From Candidatus Methanophagales archaeon (GTDB lineage: Archaea > Halobacteriota > Syntropharchaeia > Alkanophagales > Methanospirareceae), in contig JAPDIG010000004.1 of the NCBI GenBank assembly GCA_025966525.1, forward strand, positions 1 to 49,482: a stretch of DNA of 49,482 nucleotides. Direction: 5' to 3'. The position numbers were made by a program, and so were the translations under genes. How positions within the stretch are numbered: position 1 is the stretch's first letter; each line of letters opens with the position of its first letter. This document shows positions 1 to 49,482 of the stretch, in pieces. The notes beneath the pieces were generated by a model. The model was not told the DNA's origin and made no database searches. It worked only from the letters and a program-made list of their open reading frames with translations.

Positions 1-123
1 TATTTTGACGTTATCATCCGCTCCATGTGCATTGCAAAATGATGATCTAAGGAATCACATGCTTGCAGTTTACAAGGGCATTGATTGCCACTGATGCCAT
101 TTCTGATTTAATCGTGCCATTGT

Positions 124-1542
124 TCACGACACAGTTTCCGGCGGCCAATTCTTCTCCATCCAGCCCGGAATCCTTCCACTGTCTCTTGGTCCCACAAGCA
201 CGGTCCATCCAGTAACATCCTCAGTCTCACCAGAAAGTCTCGCTGCAAGACCCGGAATCACCATCGTTTTATGCTTTACCTTATCCTCCACTTTAAACGA
301 TTCCAAGGCATCTTTAAAGCTCTCTGCATTGAGCTGCCCGCCTGCAACTGCTGATTCTACTCCTATCCCTTCACTATCCACCACCATCAAATAGGAATCA
401 ATCTTGTTAGAAGATATATCGCTCTCCACCGTGTAATAAGTCAAAGCGAAATTAGTAGTAACAAAAAGAGGTGATCTCTCTGTTGGATTTCCTATCTCCC
501 TCAATCCTGGCTCTACGCTTACCGGGCGTCTTGGGTCAGTATATATATTTGCGACCAGCGTCCGCACAGGTATCAACGAATGCGGCTCTATCGAGTGCAA
601 AATCATTATGTCCGCATATTTTATGATGAACAAGTCTGCGATAATCGCTTCCCAATAAGAAGCTGCCAATGCATTTTCAGCTTTACTTCCGTGAACCATC
701 CATGCAGTCATAGGCACAGCAATCAAAGGATATGCAATCCCTTTATTCCCATCTGCAATCCCAGCGCGTCTTATCCTCACGAACCGGGAAAAAGTCTGCT
801 CAAGCCCTCCCCCTTCTGGATACGTCCCCGGATCCAATACGATGTCTTCTATTCCCGCAGAGGAGAAAGTCACCGCAAGACTGTTCAGCATATCGAGGTC
901 TGGCGAAAACAATGTAACTGGAACTTTAAACCTCTTTGCAATCCCCAGAAACTCCTTCCAGTTCTCCTTATCTGCCGCGTATATCAGCGGTCTTCTATTT
1001 GAAACTTCTTTCAAACCTTCTTCTATTACCTTCGCATTGAATGAACAAAGCACGAGCGGAAAATCCGTCTCTTCTGCTACCCGCTTCACACACTGCGCAA
1101 ATGTTTTTGCCTCACCGGAGACTGAACGAATTGCAATCGCGTCTACCTTTAAAAATTCGCCAACATAAAATTTCTTCCATTCTGTTATCTTTCTTACCCG
1201 CTCTCTCAACTCCTCTTCCTTCATCGTATCCCATACGTCATAGACAAGTACTGTTCTGTTAAAGAAGGTACGCTCATGTCTGTGCATAACATCTTCGCCA
1301 CCCATTTTCCTCGCTCTCTCTCCTATCCCTATCTCTACCTCGCGTACTTCTGGTGCCAACAATTCCGCTAACTTCTTTCCTTTTTCTGCGTATTTAGGTT
1401 CAAAAAGTGGCGGGCATTCCTCCAATTTCTTCTTCCTCTCCATCAATAGCGAGGCAAAAGCTAAGCATGTTTTCTCACCACATTCTTTGCAATTTGTTCC
1501 TGGGAGATATTTCCATACCTCCATTGGGCTGTTTAGTTTCAT
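124..1542 (-). CDS. cdhE: Acetyl-CoA decarbonylase/synthase gamma subunit (corrinoid/Fe-S protein large subunit)
   Basis: N-terminal GTNCKECGEKTCLAF..ECPP Fe-S motif, CdhE-like TIM barrel; start at MKLN overlaps the cdhD stop (ATGA). Confidence 0.95.
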   Translation of the reverse strand: MKLNSPMEVWKYLPGTNCKECGEKTCLAFASLLMERKKKLEECPPLFEPKYAEKGKKLAELLAPEVREVEIGIGERARKMGGEDVMHRHERTFFNRTVLVYDVWDTMKEEELRERVRKITEWKKFYVGEFLKVDAIAIRSVSGEAKTFAQCVKRVAEETDFPLVLCSFNAKVIEEGLKEVSNRRPLIYAADKENWKEFLGIAKRFKVPVTLFSPDLDMLNSLAVTFSSAGIEDIVLDPGTYPEGGGLEQTFSRFVRIRRAGIADGNKGIAYPLIAVPMTAWMVHGSKAENALAASYWEAIIADLFIIKYADIMILHSIEPHSLIPVRTLVANIYTDPRRPVSVEPGLREIGNPTERSPLFVTTNFALTYYTVESDISSNKIDSYLMVVDSEGIGVESAVAGGQLNAESFKDALESFKVEDKVKHKTMVIPGLAARLSGETEDVTGWTVLVGPRDSGRIPGWMEKNWPPETVS

Positions 1543-2795
1543 TTCCACGTCACCCAATCCTCTATCCTGACTTTTTTACCTTCATCCTCAGCCTCTTTCG
1601 CTCCAAACAGCATTTGCGTTACGCGCTTAACTGCACCCGCTGCCTTCGGATGCATCATCATGAACATATCACCACCTGCTATCCCTAACGTCAATCCAGT
1701 CATAATCTCATACAAAGGACCTCTATACACCGAAGGACCCCAATCGGAATCCTCTTTGATGGGCGAATCCTTCATCCACGCTTCCCGCGCACCCCACGCA
1801 TTGGTTATACCGCATGAGATAGGAAACGCCAAATCCGTATCCCCTTTTAGTGCCGAGATCCTCATCCTTTCTATATTTGTGAATGCATAATCCAGACCAT
1901 ACCCCAGCGCAGCCGTGGTAGGGTCTATCACTATATCCTCCCTCGGCACACCTAATTTGAATAAATACCGGTTCAACGTCTTTTGTGCGTTGATATCAAG
2001 CTGAGTCCACGAAAGAATAACATGCCCGTGTTCCAGTGCCGCTTTTGCTATTCGCTCATAGTCCATGTTCAAGTTTGCAGATGCAATCAAACATCTCTCG
2101 CCCTCTGCTACCTCCGCCGCAGCCTCCAGCACCTCCGGATCTTTATCCGGATTGCCAGACCCCCCGATGACAATAGGAACTTTTACAGCTTGCAGCACTT
2201 CCTCCACCGTCTTTGCCGCTTCTCGCGCTGGCGTATCTTTTATCGTTGGGTCCGTGCTTATCAGATGAATCGTGACCATGTCGGCACCGAATTCACGCAC
2301 GTTCTTCTTCGCCCATTCACCCGGGTCTTCCATCACATCCTCATAATGTTCTCTCACTGCCTTCGCCAGCGAAATAGGCATGTCAAAGCAATCCACTGAA
2401 ATCACCGGTGGATGTGGCGTTTGATGGTCAAAATTATAGAAAGGCAACGCCTTTTCACCCCCTATCGTTACCGTCGCTTCTCTCGTACCGCCATCAGCCG
2501 ATGTAGCGCCAATTGTAACTTCTTCTATCTGTCCATTCCATTCCGTTTTTGCAACTTCAAATTTCGTGGGTATTAACTCCAGCTCCTCTATCCCTTTCTC
2601 TTCGGAAACCACCGATATCCCTTCTTTTTGCACGCCCATCATAGACTGCAGTGCTTGAACTACCGAAGGAGGAATCGCCACACCCGTTGATAATTCCAGT
2701 TCTACATCGCCTTTTATCTTTACATCCTCCAACTCCACCACGTCGTATCGATCCAGTATCCTTGCAATGTCCTCTAAGGTTATTTTCTTCTCCAT
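1539..2795 (-). CDS. cdhD: Acetyl-CoA decarbonylase/synthase delta subunit
   Basis: CdhD-like sequence (VTIGGEKALPFYNFDHQTPHPPVIS...; GSGNPDKDPEVLEAAAEVAEGERCLIASAN). Confidence 0.95.
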   Translation of the reverse strand: MEKKITLEDIARILDRYDVVELEDVKIKGDVELELSTGVAIPPSVVQALQSMMGVQKEGISVVSEEKGIEELELIPTKFEVAKTEWNGQIEEVTIGATSADGGTREATVTIGGEKALPFYNFDHQTPHPPVISVDCFDMPISLAKAVREHYEDVMEDPGEWAKKNVREFGADMVTIHLISTDPTIKDTPAREAAKTVEEVLQAVKVPIVIGGSGNPDKDPEVLEAAAEVAEGERCLIASANLNMDYERIAKAALEHGHVILSWTQLDINAQKTLNRYLFKLGVPREDIVIDPTTAALGYGLDYAFTNIERMRISALKGDTDLAFPISCGITNAWGAREAWMKDSPIKEDSDWGPSVYRGPLYEIMTGLTLGIAGGDMFMMMHPKAAGAVKRVTQMLFGAKEAEDEGKKVRIEDWVTWK

Positions 2796-2805
2796 CTCTC
2801 CTCCT

Positions 2806-4257
2806 CTACTTCCCTTCTTTTCGCTTCACTATTATCTTCCCGATACTGATGTCTGCATCCTTCAATATTATCCTTACGGGCGTATTAGCACCAGATGCCA
2901 CTAATGGTACAGATGCAAGAGGAACTTGAGCTTCTGATGGAACTTCCTCTTCCACCTCTGCGGGAGCAGCTACTGCTTCTGCCTCCACTGCCCATCCTTC
3001 AGTTATCCGTTCTCCGTCAACTTCCCGGATAACCCCTTTCACAACTGGATGGTCCACGCGCTGCAAGAATTCTCTGAGCTCCTCTATGGTCTTCACTTCC
3101 TTCTCTGTCGCTATCTTATCCTTCATCTCCGCAGGAATAGCCTCTGCCACTCGAGCTTTTAAATCCGATGCCATCCACACTACACGACGCCAGCCACCGT
3201 CATACTGTATAAATTTAGGACTGTAGAAATATTGTACTCCTATTCCAAGGAACCCTTTTACTTGCTTCCCTCCTCCTACTGAGCCTGCGATGGTTGAAAA
3301 GGGCAAACCAATAGGGGTATCGGTAACTTTCGAGCCGCGATGCACCCAACCTATTCCTTCGACCTCCGGTATATAAAATCCCGCTACTTCAAAACAGCCA
3401 CAGCTCGTATGCGGCTTCTCAAGAAATGAATGTAATTTTATGGAATCGTATTCACCACTCGAGAGTCTTACTGCAGCTTCATTTACACCCGTATATTCTC
3501 CCCCTATGGGGTCTATACAATCCCCTTTTGGAATAGGGGCATTGGGTCCTTCAGGGTCAATCCTTGCTGCCGCCCTCGAATCAAACCAGCTCATCGCACC
3601 ACAAAGCGCTATCCTATCTGGTGAAACCACGCAAACATTGGTGGGAGCGAAGGACTGACAAAGCGTGCATTGATAGAATTCATCCACATCTTCATCGTGC
3701 AGTCCTCTCGTTTTCACATCCCTCGCTTCGTATATCCTGTTCGCCTCTTCTAACCCCTTTTTTACCTCCTCTTCGTCTGTAATAAACGTGGCATCCATTT
3801 TTTCGATGAACGGTAGTTCCGCCTTGAAAAGCATTATCGTTGCCTTTCCTATCTGCTTCAGCGATTTTAGTCCTTTCTTCACTGCTTCCTTGCTTATCCT
3901 CACCCATATCTCCGCCCTCTGGTTGAGATGCATATACCCCTGAATATAAGACTGGTATTCGTGATTCCTTCGCTCTATAACCGCCTCAAGGTCTTTTTCT
4001 ATCTGTTCCCCATATACCCTGTATATCATTGCATACGCATAGTTACCGCCCTCTTCCATATCTTCCAGGTCTGGTCCTATTAGATCAACCTCACCGTCTT
4101 TTATCTGCTCTGGGTCAGGCTCAAAGAGAACAAGCTCGTACCCAGGCTTACCTTGCCCCCCTAACTCCACATACATCCCTGCTTTTCTTACCCTTTCGCC
4201 CTCATACATAGGATTTATATCGAAAGGGAACTTCTCCTCTTCTTCTGTCTCTGCCAT
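2806..4257 (-). CDS. cdhC: Acetyl-CoA decarbonylase/synthase beta subunit (A-cluster acetyl-CoA synthase)
   Basis: A-cluster region CTLCQSFAPTNVCVVSPDRIALCGAMSWFDSRAAARIDPEGPN; HTSCGCFEV. Confidence 0.95.
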   Translation of the reverse strand: MAETEEEEKFPFDINPMYEGERVRKAGMYVELGGQGKPGYELVLFEPDPEQIKDGEVDLIGPDLEDMEEGGNYAYAMIYRVYGEQIEKDLEAVIERRNHEYQSYIQGYMHLNQRAEIWVRISKEAVKKGLKSLKQIGKATIMLFKAELPFIEKMDATFITDEEEVKKGLEEANRIYEARDVKTRGLHDEDVDEFYQCTLCQSFAPTNVCVVSPDRIALCGAMSWFDSRAAARIDPEGPNAPIPKGDCIDPIGGEYTGVNEAAVRLSSGEYDSIKLHSFLEKPHTSCGCFEVAGFYIPEVEGIGWVHRGSKVTDTPIGLPFSTIAGSVGGGKQVKGFLGIGVQYFYSPKFIQYDGGWRRVVWMASDLKARVAEAIPAEMKDKIATEKEVKTIEELREFLQRVDHPVVKGVIREVDGERITEGWAVEAEAVAAPAEVEEEVPSEAQVPLASVPLVASGANTPVRIILKDADISIGKIIVKRKEGK

Positions 4258-4373
4258 TTTTCCTTATACCCATCTCTGATACTTCATAAAGATTAGAGAG
4301 TGGTCTTTAAAATGATTTTCTAAAAAGTTCTAAAAGAGCCCGGGAAAATGTGCAATTGTCAATATTTAGTGGT

Positions 4374-5291
4374 TCAATATTTTAACAATTTTAACAATAG
4401 CGCCTTTTGCGCATGAAGCCGGTTCTCTGCTTGCTCAAATATCACAGAGTTAGCGCTGTTCATCACCTCCTCCGTTATTTCTTCCCCTATATGCACCGGC
4501 ATGCAGTGCATTATTATGGCATCTTCCTTCGCCTCATGCACCAAATTCTCGCTTAGCTGATACTTTTTTAAATCCATCTTTCTTTTTTCACTCTCTCCTT
4601 CTTCTCCCATTGATACCCACACATCAGTGTATAAGACATCGGCATCAACGGCGATTTCTTCTGCATTATTCCCTATTACCACTTCACAACCCATTTCCTT
4701 CGCTTTTTCTACTACCCCCTTAGCCGGCTCATATCCTTTTGGGCACGCAACGTGGATATTCATGCCTGTCATCGCAGCGCCACCAATCAACGAGTTGCAC
4801 ACATTATTTCCATCTCCGACCCACACTACTTTTACACCTGCTAATTTATTCTTATGCTCCTCAATCGTCATTAAGTCTGCTAACGTCTGGCAGGGGTGTT
4901 CCAGATCACTCAATCCGTTTATTACTGGCGTGGAAGCATACTTCGCAAACTCCTCTATCGTGCTATGTGAGTATGCTCTTATCATAACTGCGTCAACGTA
5001 GGCGGAAAAGACCTTCGCTGTTTCGCTTATTCTTTCCCCTCTTCCCAACTGTAACTCGTTCCAATTTAGACTTATCACATCCCCCCCCAATTCACGCATC
5101 GCAACTTCAAAGGAAACACGAGTGCGAGTAGAAGGCTTTTCGAAAATCTGTGCTAATGTCTTACCTTCCAGGTCTCTTCTCACTCTCTTGCTTTCCCTTC
5201 GCTCCTTTTTCAGTTCTTTCGCCTTTTCTATTATCGCTTCTATTTCCGCAAGTGAGAGGTCAAATATCGAAATGAGATTCATGATAAACAT
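4374..5291 (-). CDS. argF: Ornithine carbamoyltransferase
   Basis: FEKPSTRTRVSFE carbamoyl-phosphate motif, HPCQTLADL, MHCMPVHIGEEIT. Confidence 0.95.
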   Translation of the reverse strand: MFIMNLISIFDLSLAEIEAIIEKAKELKKERRESKRVRRDLEGKTLAQIFEKPSTRTRVSFEVAMRELGGDVISLNWNELQLGRGERISETAKVFSAYVDAVMIRAYSHSTIEEFAKYASTPVINGLSDLEHPCQTLADLMTIEEHKNKLAGVKVVWVGDGNNVCNSLIGGAAMTGMNIHVACPKGYEPAKGVVEKAKEMGCEVVIGNNAEEIAVDADVLYTDVWVSMGEEGESEKRKMDLKKYQLSENLVHEAKEDAIIMHCMPVHIGEEITEEVMNSANSVIFEQAENRLHAQKALLLKLLKY

Positions 5292-6373
5292 GTCCAGTAA
5301 TCCTTTAATTCCTCTTTAACCTTCCTTATTACCTCTTCAGTATCCTTTGACGCCCAATCCCTTTCGTCGATTGGTTCACGCTCTTCTATGGCTATCTCCA
5401 AGCCTGCCAGACCTGAGATTAAGGCAAGCCATGCATAGGGCAAAATGTCTTCATTGTAACCAGAAGCGATTAAATCTATCTCCTTCCCCTGACAAATTTC
5501 CGCAATCGCGCTCGTGCGCTTTCCAATCATTCTGAATCCACTTATCGGCAGTCCCAACTGCGTTAACTGATCATTTAGATACGGGTCAGAGCCACCATAT
5601 CTGACAACCAGCTCAGGCTCGAATTCGCCTGCCACAGGTTCGATTATCTCCTCAAACACCGACTCGTAGGAGTCATAGCCGGCGCCAATTGGCATTGGAA
5701 CGTTTATTGTATATCCTTTTCCCGCTCCTTCTCCGATTTGATATACAAATCCCGTGCCGGGGTATAGCGTTCTGGGGTCTTGATGCAAATCAATGAACAG
5801 CACGCCAGGGTCGTGGTAAAAGTATTCAGAAGTTCCGTTTCCTGCATGGGCATCGGTATCTAAAATCAATATTCTTTTTAAACCGTATTTATGCTTCAAA
5901 TATTTCGCTGCAAATGCCACGTCATTATAAATACAAAAACCTTCGCCAAAACCGGATTTTGCATGGTGCATCCCACCGCCTAATGAAACAGCCTTCTCAA
6001 ATTCCCCACTTTCAACTATATCAACTGCACGCTTCGCCTGACCCACGATCAACCTCGCAGCTTCTTCCAGTTTCCCTGGTCTTCCAACAGGTCTATTGTC
6101 CGCACTGTGAAACAGATAAAATCTTTCATCGTAATCAGAACTCAAATTCGCTGCCCGATAAAACTCCCTTGTGAAGTCAATATATTCTCGGTTGCAGATT
6201 AAAAGCAGGTCTGCATCCTCCGCAGGCTCTGCACTGATGATGCGGTAATTCTCATCGCTCAAATTATCCTTTAAGAAACGGTAAAAGTTCGTATATCTCG
6301 CTCCACTGAATGGATGCCCTGCACCAAAGTCATATTCCTTCAATTCCTCCCTGTACAAAATTGCTAATTGCAT
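5279..6373 (-). CDS. Histone deacetylase / acetylpolyamine amidohydrolase (AcuC/AphA) family hydrolase
   Basis: GGGMHHAKSGFGEGFCIYNDVAFAA, ILILDTDAHAGNGTSEYFYHDPGVLFIDLHQDPRTLYPGTG. Confidence 0.9.
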   Translation of the reverse strand: MQLAILYREELKEYDFGAGHPFSGARYTNFYRFLKDNLSDENYRIISAEPAEDADLLLICNREYIDFTREFYRAANLSSDYDERFYLFHSADNRPVGRPGKLEEAARLIVGQAKRAVDIVESGEFEKAVSLGGGMHHAKSGFGEGFCIYNDVAFAAKYLKHKYGLKRILILDTDAHAGNGTSEYFYHDPGVLFIDLHQDPRTLYPGTGFVYQIGEGAGKGYTINVPMPIGAGYDSYESVFEEIIEPVAGEFEPELVVRYGGSDPYLNDQLTQLGLPISGFRMIGKRTSAIAEICQGKEIDLIASGYNEDILPYAWLALISGLAGLEIAIEEREPIDERDWASKDTEEVIRKVKEELKDYWTCLS

Positions 6374-6486
6374 GGTTTTATAAAATAAGGTTTATTCACC
6401 CCTTCTATATCTTTTTTAATTTTTGAACTCGAATGCTTTCAGACCTTCTCTCGCATCCTTTGTCGCTTTCTCGAAAATTGGCTCCT

Positions 6487-7263
6487 TCACTTCCGCCGCT
6501 CCAAAAAACCTTTTAGCCCTTCTCTTGCATCCTCAGTTCCAAGTGCCTGCCCGAAGCATTCCGCTTCATACTGCAATGCATGCTCCATGTCCATCTCTAT
6601 ACCCTTATTCACTACATCTTTTATTATTCCAAGCGTAACAGCACTTTTTGAAAACAGCTTTTTGATAAGTTCATCCACCTCGTGATCAAGTTTATCCACA
6701 GGAACTACTTTATTCACAAGCGCTACGCGAAAAGCTTCTTCTGCATCTATCTGCTCTCCGCACATCAGCATCTCCATCGCTTTTGTCTTCCCTACCAACC
6801 TCGTTAACCTTTGAGTGCCACCGCCACCCGGAATAATTGCCAGGTTTATCTCTGGCAGACCAAATATCGCTTTTTCGGATGCAATCCTGAAATCGCACGC
6901 CATCACAAGCTCCAAACCACCACCCAAACAGAAGCCATTTATCTTTGCTATTATCGGCTTCTTCATCTTTTCCATGTAGGTGGTTATCCCCTGAACCCAT
7001 CTCGACCACTCACTTGCTTCCGTTGAACTTTTCTCAAGTAACTCTCCTATGTCCGCACCTGCACAGAAAGCTCTTTCTCCCGCTCCTGTTATTACGATTG
7101 CATGCACCCCGGCATTAGCTTCTGAATCTACCAGCGCAGCTCGTAATTCGGTTAATAAAGCCGTGTTCAACGCGTTCAGCGATTTCGGTCGGTTGAGTGT
7201 TATCGTTGCGGCTTTTTCTTTCTTCTCATACAGGATGTTTTCGTATTTCGTTTCGTCGGACAT
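6487..7263 (-). CDS. Enoyl-CoA hydratase/isomerase (crotonase) family protein
   Basis: ERAFCAGADIGE, INGFCLGGGLELVMACDFRIASEKAIFGLPEINLAIIPGGGGTQRL. Confidence 0.93.
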   Translation of the reverse strand: MSDETKYENILYEKKEKAATITLNRPKSLNALNTALLTELRAALVDSEANAGVHAIVITGAGERAFCAGADIGELLEKSSTEASEWSRWVQGITTYMEKMKKPIIAKINGFCLGGGLELVMACDFRIASEKAIFGLPEINLAIIPGGGGTQRLTRLVGKTKAMEMLMCGEQIDAEEAFRVALVNKVVPVDKLDHEVDELIKKLFSKSAVTLGIIKDVVNKGIEMDMEHALQYEAECFGQALGTEDAREGLKGFLERRK

Positions 7264-7371
7264 TTTTTAATCTATCTTTTTCAGCATCACGAATTTCTCT
7301 TCAATTTTTCTGTTAACTTCTCTGCATCTCTTGAGATTTTGGATTTTTCAGCACGGAATGACCATAATTGC

Positions 7372-8232
7372 CTACGTATATTCGTAGAACCCCTTCCCTG
7401 CCTTTCTCCCGGTCCATCCAGCCCGCACCATCTGCGTCATAAGAACGGCAGGTTTGAATCTTTCCCATCCGGTCTCATTGTATATCGTATTGAGCACCGC
7501 TACCACAATGTCTATTCCTATCAAATCCAGAAGTTGAAAAGGACCCAGAGGCCAGTTGAAAGAAAGCCTTAATATCTTATCTATATCCTCTACGGACGCC
7601 AGCTCATTTTCTCGCATCTTTACCGCCTCATTCAAGATGAGACACATCATCCGACTTGTAACGAACCCTGGAGAATCCTTAACTGTAACCGTCTCCTTAC
7701 CCAGCGAATGCACAAACTCCAGCGTTTTACTTAATGTATCTTCAGAGGTCATCAGCGATTTTATTACCTCCACACCCTTCATTAGAGGCACGGGATTCAT
7801 GAAATGGACTCCAATTACCTTATCAGGTCTTTTTGTTACCGCGGCTAAAGAAGTAATAGGAAATGTAGAGGTATTACTCCCGAGAATAGCATGCTCAGGA
7901 CATATCTTATCCAATTCTCTGAATATTTCCTGCTTCAGCTCCATATCCTCATACACCGCTTCAATCACAAAATCCGCTCCTTTCGCACCATCTCCCAAGC
8001 TCGCTGTTGCATTTGCGGTTATCGCATCCACCATCACATCCACCTCATCTTGTTTTAGCTGCCCTTTCTTCGTAAGTCGCAAGAGGTCGCTTTTTATCTT
8101 TTCAAGCCCCTTTTTCAAAGATTCTTCACTCCTGCTTACAACCGACACATCGTAACCCGCTTGAGCACAGACTTGCACTATCCCGCTCCCCATCACACCC
8201 ATTCCTATAACACATACTTTCTTTCCGTTCAT
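7372..8232 (-). CDS. 3-hydroxyacyl-CoA (3-hydroxybutyryl-CoA) dehydrogenase
   Basis: GMGVMGSGIVQVCAQAGYDVSV Rossmann motif, VIGVHFMNPVPLMKGVEVI, DSPGFVTSRMMCLILNEA. Confidence 0.93.
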   Translation of the reverse strand: MNGKKVCVIGMGVMGSGIVQVCAQAGYDVSVVSRSEESLKKGLEKIKSDLLRLTKKGQLKQDEVDVMVDAITANATASLGDGAKGADFVIEAVYEDMELKQEIFRELDKICPEHAILGSNTSTFPITSLAAVTKRPDKVIGVHFMNPVPLMKGVEVIKSLMTSEDTLSKTLEFVHSLGKETVTVKDSPGFVTSRMMCLILNEAVKMRENELASVEDIDKILRLSFNWPLGPFQLLDLIGIDIVVAVLNTIYNETGWERFKPAVLMTQMVRAGWTGRKAGKGFYEYT

Positions 8233-8288
8233 GTTTTTTTTTCTTTTCTCCTTTTATACAATTTTACTTTTTATTATTATTAAGGTGC

Positions 8289-8831
8289 ATGATAGAGAAG
8301 TGGAGGGGTAAAAGAGGAGAAGAGAAGAAAGAAGAAGGTGAAAACACGGCAGATTTAATCTACCATAAAAAAGTAATAGAACCGCCGTTCCTCATCCGCA
8401 AGTTCGGAGTCAGTGAGGAGGAGTACGACCAGCTCACCGACGAGGACACCAAAGCGGACCTCTTTGACGGCACGCTTATTATCCATTCGTCAGCTTCCAT
8501 CCGGCATGAGAGTATCTTTATGTTTATGGCATTTTTAATGCACGGATACGTAGAACATCTTTCCGGGTGGACACGAGATTACGAACTGCGTGAGAAAAGG
8601 CAGGTGTATCATGAGGCGGGGATAGACGAAATCTGGTTCATTGATGCAGAAGAACAGGTAATCACGGCAGACCGAAGACGAAGTGAAGAGAAGAGATACG
8701 CCATAACCACTACAACTTCGGGTAGACTCGAGAGCGATGCGATGCAAGGCTTCTTTGTGCAGGCGGAGTGGCTCTGGCAAGAGATTCTACCTGACCCTTT
8801 CTTGTGTTTGCAAGAGATTTTAATTAAATAG
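8289..8831 (+). CDS. Uma2 (DUF820)-type putative nuclease, probably internally deleted
   Basis: Uma2-like N-terminus (EPPFLIRKFGVSEEEYDQLTDEDTKADLFDGTLIIHSSASIRHE) joined directly to a Uma2-like C-terminus (TRDYELREKRQVYHEAGIDEIWFID). Confidence 0.7.
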   Translation: MIEKWRGKRGEEKKEEGENTADLIYHKKVIEPPFLIRKFGVSEEEYDQLTDEDTKADLFDGTLIIHSSASIRHESIFMFMAFLMHGYVEHLSGWTRDYELREKRQVYHEAGIDEIWFIDAEEQVITADRRRSEEKRYAITTTTSGRLESDAMQGFFVQAEWLWQEILPDPFLCLQEILIK

Positions 8832-8846
8832 CCGCGATATCTTCTC

Positions 8847-9284
8847 TTACTTCACAACTTCAAATACCGGGCATGTGTGTGCCCCACCAGAGTACTTGTC
8901 GCCTTTATAGGTGTATGAACCATTCATTCTCACTCGCTTACCAATCAGTTCTTGCGTAGCTTGCTCAGCATCGTAATCAAGCCTCCCTGCAACACAAGGT
9001 CCCTCTTTCGTTTTCACCAAGCAGGGGATATAAGGTGCATCATCCTCAAATCCCTCTGGTGGCACACGGATTACCGTAAACGTCGCCAACTCGCCTTCCC
9101 CACTCAATTCCATTCTCTCAAGGCTCCTTCCTCCGCACCACTGGCAAACAGGCATTGGATGACAGGTTATCCCACCACAAGATGCACATCTCAGCCCTAA
9201 CAATTTCCCATTTCTCAAGCCTTCTTCATATTCTGCGAAGGTTAAAACCGTGTATTCCTTCTCTATTTCTTCTTGCTCCTTCAT
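8847..9284 (-). CDS. OB-fold / zinc-ribbon DUF35 protein (thiolase partner)
   Basis: CASCGGITCHPMPVCQWCGG zinc ribbon, GELATFTVIRVPPEGF OB-fold; adjacent thiolase. Confidence 0.9.
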   Translation of the reverse strand: MKEQEEIEKEYTVLTFAEYEEGLRNGKLLGLRCASCGGITCHPMPVCQWCGGRSLERMELSGEGELATFTVIRVPPEGFEDDAPYIPCLVKTKEGPCVAGRLDYDAEQATQELIGKRVRMNGSYTYKGDKYSGGAHTCPVFEVVK

Positions 9285-9392
9285 TTTTTCGTTAAATACC
9301 TCTTTTGTTCTTCAAGAAGTGTATTTAGTTTCCATCTTTAACCCTCCATTGCTTTAATTACGATTAATTTCTTAAATCTTTTTCTGGACTGC

Positions 9393-10580
9393 CTACTTCT
9401 TCGTCCTTCCAAGTATAATATGGCAGAGTGTCCCGAAATCACCTCCAAGCGTATCGGTCATTCCATACTCCGGAACAGGGTCGATCTGGTTCCCTTTTGG
9501 TGCTTCTCCCCTCATTTGCTTAACGAGCCAGTAAACCTGAGATGCCCCTGTCGCCCCTATCGGGTGCCCCTTCCCTATCAACCCTCCAGACATATTTGTA
9601 GGTATCTTCCCTCCTAAATCCGTTTGCCCTTCCACAGTTGCATCCGCTGCTTCTCCCCAATCGAAGAAGCCCATACACTCAAGTGCAATCAATTCCGCAA
9701 TCGTAAAGCAATCATGAAGTTCAAGTATATCTATATCTGAAGGACCGAGACCTGCATGCTTAAACGCCATTCTCGCTGAGTTTATTCTTGAAACTGGCTT
9801 AGTCAGATCAGCCATCTTTGATAATGAACCTCCTGAACCCTGCCCTGTTCCCAATATGTAAACTGGGTCGTCCGTATATTTTCTCGCCTTCTCCGCTGCG
9901 CAGAGCACGATAGCCGCGGCACCATCGGAAAAAGGGCAGCAATCCAGAAGCGTTAGCGGGTCTGCTACCAATCTCGAATTTATTACATCCTCTACCTTCA
10001 GGTCGCCTAACTTCTTATAGAACTGTGCCAGCGGATTTAAAGCACCGTGCCTATGATTCTTTACCGAAACATGTGCCATTTTTTCACGTAGTTTTTCTAT
10101 TCTTATCTCATAATTCCTGGAGTACTGCCTTGCTGCCATTGCGAAAACCCCTGGAAAGGTGAGTCCCACAGGTCCCTCTGTTGGTGCATGACAAGCCATC
10201 GCAAATGTCCTTGTTGCAAATAGTGTCCCCATCAACAATGCTTTTTCCACTCCTCCGGCAATTACCATGTCATATACCCCGGAGGCAACCCACATCGCTG
10301 CTTCACGTATTGCTATCGAAGCGGACGCACATGCACCCTCGTATCTCGTTGCTGGTATAGGACACAAATTCAGCTCGGCAGCAGAGAATCCTGGAGGCGT
10401 TACCTGTCCCTCTTCAAAACCCGGGAGAGCCGCACCTTGAAATAACGCTTCTATATCCTTCAAATCCACACCGGCATCGTCAATTGATTGCAGTGCCGCT
10501 TCTGAGAACAACTCCAGCGACGTCTTTGATGCTCTCCCAAACTTCGTATGTCCAATTCCTATTATTGCTATATCCCTCAT
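9393..10580 (-). CDS. Thiolase / acetyl-CoA C-acetyltransferase (archaeal DUF35-associated type)
   Basis: EGACASASIAIREAA active Cys region, GGLIGKGHPIGATGASQVYWL. Confidence 0.92.
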   Translation of the reverse strand: MRDIAIIGIGHTKFGRASKTSLELFSEAALQSIDDAGVDLKDIEALFQGAALPGFEEGQVTPPGFSAAELNLCPIPATRYEGACASASIAIREAAMWVASGVYDMVIAGGVEKALLMGTLFATRTFAMACHAPTEGPVGLTFPGVFAMAARQYSRNYEIRIEKLREKMAHVSVKNHRHGALNPLAQFYKKLGDLKVEDVINSRLVADPLTLLDCCPFSDGAAAIVLCAAEKARKYTDDPVYILGTGQGSGGSLSKMADLTKPVSRINSARMAFKHAGLGPSDIDILELHDCFTIAELIALECMGFFDWGEAADATVEGQTDLGGKIPTNMSGGLIGKGHPIGATGASQVYWLVKQMRGEAPKGNQIDPVPEYGMTDTLGGDFGTLCHIILGRTKK

Positions 10581-10614
10581 ACTCTCCTGCTCCTATTTCT
10601 CATCCTATTTATGG

Positions 10615-11355
10615 TTATGTATATCGGGACAAAAAGCTTTTCATCTTTTCTATTATCATTCCTTCGCTCTTCACTTTAACTTCTTCTGCCATTAATACAT
10701 AGCGGTTTTTCCCCACTATGACCACGTTTCCTCTTGCCGTAACTGGCGTTCCAAATGAAATACTCGCTTCCTTTTCTTTTTCTTTTAATTCTACAAATAC
10801 TGCACCCGTACCGTCATCTAATATTACTTTCCTTCTTCCTTCTTTCCACGACAGTGGTGTTGATACTACATCCCCTTCTAATATCACATCAAAAGCACCT
10901 TCGCAACTGACAATTTCTCCTATCGTCCTCTCTTTAGGCTTCATCAATTCAGCCCAACCGGGAAAATCAATATCTTCATCAATTATGCTCACTGTCGCGT
11001 TTTTACCTATATACAAAGTTGCTATTCCCTTCCATCTCTTCACATATGCGTTCTCTATTTGCACTACCTTATCCCTTACAAGCTGAGTTCGCTCTTCTAA
11101 CGAAACAAACGGGATTTTGGCGGTGTAGTCAGCAATTACTCCGTTAAGAACGACTTTTTCCACTCCCACTTTCGTCTTTATCCCCTTTCTCGATACCTCT
11201 AAAACCCTGCACATGCAGTTCATTCCTGATTCCCCCTGCTTCAAGCACCAAAGTTCTCTATTTCTGCTGTCTGAAGGTGAAGGGACAAAACTGAAGAAAC
11301 CATGTTTTTTATATTCTCTTTGCATAACACTTTTTCTTTTTGGTGAAAGAAGCAA
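10615..11355 (-). CDS. Uncharacterised protein, possible OB-fold nucleic-acid-binding protein; start uncertain
   Basis: Long ORF abutting rfcL on the same strand; OB-like C-terminus (RKVILDDGTGAVFVELKEKEKEASISFGTPVTARGNVVIVGKNRYVLMAEEV). Confidence 0.6.
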   Translation of the reverse strand: MLLSPKRKSVMQREYKKHGFFSFVPSPSDSRNRELWCLKQGESGMNCMCRVLEVSRKGIKTKVGVEKVVLNGVIADYTAKIPFVSLEERTQLVRDKVVQIENAYVKRWKGIATLYIGKNATVSIIDEDIDFPGWAELMKPKERTIGEIVSCEGAFDVILEGDVVSTPLSWKEGRRKVILDDGTGAVFVELKEKEKEASISFGTPVTARGNVVIVGKNRYVLMAEEVKVKSEGMIIEKMKSFLSRYT

Positions 11356-12804
11356 TTAAAAGAAATCCACTAAGGTCTTTTGGGTTTTCGCTTCATCCTC
11401 TTCCCTTGTTTTTATTATTTCTTCTTTAGCTTCGGCTTTAATCACACCCTCCTTTCCCGTTACTCCCTTCTTCCCTTTTATCACTGTTTTAGGCATTGCA
11501 TACGCATCCTGGTATATCCTCTTCGCTTTCTCTTCCCTATCTTCATCGGTATCACTAACTAAAAAGGCTATTTGGGGAACGTCCAGGCGCAGCGATGCTG
11601 TAATATCCACCGCCTTTCTTTCGTCAAGGAAAAAAAACTCCAAAAAAGGAACGACAAAGAGTCGTGCATAGCTTAGTGGCACTTTGCAATATTCCGCTAT
11701 TTTCTTCGCTATCGCTTCTCTTATCGGTATTGATTTCTTGTCTCCCACGGCTTGCCATCGGTTTCGTTGCCACGGCGAACGGAAATATCGTTGCCTTTGC
11801 CAGCCATATCTCCCCTGCATCTCTTTTGCAGAAAGCACGCCGCAAACCATTAAACTGGATGCATAGCGCCAGAACTTGTAATTCTCCCTGCGTTTTACTC
11901 TGCCTAAAAACGTATCCGCCCTGCTCAGGTAATGCAACCCGTGCAAAAAACTTTCTTCGTCATTTTCATACGCGAAATTCCGGTATATCCATTGTATGCT
12001 CTCTTCTGGCGTCTTGTCAAGACTGTAAAGAGAAGAAAGAGCTTCTTGCATCTCGTATCCCTCTACACCGAAAATCTTCTTCATTACCTCAAAAATATCT
12101 GTCTCTCTGTCTCGTTCCCCAGTCGCTATATCACCCTCATCTATTTTACCAAATTTTGATATAGAAATCGCATGCAAGTCGTTTATTGCAGACCTCAAAT
12201 CACCATTAGCGTTCTCCGCCAAAGCATGCAGTGCTTTATCTTCCACTTCTATTCCCTCAACACGACTTATTTTTTTGAGCACTTGAGAAACCATCTTATC
12301 TCCTATTCGGTCGAACTTAATTACCTTACAATTCCGTTGCAATGCCGGACCCATCTTGTGTTTATCATTGGCGATGAGGATTATTGGCTGTGTGCTTCTC
12401 TTCACTATTTCTGTTATCGCCTTCGTTCCACCACGGTCTTCGTTGCCATGTAGATTGTCAGCCTCGTCTAAAATGATTAATCTCGTCGTCTTGCTAAATG
12501 TATTGCTCGTAGAAGCAGGTCCCACAATGCTTTTTATCATTCCTGCACTTCTTTTGTCTGATGCGTTAAGCTCTATGACTTCCCATCCGCGCTCAGAAGC
12601 AAGTGCATAGGCTGCTGATGTCTTCCCACAGCCCGGTGGTCCATGAAGAATAGCAGCTTTCTTCGACTTTGTCTTATATACATTCTCAGCCCACTCTTTT
12701 AACTCTTCTATCGCTTTTTCGTTGCCCACAACTTTTCTTAACCTCTTTGGTCGGTATTTCTCTGTCCATTCCTTGCTATTCCCTTGCATTGTCATTAATA
12801 TCAT
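11356..12804 (-). CDS. rfcL: Replication factor C large subunit
   Basis: WTEKYRPKRLRKVVGN, HGPPGCGKTSAAYALA, LIILDEADNLHG; C-terminal PIP box QKTLVDFF. Confidence 0.96.
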   Translation of the reverse strand: MILMTMQGNSKEWTEKYRPKRLRKVVGNEKAIEELKEWAENVYKTKSKKAAILHGPPGCGKTSAAYALASERGWEVIELNASDKRSAGMIKSIVGPASTSNTFSKTTRLIILDEADNLHGNEDRGGTKAITEIVKRSTQPIILIANDKHKMGPALQRNCKVIKFDRIGDKMVSQVLKKISRVEGIEVEDKALHALAENANGDLRSAINDLHAISISKFGKIDEGDIATGERDRETDIFEVMKKIFGVEGYEMQEALSSLYSLDKTPEESIQWIYRNFAYENDEESFLHGLHYLSRADTFLGRVKRRENYKFWRYASSLMVCGVLSAKEMQGRYGWQRQRYFRSPWQRNRWQAVGDKKSIPIREAIAKKIAEYCKVPLSYARLFVVPFLEFFFLDERKAVDITASLRLDVPQIAFLVSDTDEDREEKAKRIYQDAYAMPKTVIKGKKGVTGKEGVIKAEAKEEIIKTREEDEAKTQKTLVDFF

Positions 12805-12890
12805 AGACGTGCATCCTTGATATATTTTTGAAAAAGAAAAATAGAAAAGTTCTTATTTGAGAAGTGAAAAACACCAAATAGAGCAGATAA

Positions 12891-13577
12891 ATGAACGAGG
12901 ATAAAAGGAGAAAGAAAAAGGAAAAAGCGGCAGAATCCGCAGCTTCTCTGATAATAGATGGTATGGTCGTGGGACTTGGTTCGGGTTCTGCGGCAGAATT
13001 TGTGATAAGGAGGATAGGGGAGAGGATAAAGGAGGAGGGGCTCGAACTTTTGGGCGTTCCTACTTCACTTAGAACCGAGATGTTGGCAATAGAATGTGGA
13101 ATTCCCATCACTTCTCTTTCGGAGCATCCTTACCTGCATATATGCATAGACGGTGCAGACCAAGTAGATTCTCAACTGAATTTAATCAAGGGTGGATGGG
13201 GCTCCCATACAAGGGAGAAAATAGTGTCTTACGCAACGAAAAAGCTTGTTATCTGTGTTGAAGATGAAAAAATGGTAGAAATGCTGAATAAGCCTGTTCC
13301 TTTAGAAGTGTTACCTTATGCCGTGAAAATAGTGGAGAACCAGGTGAAAGAGCTTGGTGGGGTGCCAGTTTTAAGGAAAGAAGGAAACAGAGGAGGATAT
13401 TTTGTAACGGAGAACGGGAATCTAATAATAGATGCGGATTTTGGCATTATAAAGAATCCTGTGGAGATGAGCATTGCTCTTTCTTCTGTTGTCGGCTCTG
13501 TTGAGCATGGGATATTTACGAATGCTACTGAGGTGCATGTAGGGGATGAAAAAGGAGTTAGGATATTAAAAAAATAA
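12891..13577 (+). CDS. rpiA: Ribose-5-phosphate isomerase A
   Basis: GMVVGLGSGSAAEFVI, DGADQVDSQLNLIKGGWGSHTREKIV. Confidence 0.95.
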   Translation: MNEDKRRKKKEKAAESAASLIIDGMVVGLGSGSAAEFVIRRIGERIKEEGLELLGVPTSLRTEMLAIECGIPITSLSEHPYLHICIDGADQVDSQLNLIKGGWGSHTREKIVSYATKKLVICVEDEKMVEMLNKPVPLEVLPYAVKIVENQVKELGGVPVLRKEGNRGGYFVTENGNLIIDADFGIIKNPVEMSIALSSVVGSVEHGIFTNATEVHVGDEKGVRILKK

Positions 13578-13621
13578 ATGATATATCTTTATATACTTGT
13601 AATACAATGCTACATAACATG

Positions 13622-13960
13622 GTGCAAACACTGACCGGAAAAGCAAGAATGATTCCAATCAGACTGCCTGAGGCCCGGGTTAATAAAATAGACGAAATAG
13701 TGGATACTCTCGGCTTTAAGTCACGAACTGATTTTATCAGGGAAGCCATTGAGCATTACGTTAAAGAAGTAGAGTTGGTAAAGGTAATTAAACTCAGAGA
13801 GATATCAAGAGAAGAGGCTAAAAACGAGATAAGGGACTACCTGAAGAGCAGAGATAAAGCTTGGTTAGATGAGATTGCTGATGACCTGAGACTCGATTTC
13901 GCATTCGTTGTGGATATAATAGAGGAATTGGAGAAAGATGGTTTTGTAAAGGAGGTTTGA
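13622..13960 (+). CDS. Ribbon-helix-helix (CopG-type) DNA-binding regulator with winged-helix-like C-terminus
   Basis: MIPIRLPEARVNKIDEIVDTLGFKSRTDFIREAIEHYV RHH pattern; start may be 13607. Confidence 0.75.
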   Translation: MQTLTGKARMIPIRLPEARVNKIDEIVDTLGFKSRTDFIREAIEHYVKEVELVKVIKLREISREEAKNEIRDYLKSRDKAWLDEIADDLRLDFAFVVDIIEELEKDGFVKEV

Positions 13961-13966
13961 GATGAA

Positions 13967-14167
13967 ATGACAATTCTTTATAAAAAGGGTGATGGTGTGG
14001 AGGGAGAAGTCTTAGTTGCTTTCTTCCGTAAAATGAAGGGACTCAGTGTTATAGTTGGTTCGGGAAGACATAGACAACAGAAGGTTATATTAATTGGCAC
14101 GCCAGCGGGATGTTTTATAAACAAAGAGATTAGAAGCATGGAGAGAAGGGAGATTAGAGAAAAATGA
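13967..14167 (+). CDS. Small hypothetical protein
   Basis: 66-aa ORF between the RHH gene and mfnB on the same strand; no family recognised. Confidence 0.35.
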   Translation: MTILYKKGDGVEGEVLVAFFRKMKGLSVIVGSGRHRQQKVILIGTPAGCFINKEIRSMERREIREK

Positions 14168-14880
14168 AATTGTTGGTAAGTCCGAAGGATATAGAGGAAG
14201 CGAAGGCGGTGATTCGTGGAAATGCGGATATTATAGATGTGAAGAATCCAAAAGAGGGTTCCTTAGGTGCTAATTTCCCATGGATTATAAAGTCAATACG
14301 GGAATTGGTGGAAAAGGAGAAAGGAAATGGGGCGAAAATAAGTGCTGCGATAGGGGATTTTGATTATAAACCAGGAACTGCTTCTTTAGCCGCGTTAGGT
14401 GCTGCCGCCGCAGGTGCGGAATACATAAAAGTTGGATTACACAAAATAAAAACGAAGGAAGAGGCGATAGATTTGCTTACCGGCGTTGTTAAAGCGGTAA
14501 AGAATTTCGATCCGACCAGGAAAGTCGTTTCTGCTTTCTATGCCGATTATAAACGAATAAAATCGATTTCGCCTTTTGAAATCGCAGCGATAGGAGAAGA
14601 AGTGAATATAGACGTGGCAATGATAGATACCGGCATAAAGGACGGGAGGTCAACACTGGATTTTCTAAGCGAAGAAGAACTTAAGAGGTTTATCTCAGAA
14701 TCGAAAGCACTTGAACTTGAGACTGCTCTTGCAGGCTCGCTAAAATTTGAAGATGTTCCCACAATAAAGGAGATAGAACCAGATATAATAGGTGTTAGGG
14801 GGATGGTATGTGGTGGTAACAGAGAAGACAGCATAAAAGCGGAGTTGGTGAGTGAGTTGAAAAGGATGGTAGGAGAATAA
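14164..14880 (+). CDS. mfnB: (5-formylfuran-3-yl)methyl phosphate synthase, methanofuran biosynthesis
   Basis: MKLLVSPKDIEEAKAVIRGNADIIDVKNPKEGSLGANFPW, KVGLHKIKTKEEAI (former DUF556). Confidence 0.92.
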   Translation: MKLLVSPKDIEEAKAVIRGNADIIDVKNPKEGSLGANFPWIIKSIRELVEKEKGNGAKISAAIGDFDYKPGTASLAALGAAAAGAEYIKVGLHKIKTKEEAIDLLTGVVKAVKNFDPTRKVVSAFYADYKRIKSISPFEIAAIGEEVNIDVAMIDTGIKDGRSTLDFLSEEELKRFISESKALELETALAGSLKFEDVPTIKEIEPDIIGVRGMVCGGNREDSIKAELVSELKRMVGE

Positions 14881-15011
14881 TTCAAAATCTTTCGCTCCCT
14901 TGGTGGAATATCCGTGATGTCCTGCTCGTCAAGGAATATCTTGCCACCCGTGGGACCCAGCACCATAAAAGACGTGTGAAAAGCCTGAACTAAGTTTTCA
15001 CATAAGCCTTG
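14880..15011 (-). pseudogene. Remnant of an ABC transporter ATP-binding protein
   Basis: Minus-strand reading ...SFMVLGPTGGKIFLDEQDITDIPPRERKI: Walker A start joined to the region seen in wtpC as SGEVWIDGHDVTNLPPERRRI. Confidence 0.65.
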
Positions 15012-16229
15012 TTATTTCATCCATATTTGCCGCACCTGATATCCAATTGCTAATATTCCAGCAACGGCAAATACGGCTACAAAACCCGGTGTTTTCGGTG
15101 TCGGCGTTGGTGCTGAGGTTGGCTTTGGACTTGGACTTGGTGTAGGTTTCGGCTTTGCGGACTCAACATATACTAAACTTTTCAGTTCTTCCGGCAAATT
15201 ACCGCTCCCTTCTGGTGGCACAATTGGTGACTGTCCCTTATCGCTAAAAATTTTCTGCCCGGCATCTCCTATAACGAATTTAACGAACTCCAATCCAAGT
15301 TCTGGATTTTCCGCATTTGTCGGAACGGTGATACCATACACAATTGGCTTTCCTATTTTTGTCTTACCATCGGCAGTTTCCAATTTGACCTTTTTGTAAA
15401 AATCCGCGTACCCCACCTTGCTCAGATCTATTGGCTCAGGCAAATCGACAAACGCTAAATTGTGCTGAACGGCAACGCTTCTGTACTCAAACGCGTAGTC
15501 CAGCCCACCTTCTTCGACTAATGCTACGAGTTCAACCGATTTTGGTCTTATATCTACCTTCTCTGTGTTTGGCTTTAGGACTTCTGGCGTTTTTATTAAA
15601 TACGTCCCCTTCCTTTCCTCGGTTATCGTAATTCCCGTGTTGTCAAGAATCAAATCGTCAAATATCTTCTCATCACCGTAATGTAACTCTGCGAGCTGAA
15701 AGACCATTACTGCCCGGTATCCGCAAGGATCGAGATTCGGATTTGAAAAAGCGAAGGTGACACCATCTCTGCGAAGAATCTCATACCAGTTCTCCGGTGT
15801 GATTTCATCCGCATACATGCTCAACTCTGGATTATATGCAATAACTAGATCATTCGTTGCAAATCTCACATACCAATCGGCATACTTCGGGTACATCATG
15901 CCTGGTATAAGTGTGTAATCCGCAGATGCAAGCACATCTCCATTCTTCCCCACATCCGTTATCTGTCTCACTGCTGAGATACTACCCATTGATTCACGTT
16001 GCACATCTATGTTCGGATTCAAAGCCTCAAATTGGCTCTCCGCCTCCGCCAAAGGAACAGCTAAGCTCCCGGCGTGGAAAACTTTGACCGTTTTGGCTTG
16101 TTCTACTTCCACAGGCGAGGTGTAAAAAGCCACTACCGATACGCATGCAATTACTGCAATCACTATACCCCCCACCAAAATTTTTCTTTTTTCCATTTTA
16201 TTTTCACCCCGATATGCAAATATGGACAA
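15012..16229 (-). CDS. wtpA: Tungstate/molybdate ABC transporter substrate-binding protein
   Basis: KTVKVFHAGSLAVPLAEAESQFEALNPNIDVQRESMGS; C-terminal PTPTPKTPGFVAVFAVAGILAIGY PGF-CTERM-like tail; true start probably the internal MEKRKILVG. Confidence 0.9.
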   Translation of the reverse strand: MSIFAYRGENKMEKRKILVGGIVIAVIACVSVVAFYTSPVEVEQAKTVKVFHAGSLAVPLAEAESQFEALNPNIDVQRESMGSISAVRQITDVGKNGDVLASADYTLIPGMMYPKYADWYVRFATNDLVIAYNPELSMYADEITPENWYEILRRDGVTFAFSNPNLDPCGYRAVMVFQLAELHYGDEKIFDDLILDNTGITITEERKGTYLIKTPEVLKPNTEKVDIRPKSVELVALVEEGGLDYAFEYRSVAVQHNLAFVDLPEPIDLSKVGYADFYKKVKLETADGKTKIGKPIVYGITVPTNAENPELGLEFVKFVIGDAGQKIFSDKGQSPIVPPEGSGNLPEELKSLVYVESAKPKPTPSPSPKPTSAPTPTPKTPGFVAVFAVAGILAIGYQVRQIWMK

Positions 16230-16271
16230 CTCGAAATAAATGCTCTTCGGTTTTTTTGAAATAAAACTTTC

Positions 16272-17318
16272 TCACCTCACCACGTGTACCGAAGTAGCTT
16301 TAAAGGTCGCATAGATCTCATCCCCTTTTCGCAGTCCGAGACTTTCTCGTGATTGTTTCGTAATAAGAGCTACAAGCGAATTATTCATTCTTACACGTGT
16401 TAAAGGACCCATATCGCTCATCTCTTCTATTTTTGCGCTAATAACGTTCCTTGCACTGCTTTCTTCCCTCTTTTCAGACAGAATTATGTCTTCGGGTCTT
16501 ATGAATGCTTTTACCGTTCCAGCATGGTAGTCTGAAACTGCAAATATGTTATAGCCCATATCAACTTCAATCTCTGCAATGCCATTCTTATTATTCCGAA
16601 CGATGCCACTCAATATATTCTCAACACCAACGAAGTCCGCTATCTCCTCGTTTTGCGGTTTGTTGAATATCTCATAGGGAGTTCCTGCCTGCATTATTTG
16701 ACCGCGCATCATCACTGCTATTCTATCTGCTAAAACCATCGCTTCTGTCTGGTCATGCGTTACGTGAACCATTGTAATTCCCAATTCGAGTTTTACCCTC
16801 TTCAGTTCTTCTCTCAGGTAATCTCTCGTTCTGAGGTCTAATGCGGATAAAGGCTCGTCCAGAAGTAATACAGAAGGTTCAATAGCAATTGCTCTCGCAA
16901 TAGCTACCTTTTGCTGTTCCCCACCGCTTAGCGTACCGGGATAGCGATGTGCAAGATGAACTATACTTAGCCAGTCCATTATTTCTTTCATTCTCTTCCT
17001 GTTCGTATCTGAGGATTTCCTCAACTTTAATCCGAATTCTATGTTCTCCTCAACAGTCAAATGTGGGAATAGTGAATAATCCTGATAAATGAAACCAATT
17101 CTCCTTCTCTCTGGCGGTAGATTCGTTACATCATGCCCATCTATCCAAACTTCTCCGCTGTCAGGAAAATAAAAACCGGCGATTGTTTCGAGTAGCAAAG
17201 TCTTTCCCGCACCAGTAGGACCCAGAATAACGAAATATTCGCCTTTTTTCACTTCTAAATTTATATCTTTGAGACAGAAATCTTTCCAATCTTTGTATAC
17301 GCTTTTGATTTTTATCAT
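16272..17318 (-). CDS. wtpC: Tungstate/molybdate ABC transporter ATP-binding protein
   Basis: LGPTGAGKTLLLE Walker A, LSGGEQQKVAIARA signature, LLLDEPLSALD Walker B, C-terminal TOBE domain. Confidence 0.92.
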   Translation of the reverse strand: MIKIKSVYKDWKDFCLKDINLEVKKGEYFVILGPTGAGKTLLLETIAGFYFPDSGEVWIDGHDVTNLPPERRRIGFIYQDYSLFPHLTVEENIEFGLKLRKSSDTNRKRMKEIMDWLSIVHLAHRYPGTLSGGEQQKVAIARAIAIEPSVLLLDEPLSALDLRTRDYLREELKRVKLELGITMVHVTHDQTEAMVLADRIAVMMRGQIMQAGTPYEIFNKPQNEEIADFVGVENILSGIVRNNKNGIAEIEVDMGYNIFAVSDYHAGTVKAFIRPEDIILSEKREESSARNVISAKIEEMSDMGPLTRVRMNNSLVALITKQSRESLGLRKGDEIYATFKATSVHVVR

Positions 17319-17417
17319 CTTGTTTACGCTCTATATCAGTAATGCCAATGGCGTTGATTTCTGGTTTTATGACAGCAAATCGTATTATTGAGAAGGGTAA
17401 AAAAAAGTGGTACCTTT

Positions 17418-18233
17418 TTATCCTCTCCTTCTTTTCCCAACTATCCTCAACACTATAAATATAACCAAACAAATCGAAATCAGCAAAACCGCAATCGGTC
17501 TTGATGCCGGTAATCCAAAAGATGTAAACTTCTCATATATTAAAATCGGTGCGGATATCGGATGGTACGCGATGATCAAAACAGCAGAGAACTCGCTTAT
17601 CGCACGCCCCCAGCTCAGAATCGCACCACTAAATATGGAAGGAAAAGCAAGAGGAAAAGTTATTTCTTTGAACGTTCTCCAATGCGACGCACCCAATGAG
17701 CGTGCAACATTTTCTAACCGCGGGTCAACCTCCTTGAAACCCTCTCTTGCTGTGTCTATTAAATATGGAAGGCTCATGAAAAGCATTGCAATTACTATTC
17801 CAGGGTACGCATCTGTAATTGCAATTCCTAACCTTTTTAGTGGTGCTCCAATCACTCCATACCGCATGAAGACGCCATATAAAGCAATCCCGGCAACAAT
17901 GTGTGGAATCATTAAGGGAATGTCCACAATGCCTTCTATAATGCTCTTACCCGGGAAATCCTTCCTCGCGAGGAGATAAGCTAACGGAACGCCGAAAAGG
18001 AAAGCAATTAGTGTGGACACCATAGCCATAGAAATGCTTATCCCTATCGCTTTTAGAACTACGGGGTCCTTTGCAGCATCAATTAACCCGGAGAAGTCTT
18101 CTGTCTGCTTGTAAAACATGTTTCCAAGCGTAATACAGACGAAAGCGATGAGAAAGAGGCCTAAAAAAAGAAAAAGGATAAATAGCTTCTCCCTCTTTAG
18201 TTTTTCCATTTCCCATCTCGAAAGAGACTTCAT
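17418..18233 (-). CDS. wtpB: Tungstate/molybdate ABC transporter permease
   Basis: Multi-TM; EITFPLAFPSIFSGAILSWGRAISEFSAVLII EAA-loop-like motif. Confidence 0.9.
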   Translation of the reverse strand: MKSLSRWEMEKLKREKLFILFLFLGLFLIAFVCITLGNMFYKQTEDFSGLIDAAKDPVVLKAIGISISMAMVSTLIAFLFGVPLAYLLARKDFPGKSIIEGIVDIPLMIPHIVAGIALYGVFMRYGVIGAPLKRLGIAITDAYPGIVIAMLFMSLPYLIDTAREGFKEVDPRLENVARSLGASHWRTFKEITFPLAFPSIFSGAILSWGRAISEFSAVLIIAYHPISAPILIYEKFTSFGLPASRPIAVLLISICLVIFIVLRIVGKRRRG

Positions 18234-18316
18234 CGCTATTTCTCCTTCCTACTTATATCTTTTATTCGCAAAGCACTTAAAGATGGAGGAGAACATATAA
18301 ACCCGAGGAACTAAAA

Positions 18317-18467
18317 ATGCTACTAAGCGCAAGGAACAGGGTTGAAGGTGTTGTAAAAGCATTATTAAAATCTTTAAGCCCATGACCATAACAGCGATGA
18401 TAACAAAGAAGGCGATAAAGTAGAAGCGGTGATAAAAGCGACTGAGGTGCTGGTGTCAAAGGAATAA
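18317..18467 (+). pseudogene. Decayed molbindin (Mop/TOBE) gene
   Basis: MLLSARNRVEGVVKALLKSLSP-stop, then in another frame KEGDKVEAVIKATEVLVSKE-stop; both ends match the Mop consensus. Confidence 0.7.
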
Positions 18468-18488
18468 AGAAAAATAATAAAAACAACC

Positions 18489-18497
18489 TTTTTAAGT
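18489..18497 (+). promoter_or_regulatory. Putative archaeal TATA box for the 5S rRNA gene
   Basis: cttTTTAAG about 25-30 nt upstream of the 5S 5' end at 18520. Confidence 0.5.
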
Positions 18498-18519
18498 AAG
18501 CAATAGAAATATTGTAAAT

Positions 18520-18646
18520 GGGCATAGCGGCCATAGCGGCGGGGAAACTCCCGGTCTCATTCCGAACCCGGCAGATAAGCCCGTCAGCGTTCCTTACTGT
18601 ACTGAGTTGCGCGAGCACTCGGGAACTAAGGATCGCTGCTATGCCC
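18520..18646 (+). rRNA. 5S ribosomal RNA
   Basis: Terminal helix GGGCATAGCGGC/GCTGCTATGCCC; conserved CATTCCGAACCCGGCAGATAAGCCC. Confidence 0.95.
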
Positions 18647-18663
18647 ATAAATCATTCATAACT

Positions 18664-19965
18664 ATGCCTTTCTGGGATAAAAAAATTGAAACGCTGCCTC
18701 GCGATGAACTTGAGGAATTGCAGGTTAAGCGGCTGAAGGATACAGTTGCCCGATGCAGAAAATCCCGTTTCTACCGAAAACGTCTGAAGGACGTAGATGA
18801 ATCCCTGTTCACTTCGCCCATGGATGTATCCATCATCCCGTTCACCACAAAGGATGACCTGCGTGCTAATTATGACTTCGGTCTTGTAACCGTACCAAAG
18901 GAAGAAATCGTTCGTATGCATTCCTCTTCAGGCACCACCGGAAAGGCTACCGTCATCTTCCATACAAGGAAGGACATCGAGACCTGGTCTGACCTCGTTG
19001 CCCGATGCATTGTTATGACAGGGGCATGTAAGACGGACGTCTTCCAGAATATAATCAGCTACGGCATGTTTACCGGCGGTCTGGGACTCCATTACGGCGC
19101 TGAGAAGGTTGGTATGCTGATTATCCCTTCGGGTGTCGGCAATACTAAGCGTCAGATACAGTTGATGAAGGATTTCAATACAACGGTCTTCCATGCAACG
19201 CCTTCTTACATACTGTATGTTTCCGAAGTAATGGTTCACGAAGGCTTAGATCCGAAGGAGTTCGATTTGCGTATCGGTTTTGTAGGTGCTGAGCCTCATT
19301 CAGAGCAGACCAGACAGAGGATTGAAGACATATATGATATAAGTGTGTTTAATTCATACGGTATGTCCGAGCTTAACGGTCCGGGAGTAGCGTTTGAGTG
19401 TGAAGAAAAAAGCGGTATGCACCTCTGGGAAGACAGTTATCTTCTCGAAGTCGTGGACCCGAATACCGGAGAAGCGCTTGCCCCAGGCGAAGAAGGAGAG
19501 CTTGTTGTTACTACATTAAGCAGGGAAGCCATGCCCCTCCTCCGGTATCGGACCGGAGATCTTGCCAGAATCATTGATGATGGCGATAAATGCTCTTGTG
19601 GCAGGAGACATGTGCGGATTTCACGTATAAAAGGGCGATGTGATGATATGCTCATTGTTAAAGGTGTCAATCTCTATCCTAGCCAGATAGAGGATGTATT
19701 GATGCGTTTTCCCGAAGTCGCAACGAACTATCAAATCATTCTGGAGCGTGTGAGCAGTCTTGATTCATTGACTGTGAGGGTTGAATTGTATCCTAAAATG
19801 TTTAACGGTGACCTGAGGAAGCTGAAGAAACTTGAAGTTGATATTACTAAAAGTATCCAGGACGAGATTGCAGTAAGACCAAGAATAGAGTTTCTCGAGC
19901 CCGGAAGCTTGCCGAGGAGTGAAGGCAAGGCGGTGCGGGTTGTTGATACGAGGGGAGAGATTTAG
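18664..19965 (+). CDS. paaK: Phenylacetate-CoA ligase family adenylate-forming enzyme
   Basis: SSSGTTGKATVI, NSYGMSELNGPGVAFEC, YRTGDLARI; start placed at MPFWDKKIETL because the longer ORF runs into 5S rRNA. Confidence 0.9.
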   Translation: MPFWDKKIETLPRDELEELQVKRLKDTVARCRKSRFYRKRLKDVDESLFTSPMDVSIIPFTTKDDLRANYDFGLVTVPKEEIVRMHSSSGTTGKATVIFHTRKDIETWSDLVARCIVMTGACKTDVFQNIISYGMFTGGLGLHYGAEKVGMLIIPSGVGNTKRQIQLMKDFNTTVFHATPSYILYVSEVMVHEGLDPKEFDLRIGFVGAEPHSEQTRQRIEDIYDISVFNSYGMSELNGPGVAFECEEKSGMHLWEDSYLLEVVDPNTGEALAPGEEGELVVTTLSREAMPLLRYRTGDLARIIDDGDKCSCGRRHVRISRIKGRCDDMLIVKGVNLYPSQIEDVLMRFPEVATNYQIILERVSSLDSLTVRVELYPKMFNGDLRKLKKLEVDITKSIQDEIAVRPRIEFLEPGSLPRSEGKAVRVVDTRGEI

Positions 19966-19970
19966 TTTCT

Positions 19971-20465
19971 TTAACCCCACCTTTTATCAATGGCTCTTTT
20001 AAACAGGGTAGCGAAATGATAGAGCCTCTCTTCTATGTCTTTTTCTATTTCTCCTAAGTCTTGTCTTGCTTTCTCCACAACTTCATCGAAAACCTCTGGA
20101 TTACGTATGTCTTTACCCATTCCGTCATAGAAGATCAAAAGAGTTTTTAAATGGATTTCTGGATATTTTCTACGTCCAACATAATATGCTGTATATCTAA
20201 CCACTAAGCAATTAGAAGAAGGGTCGATGTTAATCACTTCTAAATTTTCGTAACCTCGTTTTTGGAGTTGTTTACTTAATTCTTCTTTATATTTCTGCCT
20301 AAAATATCTATCAGTTTTTATTTTTTCTATGATATCCTCTGTTAATTCAGACAGGTCATAATAGAGTTTACATTCTACTTTTACTCCTTTGTAAACTTCC
20401 TTAATTATTATCTCGTCTAATATTTCATTAAGTTGCATTTGCATCTTCCTCATCTGCTTTCCCAT
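19971..20465 (-). CDS. Hypothetical protein
   Basis: Coherent ORF from MGKQMRKMQMQLNEIL; no family recognised. Confidence 0.55.
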   Translation of the reverse strand: MGKQMRKMQMQLNEILDEIIIKEVYKGVKVECKLYYDLSELTEDIIEKIKTDRYFRQKYKEELSKQLQKRGYENLEVINIDPSSNCLVVRYTAYYVGRRKYPEIHLKTLLIFYDGMGKDIRNPEVFDEVVEKARQDLGEIEKDIEERLYHFATLFKRAIDKRWG

Positions 20466-20523
20466 ATATATATTATACCTTTTTACATAAGAGTTTTTAC
20501 GAACTAAAAAGGGATGAGGAAGC

Positions 20524-20766
20524 ATGGAAGAAAAAGAAGGAGAAGGAATAACGTTTGAGGAAGCGATGAAAAAGTTGGAGAGCATAGTAGAAACACTGGG
20601 AGAAGGAAATCTTCCCTTAGACGACTCACTGAAGATGTTCGAGGAGGGAATGGAGCTGTGCAAGTTTTGCAATAAGAAGTTAGACGAGGCGGAATATAAA
20701 GTGGAGAAGTTGATGGAGCGCGAAGGAGGGGAGATAAGCGTGGAGAAATTCGAGATGGAGGAGTGA
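20524..20766 (+). CDS. xseB: Exodeoxyribonuclease VII small subunit
   Basis: TFEEAMKKLESIVETLGEGNLPLDDSLKMFEEGMELCKFCNKKLDEAEYKVEKL. Confidence 0.95.
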   Translation: MEEKEGEGITFEEAMKKLESIVETLGEGNLPLDDSLKMFEEGMELCKFCNKKLDEAEYKVEKLMEREGGEISVEKFEMEE

Positions 20767-20792
20767 GATTTGTAATTGCAAAAACGCGGTTT

Positions 20793-21680
20793 TTATACAT
20801 ATTCCACTTCACCATTAGAATATATCATTGCAGACGCTTTACGAGCTGCCCAGCACTGGAAATTTATCGCTACGGGCAAACTTGTTATGTGCGTATCTGC
20901 AGTTTCTATATGCAGGTCAAGCGCAGTTGTTTTTCCTCCTAAGCCCATAGGACCTATACCGGTGTTGTTCACCGTGTCGAGTAGTTTCGCCTCAATTCTC
21001 GCTATCCTCGCATCTTTGTGCCTCTTGCCTACGGGTCGAAGCAACGCCGCTTTTGCGAGACTCATCGCCATATCGGCTGAGCCACCTATACCAACACCAA
21101 TGATGGTAGGAGGGCAAGGTTTCCCGGCTGCGCGGAGCACCGCATCGAGAACAAAATCCGTTATCTCTTTTAATGCTTCTTCTTCTGGCTTAGGAGAGAG
21201 CATAGTAAAAGCACTTACGTTCTCTGAGCCACCGCCTTTTGGAAACGCGATTATCTTAAGTCCATCAATATCCACGATTTTATAATTTATATGCGGCATT
21301 CTATCACCTATGTTCGCTTCCCCGCCCTCTCTTGTTATTGCATTCACCACATTTGGACGCAAAGGGATTATTTTCGTTGCTTCTTTCACGCCCTCTCTTA
21401 TGCCGCTTTCGATTTCAGTAAGGTTAAAATTCACGTTTACGCTGCCACTTCCGAGCGTCACGTAAAAAAGTGGGATGCCCGTATCCTGACATAAGGGTCT
21501 TTGCATTTCCTCCGCAAGCTTTACATTTTCGAGCATCGCCTTCAACTGCACCTTTGCTATTTCATTCTCTTCGCACTCGTATGCACGAGCCAGCGCCTCT
21601 TTCACATCGCTCGGGAGTGTGGTTTCAGCCCTTCTTAAAATAGTTATCGTTACTTCCTTAATCAGTTCTTTCGTGATCAT
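20793..21680 (-). CDS. Class I fumarate hydratase alpha (N-terminal) subunit
   Basis: QRPLCQDTGIPLFYVTLGS, MLSPKPEEEALKEITDFVLDAVLRAAGKPCPPTIIGVGIGGSADMA. Confidence 0.93.
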   Translation of the reverse strand: MITKELIKEVTITILRRAETTLPSDVKEALARAYECEENEIAKVQLKAMLENVKLAEEMQRPLCQDTGIPLFYVTLGSGSVNVNFNLTEIESGIREGVKEATKIIPLRPNVVNAITREGGEANIGDRMPHINYKIVDIDGLKIIAFPKGGGSENVSAFTMLSPKPEEEALKEITDFVLDAVLRAAGKPCPPTIIGVGIGGSADMAMSLAKAALLRPVGKRHKDARIARIEAKLLDTVNNTGIGPMGLGGKTTALDLHIETADTHITSLPVAINFQCWAARKASAMIYSNGEVEYV

Positions 21681-21728
21681 TGTGAAGAATATTTGATGAT
21701 ACAACGTATTTCTATTAAGTAAAGGTTT

Positions 21729-22460
21729 ATGGAAATAAGAACAATCCTGGTGGAACCAAAGCTTGAAGAGAACATAGGAGCAGTCGCAAGGGTGCTAAAA
21801 AACTTCGGCTTCTCGGAGCTTTATTTAGTAAAACCACCGGATATAGGAGAAAAAGCGAAGGCTGTTGCTTCTCACGCTTACGATGTGCTAAGGGCATGCG
21901 AAAATGTAGATTCAGTAGAAGAAGCAATTACAAACTCTACCATTGTTGCTGGCACTACTTCCAAGTACGGCATTTCCGCTAACAAACATCTCAGAATGCC
22001 CTTTTTCTCGCCACGGCAATTAAAAGATAAAGTTAAAGGAATCGGAAAGAGTGGCATCTTGTCCATTCTGTTTGGCAGCGAGGATAGAGGGCTGAAGCGC
22101 GAAGAGCTTATGCTTTGTGACATGATTGTATGCATTCCCACGAGTCCCGGCTATCCGGTGATGAACCTCTCACATGCTGTTGCAGTGGTTCTGTACGAAC
22201 TAAGCGGAGTGGATATTGGAACGGCTGCCGAAACGGCAAAATTAGCGCGTGTAGAGGATAAAGAACGTTTGTTCATGCACTTGAAAACGTTTTTGGATGA
22301 GATTGACTATAAGGAGCACAAAAAGGATAAGACCTTGCTTATGCTCCGAAGGATTCTCGGTAGAGCGGAACTTACCGGAAGAGAAGCGCAAACGCTGAGA
22401 GGGATATTGAGGAAGGCGGAATGGAAGATTGGGACAAATAAAGGCAGAAGAATATCTTAG
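21729..22460 (+). CDS. trmJ: tRNA (cytidine/uridine-2'-O-)-methyltransferase, TrmJ-type SPOUT
   Basis: IRTILVEPKLEENIGAVARVLKNFGFSELYLVKP, LFGSEDRGLKREEL, IPTSPGYPVMNLSHAVAVVLYEL. Confidence 0.92.
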   Translation: MEIRTILVEPKLEENIGAVARVLKNFGFSELYLVKPPDIGEKAKAVASHAYDVLRACENVDSVEEAITNSTIVAGTTSKYGISANKHLRMPFFSPRQLKDKVKGIGKSGILSILFGSEDRGLKREELMLCDMIVCIPTSPGYPVMNLSHAVAVVLYELSGVDIGTAAETAKLARVEDKERLFMHLKTFLDEIDYKEHKKDKTLLMLRRILGRAELTGREAQTLRGILRKAEWKIGTNKGRRIS

Positions 22461-22471
22461 TGAAAAAGTTT

Positions 22472-22807
22472 TCACTCCACCTTAACTTTTTCCTTCTTCC
22501 CCTCTTCTTCCTTACCTTCGAGCTCCTCCTTATACTTCTCCAGAAGCCCTATCTCCTTCTCAACCACCTTATTTATCGCTTTTAACGCGCTTATTCTCAC
22601 TTCTATAAGGTCTGATGCGAGCTTCGAAGGTCCAGGAAGATAGTCCTCAAGAGATTCTGCTAAGCCTCCAACTACGTCAACCGCCACCCGTAGAGGAATA
22701 AGAGCAGTTCCAGCAAGAACCTTCACCGCCTTGACCAATTCTTCTTCCTTATCCTCTCTCATTTTCACTCCCAGCTTATCCGCGTCAATAATTCTTTTTC
22801 TTGTCAA
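22472..22807 (-). CDS. Small helical protein co-encoded with the ArsA-type ATPase
   Basis: 111-aa ORF overlapping the ATPase stop by 4 nt; central hydrophobic/amphipathic segment and charged coiled-coil-like tail. Confidence 0.65.
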   Translation of the reverse strand: MTRKRIIDADKLGVKMREDKEEELVKAVKVLAGTALIPLRVAVDVVGGLAESLEDYLPGPSKLASDLIEVRISALKAINKVVEKEIGLLEKYKEELEGKEEEGKKEKVKVE

Positions 22808-23994
22808 TGAATGAAATATATGTGAAGTTCATCATTTAAAAGTTTCGCATGGTCCAACTTCATTATATGTGCGATGGTTGGGAGAGGAATGAAGTTTCTA
22901 ACTTCTCCTATATCCGTTGAAATAACCACTGAAAGGTCCTCTCCCGCTCTTTCCACCTCACACAGCTCTTTATACTTGCTTGCAAAGGGTAAGGGTAGGG
23001 GAACTACCACTTCTAAACCAAGATCCGACTCTGTTACTTTGATTGCCTTACCTACAAAGTAAACCCTGGCAGGGTCTTCATCCCTGAACAATTCATCCCC
23101 AAGCTCGGATAGAAGCTTCAAACCCTTTACTTCAGACTGAAACAGCCGCAGTCTTTTTACCGGCAGCGGATGAAATGCCGCTTCTGCTTCCGCTAAATAT
23201 TTCTCCTGCGCATCTTTCCACCCTTTGAAATAAGAATCGCGGACCTTTTCAGGAATCACCTTGTTCATGATCCCAAGGTCAACGTTTATGTCGTAGAGGT
23301 TTGCAAGTAGGTGCGTTCTTCTCAGGTTCTGTATGCTGAATGCATCGGGATTTGCAATCAACCTCAAACTTGTGACTTCCCGGTTTACTATTATGTTCTT
23401 AAGCCTTCCAAGAATCTCCAATAACTTGATGTCTTCACTTATAACTTCCTTGCTTGGCGTTGGAACGCCGACTATCGGCTCTACTACTTTAGCGATATTC
23501 GCAAGTGGTGCCATCATTTTAATCAGTTTCGCAGCAGTGGAACCGAGGAGAGAGGGTAGGTAGATATTTTTAAGCGCTTCTCCTGATGGCACGGTGTCAA
23601 GCACGATCACATCGTAGTTATTCGATTCGACAAACTCAACCACCTTTAACAGCGATACGAATTCAGTCATGTTTGGCAGTGCGGCTATTTCGTATGCCAG
23701 CACCTCATCCAGTCCTTTTGACTTGAAGAGAGACACAATGTATTCCTGTATAACACCGTATTTCTCTCTGACTTCTCTCAGTGGGTCCACCTGGATAGCC
23801 CACAGCTTATCTCTGTCCTCGATTTTTGTTGGGATATATTGAACCTGCATTTCAAATGCATCGGAAATCGTGTGCGCGGGGTCTGACGAAATAACCAGTG
23901 TCTCGTAGCCCAACTCAGACAGTTTTAAGGCGGTAGCACATGAGATAACCGATTTGCCGGACCCGCCTTTACCCGTGTAGAAGATAATACGCAT
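22804..23994 (-). CDS. ArsA/Get3-family P-loop ATPase, probably with a C-terminal HSP20-like domain
   Basis: FYTGKGGSGKSVISCATAL deviant Walker A, ISSDPAHTISDAF; beta-rich C-terminus (LGLEVVVPLPLPFASKYKELCEVERAGEDLSVVI). Confidence 0.9.
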   Translation of the reverse strand: MRIIFYTGKGGSGKSVISCATALKLSELGYETLVISSDPAHTISDAFEMQVQYIPTKIEDRDKLWAIQVDPLREVREKYGVIQEYIVSLFKSKGLDEVLAYEIAALPNMTEFVSLLKVVEFVESNNYDVIVLDTVPSGEALKNIYLPSLLGSTAAKLIKMMAPLANIAKVVEPIVGVPTPSKEVISEDIKLLEILGRLKNIIVNREVTSLRLIANPDAFSIQNLRRTHLLANLYDINVDLGIMNKVIPEKVRDSYFKGWKDAQEKYLAEAEAAFHPLPVKRLRLFQSEVKGLKLLSELGDELFRDEDPARVYFVGKAIKVTESDLGLEVVVPLPLPFASKYKELCEVERAGEDLSVVISTDIGEVRNFIPLPTIAHIMKLDHAKLLNDELHIYFIH

Positions 23995-24016
23995 TTTTTT
24001 TTCGCCCTATGCAAGG

Positions 24017-24751
24017 TTAAGTTTTTATTTTTATTAAAAAATGCCGCAACTTTATAATCTTATAGAACATTGTGAGCCCATCCTTAAAAGCGTTCACTTT
24101 TGTTCCCGCACCTCCTTTGTCCTCCCACCTCACCGGGATTTCTTTTATTTTGTATGAGTTCCTTTGTGCTCGCACAAGCATTTCTGTATCCCAAAACCAG
24201 TGTTCATCTGTTATTTCGTTCAAAAGAGGGATTAAGGTTTCTTTCCGGAAGGACTTGAACCCGCATTGATGGTCGCTTATCTTAGACCGCAGGATTTTTC
24301 GCACGAGGAAATTAAAAACTTTGCTCAGCGCAGCTCGCTTAAAAGACCTCTTCACTTCGCTCCCTTTTAACATTCTCGAGCCGGTTGCGAAGTCGTAGTG
24401 CTCTTCTTTTATCGCGTTTATTAGCTCTTTTAAGTGTTTCATATCAGTGGAGAGGTCAACGTCGAGGTAAGCCAATATTTCACCGGTAGCGAGTTTAAAA
24501 GCGCGGCTAAGCGCTTTTCCTCTGCCTAATCGCTCTTCGCTGTGTATGTGCTTAACGAAAGAATTTTCAGCTTCTATTCTGCTTGCTATTTCAGCCGTGC
24601 CGTCTGTACTTCCGTCTTCTGCGATGATTATCTCAAAAGACGAAGCAAATTCAGCTAAAGCCTTTCTTGTCTGATTCACTGCATCCTCTATCCGTTCTGC
24701 TTCGTTATGCGCTGGAAGCACAACCGAGATTTCTATTTCTTCACCTCTCAT
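24017..24751 (-). CDS. Family 2 glycosyltransferase (dolichyl-phosphate sugar synthase-like)
   Basis: ISVVLPAHNEAERIEDAVNQTRKAL, IIAEDGSTDGTAEIA, LDVDLSTDMKHLKELI. Confidence 0.9.
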   Translation of the reverse strand: MRGEEIEISVVLPAHNEAERIEDAVNQTRKALAEFASSFEIIIAEDGSTDGTAEIASRIEAENSFVKHIHSEERLGRGKALSRAFKLATGEILAYLDVDLSTDMKHLKELINAIKEEHYDFATGSRMLKGSEVKRSFKRAALSKVFNFLVRKILRSKISDHQCGFKSFRKETLIPLLNEITDEHWFWDTEMLVRAQRNSYKIKEIPVRWEDKGGAGTKVNAFKDGLTMFYKIIKLRHFLIKIKT

Positions 24752-24793
24752 AAATTTTCTCTTCTGTGTTAATCCTGTGTAATCTCGTGTTTT

Positions 24794-25993
24794 CTATTGT
24801 TTTTTCCTTGCTGCTTCTTCCACGAGCTTTATCACTTCTTTTAGAGGCATTTTCAGCTCCGTCGCAACTCGCTTCGCATCCTCAAATTCCGCTGCCACGT
24901 TTAGCAAATTACCTTTTGCATCCCTACCTATTTTCACGCCTACTTCTTTTTCTATACCTTTTACAGCCACCTTCACCTTTCTCTGCTCTCTATTTGCAAT
25001 GAACCGGTGTTTTACTTGCATAACGCGAACGCCTAACGAGCCGGTCTCTTCCATTATTCGATGTGCTATTCGAGAGGTGTCCTGAGGAGCGATGATTACT
25101 TTGATAATGTGTCCGCTTCTGCCTTTTTTCATCTGCGCTGGCACGATGGACACATCTTTTGCACCTTCTGCCATGAGAACTTCTATCAGATTACCCAGCA
25201 CCTCACCGGTAACATTGTCAACATTTGTTTCCAGTACTTCCACCTCATCTCTTAGCAAGAATACCGATTCCTCGATTTCTCCTATGCTTGCTCTTAGCAC
25301 ATTAGGCGAGGGTAAGTCCTTTGACCCCGCACCATATCCCGTTTTTTCGATGCGCATCTGAGGTAAAAAGGGCTCAGAATGCTGAACAAAATGAGCAAAT
25401 ATCGCTGCACCTGTCGGCGTGAGGAGTTCAGTTGCAACAGGACCGCCTTGATATAACAAAGTACTATTTCTCAATATTTCTACCGTTGCAGGTGCAGGGA
25501 CCGGCAAAAGCCCATGCTCCGTGTCCACAAATCCACTGCCTACTGAAATTGGCGTGCTTATAATAGCATCAGCATGAATGTCCAAAAAAGCAATACTGCT
25601 CCCTACCAGATCGCCTATTGTGTCCAGAGCGCCTAATTCATGAAAAAATAAGCTCTCCTTCGGTTCTCCATGCACTTTCGACTCTGCATTCGCTATTCTT
25701 TCAAGTACGCTCAATGAGTTCTGTATTACCACTTTGCTCAATCCACTGCCTTCTATTGTGCTTATTATATCTTTGTATGACCCCACACTTTTCTTTCTTC
25801 TCGCATTCATACTCACGAATTCCACTTTTTTAGCTACTATCCCCCGCTTCTTCACTTCTTTTACTGCCAGCTCGAGGTCAAAATCAGAAATCGCATCTCT
25901 TATCTTCGATTCATCAGCACCCAAATCGAGTAGACTGCCGATGACCATGTCGCCAGAAGCGCCTGAGAAAGGTTCAAATACTAATGCTTTCAT
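24794..25993 (-). CDS. larC: LarC-type nickel insertion / nickel-pincer cofactor biosynthesis protein
   Basis: FEPFSGASGDMVIGSLLDLGAD, FHELGALDTIGDLVGSSIAFL, ETNVDNVTGEVLGNLIEVLM. Confidence 0.9.
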   Translation of the reverse strand: MKALVFEPFSGASGDMVIGSLLDLGADESKIRDAISDFDLELAVKEVKKRGIVAKKVEFVSMNARRKKSVGSYKDIISTIEGSGLSKVVIQNSLSVLERIANAESKVHGEPKESLFFHELGALDTIGDLVGSSIAFLDIHADAIISTPISVGSGFVDTEHGLLPVPAPATVEILRNSTLLYQGGPVATELLTPTGAAIFAHFVQHSEPFLPQMRIEKTGYGAGSKDLPSPNVLRASIGEIEESVFLLRDEVEVLETNVDNVTGEVLGNLIEVLMAEGAKDVSIVPAQMKKGRSGHIIKVIIAPQDTSRIAHRIMEETGSLGVRVMQVKHRFIANREQRKVKVAVKGIEKEVGVKIGRDAKGNLLNVAAEFEDAKRVATELKMPLKEVIKLVEEAARKKQ

Positions 25994-26001
25994 CTTTGCA
26001 T

Positions 26002-27093
26002 TTACTTTGACCTGTACCTTAATATAGCGGCAACGCCGCCAAATGCACGTTTTAATTGTGCGCCTTCCTCAAAATCCGTTGATATGACTTCCACATCTGC
26101 TCCTATCTCCTCTGCCAGCTCCACCAAATCATGCATGACCTCAGTATTGAGCTCCTCAGAAAATAAAAGCGTGTCGACCGCGCCAATTTCCAATTTCCTT
26201 CTCACTTCTTCTTCTCCGTATGCAACCATTCTCTCGTCATTTGCCAATAGCTTCATGAACCGCTCCATGAGCCTCTTCTCACTCATCAAATCCATACCTT
26301 CCAGGACATCCTCTGCCTTGTCAATGAGCTCATAAAGTCCTGATTCATCTGTATAGGCGACATCAAAAGCGCCGAGAATCTTATTCTGCAACTCGTAATG
26401 CAAGTAAGACCCCTTAATAAAATCCTCTTTCGTTGGGCTTGGTCCTCCTATCAAGATGCCACGCATGTCCTTGATTTGAAGCAAAATTCGTGTTGCATGC
26501 TCGCCTATTCGCTTATAAAAATCTTCTGTTGCAATCTCACGCAACCTTTGAAATCTTGGTGCCGACTGCCCTCCTTTTCTTATCTTTCCAGGAACCGCGG
26601 AAGTCAAGTGCTTCATCGTCTCCACCACTTTCCCTGTTAAGATGCCTATGGTCGCTTCTCTTTTATCAAGCACGATTAAACCATACTTTTCATGCTCCTC
26701 CACCATCTCTTCCAGCGGCTGGAGGAAGAAGCTCGAATCGCAATGGTAGATGTAAGACAGTATCTTCTCCGGTGGCTCCAGGATGAAAGTTTCTATATCG
26801 GTCTTGTCTCCACCCTTCTCTACCGCACCACAGAATATAACCACACCATTTTCTCCTACCTGCACATACTTCAGCTTGGATAAAATGGAATCTAAGGAAC
26901 TTTGAACGTTGGTACGAGTGGATTTGCTTTTTATGTTCATCGCTTGTCCATATTCCTCTCTGAGATGAGAAGTAACATCAGATATTTGCTTATCTGGTGG
27001 AATATAAACTGATACCAGCTCTGTTCCTCTGCCCGTCTTCTTTCTCAGCTCTTCCAATACCTTCCTGAATTCATATTTTTTTATTCGTTCCAT
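26002..27093 (-). CDS. prf1: Peptide chain release factor aRF1 (short form)
   Basis: NIKSKSTRTNVQ, GKIRKGGQSAPRF (GGQ), C-terminal STDFEEGAQLKRAFGGVAAILRY. Confidence 0.93.
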   Translation of the reverse strand: MERIKKYEFRKVLEELRKKTGRGTELVSVYIPPDKQISDVTSHLREEYGQAMNIKSKSTRTNVQSSLDSILSKLKYVQVGENGVVIFCGAVEKGGDKTDIETFILEPPEKILSYIYHCDSSFFLQPLEEMVEEHEKYGLIVLDKREATIGILTGKVVETMKHLTSAVPGKIRKGGQSAPRFQRLREIATEDFYKRIGEHATRILLQIKDMRGILIGGPSPTKEDFIKGSYLHYELQNKILGAFDVAYTDESGLYELIDKAEDVLEGMDLMSEKRLMERFMKLLANDERMVAYGEEEVRRKLEIGAVDTLLFSEELNTEVMHDLVELAEEIGADVEVISTDFEEGAQLKRAFGGVAAILRYRSK

Positions 27094-27126
27094 GTTTCAT
27101 ATCCGTATTCGCTTTTCTCTTTGATG

Positions 27127-27148
27127 TCAAACTTTTTAAAAAGTTTGA
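27127..27148. repeat. 22-bp perfect palindrome TCAAACTTTTTAAAAAGTTTGA
   Basis: Perfect dyad between the tRNA-Gly 3' end and the aRF1 start. Confidence 0.9.
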
Positions 27149-27219
27149 TGCGGCAACCGGGATTCGAACCCGGGTTACAGGCTTGGGAAGCCCGTGTCCT
27201 ACCGCTAGACTATTGCCGC
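27149..27219 (-). tRNA. tRNA-Gly (anticodon CCC)
   Basis: GCGGCAATAGTCTAGCGGTAGGACACGGGCTTCCCAAGCCTGTAACCCGGGTTCGAATCCCGGTTGCCGCA cloverleaf; loop TTCCCAA. Confidence 0.93.
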
Positions 27220-27516
27220 TTTCGCTTTTTTATACAGCATCCCAAACTCTTTAAATTCTAACGCCAGCGAAGCAGCAGCTGATTTCACCGCCTCTATCGG
27301 GTCTCCCTCCTTCATCTTTACGTACAAAACAGGGTTGCTCATCAGCGTATGTTTGATGTTATAGGTTGCAATGTAAACTTTTTCATTCTCTAACAGCTTT
27401 GATGTGAGAGGAGCTAAAAGTGTATGGTCTTCACCTTCTATCTCTATCTTTACCTCTTTCGCCTTCTTCTCCAGCACCTTTAGCTTCGCATTTACCCTTT
27501 CCATGCTCATACCCAC
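27205..27516 (-). CDS. rpoL: DNA-directed RNA polymerase subunit L (Rpo11)
   Basis: GEDHTLLAPLTSKLLENEKVYIATYNIKHTLMSNPVLYVKMKEGDPIEAV. Confidence 0.92.
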   Translation of the reverse strand: MGMSMERVNAKLKVLEKKAKEVKIEIEGEDHTLLAPLTSKLLENEKVYIATYNIKHTLMSNPVLYVKMKEGDPIEAVKSAAASLALEFKEFGMLYKKAKAAIV

Positions 27517-27518
27517 AC

Positions 27519-28082
27519 CTAAATCATGCCTTTACCATAATCCTCAGATATTTTTCGCGTTTCCACTCTTTTGCATCTCTCACATCTCAGTACATTCCCT
27601 TTCCTCTCCAGATCGCCTTTACACTTCATACAAATCGCTTTTATCACGCCCAAATCCCGCTCTTCTGTGCTAAGTCTCAATGTCTTTACGTCTAACACTT
27701 TCGCTTTTATCACGTCAAGATAACCAAATTCCTGCTTCAATTCACTTACATACCCCTTTTTTATGTTTGATATATGAATAATCCCCTGAGTAGGGGCAGC
27801 AATTTCGCGCTTCTCCTTCCCTTTCACGCACGCTATACTCACAATGGCAACAGTGTCTTTTATATCCTCTATTCTACCTAAAACCACATCTCCTTCTTCG
27901 AGTATTGGCGGTGTTTCCACTACGGGGAGGACATTTATGACCCTTTTATCACTTATGCTGATTTCCCCTATCTGAGAGGCATATAAATTCCCTTCTTCAT
28001 CATACACGCCCATTCCTGACGTAAATTCCTCGGTAGTACCCAAAAAATCCCCTGGAACCACAATTCCTTTATTTCTTCCCAT
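27519..28082 (-). CDS. csl4: Archaeal exosome RNA-binding protein Csl4
   Basis: VVPGDFLGTTEEFTSGMGVYDEEGNLYAS, S1 domain, CMKCKGDLERKGNVLRCERCKRVETRKI zinc ribbon. Confidence 0.93.
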   Translation of the reverse strand: MGRNKGIVVPGDFLGTTEEFTSGMGVYDEEGNLYASQIGEISISDKRVINVLPVVETPPILEEGDVVLGRIEDIKDTVAIVSIACVKGKEKREIAAPTQGIIHISNIKKGYVSELKQEFGYLDVIKAKVLDVKTLRLSTEERDLGVIKAICMKCKGDLERKGNVLRCERCKRVETRKISEDYGKGMI

Positions 28083-28174
28083 TGAAATTACTCCTCTCCT
28101 TTCGTCTTCTCCCTTCCTCTTCTTTTATCTTATTTTATTATTAGTTTGCTTCTTCTCTATTTATTATATCATTT

Positions 28175-28669
28175 ATGCGTGTAATCGGAATAGACCCGGG
28201 AACTGCTCGTACTGGATGGGGTGTTGTTGAGTTCAACAACGGACTGTTAAAATTAATTGATTTTGGATATATAAAGACGACTCCAAGTCAATCAAAAGAA
28301 GAGAGATTAAAAAAGATATATGAAGATTTGCTTGCAGTGATAAAAAGCAAGATGCCTGATGATATGGCAATCGAGAAGATATTTTTTAATATTAACGTGA
28401 AAACAGCGTTAAGCGTTGGTCAAGCGCGTGGAGTTTGCCTCTTGGCTGCTGCAATTGCCGATATACCTGCATACGAATATAACACCTCAGAGGTGAAAAG
28501 TATTATAACCGGATATGGTAGAGCGACGAAAGATGAGGTGGCGAGCAGAGTAAAGGAGCTACTTCAGTTAGAGGAAACGCCAAAGCCCAATGATATCACC
28601 GATGCCCTTGCTATTGCTGCCACGCATATAATCCAGAGAGGGGACTTTTTAGAAGAGGATCATCAATAA
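28175..28669 (+). CDS. ruvC: Crossover junction endodeoxyribonuclease RuvC (bacterial type)
   Basis: RVIGIDPGTARTGWGVVE, MAIEKIFFNINVKTALSVGQARGVCLLAAA, NDITDALAIAATH: acidic catalytic residues present. Confidence 0.93.
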   Translation: MRVIGIDPGTARTGWGVVEFNNGLLKLIDFGYIKTTPSQSKEERLKKIYEDLLAVIKSKMPDDMAIEKIFFNINVKTALSVGQARGVCLLAAAIADIPAYEYNTSEVKSIITGYGRATKDEVASRVKELLQLEETPKPNDITDALAIAATHIIQRGDFLEEDHQ

Positions 28670-29182
28670 TAAGGTGAAGAAGATAAACCAGCAGAAAAGG
28701 GTCATAAACGAGATATAAATCCAATCCTTTGCTCCTTTTATACTTGTATGCAAGAAGGGATACACGAATTTCTGTACCAGGATCAGAAGTATGGCGATGA
28801 GCAACCAATTGTCCGATTTGGGGGGTGAGTAAATATTTAGCGTTTCTGCATCTTTCCTGATTATGTAGCTCTTTTTATTTTCTGCATCATTTATCAGCCA
28901 TTTGTCATTTTCTTCCTTCATAATGGTGACATTTTCAGAAAGTGGGCTACCTTTTGTTTCAAACATATATATCAAATTTTCTGGAATGATGCCCTTATCC
29001 AGGTCCTCTTTTATCCCACTATTCGTACTGACCAAATACGGGGTAGATACAAATATTGAAAAGCATATAACACCCGCGAGGATGCCAAATAGAAAAGGGG
29101 TTAATGTCTTTTTCAACCCTTCAGTGTATTCTGCTTTCTCCTTCTCCTTCTCCTTTTTATCCCCCGCTTTTTTATCGTTCTC
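28649..29182 (-). CDS. Predicted integral membrane protein of unknown function
   Basis: One N-terminal and two C-terminal hydrophobic segments flanking a soluble middle. Confidence 0.65.
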   Translation of the reverse strand, partial: ENDKKAGDKKEKEKEKAEYTEGLKKTLTPFLFGILAGVICFSIFVSTPYLVSTNSGIKEDLDKGIIPENLIYMFETKGSPLSENVTIMKEENDKWLINDAENKKSYIIRKDAETLNIYSPPKSDNWLLIAILLILVQKFVYPFLHTSIKGAKDWIYISFMTLFCWFIFFTLLLMILF

Positions 29183-29273
29183 CATGGTATTCATCTCAGC
29201 CCAACTTAATTATATCCGCCATATAAAATAAGAGAAAGCGTTATCAAAGAAACTATTATATTATTTTCAAAAA

Positions 29274-30494
29274 GTGTGTCCACAAGATTTTGAGCAATTA
29301 CGGCTTGTTCACTCCAAAAAGGAGATACACGGCTGGTGGAATAGCATAGAGCCACATGGAAACAGAGAGTGCACCTCGGAGAGACTGCTGATAAACCCTT
29401 ACAATGGGTGCAGTCATGATTGCTTCTTTTGCTACGCACATGCATTCCCGGGTTATTTCAGCTTATTTCGTAAGCATGGCGTGATTACAGTGTTCGAGGA
29501 CTTTGATAAGGTAGTAGCAAAGCAACTGGACTCGATAAGAGTTGCGAGCTGTGGCTATTTGTCCCCTGTAACCGACCCTTTTCAGCCGATAAATGAGCGG
29601 TATCAACTTACAGAGAAAATCATGGCGGTATTTGTGCGTAGGAACATTCCTGTGGAGGTGGTAACAAAAGGTGTGATAAGCGATAAGGCGATGAGGTTGC
29701 TTGCGGAGCAGGAGCATTCCTTCGGGCAGGTCAGCATTTTAACCCTGGATGAAGAAAAGAGAAGAAGAATGATGGCGCGGGGAGCGAGTACCGAGGAGCT
29801 AATAAAAAACATAGAACGGCTTTCTAATCGTGGCATTTTCGCTGTTTGCCGGATAGACCCTATTTTGCCATTTATAACAAGTCAGAAAGAGGAACTTGAG
29901 GCATTGATCAATGCGGTGGTTGATGCGGGTGCATCGCATATAATATCAAGCTGCCTGGACATACCGAAGACGATGGAGCACGAGATTTACGAGCATATAG
30001 AGCACGAGTTCGGGAGAGAAACGAGGAAAAGATATGAAGGATTGTACGTGGAGGAGATGAGTGGCAGGAAGCATGCGAGGATAGAATACCGGCGAAAGCT
30101 GTTCGAGATGGTTAAAGGGATTTGCGATAAAAAGGGCGTGACGATGAGTTTATGTATGGAATTTGAACGGATACAATCGCAAAAGGGGCATGAAATGCAA
30201 AAATCACGATTTGAGTTTAGAGGGCTTAATCAGGAGTTTATGACCTCCAGGAACTGCGAAGGGATTGACATACCCATTTATGTCAGACACGTGGGAGAAG
30301 GTAAATTTTCGCCTGTTGAAGGCTGCGATGGTAATTGTCTGAGGTGTTATTATCTTGGTAAGGAAAGGGAAAGAGAGAGGAATAAATGCGGGATAGAAGA
30401 CCTTGGAAAGGCAGGAGCATGGAAATTGAGGGATTATAAGAGATGGAGTAAACAAGTTTTACACCTGCGTTTCAAAAAAGAACTCGCTGCATAA
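29274..30494 (+). CDS. SPL-family radical SAM protein
   Basis: LINPYNGCSHDCFFCYAHAFPGYF radical SAM motif; SCGYLSPVTDPFQPINERYQLTEKIM. Confidence 0.88.
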   Translation: MCPQDFEQLRLVHSKKEIHGWWNSIEPHGNRECTSERLLINPYNGCSHDCFFCYAHAFPGYFSLFRKHGVITVFEDFDKVVAKQLDSIRVASCGYLSPVTDPFQPINERYQLTEKIMAVFVRRNIPVEVVTKGVISDKAMRLLAEQEHSFGQVSILTLDEEKRRRMMARGASTEELIKNIERLSNRGIFAVCRIDPILPFITSQKEELEALINAVVDAGASHIISSCLDIPKTMEHEIYEHIEHEFGRETRKRYEGLYVEEMSGRKHARIEYRRKLFEMVKGICDKKGVTMSLCMEFERIQSQKGHEMQKSRFEFRGLNQEFMTSRNCEGIDIPIYVRHVGEGKFSPVEGCDGNCLRCYYLGKERERERNKCGIEDLGKAGAWKLRDYKRWSKQVLHLRFKKELAA

Positions 30495-31490
30495 AGGGTC
30501 TTCTGCCATATAATCGCCACTATGGAGATATGCCCTTACACGGCACCCACCACAAATATCCTTATATCTGCACTCTGCACACTTGCCTTTCACCTCACGA
30601 TTTCTCAGTTCAACAAAGACTTTCGAGTCGAGTATCTCACGAAGAGTCATTTCACGGACATTCCCTGCTTTCACCTCTAACAGCGGACACGGCACGACAT
30701 CGCCATTCGGCTTGATAGAAAGCATGCCGGTAGCTGCACGACAGCCGGGAATCTCAGTATAAAAGAAATCTGGAACGAAAGAACCTTCTCCTTCCTTTCT
30801 CTTCAGTACCACCCAATACTGCGATGCCTGTGTCGTGCAGATTTCGAGCTCTCTTCTCTTGTTCTGTTCTTCATATAGCAGCATCAGGTTTTCTGCATAC
30901 TGAACACTGCCGAGTTCACTATCTGGCATCACCTCCCTTCCCCTGCCCATTGAAACGTAGTGGAAAAACCTGCACTGCCTCGCACCCAGCTTGACAGCTA
31001 TGTCAATAATCTTTGTGGTCTCTTTTTCGTTTTGCTTCATGATACAGGGGTCAATCACCAGACTTAATCCCGCTTCTTTGCATGCTCTTGCACCCTTTAC
31101 CGCCTTTTCAAATGTATTTTCACCCCTTATGGAATCATGTGTCTTTTGAGTGCCGTCAATAGGAATTATAACTTCTTCGAGTCCGGATTTCTTCAAACGA
31201 GCAGCAACTTCTTCGCTGAGCAATATTCCATTTGAAGCGAGCACGAGGTGCAAACCCTGCCCTTTACCATAAGAAATGAGGTCAAATATGTCCCTTCTCA
31301 GTAGGGGCTCTCCACCGCCAAAGGTGATGTTTGCTTTATCGCCAAATACGCTTGCTATTTCATCAATGAGTGCAAATGATTCCTCTGTGCTTAGTTCATC
31401 TTCTAATTGCGCACCCGCGTCATAATAGCAGTGCTTGCATCTCAGGTTGCACTCGCGCGTGATGTTCCAGTTGATGTTGAATTTGGGCAT
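30459..31490 (-). CDS. Radical SAM/SPASM protein (possibly AhbC/AhbD-like heme pathway enzyme)
   Basis: NITRECNLRCKHCYYDA, ITFGGGEPLLRRDIF, C-terminal CAECRYKDICGGCRVRAY SPASM cysteines. Confidence 0.88.
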   Translation of the reverse strand: MPKFNINWNITRECNLRCKHCYYDAGAQLEDELSTEESFALIDEIASVFGDKANITFGGGEPLLRRDIFDLISYGKGQGLHLVLASNGILLSEEVAARLKKSGLEEVIIPIDGTQKTHDSIRGENTFEKAVKGARACKEAGLSLVIDPCIMKQNEKETTKIIDIAVKLGARQCRFFHYVSMGRGREVMPDSELGSVQYAENLMLLYEEQNKRRELEICTTQASQYWVVLKRKEGEGSFVPDFFYTEIPGCRAATGMLSIKPNGDVVPCPLLEVKAGNVREMTLREILDSKVFVELRNREVKGKCAECRYKDICGGCRVRAYLHSGDYMAEDPLCSEFFFETQV

Positions 31491-31578
31491 CCTATCTCTT
31501 CTCTGTGCATTCCATTTTCTTTCAATACCTTCTCTACATACCTCTTTTTTATTCCTCCATATATATATTCGTAATACT

Positions 31579-32670
31579 ATGACGGACTGGTGTGCGGAAC
31601 CTGTGCATTTATGTCTGTATCCCTTTTTATCCGCGGCATCGGAATATGTAGAAGAGTCAGGAATCACGCTGGATGATTTGATTCACAGCGGCACTTATAG
31701 ATATGCAAGATCAAGGGGGAAAGAGAGGGTAATAGAAGCGATAAAAGATGGAAAAGTCCGAAAGCAAGCTATAATCAGCAATGCTCAGGCTGAGACGGAA
31801 TTATTATCTTATCCTTTTGCTCGTATCCTCGTGTCGTGCATCGAGGACGAGCGTCTTGTCCGTAGATATGCGATATCTGAGGCGAAAGGGGCATACGAAA
31901 CATTATTGGAGGATTCCAGCACCGGTTCCAGCTTGGACACAGATATTATATACGAAATGAGTGAGGAGTTTGGCATACGGGTGGATTTCCTGCCCGGGGA
32001 GCGAGAACAAGTTCAGATGCCTTTCGTTGATTATCTGCGATTCACTGCTAATCTGCGAGATAAAAGATGGAAACTGGTAAATCGGGAGTTGGAGAAAGGG
32101 AAGGTAAAACTAAGAAAGAGCGAATTTATACGTATCATTCAAGAGGCGATGTATGAAAGAATAAAGAAAGACCTGCCATTGGATGTCCCCGCTGATATAT
32201 GCAAGGCGATAAGTGGATATACAGAGAGCATAAAGAAGGAATTGGAAGAAACGCGAAAAAAGTTTGGTGATGCTGGTTTTGATTTTGAGTCAGGCTATCG
32301 CGTGAAGGACCCAGGCTGTTTTCCGCCTTGTATGTCTCATATTCTGAACAACTTAAAAGAAGGTGTAAATGTTCCACACAGTGCAAGATTTGCGGTTACT
32401 GCTTTCTTGTTGAACGTAGGTTTAACCGAAGACGAGATAATAGAGATCTACAAGAACTCACCTGATTTTGATGCGGATCGAACGAGATATCAGGTGGAGC
32501 ATATTGCAGGAGATAAAGGAGGTGTCCGTTATACAGCGCCGTCATGCGCCACAATGCGCACTTACGGGAACTGTGTTGGAAATGATGAAGTTTGTGAGAA
32601 GGTTTCCCATCCCCTGAGCTACTACAAACTGAAGCTAAAGAAGAAGCGAAAGAAAGTAGAGTATAAGTAA
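31579..32670 (+). CDS. priL: DNA primase large subunit
   Basis: FPPCMSHILNNLKEG...CATMRTYGNC...CEKVSHPLSYYK Fe-S domain; start placed at MTDWCAEP. Confidence 0.92.
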   Translation: MTDWCAEPVHLCLYPFLSAASEYVEESGITLDDLIHSGTYRYARSRGKERVIEAIKDGKVRKQAIISNAQAETELLSYPFARILVSCIEDERLVRRYAISEAKGAYETLLEDSSTGSSLDTDIIYEMSEEFGIRVDFLPGEREQVQMPFVDYLRFTANLRDKRWKLVNRELEKGKVKLRKSEFIRIIQEAMYERIKKDLPLDVPADICKAISGYTESIKKELEETRKKFGDAGFDFESGYRVKDPGCFPPCMSHILNNLKEGVNVPHSARFAVTAFLLNVGLTEDEIIEIYKNSPDFDADRTRYQVEHIAGDKGGVRYTAPSCATMRTYGNCVGNDEVCEKVSHPLSYYKLKLKKKRKKVEYK

Positions 32671-32680
32671 AGTATCCAAC

Positions 32681-33895
32681 CTACCAGCCCTCCGCGAGCC
32701 GCTTTGTTACCTCCTCTATAAACTCTTCTGTATATACAACACGCTTTGCAGGCGGTTCAGCCAGTTTTGCTAAGTCACCAGTCATTATTCCCTCTTCTAT
32801 TGTTCTTATGACCGATGCTTCTAATTTGTCTGCGAAGATTACAAGCTCAGGTGTACCGTCCAGTTCTCCACGCTTCCTCAACGCACCACTCCAGGCAAAT
32901 ATGAGTGCAACGGGGTTGGTCGAAGTGGGCTCGCCCCTGAGGTATCTCTGATAGTGCTTCTGCACCGTGCCGTGAGCTGACTCATACTCGAAGTAACCGT
33001 GAGGAGATACTAAGACCGAGGTCATCATAGCCAGGCTCCCATAAGCAGAGGCAAGCATATCTGACATCACATCGCCATCATAGTTCTTCAGCGCCCAGAC
33101 CATACCTCCTTCTGACCTGATTATCCGGGCTACGGCATCGTCTATCAACGTATAGAAGTATGTTATCCCCGCATCCTCAAACTTACCCCTGTACTTCTCT
33201 TCATATATCTGCTCGAATATCTCCCGAAAATTACTGTCGTAGATCTTGGATATGGTGTCCTTTGTAGAGAACCACAGGTCCACGCGCTGGTCGAGAGCAT
33301 AAGAGAAGCAAGCTTCGGCAAAGCTACTTATTGAAGCGTCAAGATTGTGTATGCTCTGTACTACCCCGGGTTTACTGAACTCATGTATGGTGTGCCTGAC
33401 TTCTTCCTCACCGTTCTCGGGTGTGAACACCAGCTCTACCCTTCCTGGACCGTTAATCCGGTACTCGACATTCTTGTAAACATCGCCGTAAGCATGCCTG
33501 CCCAATATGATTGGTTTTTTCCAGTTTCTTACCGCGGGTTTTATATTCCGCACCATTATAGGTTTCCTGAAGATAGTACCATCCAGTATGGCTCTTATTG
33601 TGCCATTCGGACTTTTCCACTGCTGTTTCAAGTTGTACTCCTTGACTCTTGCTGCGTTTGGTGTTATTGTGGCGCACTTAACACCCACGCTATACTTCTT
33701 TATCGCCACAGCCGCATCTATGGTTATCTGGTCATCGGTCTCATCCCTGTGCTCGAGAGCAAGGTCATAGTACTTGGTTTTGAGGTCAATGTAAGGAAGA
33801 AGAAGTTTCTCTTTTATCATCCCCCACATTACCCTGGTCATCTCGTCTCCGTCTATTTCCACCAAGGGTGTCTTCATCTGGATTTTTTCTGTCAT
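32681..33895 (-). CDS. icd: NADP-type isocitrate dehydrogenase (eukaryote/bacterial homodimeric subfamily)
   Basis: [95 protein letters not shown]. Confidence 0.95.
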
Positions 33896-33935
33896 TTTTT
33901 AAAACTAAGCAAGTTAATAGTAAATTAGATGGAAC

Positions 33936-35198
33936 CTATAATAATGCTCTTTCATATCGTTCCTCCTTCCCCAACTCCTTCGTCGCATCTATCCCGAGCT
34001 TTGTTGTGAGCCCGTTTTCCGCAGAAGGGTCAAGTGACGAACCCTTCGCACCTGGTATGAATACCGCATCCTCATTCCAGCGCACTCTCGTGGCTATTGC
34101 ATACTCCACTTCATTAGACCTAAATAGGTCTATATCAGTGTCAACAACGACAACCGATTTAAGGCTGGGATGTGCAGCGAAAGCCGCAATAATTGCGTTT
34201 TTCGCCTCCCCCTCTCTCTCTTTCTTTATCTGTACCACGGCATGCAAATAACAACAGCCACCTTCTGTCAAAAACACGTTCTTCACACGTGCCACATGCT
34301 CCACTGCTCTTAATATCAACGGTTCGTAAGGCACACCCATAAGCAACTTGTGCTCCCTCCCTGATGGGAGAATAGCATGGTAAATCGGGTCTTTTCGATG
34401 ATACATCTTCGTAAGCGTGATCACAGGCTCTTCACGTATGTGGTCATAAGTGCCGGTAATATCCAAAAAGGGACCTTCTTTTGCTCGTTCCGCGCCAATC
34501 AAACCCTCAAGAGCGATTTCGGCATGTGGAATTGCTACGCCATTATTCAGTTTGAAGAGCTCTATCGGCTCTTTTTTCAAAGCTGCGGCATAGTCGAACT
34601 CCTTACCAGGAGGAACCCTTGTTGAAGCTGCTAAAAGAACCAACGGGTCTACTCCTATGGCAATTCCCACTTTTAATTCCTCTCCTCGTTCTATCGCTTC
34701 ACGATGCATCTTATACAGGTGACGAGGAGGAACAAGCCTTGCTGCTAATCTTTTATCATCTAAGACCATTAACCGGTGAATGGATGCATTCCTCACGCCG
34801 TCCAATTCCGCAACAACCACGCCCCCAGTGATATATGCGCCACCATCTCCACGAAAATAGGTTAATATTGGCAACTCGCTTAAATCGGGCTCTTTTACCA
34901 CTTCTTTTGTCGGTGAATCCTCAATTATCTTTACCACTCCCTTGTTAGGTATTTTCGCCAGAAGAGGTGCGAGTTCGGATGATGAGGTGCCAAGCAACTC
35001 CGCCAGTATTTCTCTTCCGCCTAAGACGTTCATTATGACTTTATGCTTGCCGTCAACAGCGTGAAAGAGAATAGGCTTTTTGTTGCCTCTTCGTTCAAAC
35101 TCGGCACAAATAGATGCAACCTCGTATTTTGACCCCACGCTCCGCTCTATCTCTATTAACTTCCCTTCCTTCGCCAGCTTATCTTTTAATTCGCGCAT
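33936..35198 (-). CDS. UbiD-family decarboxylase (candidate anhydromevalonate phosphate decarboxylase)
   Basis: RGDGGAYITGGVVVAELDGVRNASIHRLMVLDDKRLAARLVPPRHLYKMHREA, VAIPHAEIALEGLI. Confidence 0.88.
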   Translation of the reverse strand: MRELKDKLAKEGKLIEIERSVGSKYEVASICAEFERRGNKKPILFHAVDGKHKVIMNVLGGREILAELLGTSSSELAPLLAKIPNKGVVKIIEDSPTKEVVKEPDLSELPILTYFRGDGGAYITGGVVVAELDGVRNASIHRLMVLDDKRLAARLVPPRHLYKMHREAIERGEELKVGIAIGVDPLVLLAASTRVPPGKEFDYAAALKKEPIELFKLNNGVAIPHAEIALEGLIGAERAKEGPFLDITGTYDHIREEPVITLTKMYHRKDPIYHAILPSGREHKLLMGVPYEPLILRAVEHVARVKNVFLTEGGCCYLHAVVQIKKEREGEAKNAIIAAFAAHPSLKSVVVVDTDIDLFRSNEVEYAIATRVRWNEDAVFIPGAKGSSLDPSAENGLTTKLGIDATKELGKEERYERALL

Positions 35199-35665
35199 TT
35201 GATTAATTAAATATAAGGTGCTTCTTTTTCAGTAATTTTTTGGTTTATTAAAGTTAGGATTAAAGCTTTTTTAATGATTATGCAACCAATATACCAATTG
35301 GGATATTCAGTAAGGGATCAGGAGATTTGTCAACATCCTGTTCAGGATGAGCATAATTGAAGCAATAGTAATCGAGATCCTCAAAGAGGAGGATATTTTT
35401 TGCTTTTTCTGTCGCTTCATTCGATAAGTATGCCAGCGTCTATGAATTTTAGGGCTGAATATGCTTGATTTTATTTGTTAGAAACGCTCGGAATATGTTC
35501 TTTTGTTATAAAAAATTGGGGTGCACTCTCCTCCATGTCTGGAGATTATTGCGATATATACTATACTTCTCTATCGATCAACTTGATTATGAAGAAGACG
35601 CTTTTGATGTGATGGACCAGATTAAAGATTTCAGAGGGATAGATTTAGCAAAGCGTCCCGGAATT

Positions 35666-36256
35666 CTATTTTGAGAGAAGGACATTTCTAAATACGATAT
35701 TACCCGAACTCGTGATAGTAGCATTCAACACTGACTTTATATGCCTCAGCCCGTATTCATGCTCGTAATCACTCAATGCTGCCACGCAATCCTCCGGCAC
35801 TATTAGCTCATACCCTCTAAGGGAAGCGTCTATTGCAGTATGCATTACGCATATATTTGTAGCAACGCCGACGATTATCAATGTTTTTATCCCTTTTTCT
35901 TTTAGATGTAAGTCGAGATCAGTGCCAAAGAAGTCGCTATATTTCCGCTTTTTCACTACATAAGCTTCTTTCGAAAAAGGCGCAAGCTCATCTATTATCT
36001 CCGCTCCTCTGGTGTCCCGAACGCAATGCTGACCCCAGATTGCAAACTCTTCATCATCGTGCGAATGCCAATCCAGTGCGAATATCAAAAGCACCTTTTT
36101 TTGTATTGTTTTTTCTATTAATCCGCGTATCTTGGGTATTATCTCTCTCGCTCCCTCGCCCATAAACAAAGCGCCATCTTCGTAGCAGAAGTCCTTCTGC
36201 ATATCTTCAACAACTAATGCCGTTTTTTCAGGATTTATAAATGCTTTTTCGGTCAT
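35666..36256 (-). CDS. Isochorismatase/nicotinamidase-like cysteine hydrolase
   Basis: TALVVEDMQKDFCYEDGAL, TLIIVGVATNICVMHTAIDASLRGYELIVPEDC. Confidence 0.9.
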   Translation of the reverse strand: MTEKAFINPEKTALVVEDMQKDFCYEDGALFMGEGAREIIPKIRGLIEKTIQKKVLLIFALDWHSHDDEEFAIWGQHCVRDTRGAEIIDELAPFSKEAYVVKKRKYSDFFGTDLDLHLKEKGIKTLIIVGVATNICVMHTAIDASLRGYELIVPEDCVAALSDYEHEYGLRHIKSVLNATITSSGNIVFRNVLLSK

Positions 36257-36366
36257 AAGCTCCTCTCCTCGTTACGCACGGATATTTATTTATTTATTAT
36301 GCAGAAAATGCATTTAAATATCTCTTCCCATCAATATAGTTGTTAAGTGAAAGTTATAAATAAAAG

Positions 36367-36439
36367 GGGGCAGTAGGGTAGCCAGGTATCCTCGTGGCTT
36401 TGGGAGCCATGGACCCCAGTTCAAATCTGGGCTGCCCCA
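36367..36439 (+). tRNA. tRNA-Pro (anticodon TGG)
   Basis: GGGGCAG...CTGCCCCA acceptor, anticodon arm GTGGC-TTTGGGA-GCCAT, T arm CCCAG-TTCAAAT-CTGGG. Confidence 0.93.
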
Positions 36440-37774
36440 TCAAACTTTCTCTTCTTTCTGCAATTTCGCCTTCACTTCCGAAACTGCTTCCCCATCACCA
36501 AATAATATTTTTAATGCATCCCCAACCGAAATATCCTCCACACTCCTTACTACCTTGCCTTCCGGCAATCGCGAACATATACAGTATCCTCTGTCGAGGA
36601 TTGCCAAAGGACTCAAAGCATCCAGTTTGCCAGTAAGAACCTGCAAGCTTTTCTTATGCAATGCTACGAGATGTGAAATTTCGGCGAGCATACTCCTCTT
36701 TATTTCATCTACTGTCTGCCGGTATTGGTTTATCCTCTCCGTAGGCTTCCTAAATAGGATGTTCTTTTCCATGCTCTCTAACTTCCTTCTATGGAATTCA
36801 ACCGCTTTAAACACATTCTGTCGCATCCTCAGCTCTAAAGAACTCAAATTTCGCTCTATCTCTCGATTATCCGGTACAACTAACTCAGCCGCTTCTGAAG
36901 GTGTCGCAGCTCGCTTGTCTGCAACAAAATCCGCGATAGTAAAGTCTGTCTCATGCCCCACTGCGGAGATTACAGGAATTTCAGATGAGAAAATCTCCCT
37001 TGCGACCATTTCTTCATTAAAAGCCCACAATTCTTCGATCGAACCCCCTCCTCTTCCCACCACCAGCACGTCTATCTTCATAAGCTCCGCATTCACCCGG
37101 TTCATCACACGAATGGCGTTTACTATCTGCCAGGGTGCTTCCTCTCCCTGGACTGCAACTGGCGCCAGCAGAATATGCACATGCGGAAATCTTCTCTTTG
37201 TAATGTTCAGAATGTCTCTGATGGCAGCACCGGTAGGTGACGTGATAATGCCTATTCGACGTGGGAAGCTCGGTATAGGCTTCTTATATGCGATATCAAA
37301 CAAACCTTCTTCCCTTAATTTCTTCTTTAACTGCTCAAATGCACGGTATAGAGCACCTATCCCCTCCTCCTGTATCTCCTCCACATATAACTGATAGTTT
37401 CCCCGCTTCTCATACACGCTTATATGACCCCTTACTATTACACTCATCCCGTCTTCTGGTGTGAATCTCAATCCAATGTTCTTTTCCCTGAACATCACGC
37501 ATCGTAACTCCGAAAAATTATCCTTTAGCGTGAAGTATAAATGGCCGGAAGTAGGCTGTGAGAGGTTAGAAAGTTCTCCCTTTACATAAACGTCGCTCAG
37601 TATTTCATCCTCGTCCAATCTCTCTCTTATATGTCTTGTGATCTCCTGGACGGTGAATATGCGGGGTGTTTCTTTCTCTTCCATCTCCTCTTCTGCCGTG
37701 ACATGCTCTTCCCTCTCATCTGTTTTCAAGTGTAAGAAATCCGTTAATGTGATTCCCTTTCTTAGCTTCCCCAT
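36440..37774 (-). CDS. xseA: Exodeoxyribonuclease VII large subunit
   Basis: VYVKGELSNLSQPTSGHLYFTLKDNFSELRCVMFRE, RIGIITSPTGAAIRDILNITKRRFP, VGRGGGSIEELWAFNEE, ISAVGHETDFTIADFVADKRAATPSEAAEL. Confidence 0.96.
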   Translation of the reverse strand: MGKLRKGITLTDFLHLKTDEREEHVTAEEEMEEKETPRIFTVQEITRHIRERLDEDEILSDVYVKGELSNLSQPTSGHLYFTLKDNFSELRCVMFREKNIGLRFTPEDGMSVIVRGHISVYEKRGNYQLYVEEIQEEGIGALYRAFEQLKKKLREEGLFDIAYKKPIPSFPRRIGIITSPTGAAIRDILNITKRRFPHVHILLAPVAVQGEEAPWQIVNAIRVMNRVNAELMKIDVLVVGRGGGSIEELWAFNEEMVAREIFSSEIPVISAVGHETDFTIADFVADKRAATPSEAAELVVPDNREIERNLSSLELRMRQNVFKAVEFHRRKLESMEKNILFRKPTERINQYRQTVDEIKRSMLAEISHLVALHKKSLQVLTGKLDALSPLAILDRGYCICSRLPEGKVVRSVEDISVGDALKILFGDGEAVSEVKAKLQKEEKV

Positions 37775-37776
37775 TC

Positions 37777-38373
37777 CTATTCTCCCAATCTCTTCACATA
37801 CACATCCTCATAAATAGGTCCTTTAGGCGTAAGCGTGCTGTGCTTTAATTTTATTTCATTCACGTGCATCTCCCCCACTTCTACCTCTCTCAACTCAGCT
37901 ATCTTCTTCAACAGCCGTCCTATTTCATCCTGTGTCCTTGCTCGTGACCCCATTTTTACCCTGCACAACGTAACGTGTGAACTGAACCGTTTTTCAAGCG
38001 GGAATCCCAGCGCATGCATCTTGGATTCCACTCCCCTCTGCAACGCTTTCAACTCTTCCACGCCCTTTTCCATACCTACCCATATAACCCTTATGTTTCT
38101 CACTTTTTCCGGCGAAGCCGCTGGGAAGAAGCCCACACCTCTCAACACTATATCAAATGGCTGTTGACTTATCTCCTCTAATGCTCTTTTAACCTCCTCT
38201 ATTCGATCCTTTGGAATGTCACCCAAAAATTTCACTGTTTGATGTGCCTGCTCAGGCTTCACAAATTTTAATTTTAGCTTTTCTTGTATATCCAAATCTA
38301 AAAACAGCCTTTGTATTTCCTTTATCTTCGCTCTTATCTCCTCAGACAGGTCCACCGCGATAAATGCCCTCAT
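37777..38373 (-). CDS. thpR: RNA 2',3'-cyclic phosphodiesterase (ThpR/LigT)
   Basis: MRAFIAVDLSEEIR, HQTVKFLGDI and SSHVTLCRV (HxTx-type motifs). Confidence 0.93.
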   Translation of the reverse strand: MRAFIAVDLSEEIRAKIKEIQRLFLDLDIQEKLKLKFVKPEQAHQTVKFLGDIPKDRIEEVKRALEEISQQPFDIVLRGVGFFPAASPEKVRNIRVIWVGMEKGVEELKALQRGVESKMHALGFPLEKRFSSHVTLCRVKMGSRARTQDEIGRLLKKIAELREVEVGEMHVNEIKLKHSTLTPKGPIYEDVYVKRLGE

Positions 38374-39362
38374 GAATCTTTCCCTTTATTACAAAACACT
38401 TTCTTTCTAAATTTCTTTTCCAAAGAAAGGTTGTTTGGTAAAGCTATTCTTTCTAAGAAAAGGTTTAATTTTAACATTCTTGAGAGTGTGCGTTGCCGCT
38501 TCTCCTCCTCACGCTCTTGATACGTCCTTATCGCCCTGAGAAGGTCTATTCTTCTGAATTCGGGCCAGAAAGGAGCGCAGAAATAAGCTGCACATTCGTT
38601 CCCCAACGCTTGCCAGGGCACGAAATTGCTCACTCTCTGCTCACCTCCGGTCCTTATTAACAAATCTACACTCGTTTTTGCTCCAGAAGCAGAAGCCGAA
38701 GAACCATTTTCTATCTCACTTATGTACAAATGCCTTGATATCGTCTCCTCATTTATGTCCTCTACTGATAGCAAGCCTCTTTTTATCATATTCGCGATTA
38801 TGTACACCGAATCAACTATCTCCATCTTGCCACTATATGCCACCGCGATGAACAATTTGAATTTGTTATAATTCCCGGTTGCGTTTTCAGCTTTTTTTAT
38901 CGCCTCTTTTACTGATTCGGGTAGCAAATTGATATTCCCTATCGCTTTTACCCGCACCCCTCTCTTATGGACTCGTTCATCCCTGCTTATCTTCTCGAAC
39001 TCCCTGCGCATCAGTGCAAATAGCTGCTCTTTCTCTTCATCCGTCCTGTAAAAGTTCTCAATAGAAAAAGCATAAATCGTGAGTTGTTTCACTCCTATAT
39101 CAAAGCACCACTCGATCACTTCCTCCGTTATCTCCGCTCCATAGAGATAACCTTCCTCTGTGGAAACTCCCATCTTCTCCGCATATCTTCTATTGCCGTC
39201 CATGATTATTGCTACATGTTCGGGCAGGGGCTTCTCCAATATCTCTTTCTCCAGTAATTCCTCGTATTCTCGATAAACATTATCTCGCAACCAACTGCGT
39301 ATCCCCACAGCTTTACGGAGTGCAAAGAACTTCATTCCGTTATTTTTTATCCTTGTCGTCAT
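38370..39362 (-). CDS. uppS: cis-Prenyltransferase (tritrans,polycis-undecaprenyl-diphosphate synthase type)
   Basis: PEHVAIIMDGNRRYAEKMG, YAFSIENFYRTDEEKEQLFAL, DLLIRTGGEQRVSNFVPWQ. Confidence 0.94.
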   Translation of the reverse strand: MTTRIKNNGMKFFALRKAVGIRSWLRDNVYREYEELLEKEILEKPLPEHVAIIMDGNRRYAEKMGVSTEEGYLYGAEITEEVIEWCFDIGVKQLTIYAFSIENFYRTDEEKEQLFALMRREFEKISRDERVHKRGVRVKAIGNINLLPESVKEAIKKAENATGNYNKFKLFIAVAYSGKMEIVDSVYIIANMIKRGLLSVEDINEETISRHLYISEIENGSSASASGAKTSVDLLIRTGGEQRVSNFVPWQALGNECAAYFCAPFWPEFRRIDLLRAIRTYQEREEEKRQRTLSRMLKLNLFLERIALPNNLSLEKKFRKKVFCNKGKDS

Positions 39363-39387
39363 TTATCTCTTCATGCCCTTACTTTAG

Positions 39388-40938
39388 TCAGCTTCCAAAG
39401 TCCATCACCTTCGCCTTCATATCGGAAAGCTCTACAAGCGTTGCACACCCCGGAACAGGGGTTATATCCCTCTTTTTCTGATATGGTGTTTGTGATTGCC
39501 ACGCTCCGGAATTTATAAGTAATACATTCCGATATTTAGAAATACCAACGGTATGAGTATGCCCGCAATGGAATATGTCAGGAACGGGGTCAATTACTCC
39601 ATAATCGTGCCCGTCAGGAACAATAGAGACCATATTCCCGTATATTGGGGCAATATGTCGCCTTCTAAGCATCTCAACCATCGTTTCATCGGGATTTGAG
39701 TAATTCAGCCGCGATACCGAGTTAACAAAATCATCGTATGATTGCCCATGATATATCAAGACAAGCTTGCCTCCAATCTTTATGTATGCGGGATTGCTCA
39801 CAAAGTACGTATTATTAGGGAAGAGCTTCCTGAGGTTCTCTGGTAAGGGAGGTTGTGGCTCTGCACTTCGAACGGCATCATGATTTCCAGGTGCTACCAC
39901 CACGTGTATATGAGAGGGGAAATCGTGAAAATATCCTGCCGCTGTTTTATATTGCTCTTCTATATCCATAATTGACAAATCGTCCTCCTGACCCGGATAT
40001 ACACCTATTCCATCCACGATATCGCCAGCAACAATTAGATACGCAATTCCCATGCTTTTGGCTTCGTCTTTCAACCACTGCACGAAACTACCCCACGATT
40101 CTTCCAAAAATGTGTTGCTTCCAACATGCATATCAGAGATGAATACCGCATATACGGGTCTTTGCTCCTCATGCCCTTCTTTTTTCTCGTCAGAACTATA
40201 TCCATAATTGGTATCGGAGTTGTGATTGGAATTGGATTTGAATGAAAAAGGTAAAGGTGATTGAGAAGTTGAAGATGGGAAAGGCACATCAGGGTGTACT
40301 ACCCTATTTGCAAACAAAAAACCCCCGTCAGATAAAGAACCGGTAACGCCTATTACCTCATCAGGTATTATTTCCTCTTGACGTGGCAAGATAATCACGA
40401 AATTCCCCGTAGGGTCTTCCAATTCCACGCGGAGATTCCCTTTTGCCGTTTTGTTTATCGAAGAAACCATTCCCACCACCGATACCTCTTCGCTTCTCCT
40501 TCCATTTTTAATAAATCTTATCTGTCCGCAGTTCATCCTCCGTTTTATTATCCCGCTTATCCGTTCATATCTATCGAGGAAATGCGGTAAAAAATCTTTG
40601 CGGTTCACACCACTTCGGCTATCCACGAACGATTTAATTATAGCTGGTTCAGGTACGGATGCTTGCGGTTGTTTTTGGAAGCCGTTGTTTTCTCCCTTTT
40701 TTTCTCCATTTTCCGCCCGGCTATTTTTGAGAAATTCGGCTATATGCCCGGTAGAAATCACAAAAATCGAGGGGTCTAACGAATTAGTCATGCTTTTCAC
40801 TATTTCGTTTACATCGAGGTGACTTTCGGCTTCAGATTGATTCAATAGTTCAATCGCTTCTGGCTGGACTTGAAATCCCAAATCGGCAAACCTCTTTACT
40901 ATTTCTATCCCATTCTTTTTGCCATTTCTCACAGCCAT
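39388..40938 (-). CDS. polB: DNA polymerase II (PolD) small subunit DP1
   Basis: VFISDMHVGSNTFLEESWGSFVQWLKD, LIVAGDIVDGIGVYPGQE, VVAPGNHDAVR, FHCGHTHTVGISKYRNVLLINSGAWQSQT. Confidence 0.95.
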   Translation of the reverse strand: MAVRNGKKNGIEIVKRFADLGFQVQPEAIELLNQSEAESHLDVNEIVKSMTNSLDPSIFVISTGHIAEFLKNSRAENGEKKGENNGFQKQPQASVPEPAIIKSFVDSRSGVNRKDFLPHFLDRYERISGIIKRRMNCGQIRFIKNGRRSEEVSVVGMVSSINKTAKGNLRVELEDPTGNFVIILPRQEEIIPDEVIGVTGSLSDGGFLFANRVVHPDVPFPSSTSQSPLPFSFKSNSNHNSDTNYGYSSDEKKEGHEEQRPVYAVFISDMHVGSNTFLEESWGSFVQWLKDEAKSMGIAYLIVAGDIVDGIGVYPGQEDDLSIMDIEEQYKTAAGYFHDFPSHIHVVVAPGNHDAVRSAEPQPPLPENLRKLFPNNTYFVSNPAYIKIGGKLVLIYHGQSYDDFVNSVSRLNYSNPDETMVEMLRRRHIAPIYGNMVSIVPDGHDYGVIDPVPDIFHCGHTHTVGISKYRNVLLINSGAWQSQTPYQKKRDITPVPGCATLVELSDMKAKVMDFGS

Positions 40939-41390
40939 TCCTTTACCTTCGCTTCTAAATATTGCTTTGGCAGCGCTCCTTGTATGACGTCCACAGGCTC
41001 ACCATTTTTAAAGATGAACAAGGTGGGTATAGCCATTATCGCAAATTCAGTAGCTACTCGCGGGTTCTCATCCACATTAAGTTTTCCAAATACGACTTTA
41101 CCGGCATATTCTTTTGACAATTCCTCTATTACCGGCGCAACCATTCTGCAAGGAGCACACCAGGGAGCCCAACAATCCACAACGACCAGTGGATATTTCC
41201 TTACAGTTTCTACAAAGCTATCGTCATCTATCGTCAGAGGATGGTCTATTATCCCCTCTTCTTTCTTTCTACCTTCTTTCATTGCTTTTATCTCCGCTTC
41301 CATCTCTCGCATCTTTCGCTCCTTTATTCTCTCTATCTCCATCTCCTCTTCCGTATAATTTATACGATTTTTTCCTCTTTCTTCTCTCAT
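40929..41390 (-). CDS. Thioredoxin with charged N-terminal extension
   Basis: VVVDCWAPWCAPCRMVAPVIEELSKEYAGKVVFGKLNVDENP. Confidence 0.93.
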   Translation of the reverse strand: MREERGKNRINYTEEEMEIERIKERKMREMEAEIKAMKEGRKKEEGIIDHPLTIDDDSFVETVRKYPLVVVDCWAPWCAPCRMVAPVIEELSKEYAGKVVFGKLNVDENPRVATEFAIMAIPTLFIFKNGEPVDVIQGALPKQYLEAKVKEWL

Positions 41391-41472
41391 ATCTCTTCCT
41401 CGGTATTTGTTGATTTTTAAGGTATAGTATTGAATTTGATAAAACTTGTGCTTTATACATAAGAAAGTTTTT

Positions 41473-41628
41473 TGTGCCGTATTGTGGTTGCCTCTAAACG
41501 GTCATTGCCATCTTTCGAAGGAGGCGTACCGCAGGGACCGTGCAATACGGCGAGGTTTGTAGCCCTTCGTTTGCCATAGTGATCATCCTTCGCTTTTCCG
41601 CGAGGTCACACTACTCTTCGAAAAGGGC
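41473..41628 (-). ncRNA. Candidate two-hairpin H/ACA-like guide sRNA
   Basis: Two hairpins closed by perfect stems (GCCCTT/AAGGGC; GCCGTATTG/CAATACGGC), each followed by ACA on the minus strand; the 5' hairpin has a pocket, K-turn-like UGA/AUGA element and 16-nt spacing to ACA. Confidence 0.6.
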
Positions 41629-41659
41629 ATTTTTATATCTATTCTTCTTATACTTAAAT

Positions 41660-43138
41660 CTAAAGATAATTCGATTTGGTGCTATGAAGGGGCACAGAAA
41701 AAGCTTTTTCCACTGATGGTCGATGGATAGCATTGTAAGAGCAGAAAGGAATTATTCGATGGTCAGGCGTGGCATAATGGATGCCGCATCTCTTAACCCT
41801 TTCCAGATCGAAATTATAGGCGTCCTGGAAGTGCATTGCACCGATAAAAAGCGCTTTGCGATGAAACTCCGCAAGAGCTTCTCGATTGCCTATTCCCAGT
41901 ATACTCGATAGTGAAGTCACAGAATCAATACCCTTTGGCGCCTTGTCCTTATCTATAAACCTCCTTAACGCAGATGCCAGTCCTGCTATTGCTCTTATTT
42001 TACCAATCCGCGATTTGCTTATCTCTTCTGCAGTATCCAGCAGGAACTCCATAAACCCTTCAACATCTATAAATTCGGTTATTGGTGTGAACCTCCCGTT
42101 TTCTACAAATACATACGTTGCGGCGCCGCAATGTGGGTGTACCGTGAATTCCAACTGTGGCACTTTCTTCCACGCTTCTACAAAATAAGAGACCGGCAGA
42201 ACAAAAGGTACGGGATAAAAGCTCTCTTTGGGTATTTCTCCGTCCGTTTGCTCTTCCAGAAGGTTTATGAAATCAGGAATTGTTATTCTTCCCTTTTTTC
42301 TCTCTGATTCATCTACTCTTCCTTCAAAAGCGATGGGTTGCGCATTCACACCCTTTACAATATCCAGGTTCTCGGCGGCAAATCGCACGATGTCCCCCAT
42401 CTGGTCGTCATTCACACCGCGCATAAGCGTGGGCACAAGCACTACACTTTTTAATCCGCCCCTCCTACAACTCTCTATTGCTTTTAACTTTGTTTTTAAC
42501 GCTGGTATCCCTCTTAATTTCTTATATGGCTCTTCAGTCACACCATCGAACTGCAAATAAACTGTATGCAAACCCGCTTCTTTTAGACGACTACAAAACG
42601 CTTCGCTCTTTGCCAGCGCTATTCCATTCGTTGCCACTTGAATATGCGAAAAACCAAGCTCACGTGCCATTTTTACTATATCTTCAAATCCCGCTCTTAT
42701 TGTCGGTTCACCACCCGCAAACTGTACCGCGGGGCAAGGGGGCATTTCACTCCTCAGTAGTTCCATCATTTCCCTCAACTGTTCCATCGTTGGCTCATAG
42801 ACGTAGCCTGTGACAGCAGCATTTGCAAAACACGTGGGGCATCTCTGATTGCACCTGTTCGTGAGGTCAATAAGTGCAAGTGCGGTAGAACTCTTATGCT
42901 CCGGGCAGAGACCACAATCAAAAGGGCAGCCCGTATCAGTTTTTGTGAGCGTGATCCCCGCCTTGCCCTCGTAGCGCCATTTTGAGAATTTGTTATATAA
43001 TGCAGCATCCGACCAGTATACGTCATCAAACTCACCATGCTTCTCACATTTCTTCTTTATCAGTATCCTGCCCTCGGATTCGTACACCTCCGCGTCTATA
43101 ACTTCGAGACATTCCGGACATAATGATTTCGTTTTCAT
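41660..43138 (-). CDS. Radical SAM protein of the Tes (tetraether synthase) / MJ0619 family
   Basis: N-terminal CPECLEVIDAEVYE..CEKHGEFDDVYW, TDTGCPFDCGLCPEHKSSTALALIDLTNRCNQRCPTCFANA, FAGGEPTIR. Confidence 0.85.
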   Translation of the reverse strand: MKTKSLCPECLEVIDAEVYESEGRILIKKKCEKHGEFDDVYWSDAALYNKFSKWRYEGKAGITLTKTDTGCPFDCGLCPEHKSSTALALIDLTNRCNQRCPTCFANAAVTGYVYEPTMEQLREMMELLRSEMPPCPAVQFAGGEPTIRAGFEDIVKMARELGFSHIQVATNGIALAKSEAFCSRLKEAGLHTVYLQFDGVTEEPYKKLRGIPALKTKLKAIESCRRGGLKSVVLVPTLMRGVNDDQMGDIVRFAAENLDIVKGVNAQPIAFEGRVDESERKKGRITIPDFINLLEEQTDGEIPKESFYPVPFVLPVSYFVEAWKKVPQLEFTVHPHCGAATYVFVENGRFTPITEFIDVEGFMEFLLDTAEEISKSRIGKIRAIAGLASALRRFIDKDKAPKGIDSVTSLSSILGIGNREALAEFHRKALFIGAMHFQDAYNFDLERVKRCGIHYATPDHRIIPFCSYNAIHRPSVEKAFSVPLHSTKSNYL

Positions 43139-43228
43139 TATTCTCGTTTAACCGTTACGCAAGGTTTATTGAAAAGAGGGTAAATCATTGGAATATATAA
43201 AGTTAACTAAACATATTGGATATTAAAA

Positions 43229-43961
43229 ATGAAAGCACAAGTTTATGCAGATATTCTGCTCGTAATTGCTGCAGAGATATACGAGAGCGTATCTAAAAAT
43301 AAAAAACTAAGCAAGGAGTTGGAGGATTACCTTGATAAATGGTCGGAAAAGATTGTGGAACAAGTGAAGGAGAAACAAGGGGGGGTGGAATTTGGAATAG
43401 GATTCAGAGCAATTGTGAAGCTTGCAGGAAAGGTAAAGACGGAGGTAACTACCAGAGAAGTAACGAGAGAAGTCATGAGACCGAGATTAAACGATTTGAT
43501 TTCACAATATAAAAGTGAAGCACAGAAATGGGGAAGTTGACGATGGCGGTTACAATGTTATGAAAGAAATGGCATTGAAGCGAATGGAAAAGGATTTGAT
43601 AACTGAAGAAGCGATGGCGGAAGCGATAAAATCATCAGGGGGTATTCTTACAGAATTTGTGCGACTATTAAGGGATGCAGCAAACATTGCGAATATGGAA
43701 GACAGGAGCAGGATAAAAGAAGGCGATATGAAGCGCGTGGTTGCCGGGATAAGGAACGACTACATAAGGATTCTGGCTAAGGAAGACCTCGAGATACTGA
43801 ACGAGGTGAAGAGGACAAAAAGAAAAGAGGGGGACGAGGATAGATTTCAAGACTTGCTCTTCAGACTTGCTGTTCTTGAATATGCAAATAATGAGGTATG
43901 GTATGACGTACACCCGACAATTGAAGGAATTATTGAACGAGTTGAAGCTGGCGAGGGGTAA
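43229..43961 (+). pseudogene. Remnant AAA/STAND-type ATPase split into two ORFs (43229-43540 and ~43515-43961), lacking Walker A/B
   Basis: ORF1 resembles an ATPase N-terminal region (DILLVIAAEIYESV...KTEVTTREVTREVMRPRLNDLI); ORF2, in another frame, a C-terminal region (LKRMEKDLITEEAMAEAIKSSGGILTEFVRLLRDAA...EYANNEVWYDVHP); no P-loop or DDLDK-like motif. Confidence 0.55.
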
Positions 43962-45294
43962 GAACTGCCTGATTTTCATTATTTCGAGGCGCCCTGCAAG
44001 GCTGAAGGAGTTGATAGCGTCAAAAGGCTTTGATGTTCGAGAAATATACTTGAGAGGAAGGGATAATCTGCTGGCGATGCTGCTGACATGGAATGAGACC
44101 ACTGAAAATACCTTATATTTGGTCCATGGGATTGGGAATCAATTCCCGTGGGTATTGCCATACTTGAATCTCCATCGTGATTTGTTCTTTGACATTAAAA
44201 GACCCATAGTAGTTGTGGGGAATGAATACGAGATAAAAGAGATACAAAAACATGCCCCTGACTGGTTCAGGTTCAGGAGCAGAACATACGAACTCAAAGA
44301 AGGGGAAGAAGAAGCGGAGCAGGGAGAAGACCTGGCAGGACTCGCGGAACTCTATTATCCACTGCCGGTTTTTGTGGCGGAAGAGAGCGAAGAAGAGATA
44401 AAGGAACGGATAAAGATAGACGAGTACTTGCTCAGTTCTGTGCACGATGATTATAAACTTGCGGAATTGTATATGAGCCTTTCGTTATCCTATTTTAAAT
44501 TGCGCGATTTTGAACACGGCGAGAAATATCTGCAGAAATCAAATGCGATAAGAGAGGAATTAAAAGACGATAAGGGTATTTTATTGAATTATACACGGCT
44601 TTCTTATATCTTCATCGCGTTAAGCGAGTTTGAAAAAGCAGTAGAGGCTTGCAATCATGCATTAAAGCTAAACTCTAATCTTACTGAGGCTTACTACAAT
44701 CGTGGTCTCGCATATGGAAATTTGAAGCAGTATGAGAGCGCAATCGCGGATTTCAGCAAGGCAATAGAGTTGAATCCGGAAGATACAGCGGCTTACTACA
44801 ATCGTGGCGTCGCTTATGCAGATTTAAAGCAGTATGAGAGTGCGATTGAGGATTATAGCAAGGCAATAGAATTGAATCCGAATCTTGCTGAGGCTTACAT
44901 GAACAGAGGTTTAACATATTCAAGAATCGGGCGATACGAAGAATCATCACGCGACTTAAAACATGCAGGTATTTTATTCTTCTATTCCGGAAGAGTGGAA
45001 GACTCTGCTGAGGCTTTTTCCTCTTGTTTCAAGTTGCCCCGTGATAAAATAGCAAGTGAAGATGTAATTTACAGTGGTCTTGCACTTTTGCTCATAACCA
45101 AAAATAGAGATATTGGAGATGAGTTAAAGCGAATGCGAATGCAAGCCGAACCAATGAGAAAAATATTTGAACTTGCGCTTATGAAGTTGCAAGGTGAAGA
45201 TATTTCCAGACAGATAGCGCTTCTTGAAGAGAAGGAGAAGAAAGCGAAAACAGATGAAATGATGCTTCTTTTTGATTTGTTAAAACAGTATTGA
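43903..45294 (+). CDS. TPR protein with N-terminal inactive P-loop-like domain, partner of the preceding ATPase
   Basis: N-terminal alpha/beta region ending EIQKHAPDWFRFRSRTYEL, then TPRs (AYYNRGLAYGNLKQYESAIADFSKAIELNP). Confidence 0.8.
   Translation: MTYTRQLKELLNELKLARGKNCLIFIISRRPARLKELIASKGFDVREIYLRGRDNLLAMLLTWNETTENTLYLVHGIGNQFPWVLPYLNLHRDLFFDIKRPIVVVGNEYEIKEIQKHAPDWFRFRSRTYELKEGEEEAEQGEDLAGLAELYYPLPVFVAEESEEEIKERIKIDEYLLSSVHDDYKLAELYMSLSLSYFKLRDFEHGEKYLQKSNAIREELKDDKGILLNYTRLSYIFIALSEFEKAVEACNHALKLNSNLTEAYYNRGLAYGNLKQYESAIADFSKAIELNPEDTAAYYNRGVAYADLKQYESAIEDYSKAIELNPNLAEAYMNRGLTYSRIGRYEESSRDLKHAGILFFYSGRVEDSAEAFSSCFKLPRDKIASEDVIYSGLALLLITKNRDIGDELKRMRMQAEPMRKIFELALMKLQGEDISRQIALLEEKEKKAKTDEMMLLFDLLKQY
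44695..44896 (+). repeat. Near-identical 102-bp TPR-encoding tandem units
   Basis: tactacaatcgtggtctcgcatatggaaatttgaagcagtatgagagcgc... repeats as tactacaatcgtggcgtcgcttatgcagatttaaagcagtatgagagtgc... Confidence 0.8.
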
Positions 45295-45301
45295 GGAGAA
45301 G

Positions 45302-46756
45302 ATGAATAAAGAGAAGTTAACCGCAACAGAAGTGGTAGAGGGGATAAAGAGTGGAAATATCTCATGTGAAGAGTTAGTGTGTGAAATCTACGAGAGAATA
45401 GAAAGAAGCGAATTAAATGCTTTTATCACGTTAAACAAAGAGGACGCGATTGAAAATGCGATAGAAGTGGATAAGAATAGGGATAAAGAGGAATACAAGC
45501 GTAAAAAGCTCCTTGGCGTGCCCATAGCCATTAAAGATAGCATCTCTACTAAGGGTATTCAAACTACATGTGCATCCAGAATTCTCACGGGCTATATCCC
45601 TCCCTACGATGCCGCGGTAATAGAAGCGCTGAAACGAGAAGGGGCGATAATTATTGGGAAGACAAACATGGACGAGTTCTGCATGGGATCCTCTACGGAA
45701 ACAAGTTATTTCGGACCCACGAGAAACCCTTATGACCACAGCAGGGTGCCGGGTGGTTCTTCAGGCGGCAGTGCCGCGGCAATATCCGCAGCCGAGACCG
45801 TTCTCGCTCTTGGTTCTGACACCGGTGGCTCTATCCGATGTCCTGCTTCTTTCTGTGGCGTAGTTGGGTTGAAGCCCACTTACGGGCTTGTATCGAGATA
45901 TGGGCTCATTGCATATGCAAATTCACTTGAACAAATAGGACCGATGGCGTCTAACGTAACAGATACCGCATTGCTCTTAGAAGTGATTTCCGCAAAGGAT
46001 GCGCGGGACAGCACGCAGGCAAAGATAAAGAATAACGCTCCATCGAACTACCTCGCCGCTTCGCTAAACGGCATAGATATAGATAAAGAGGCACGGAACT
46101 TGAAGATAGGAGTTCCAAAGGAGTTTATAGAGGGCGTCTCGCAGGCAGTTGAAAGGTCGGTTTGGAATGCAGTGCACAAATTTGAGGATTCTGGTGCAAC
46201 CATCGCGGAAATAAGCATGCGAGGCTTGAACCTGAAATACGCACTCGCTTCCTATTACATTATTGCGATGTCTGAAGCATCGTCAAATCTTGCGAGGTTT
46301 GACGGGTTGCGATATGGTCTTCGTCCGGTAAAGGATGAGGATTGGCATACAACGTTTTCAAGGATAAGAGGCGAGGGTTTTGGCGAAGAAGTGAAAAGGC
46401 GGATTATTCTTGGCACGTACGCGCTCTCTGCTGGTTATTATGGTAGATATTATTTAAAGGCGCTAAAGGTGCGCACCTTAATAAAAAACGAATTTGTAAA
46501 TGCGTTAAAAAAGCATGATATATTAGTGATGCCAACGATGCCTTTTGTTGCTTTTAAGCTCGGAGAGAGAATAAAAGACCCCCTCTCTTTGTATCTTGCG
46601 GATGTTAATACGGTGCCTGTTAATTTAGCTGGTGTTCCTTCTATATCCATTCCCTGCGGATTTTCAAATGGGCTACCAATAGGCTTACAGCTTGTCGGCA
46701 GGCATTTTGAAGAAGCGGAAATATTGAAAGCCGCTTTTATTCTCGAACAGGTATAA
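45302..46756 (+). CDS. gatA: Asp/Glu-tRNA amidotransferase subunit A
   Basis: GVPIAIKDSISTKGIQTTCASRIL, VPGGSSGGSAAAISAAETVLALGSDTGGSIRCPASFCGVVGLKPTYG. Confidence 0.96.
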   Translation: MNKEKLTATEVVEGIKSGNISCEELVCEIYERIERSELNAFITLNKEDAIENAIEVDKNRDKEEYKRKKLLGVPIAIKDSISTKGIQTTCASRILTGYIPPYDAAVIEALKREGAIIIGKTNMDEFCMGSSTETSYFGPTRNPYDHSRVPGGSSGGSAAAISAAETVLALGSDTGGSIRCPASFCGVVGLKPTYGLVSRYGLIAYANSLEQIGPMASNVTDTALLLEVISAKDARDSTQAKIKNNAPSNYLAASLNGIDIDKEARNLKIGVPKEFIEGVSQAVERSVWNAVHKFEDSGATIAEISMRGLNLKYALASYYIIAMSEASSNLARFDGLRYGLRPVKDEDWHTTFSRIRGEGFGEEVKRRIILGTYALSAGYYGRYYLKALKVRTLIKNEFVNALKKHDILVMPTMPFVAFKLGERIKDPLSLYLADVNTVPVNLAGVPSISIPCGFSNGLPIGLQLVGRHFEEAEILKAAFILEQV

Positions 46757-46760
46757 TGAA

Positions 46761-48149
46761 ATGAGAGAGGAAGACGGGATAAAAAAGATATGCGAGGAGG
46801 TCATAGAGAGAATAAGACCTGATGAAAGAGAGAAAAATAAAGTACATGCAGTAATTGACTTTATAATCGCAAAGATAAATAAGAAAGCATCAGAGATGGG
46901 TATAGAGGCTCATGCAATCTCCGTAGGGTCAACCGCAAGAAATACATGGGTAAGTGGCGAGGCGGACATAGACATATTCATCATGTTTCCCGCGGGCATC
47001 TCAGAGAAGGACTTAAAAGAAAAAGGTCTTGCTCTCGCGAAAAGCATTTCAGATAGGTATGAGGAAAGATATGCCTCGCATCCGTATATTCACGCTTATT
47101 TTTATGATGCCGAAGGAAGAGAGCACGAGGCGGATTTAGTGCCCTGTTTTGCGGTAAAAGACGCATCGGAATTGAAATCCGCAGTTGACAGGACTCCTTT
47201 TCATAATGAATACATTGTAAGGAGAATACCAGGGCTGGAAGAAGAAGTGCTGCTGTTAAAACAATTTTTAAAATCTGCGGGAATTTATGGCTCTGAGCAA
47301 AGACGAAAGGGTTTCTCTGGTTATCTTTGCGAACTCCTCATCCTTAGATATTCCTCTTTCGTCGAGCTATTGCGAAACGCATCGAATTGGAAATACGGTG
47401 AAAAAATAGATATCGAAGGACGAGGAAAATACAAAGGGGAAGGAAAAGACCCACTTATTGTTATAGACCCTGTTGACCCGAACAGAAATGTAGCGGCAGC
47501 AGTATCGTTGGATTCTTTTTGCAAGTTAATAGATGCGGCGAGGGATTTTCTGGCGTGTCCCGATGCGAGTTTCTTCTTCCCTGCGAGGAAAAAAGAGATG
47601 AGCGAAGCAGAATTTGTAAAACTTGTGAAGGAAAGAGGAACAGAGTTCGTAATGGTGCTGTTTGAAGCGCCAGAGGTGGTGGAAGACATATTATTTCCAC
47701 AATTGAGAAAAGCAGAAGCATCTGTCTCAAATCTGATAGAACGGAATGAATTCAGGATATATCGGAGTGATGTTTCGGTGGAAGGGAGCAAAGCATTTTT
47801 GATATTCGAGTTGCTCGTTTGGAATCTCCCCCCGGTGAAAAAGCATATAGGTCCTCCAGTTACTTCAAAATACCATTCTGAGCAGTTTAAACGGAAATAT
47901 GCTTCGCAATCTTTACTTATTGAAAACGGCAGGTATGTCGTGGAAGTAAAGAGGAAATATACAGATGTAGTGGGATTGCTGAAAAACGAGCTGAGGTCAT
48001 GTAGTTTGGGAAAAGACGTATCAGCATCAATAGATAGGGGGTATGAGGTGTTAAGAACCGAGGAGATAAGTTTTTTTGACGGGCTTGGCTCTTTCTTCAG
48101 GGACTATTTTGATTTTTGCTTTAGCACGGTTCGGTTGGAATGTTCCTAA
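46761..48149 (+). CDS. cca: CCA-adding tRNA nucleotidyltransferase (archaeal class I)
   Basis: AISVGSTARNTWVSGEADIDIFIMFP, HEADLVPCFAV, RRKGFSGYLCELLILRYSSF, DPVDPNRNVAAAVS. Confidence 0.95.
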   Translation: MREEDGIKKICEEVIERIRPDEREKNKVHAVIDFIIAKINKKASEMGIEAHAISVGSTARNTWVSGEADIDIFIMFPAGISEKDLKEKGLALAKSISDRYEERYASHPYIHAYFYDAEGREHEADLVPCFAVKDASELKSAVDRTPFHNEYIVRRIPGLEEEVLLLKQFLKSAGIYGSEQRRKGFSGYLCELLILRYSSFVELLRNASNWKYGEKIDIEGRGKYKGEGKDPLIVIDPVDPNRNVAAAVSLDSFCKLIDAARDFLACPDASFFFPARKKEMSEAEFVKLVKERGTEFVMVLFEAPEVVEDILFPQLRKAEASVSNLIERNEFRIYRSDVSVEGSKAFLIFELLVWNLPPVKKHIGPPVTSKYHSEQFKRKYASQSLLIENGRYVVEVKRKYTDVVGLLKNELRSCSLGKDVSASIDRGYEVLRTEEISFFDGLGSFFRDYFDFCFSTVRLECS

Positions 48150-48389
48150 AACTTCAACGGAATCGCCCAAGTATACCTCCTCTTTTATGTCAATCACAAT
48201 CCATAGGTGTAATCACACTCCGGAGATAAAGGTATCCGAAACCAAGCTCTTTGTTTTAAATATCCCTTATCCATGTACCAAACAATAGTGGACAAAAATA
48301 ATACCAATAATTCGAATCGTTTTTCGTATGCATCGAGCATGTTATCTTATTTATATTTGTGATTTTTTCATCGAGCAGTACTCCATGAT

Positions 48390-49427
48390 TTATCCTTCAA
48401 TCAAAACGTCATCGAGTGGACGCCGTGGCATGGCGCGTTTTTGCGGCTCGGCGTAGCCGATACGAAACAAGAGTTGAGGCAAATCCGCAAGCCCCAAAAT
48501 TGCCCGCAGTCTTGTCCTCAGATCCTGCACTTCCACTGGCTGGTTCAGGAAAGCATACTGCAGACCCATTGAAGTAGCGGTCAGGACAAAGCGCTCGAAC
48601 ATTTCTCCGACTTCCAGCAGGCTTTCTTTGGTGTCCTCGCCATGTACAATGACAAGTGCGGCAGCTTCTTTTGCGAATTGATAGTCCTTTTTCGCCTGAG
48701 GTTTCCCCAGGTCGAAAGTTCGCATAAACCAGGGTCCCAGCCACGAGATGATTCCCGGAATTCCAAAACCGTACGCTGCAATGCCATCGCCTCGTCGGGT
48801 CCAATTGGAACGAACCCAGGACGCTAATTCCTGGCGAAATGCGGGATCAGACATCTGAATGTAATCGCCCTCGGAGACCAGTTCAGCAATGCTGGTTTGT
48901 ATCGCTTTGTCTGTAACGATACGAATGGCGGCTTTTTTACCGGCAGTGAGCTTCTGAAGTCTTTTCAGTTCGTCTTCGGCTAAAGACCGCACTTCGTATG
49001 CATTGCGGTTGGTGCGTCGTTGAACGATAGCGTGAAAAAGCTTTTTCAGCTCATGGTCAGTTTGACTACTTTCGGATAACCTGGCAAACGCCAACAATTC
49101 CGGTGTATTCGCTTTCGGCTGATATTGCACGGTACAGGCATAGCCAAAATACGCTGCGGCGACCCGTAGATTCATAATCGCTGCACCGATGCTGATGACC
49201 AGTTCGCGGTTGTCGGGGTCCACAACATGAAGACGTCTGGTGTAATCAGCGTAAATGAACACACCGTCAGGCTGAAGCTTAAATTTCCAGGGTTGGGTAT
49301 TGTGTCCCGAAGGGGCGAGGATCGCATACCTGAGCAAGAATTTGAACTTCTCCTCTAAGGCACCATCCTTTGGGAAATCCTGTTCTGCCACCTGCCAGGG
49401 TGTAAACATGGGATTAAATTTCAACAT
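48390..49427 (-). CDS. Nitroreductase-like (Acg-type) FMN oxidoreductase
   Basis: LAPSGHNTQPWKFKLQPDGVFIYADYTRRLHVVDPDNRELVISIGAAIMNL, VQRRTNRNAYEVRSL. Confidence 0.88.
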   Translation of the reverse strand: MLKFNPMFTPWQVAEQDFPKDGALEEKFKFLLRYAILAPSGHNTQPWKFKLQPDGVFIYADYTRRLHVVDPDNRELVISIGAAIMNLRVAAAYFGYACTVQYQPKANTPELLAFARLSESSQTDHELKKLFHAIVQRRTNRNAYEVRSLAEDELKRLQKLTAGKKAAIRIVTDKAIQTSIAELVSEGDYIQMSDPAFRQELASWVRSNWTRRGDGIAAYGFGIPGIISWLGPWFMRTFDLGKPQAKKDYQFAKEAAALVIVHGEDTKESLLEVGEMFERFVLTATSMGLQYAFLNQPVEVQDLRTRLRAILGLADLPQLLFRIGYAEPQKRAMPRRPLDDVLIEG

Positions 49428-49482
49428 CTCTTCAACCGCATAGAACTTTTTGCTCGCTCCATATTATCTGCCGGCATTTTTA

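Follow-up and report, generated by a model that had tools for sequence, protein, structure and literature searches.

In an ANME-1 (Methanophagales) archaeon, the interval that separates a Tes-like radical-SAM gene from a gene for thioredoxin carries, on the minus strand (41628-41473), a 156-nt two-hairpin H/ACA guide RNA. This RNA is a homologue of the HgcG/Pab40/Pf7 guides, matching their hairpins I and II, and almost certainly steers the conversion of two uridines in the catalytic centre of the ribosome into pseudouridine (Psi). The window, that is the whole 49,482-nt stretch of DNA analysed, is contig C4 of an archaeal MAG (1.49 Mb, 95% complete). The explanation that fits best, to which we give a probability of about 0.92, is that of an H/ACA guide that shares its ancestry with hairpins I and II of Pab40 and directs Psi formation at 23S rRNA position U2496 and most likely at U2586. 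The RNA is unannotated in the ANME-1 lineage, for which a search of the literature on H/ACA RNAs or pseudouridine guides returned no relevant paper; it is nonetheless of a kind already known and founds no new family. The first-pass annotation of this DNA had proposed a two-hairpin H/ACA-like guide at this place, and the geometry of the element, the presence of Cbf5 and Nop10, a 6+6 pairing with rRNA and the recurrence of the RNA in about 30 genomes bear this out; what is new relative to that annotation is the target, the family and the fold of hairpin II. Two modified nucleotides are thereby predicted in the peptidyl-transferase centre of a methane-oxidising lineage without pure cultures.

Both hairpins display the geometry of archaeal H/ACA RNAs, in which the ACA box lies 14-16 nt from the pocket-closing pair and a K-turn sits about 10 layers up (Table 1). 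In hairpin I, the lower stem, upper stem and K-turn recognised in the first-pass annotation all persist in an alignment of 29 distinct sequences: every cell of the lower stem pairs, with passages from UA through UG to CG at two pairs, 97% of the cells of the upper stem are paired, and the K-turn is made of U.U, G.A and A.G, 10 layers above the pocket. The functional pocket measures 6+6 nt and not the 9+9 nt described before. The distance to the ACA box had been put at 16 nt; it amounts to 14 nt when the closing layer A14.G54 is counted and to 15 nt otherwise, so that the figure falls and the archaeal 14-16 nt rule that had been invoked stands. A GA stem of 10 layers combined with 14 nt to the ACA box, as found here, corresponds to the values of productive archaeal H/ACA guides (PMC4652768). 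At one related locus (L028:1394-1614, genome G011), the apical loop of hairpin I is enlarged by some 65-75 nt of inserted GC-rich repeats, with units like GCGAACGACGAAC.

Table 1. Position of the guide RNA, its structural elements and its neighbours in the window, with the evidence for each.
Feature	Position	Strand	Evidence
Two-hairpin H/ACA guide RNA, homologous to hairpins I+II of HgcG/Pab40/Pf7 (Afu-4)	41473..41628	-	Fold, conservation, HgcG match, compensatory changes
Radical-SAM protein (Tes-like), N-terminal zinc ribbon	41660-43138	-	
TATA box TTTAAGTA (-30 to -23), consensus TTTAAATA in relatives	41651..41658	-	Position kept in relatives
Thioredoxin	40929-41390	-	
Hairpin I lower stem, 5' strand GCCCUUU	41622..41628	-	29/29 paired; UA-to-CG compensations at two pairs
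Hairpin I 5' guide UCGAAG, pairs with rRNA CUUCGA	41616..41621	-	Pocket/rRNA match
Hairpin I upper stem, 5' strand GUAGUG	41609..41614	-	Pairing in alignment
Hairpin I K-turn, UGA strand	41606..41608	-	G.A 28/29, A.G 29/29
Hairpin I K-turn, AUGAU strand	41582..41586	-	Same K-turn counts
Hairpin I upper stem, 3' strand CACUAU	41576..41581	-	Pairing in alignment
Hairpin I 3' guide GCAAAC, pairs with rRNA GUUUGC	41569..41574	-	Pocket/rRNA match
Hairpin I lower stem, 3' strand GAAGGGC	41562..41568	-	Same alignment as 5' strand
Hairpin I ACA box	41558..41560	-	Invariant in ANME-1 alignment
Hairpin II lower stem, 5' strand GCCGUAUUG	41543..41551	-	ANME-1 invariant save G-C/G-U at first pair; covaries in wider family
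Hairpin II 5' guide CACGGU, pairs with rRNA ACCGU; next C may pair with G2588	41537..41542	-	rRNA match
Hairpin II upper stem, 5' strand CCCUGCGG	41529..41536	-	Family-wide covariation
Hairpin II K-turn-like strand AAUGA, opposite UA at 41528-41527	41502..41506	-	GA and UA invariant; GA/GA in relative L154
Hairpin II upper stem, 3' strand CCGUUUAGAGG, UU and A bulged	41491..41501	-	Family-wide covariation
Hairpin II 3' guide CAACCA, AACC pairs with rRNA GGUU	41485..41490	-	rRNA match
Hairpin II lower stem, 3' strand CAAUACGGC	41476..41484	-	Family-wide covariation
Hairpin II ACA box	41473..41475	-	Invariant in ANME-1

Because the genome itself comes without an assembled 16S or 23S rRNA, targets were read from the rRNA of relatives, including one congeneric genome, the 23S sequences being taken from contigs that carry 16S. 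The two guide strands of hairpin I form six plus six Watson-Crick pairs with the 23S segment GUUUGC-UA-CUUCGA, whose target uridine we take to be E. coli position 2496. The site forecast in the first-pass annotation, UUUGCCA-UN-CUCUUCGAA, had the guide strands right and the innermost nucleotides of each side wrong. The full 6+6 match recurs in 10 of 15 ANME-1 genomes, and 10-11 pairs form in the other five; in two of these incomplete cases a single mismatch falls on the outermost pair, and in G021, G022 and G030 an uncompensated change at rRNA position 2492 reduces its side of the pairing to four contiguous pairs. Shuffling the pocket 2000 times never yielded a 6+6 site in 16S and 23S together. 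Two of the checks suggested at the outset, covariation in related genomes and complementarity of the pocket to rRNA (here that of relatives), both speak for the guide, with compensatory changes in the lower stem of hairpin I and, across the wider family, in both stems of hairpin II.

A sign that pocket and rRNA evolve together is found at 23S position 2499, where the rRNA nucleotide and the facing guide base occur in three matched states, namely U:A in ANME-1, A:U in G046 and C:G in G047. This joint change constitutes direct evolutionary evidence for the guide-target pair. The diverged hairpin I of G056 has no match to its own rRNA site and was left out of the support. All ANME-1 23S sequences read (L131-L150) have U at 2499, a position occupied by C, A or U in the other archaea compared; C2499U is reported to confer sparsomycin resistance in Halobacterium halobium (PMC4690841). 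Position 2588 of Pyrococcus abyssi would be the equivalent of E. coli 2496, because the spacings of the reported Psi residues (2585, 2588 and 2603) fit U2493, U2496 and U2511. Pab40 guides modification of P. abyssi U2588 in vitro, and Psi2592 of Thermococcus kodakarensis depends on cbf5, nop10 and gar1 (PMC6138745). Hairpin I is accordingly the counterpart of stem I in the Rfam family RF00064 (HgcG/Pab40), the trait of which is to guide the P. abyssi 2588 equivalent, and is predicted to direct Psi at U2496.

Hairpin II has a real 9-bp closing stem with the ACA box directly adjacent, as proposed earlier, 15 nt between the closing pair and the ACA box, and 10 layers. Above the pocket the picture differs from that first drawn. 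The suggested GCCUC/GAGGC upper stem breaks in relatives, its single pairs being kept in just 17-27 of 29; the suggested competitor, ACGGUC/GACCGU, is invariant in ANME-1, and its pairing is absent from most family members outside ANME-1 (missing in L151, L152 and L153). The stem conserved across the family is instead CCCUGCGG with CCGU(UU)AG(A)GG, above which sits a K-turn-like UA/GA element; the 5' side of this K-turn reads UA in place of GA in ANME-1, and relative L154 has the canonical GA/GA. A mini-hairpin in the 5' loop, present in the drawing of the Rfam model, was set aside on family comparison in favour of one continuous upper stem. Support for these stems comes from outside ANME-1, since hairpin II is nearly invariant within that lineage and gives no covariation signal there. 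Among 14 homologues, two of them from ANME-1, pairing reaches 92% of the cells in the lower stem and 88% in the upper stem, both-sided changes occur in 8 of 9 lower-stem and 8 of 8 upper-stem columns, and none of 2000 strand shuffles pairs as well; these counts come from a hand-curated alignment from which bulges were taken out by hand, and thus lean toward the model. The lower stem (GCCGUAUUG/CAAUACGGY; 41476-41484 and 41543-41551) is near-invariant across ANME-1 although any paired sequence should serve, and alternative pairings, CCGU...ACGG and ACGGUC...GACCGU, are available.

The guide segments AACC and ACGGU(C) of hairpin II fit a single site in 16S and 23S, UGGGUU-U2586-A-GACCGUC, by 4+5 to 4+6 pairs. 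As 56 of 3000 shuffled pockets also found some site, this target is moderately significant on its own. The Haloarcula ribosome carries Psi2621 (E. coli 2586), for which a Haloferax stem-II homologue has been proposed as the guide (PMC2584109), and U2586 is most likely the nucleotide that hairpin II directs. Hairpin I could also be the sole functional unit of the H/ACA RNA, with hairpin II a structural remnant or an element with a role other than at U2586, a reading that we hold to be unlikely. It would account for the unusual invariance and the atypical UA/GA K-turn of hairpin II in ANME-1, for the ability of its ACGGU to pair with the internal GACCGU, for an ANME-1-family genome in which hairpin I is intact and hairpin II lost or degenerate (L185, G034), and for the reported lack of Psi at the 2586 equivalent of P. 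abyssi (PMC2584109). Against it, the lower stem, the 10-layer GA stem and the ACA box are kept family-wide with covariation, and the pocket core GGU...AACC matches the invariant rRNA around 2586 in every 23S compared.

The assignment to the HgcG family rests on several searches. Under a permissive cmscan, RF00064 matches the whole element at 33.3 bits (E 8e-8); because this score stays below the gathering cut-off of 77 bits, we speak of a homologue rather than of a member of the Rfam family. RF00064 also detects the orthologous locus in several further ANME-1 genomes, and its matches in G046 and G055 exceed the cut-off. Conversely, a covariance model built from ANME-1 sequences only retrieves the latter two loci, L151 and L152, at E 5.6e-11 and 5.7e-8, adds further members in G047, G038 and G034, and gives a weaker match in G056. 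HgcG-type hairpins are also found in other archaeal families (L186, L154, L183, L187, L199, L206, L207, L203 and L210), and Rfam at its gathering threshold calls none of these nine loci; the curated threshold thus overlooks homologues in several other archaeal families. The traits of RF00064 stem II, namely the closing stem, the GGU...AACC pocket and the ACA box, are all present in the ANME-1 RNA.

In comparison with the characterised guides, described as three hairpins, I to III, in Pf7/Pab40 (PMC2584109), the ANME-1 RNA corresponds to the first two (Afu-4 in Archaeoglobus). HgcG/Pab40 of P. abyssi, Pf7 of P. furiosus and Tko1 of T. kodakarensis agree with it in the order of hairpins I and II, and the hairpin I target of HgcG/Pab40, P. 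abyssi Psi2588, is common to the ANME-1 RNA. Pab40.1 and ANME-1 hairpin I also share a lower stem one pair short and an unpaired U ahead of the ACA box (PMC4652768). The ANME-1 RNA differs from HgcG/Pab40 in the absence of hairpin III from its locus and in a hairpin I pocket fitted to rRNA U2499. Afu-4 of Archaeoglobus fulgidus, likened here by description only, is likewise a multi-hairpin H/ACA RNA, with a hairpin III related to that of Pab40, but it has this third hairpin and its first two have other reported targets (S1167 and L2601) (PMC4652768). HP1 of the Haloferax HP1/HP2 guide (Grosjean et al. 2008, PMC2584109) is a stem-II homologue and, like hairpin II, the proposed guide of Psi2621 (E. 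coli 2586); Haloferax has retained II and III and lost I, whereas ANME-1 retains I and II and has apparently lost III. In G036 and G037, hairpin III accompanies a hairpin II-like element and no hairpin I is recognisable.

Hairpin III, which is widely conserved and guides Psi formation in helix 69 of 23S rRNA, was sought beyond the locus. A search by pattern in 36 ANME-1-family genomes did not find it, and a dedicated model gave no credible match there (one match at E 0.195, in G020), strict filters having been applied to fragmented MAGs; pattern and model both find hairpin III in other classes. The helix 69 loop reads GUAACUCUGACC, with A1916C (E. coli numbering), in the three ANME-1 23S sequences read (L131, L136 and L147), and GUAACUAUGACC or GUAACUAUAACC, with A at 1916, in the other archaea with a readable loop. 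The helix 69 guide has plausibly been lost in ANME-1. That this loss together with A1916C, and a hairpin I guide sharpened to U2499, would amount to a lineage-specific rewiring of ribosomal core modification is a tentative idea, more doubtful than probable.

The guide RNA would be independently transcribed. The TATA-like box pointed out in the first-pass annotation lies upstream at a conserved spacing, a TTTAAATA-like box beginning at -30 (+/-1) in most of 32 ANME-1-family loci, and we infer that the RNA is transcribed from it; as in Pab40, the predicted start coincides with the first base of the motif. The genome encodes Cbf5 (441 bits) and Nop10 (80 bits). In the proposed mechanism, L7Ae would bind the K-turn of each hairpin and Cbf5-Nop10-Gar1 the lower stem and ACA box; each pocket would pair with 23S rRNA on either side of one uridine, which Cbf5 would turn into pseudouridine, at U2496 for hairpin I (Psi2588 in P. 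abyssi) and most likely at U2586 for hairpin II.

The location of the element between two genes of its own strand, in an order (radical-SAM/RNA/thioredoxin) retained at most ANME-1 loci with both sides assembled, could also suggest a cis-acting element, belonging either to the Tes-like gene as a structured 3' UTR or to the thioredoxin gene as its 5' leader. The close homologues of the Tes-like protein, among named genomes, come mostly from ANME-1/Methanophagales assemblies. Such a cis-acting role is very improbable: the element has a TATA box of its own at a fixed distance, its homologues outside ANME-1 adjoin neither a Tes-like nor a thioredoxin gene, its pocket matches rRNA, and its family is one of known trans-acting guides.

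The trans-acting guide is, as a whole, a well-conserved structure. It is single-copy in its own genome, and counterparts 80-97% identical to it occur in about 30 of the 36 ANME-1-family genomes, the sequence being kept in the aligned ANME-1 loci while the flanks diverge. The minus-strand RNA folds at -55.5 kcal/mol, compared with -41.9 +/- 3.7 for shuffled sequences, none of which (0/200) folds as low, and across 29 distinct sequences the 38-pair model has 96.9% of its cells paired versus at most 52.5% for slid versions. A chance fold with chance ACA boxes in an AT-rich intergenic region, which has nothing to recommend it beyond the general ease with which RNA folds, can be dismissed because it is contradicted by the z-score of -3.7, the conservation amid diverging flanks, the compensatory changes in the stems and the guide-target covariation. 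Two MAGs contain the RNA a second time on a different contig (G003:C262 and G015:C139); these extra copies may be strain variants or contamination. In the rRNA operon of G011 (L146), a group I intron match lies near the 16S rRNA and the 23S rRNA is interrupted.
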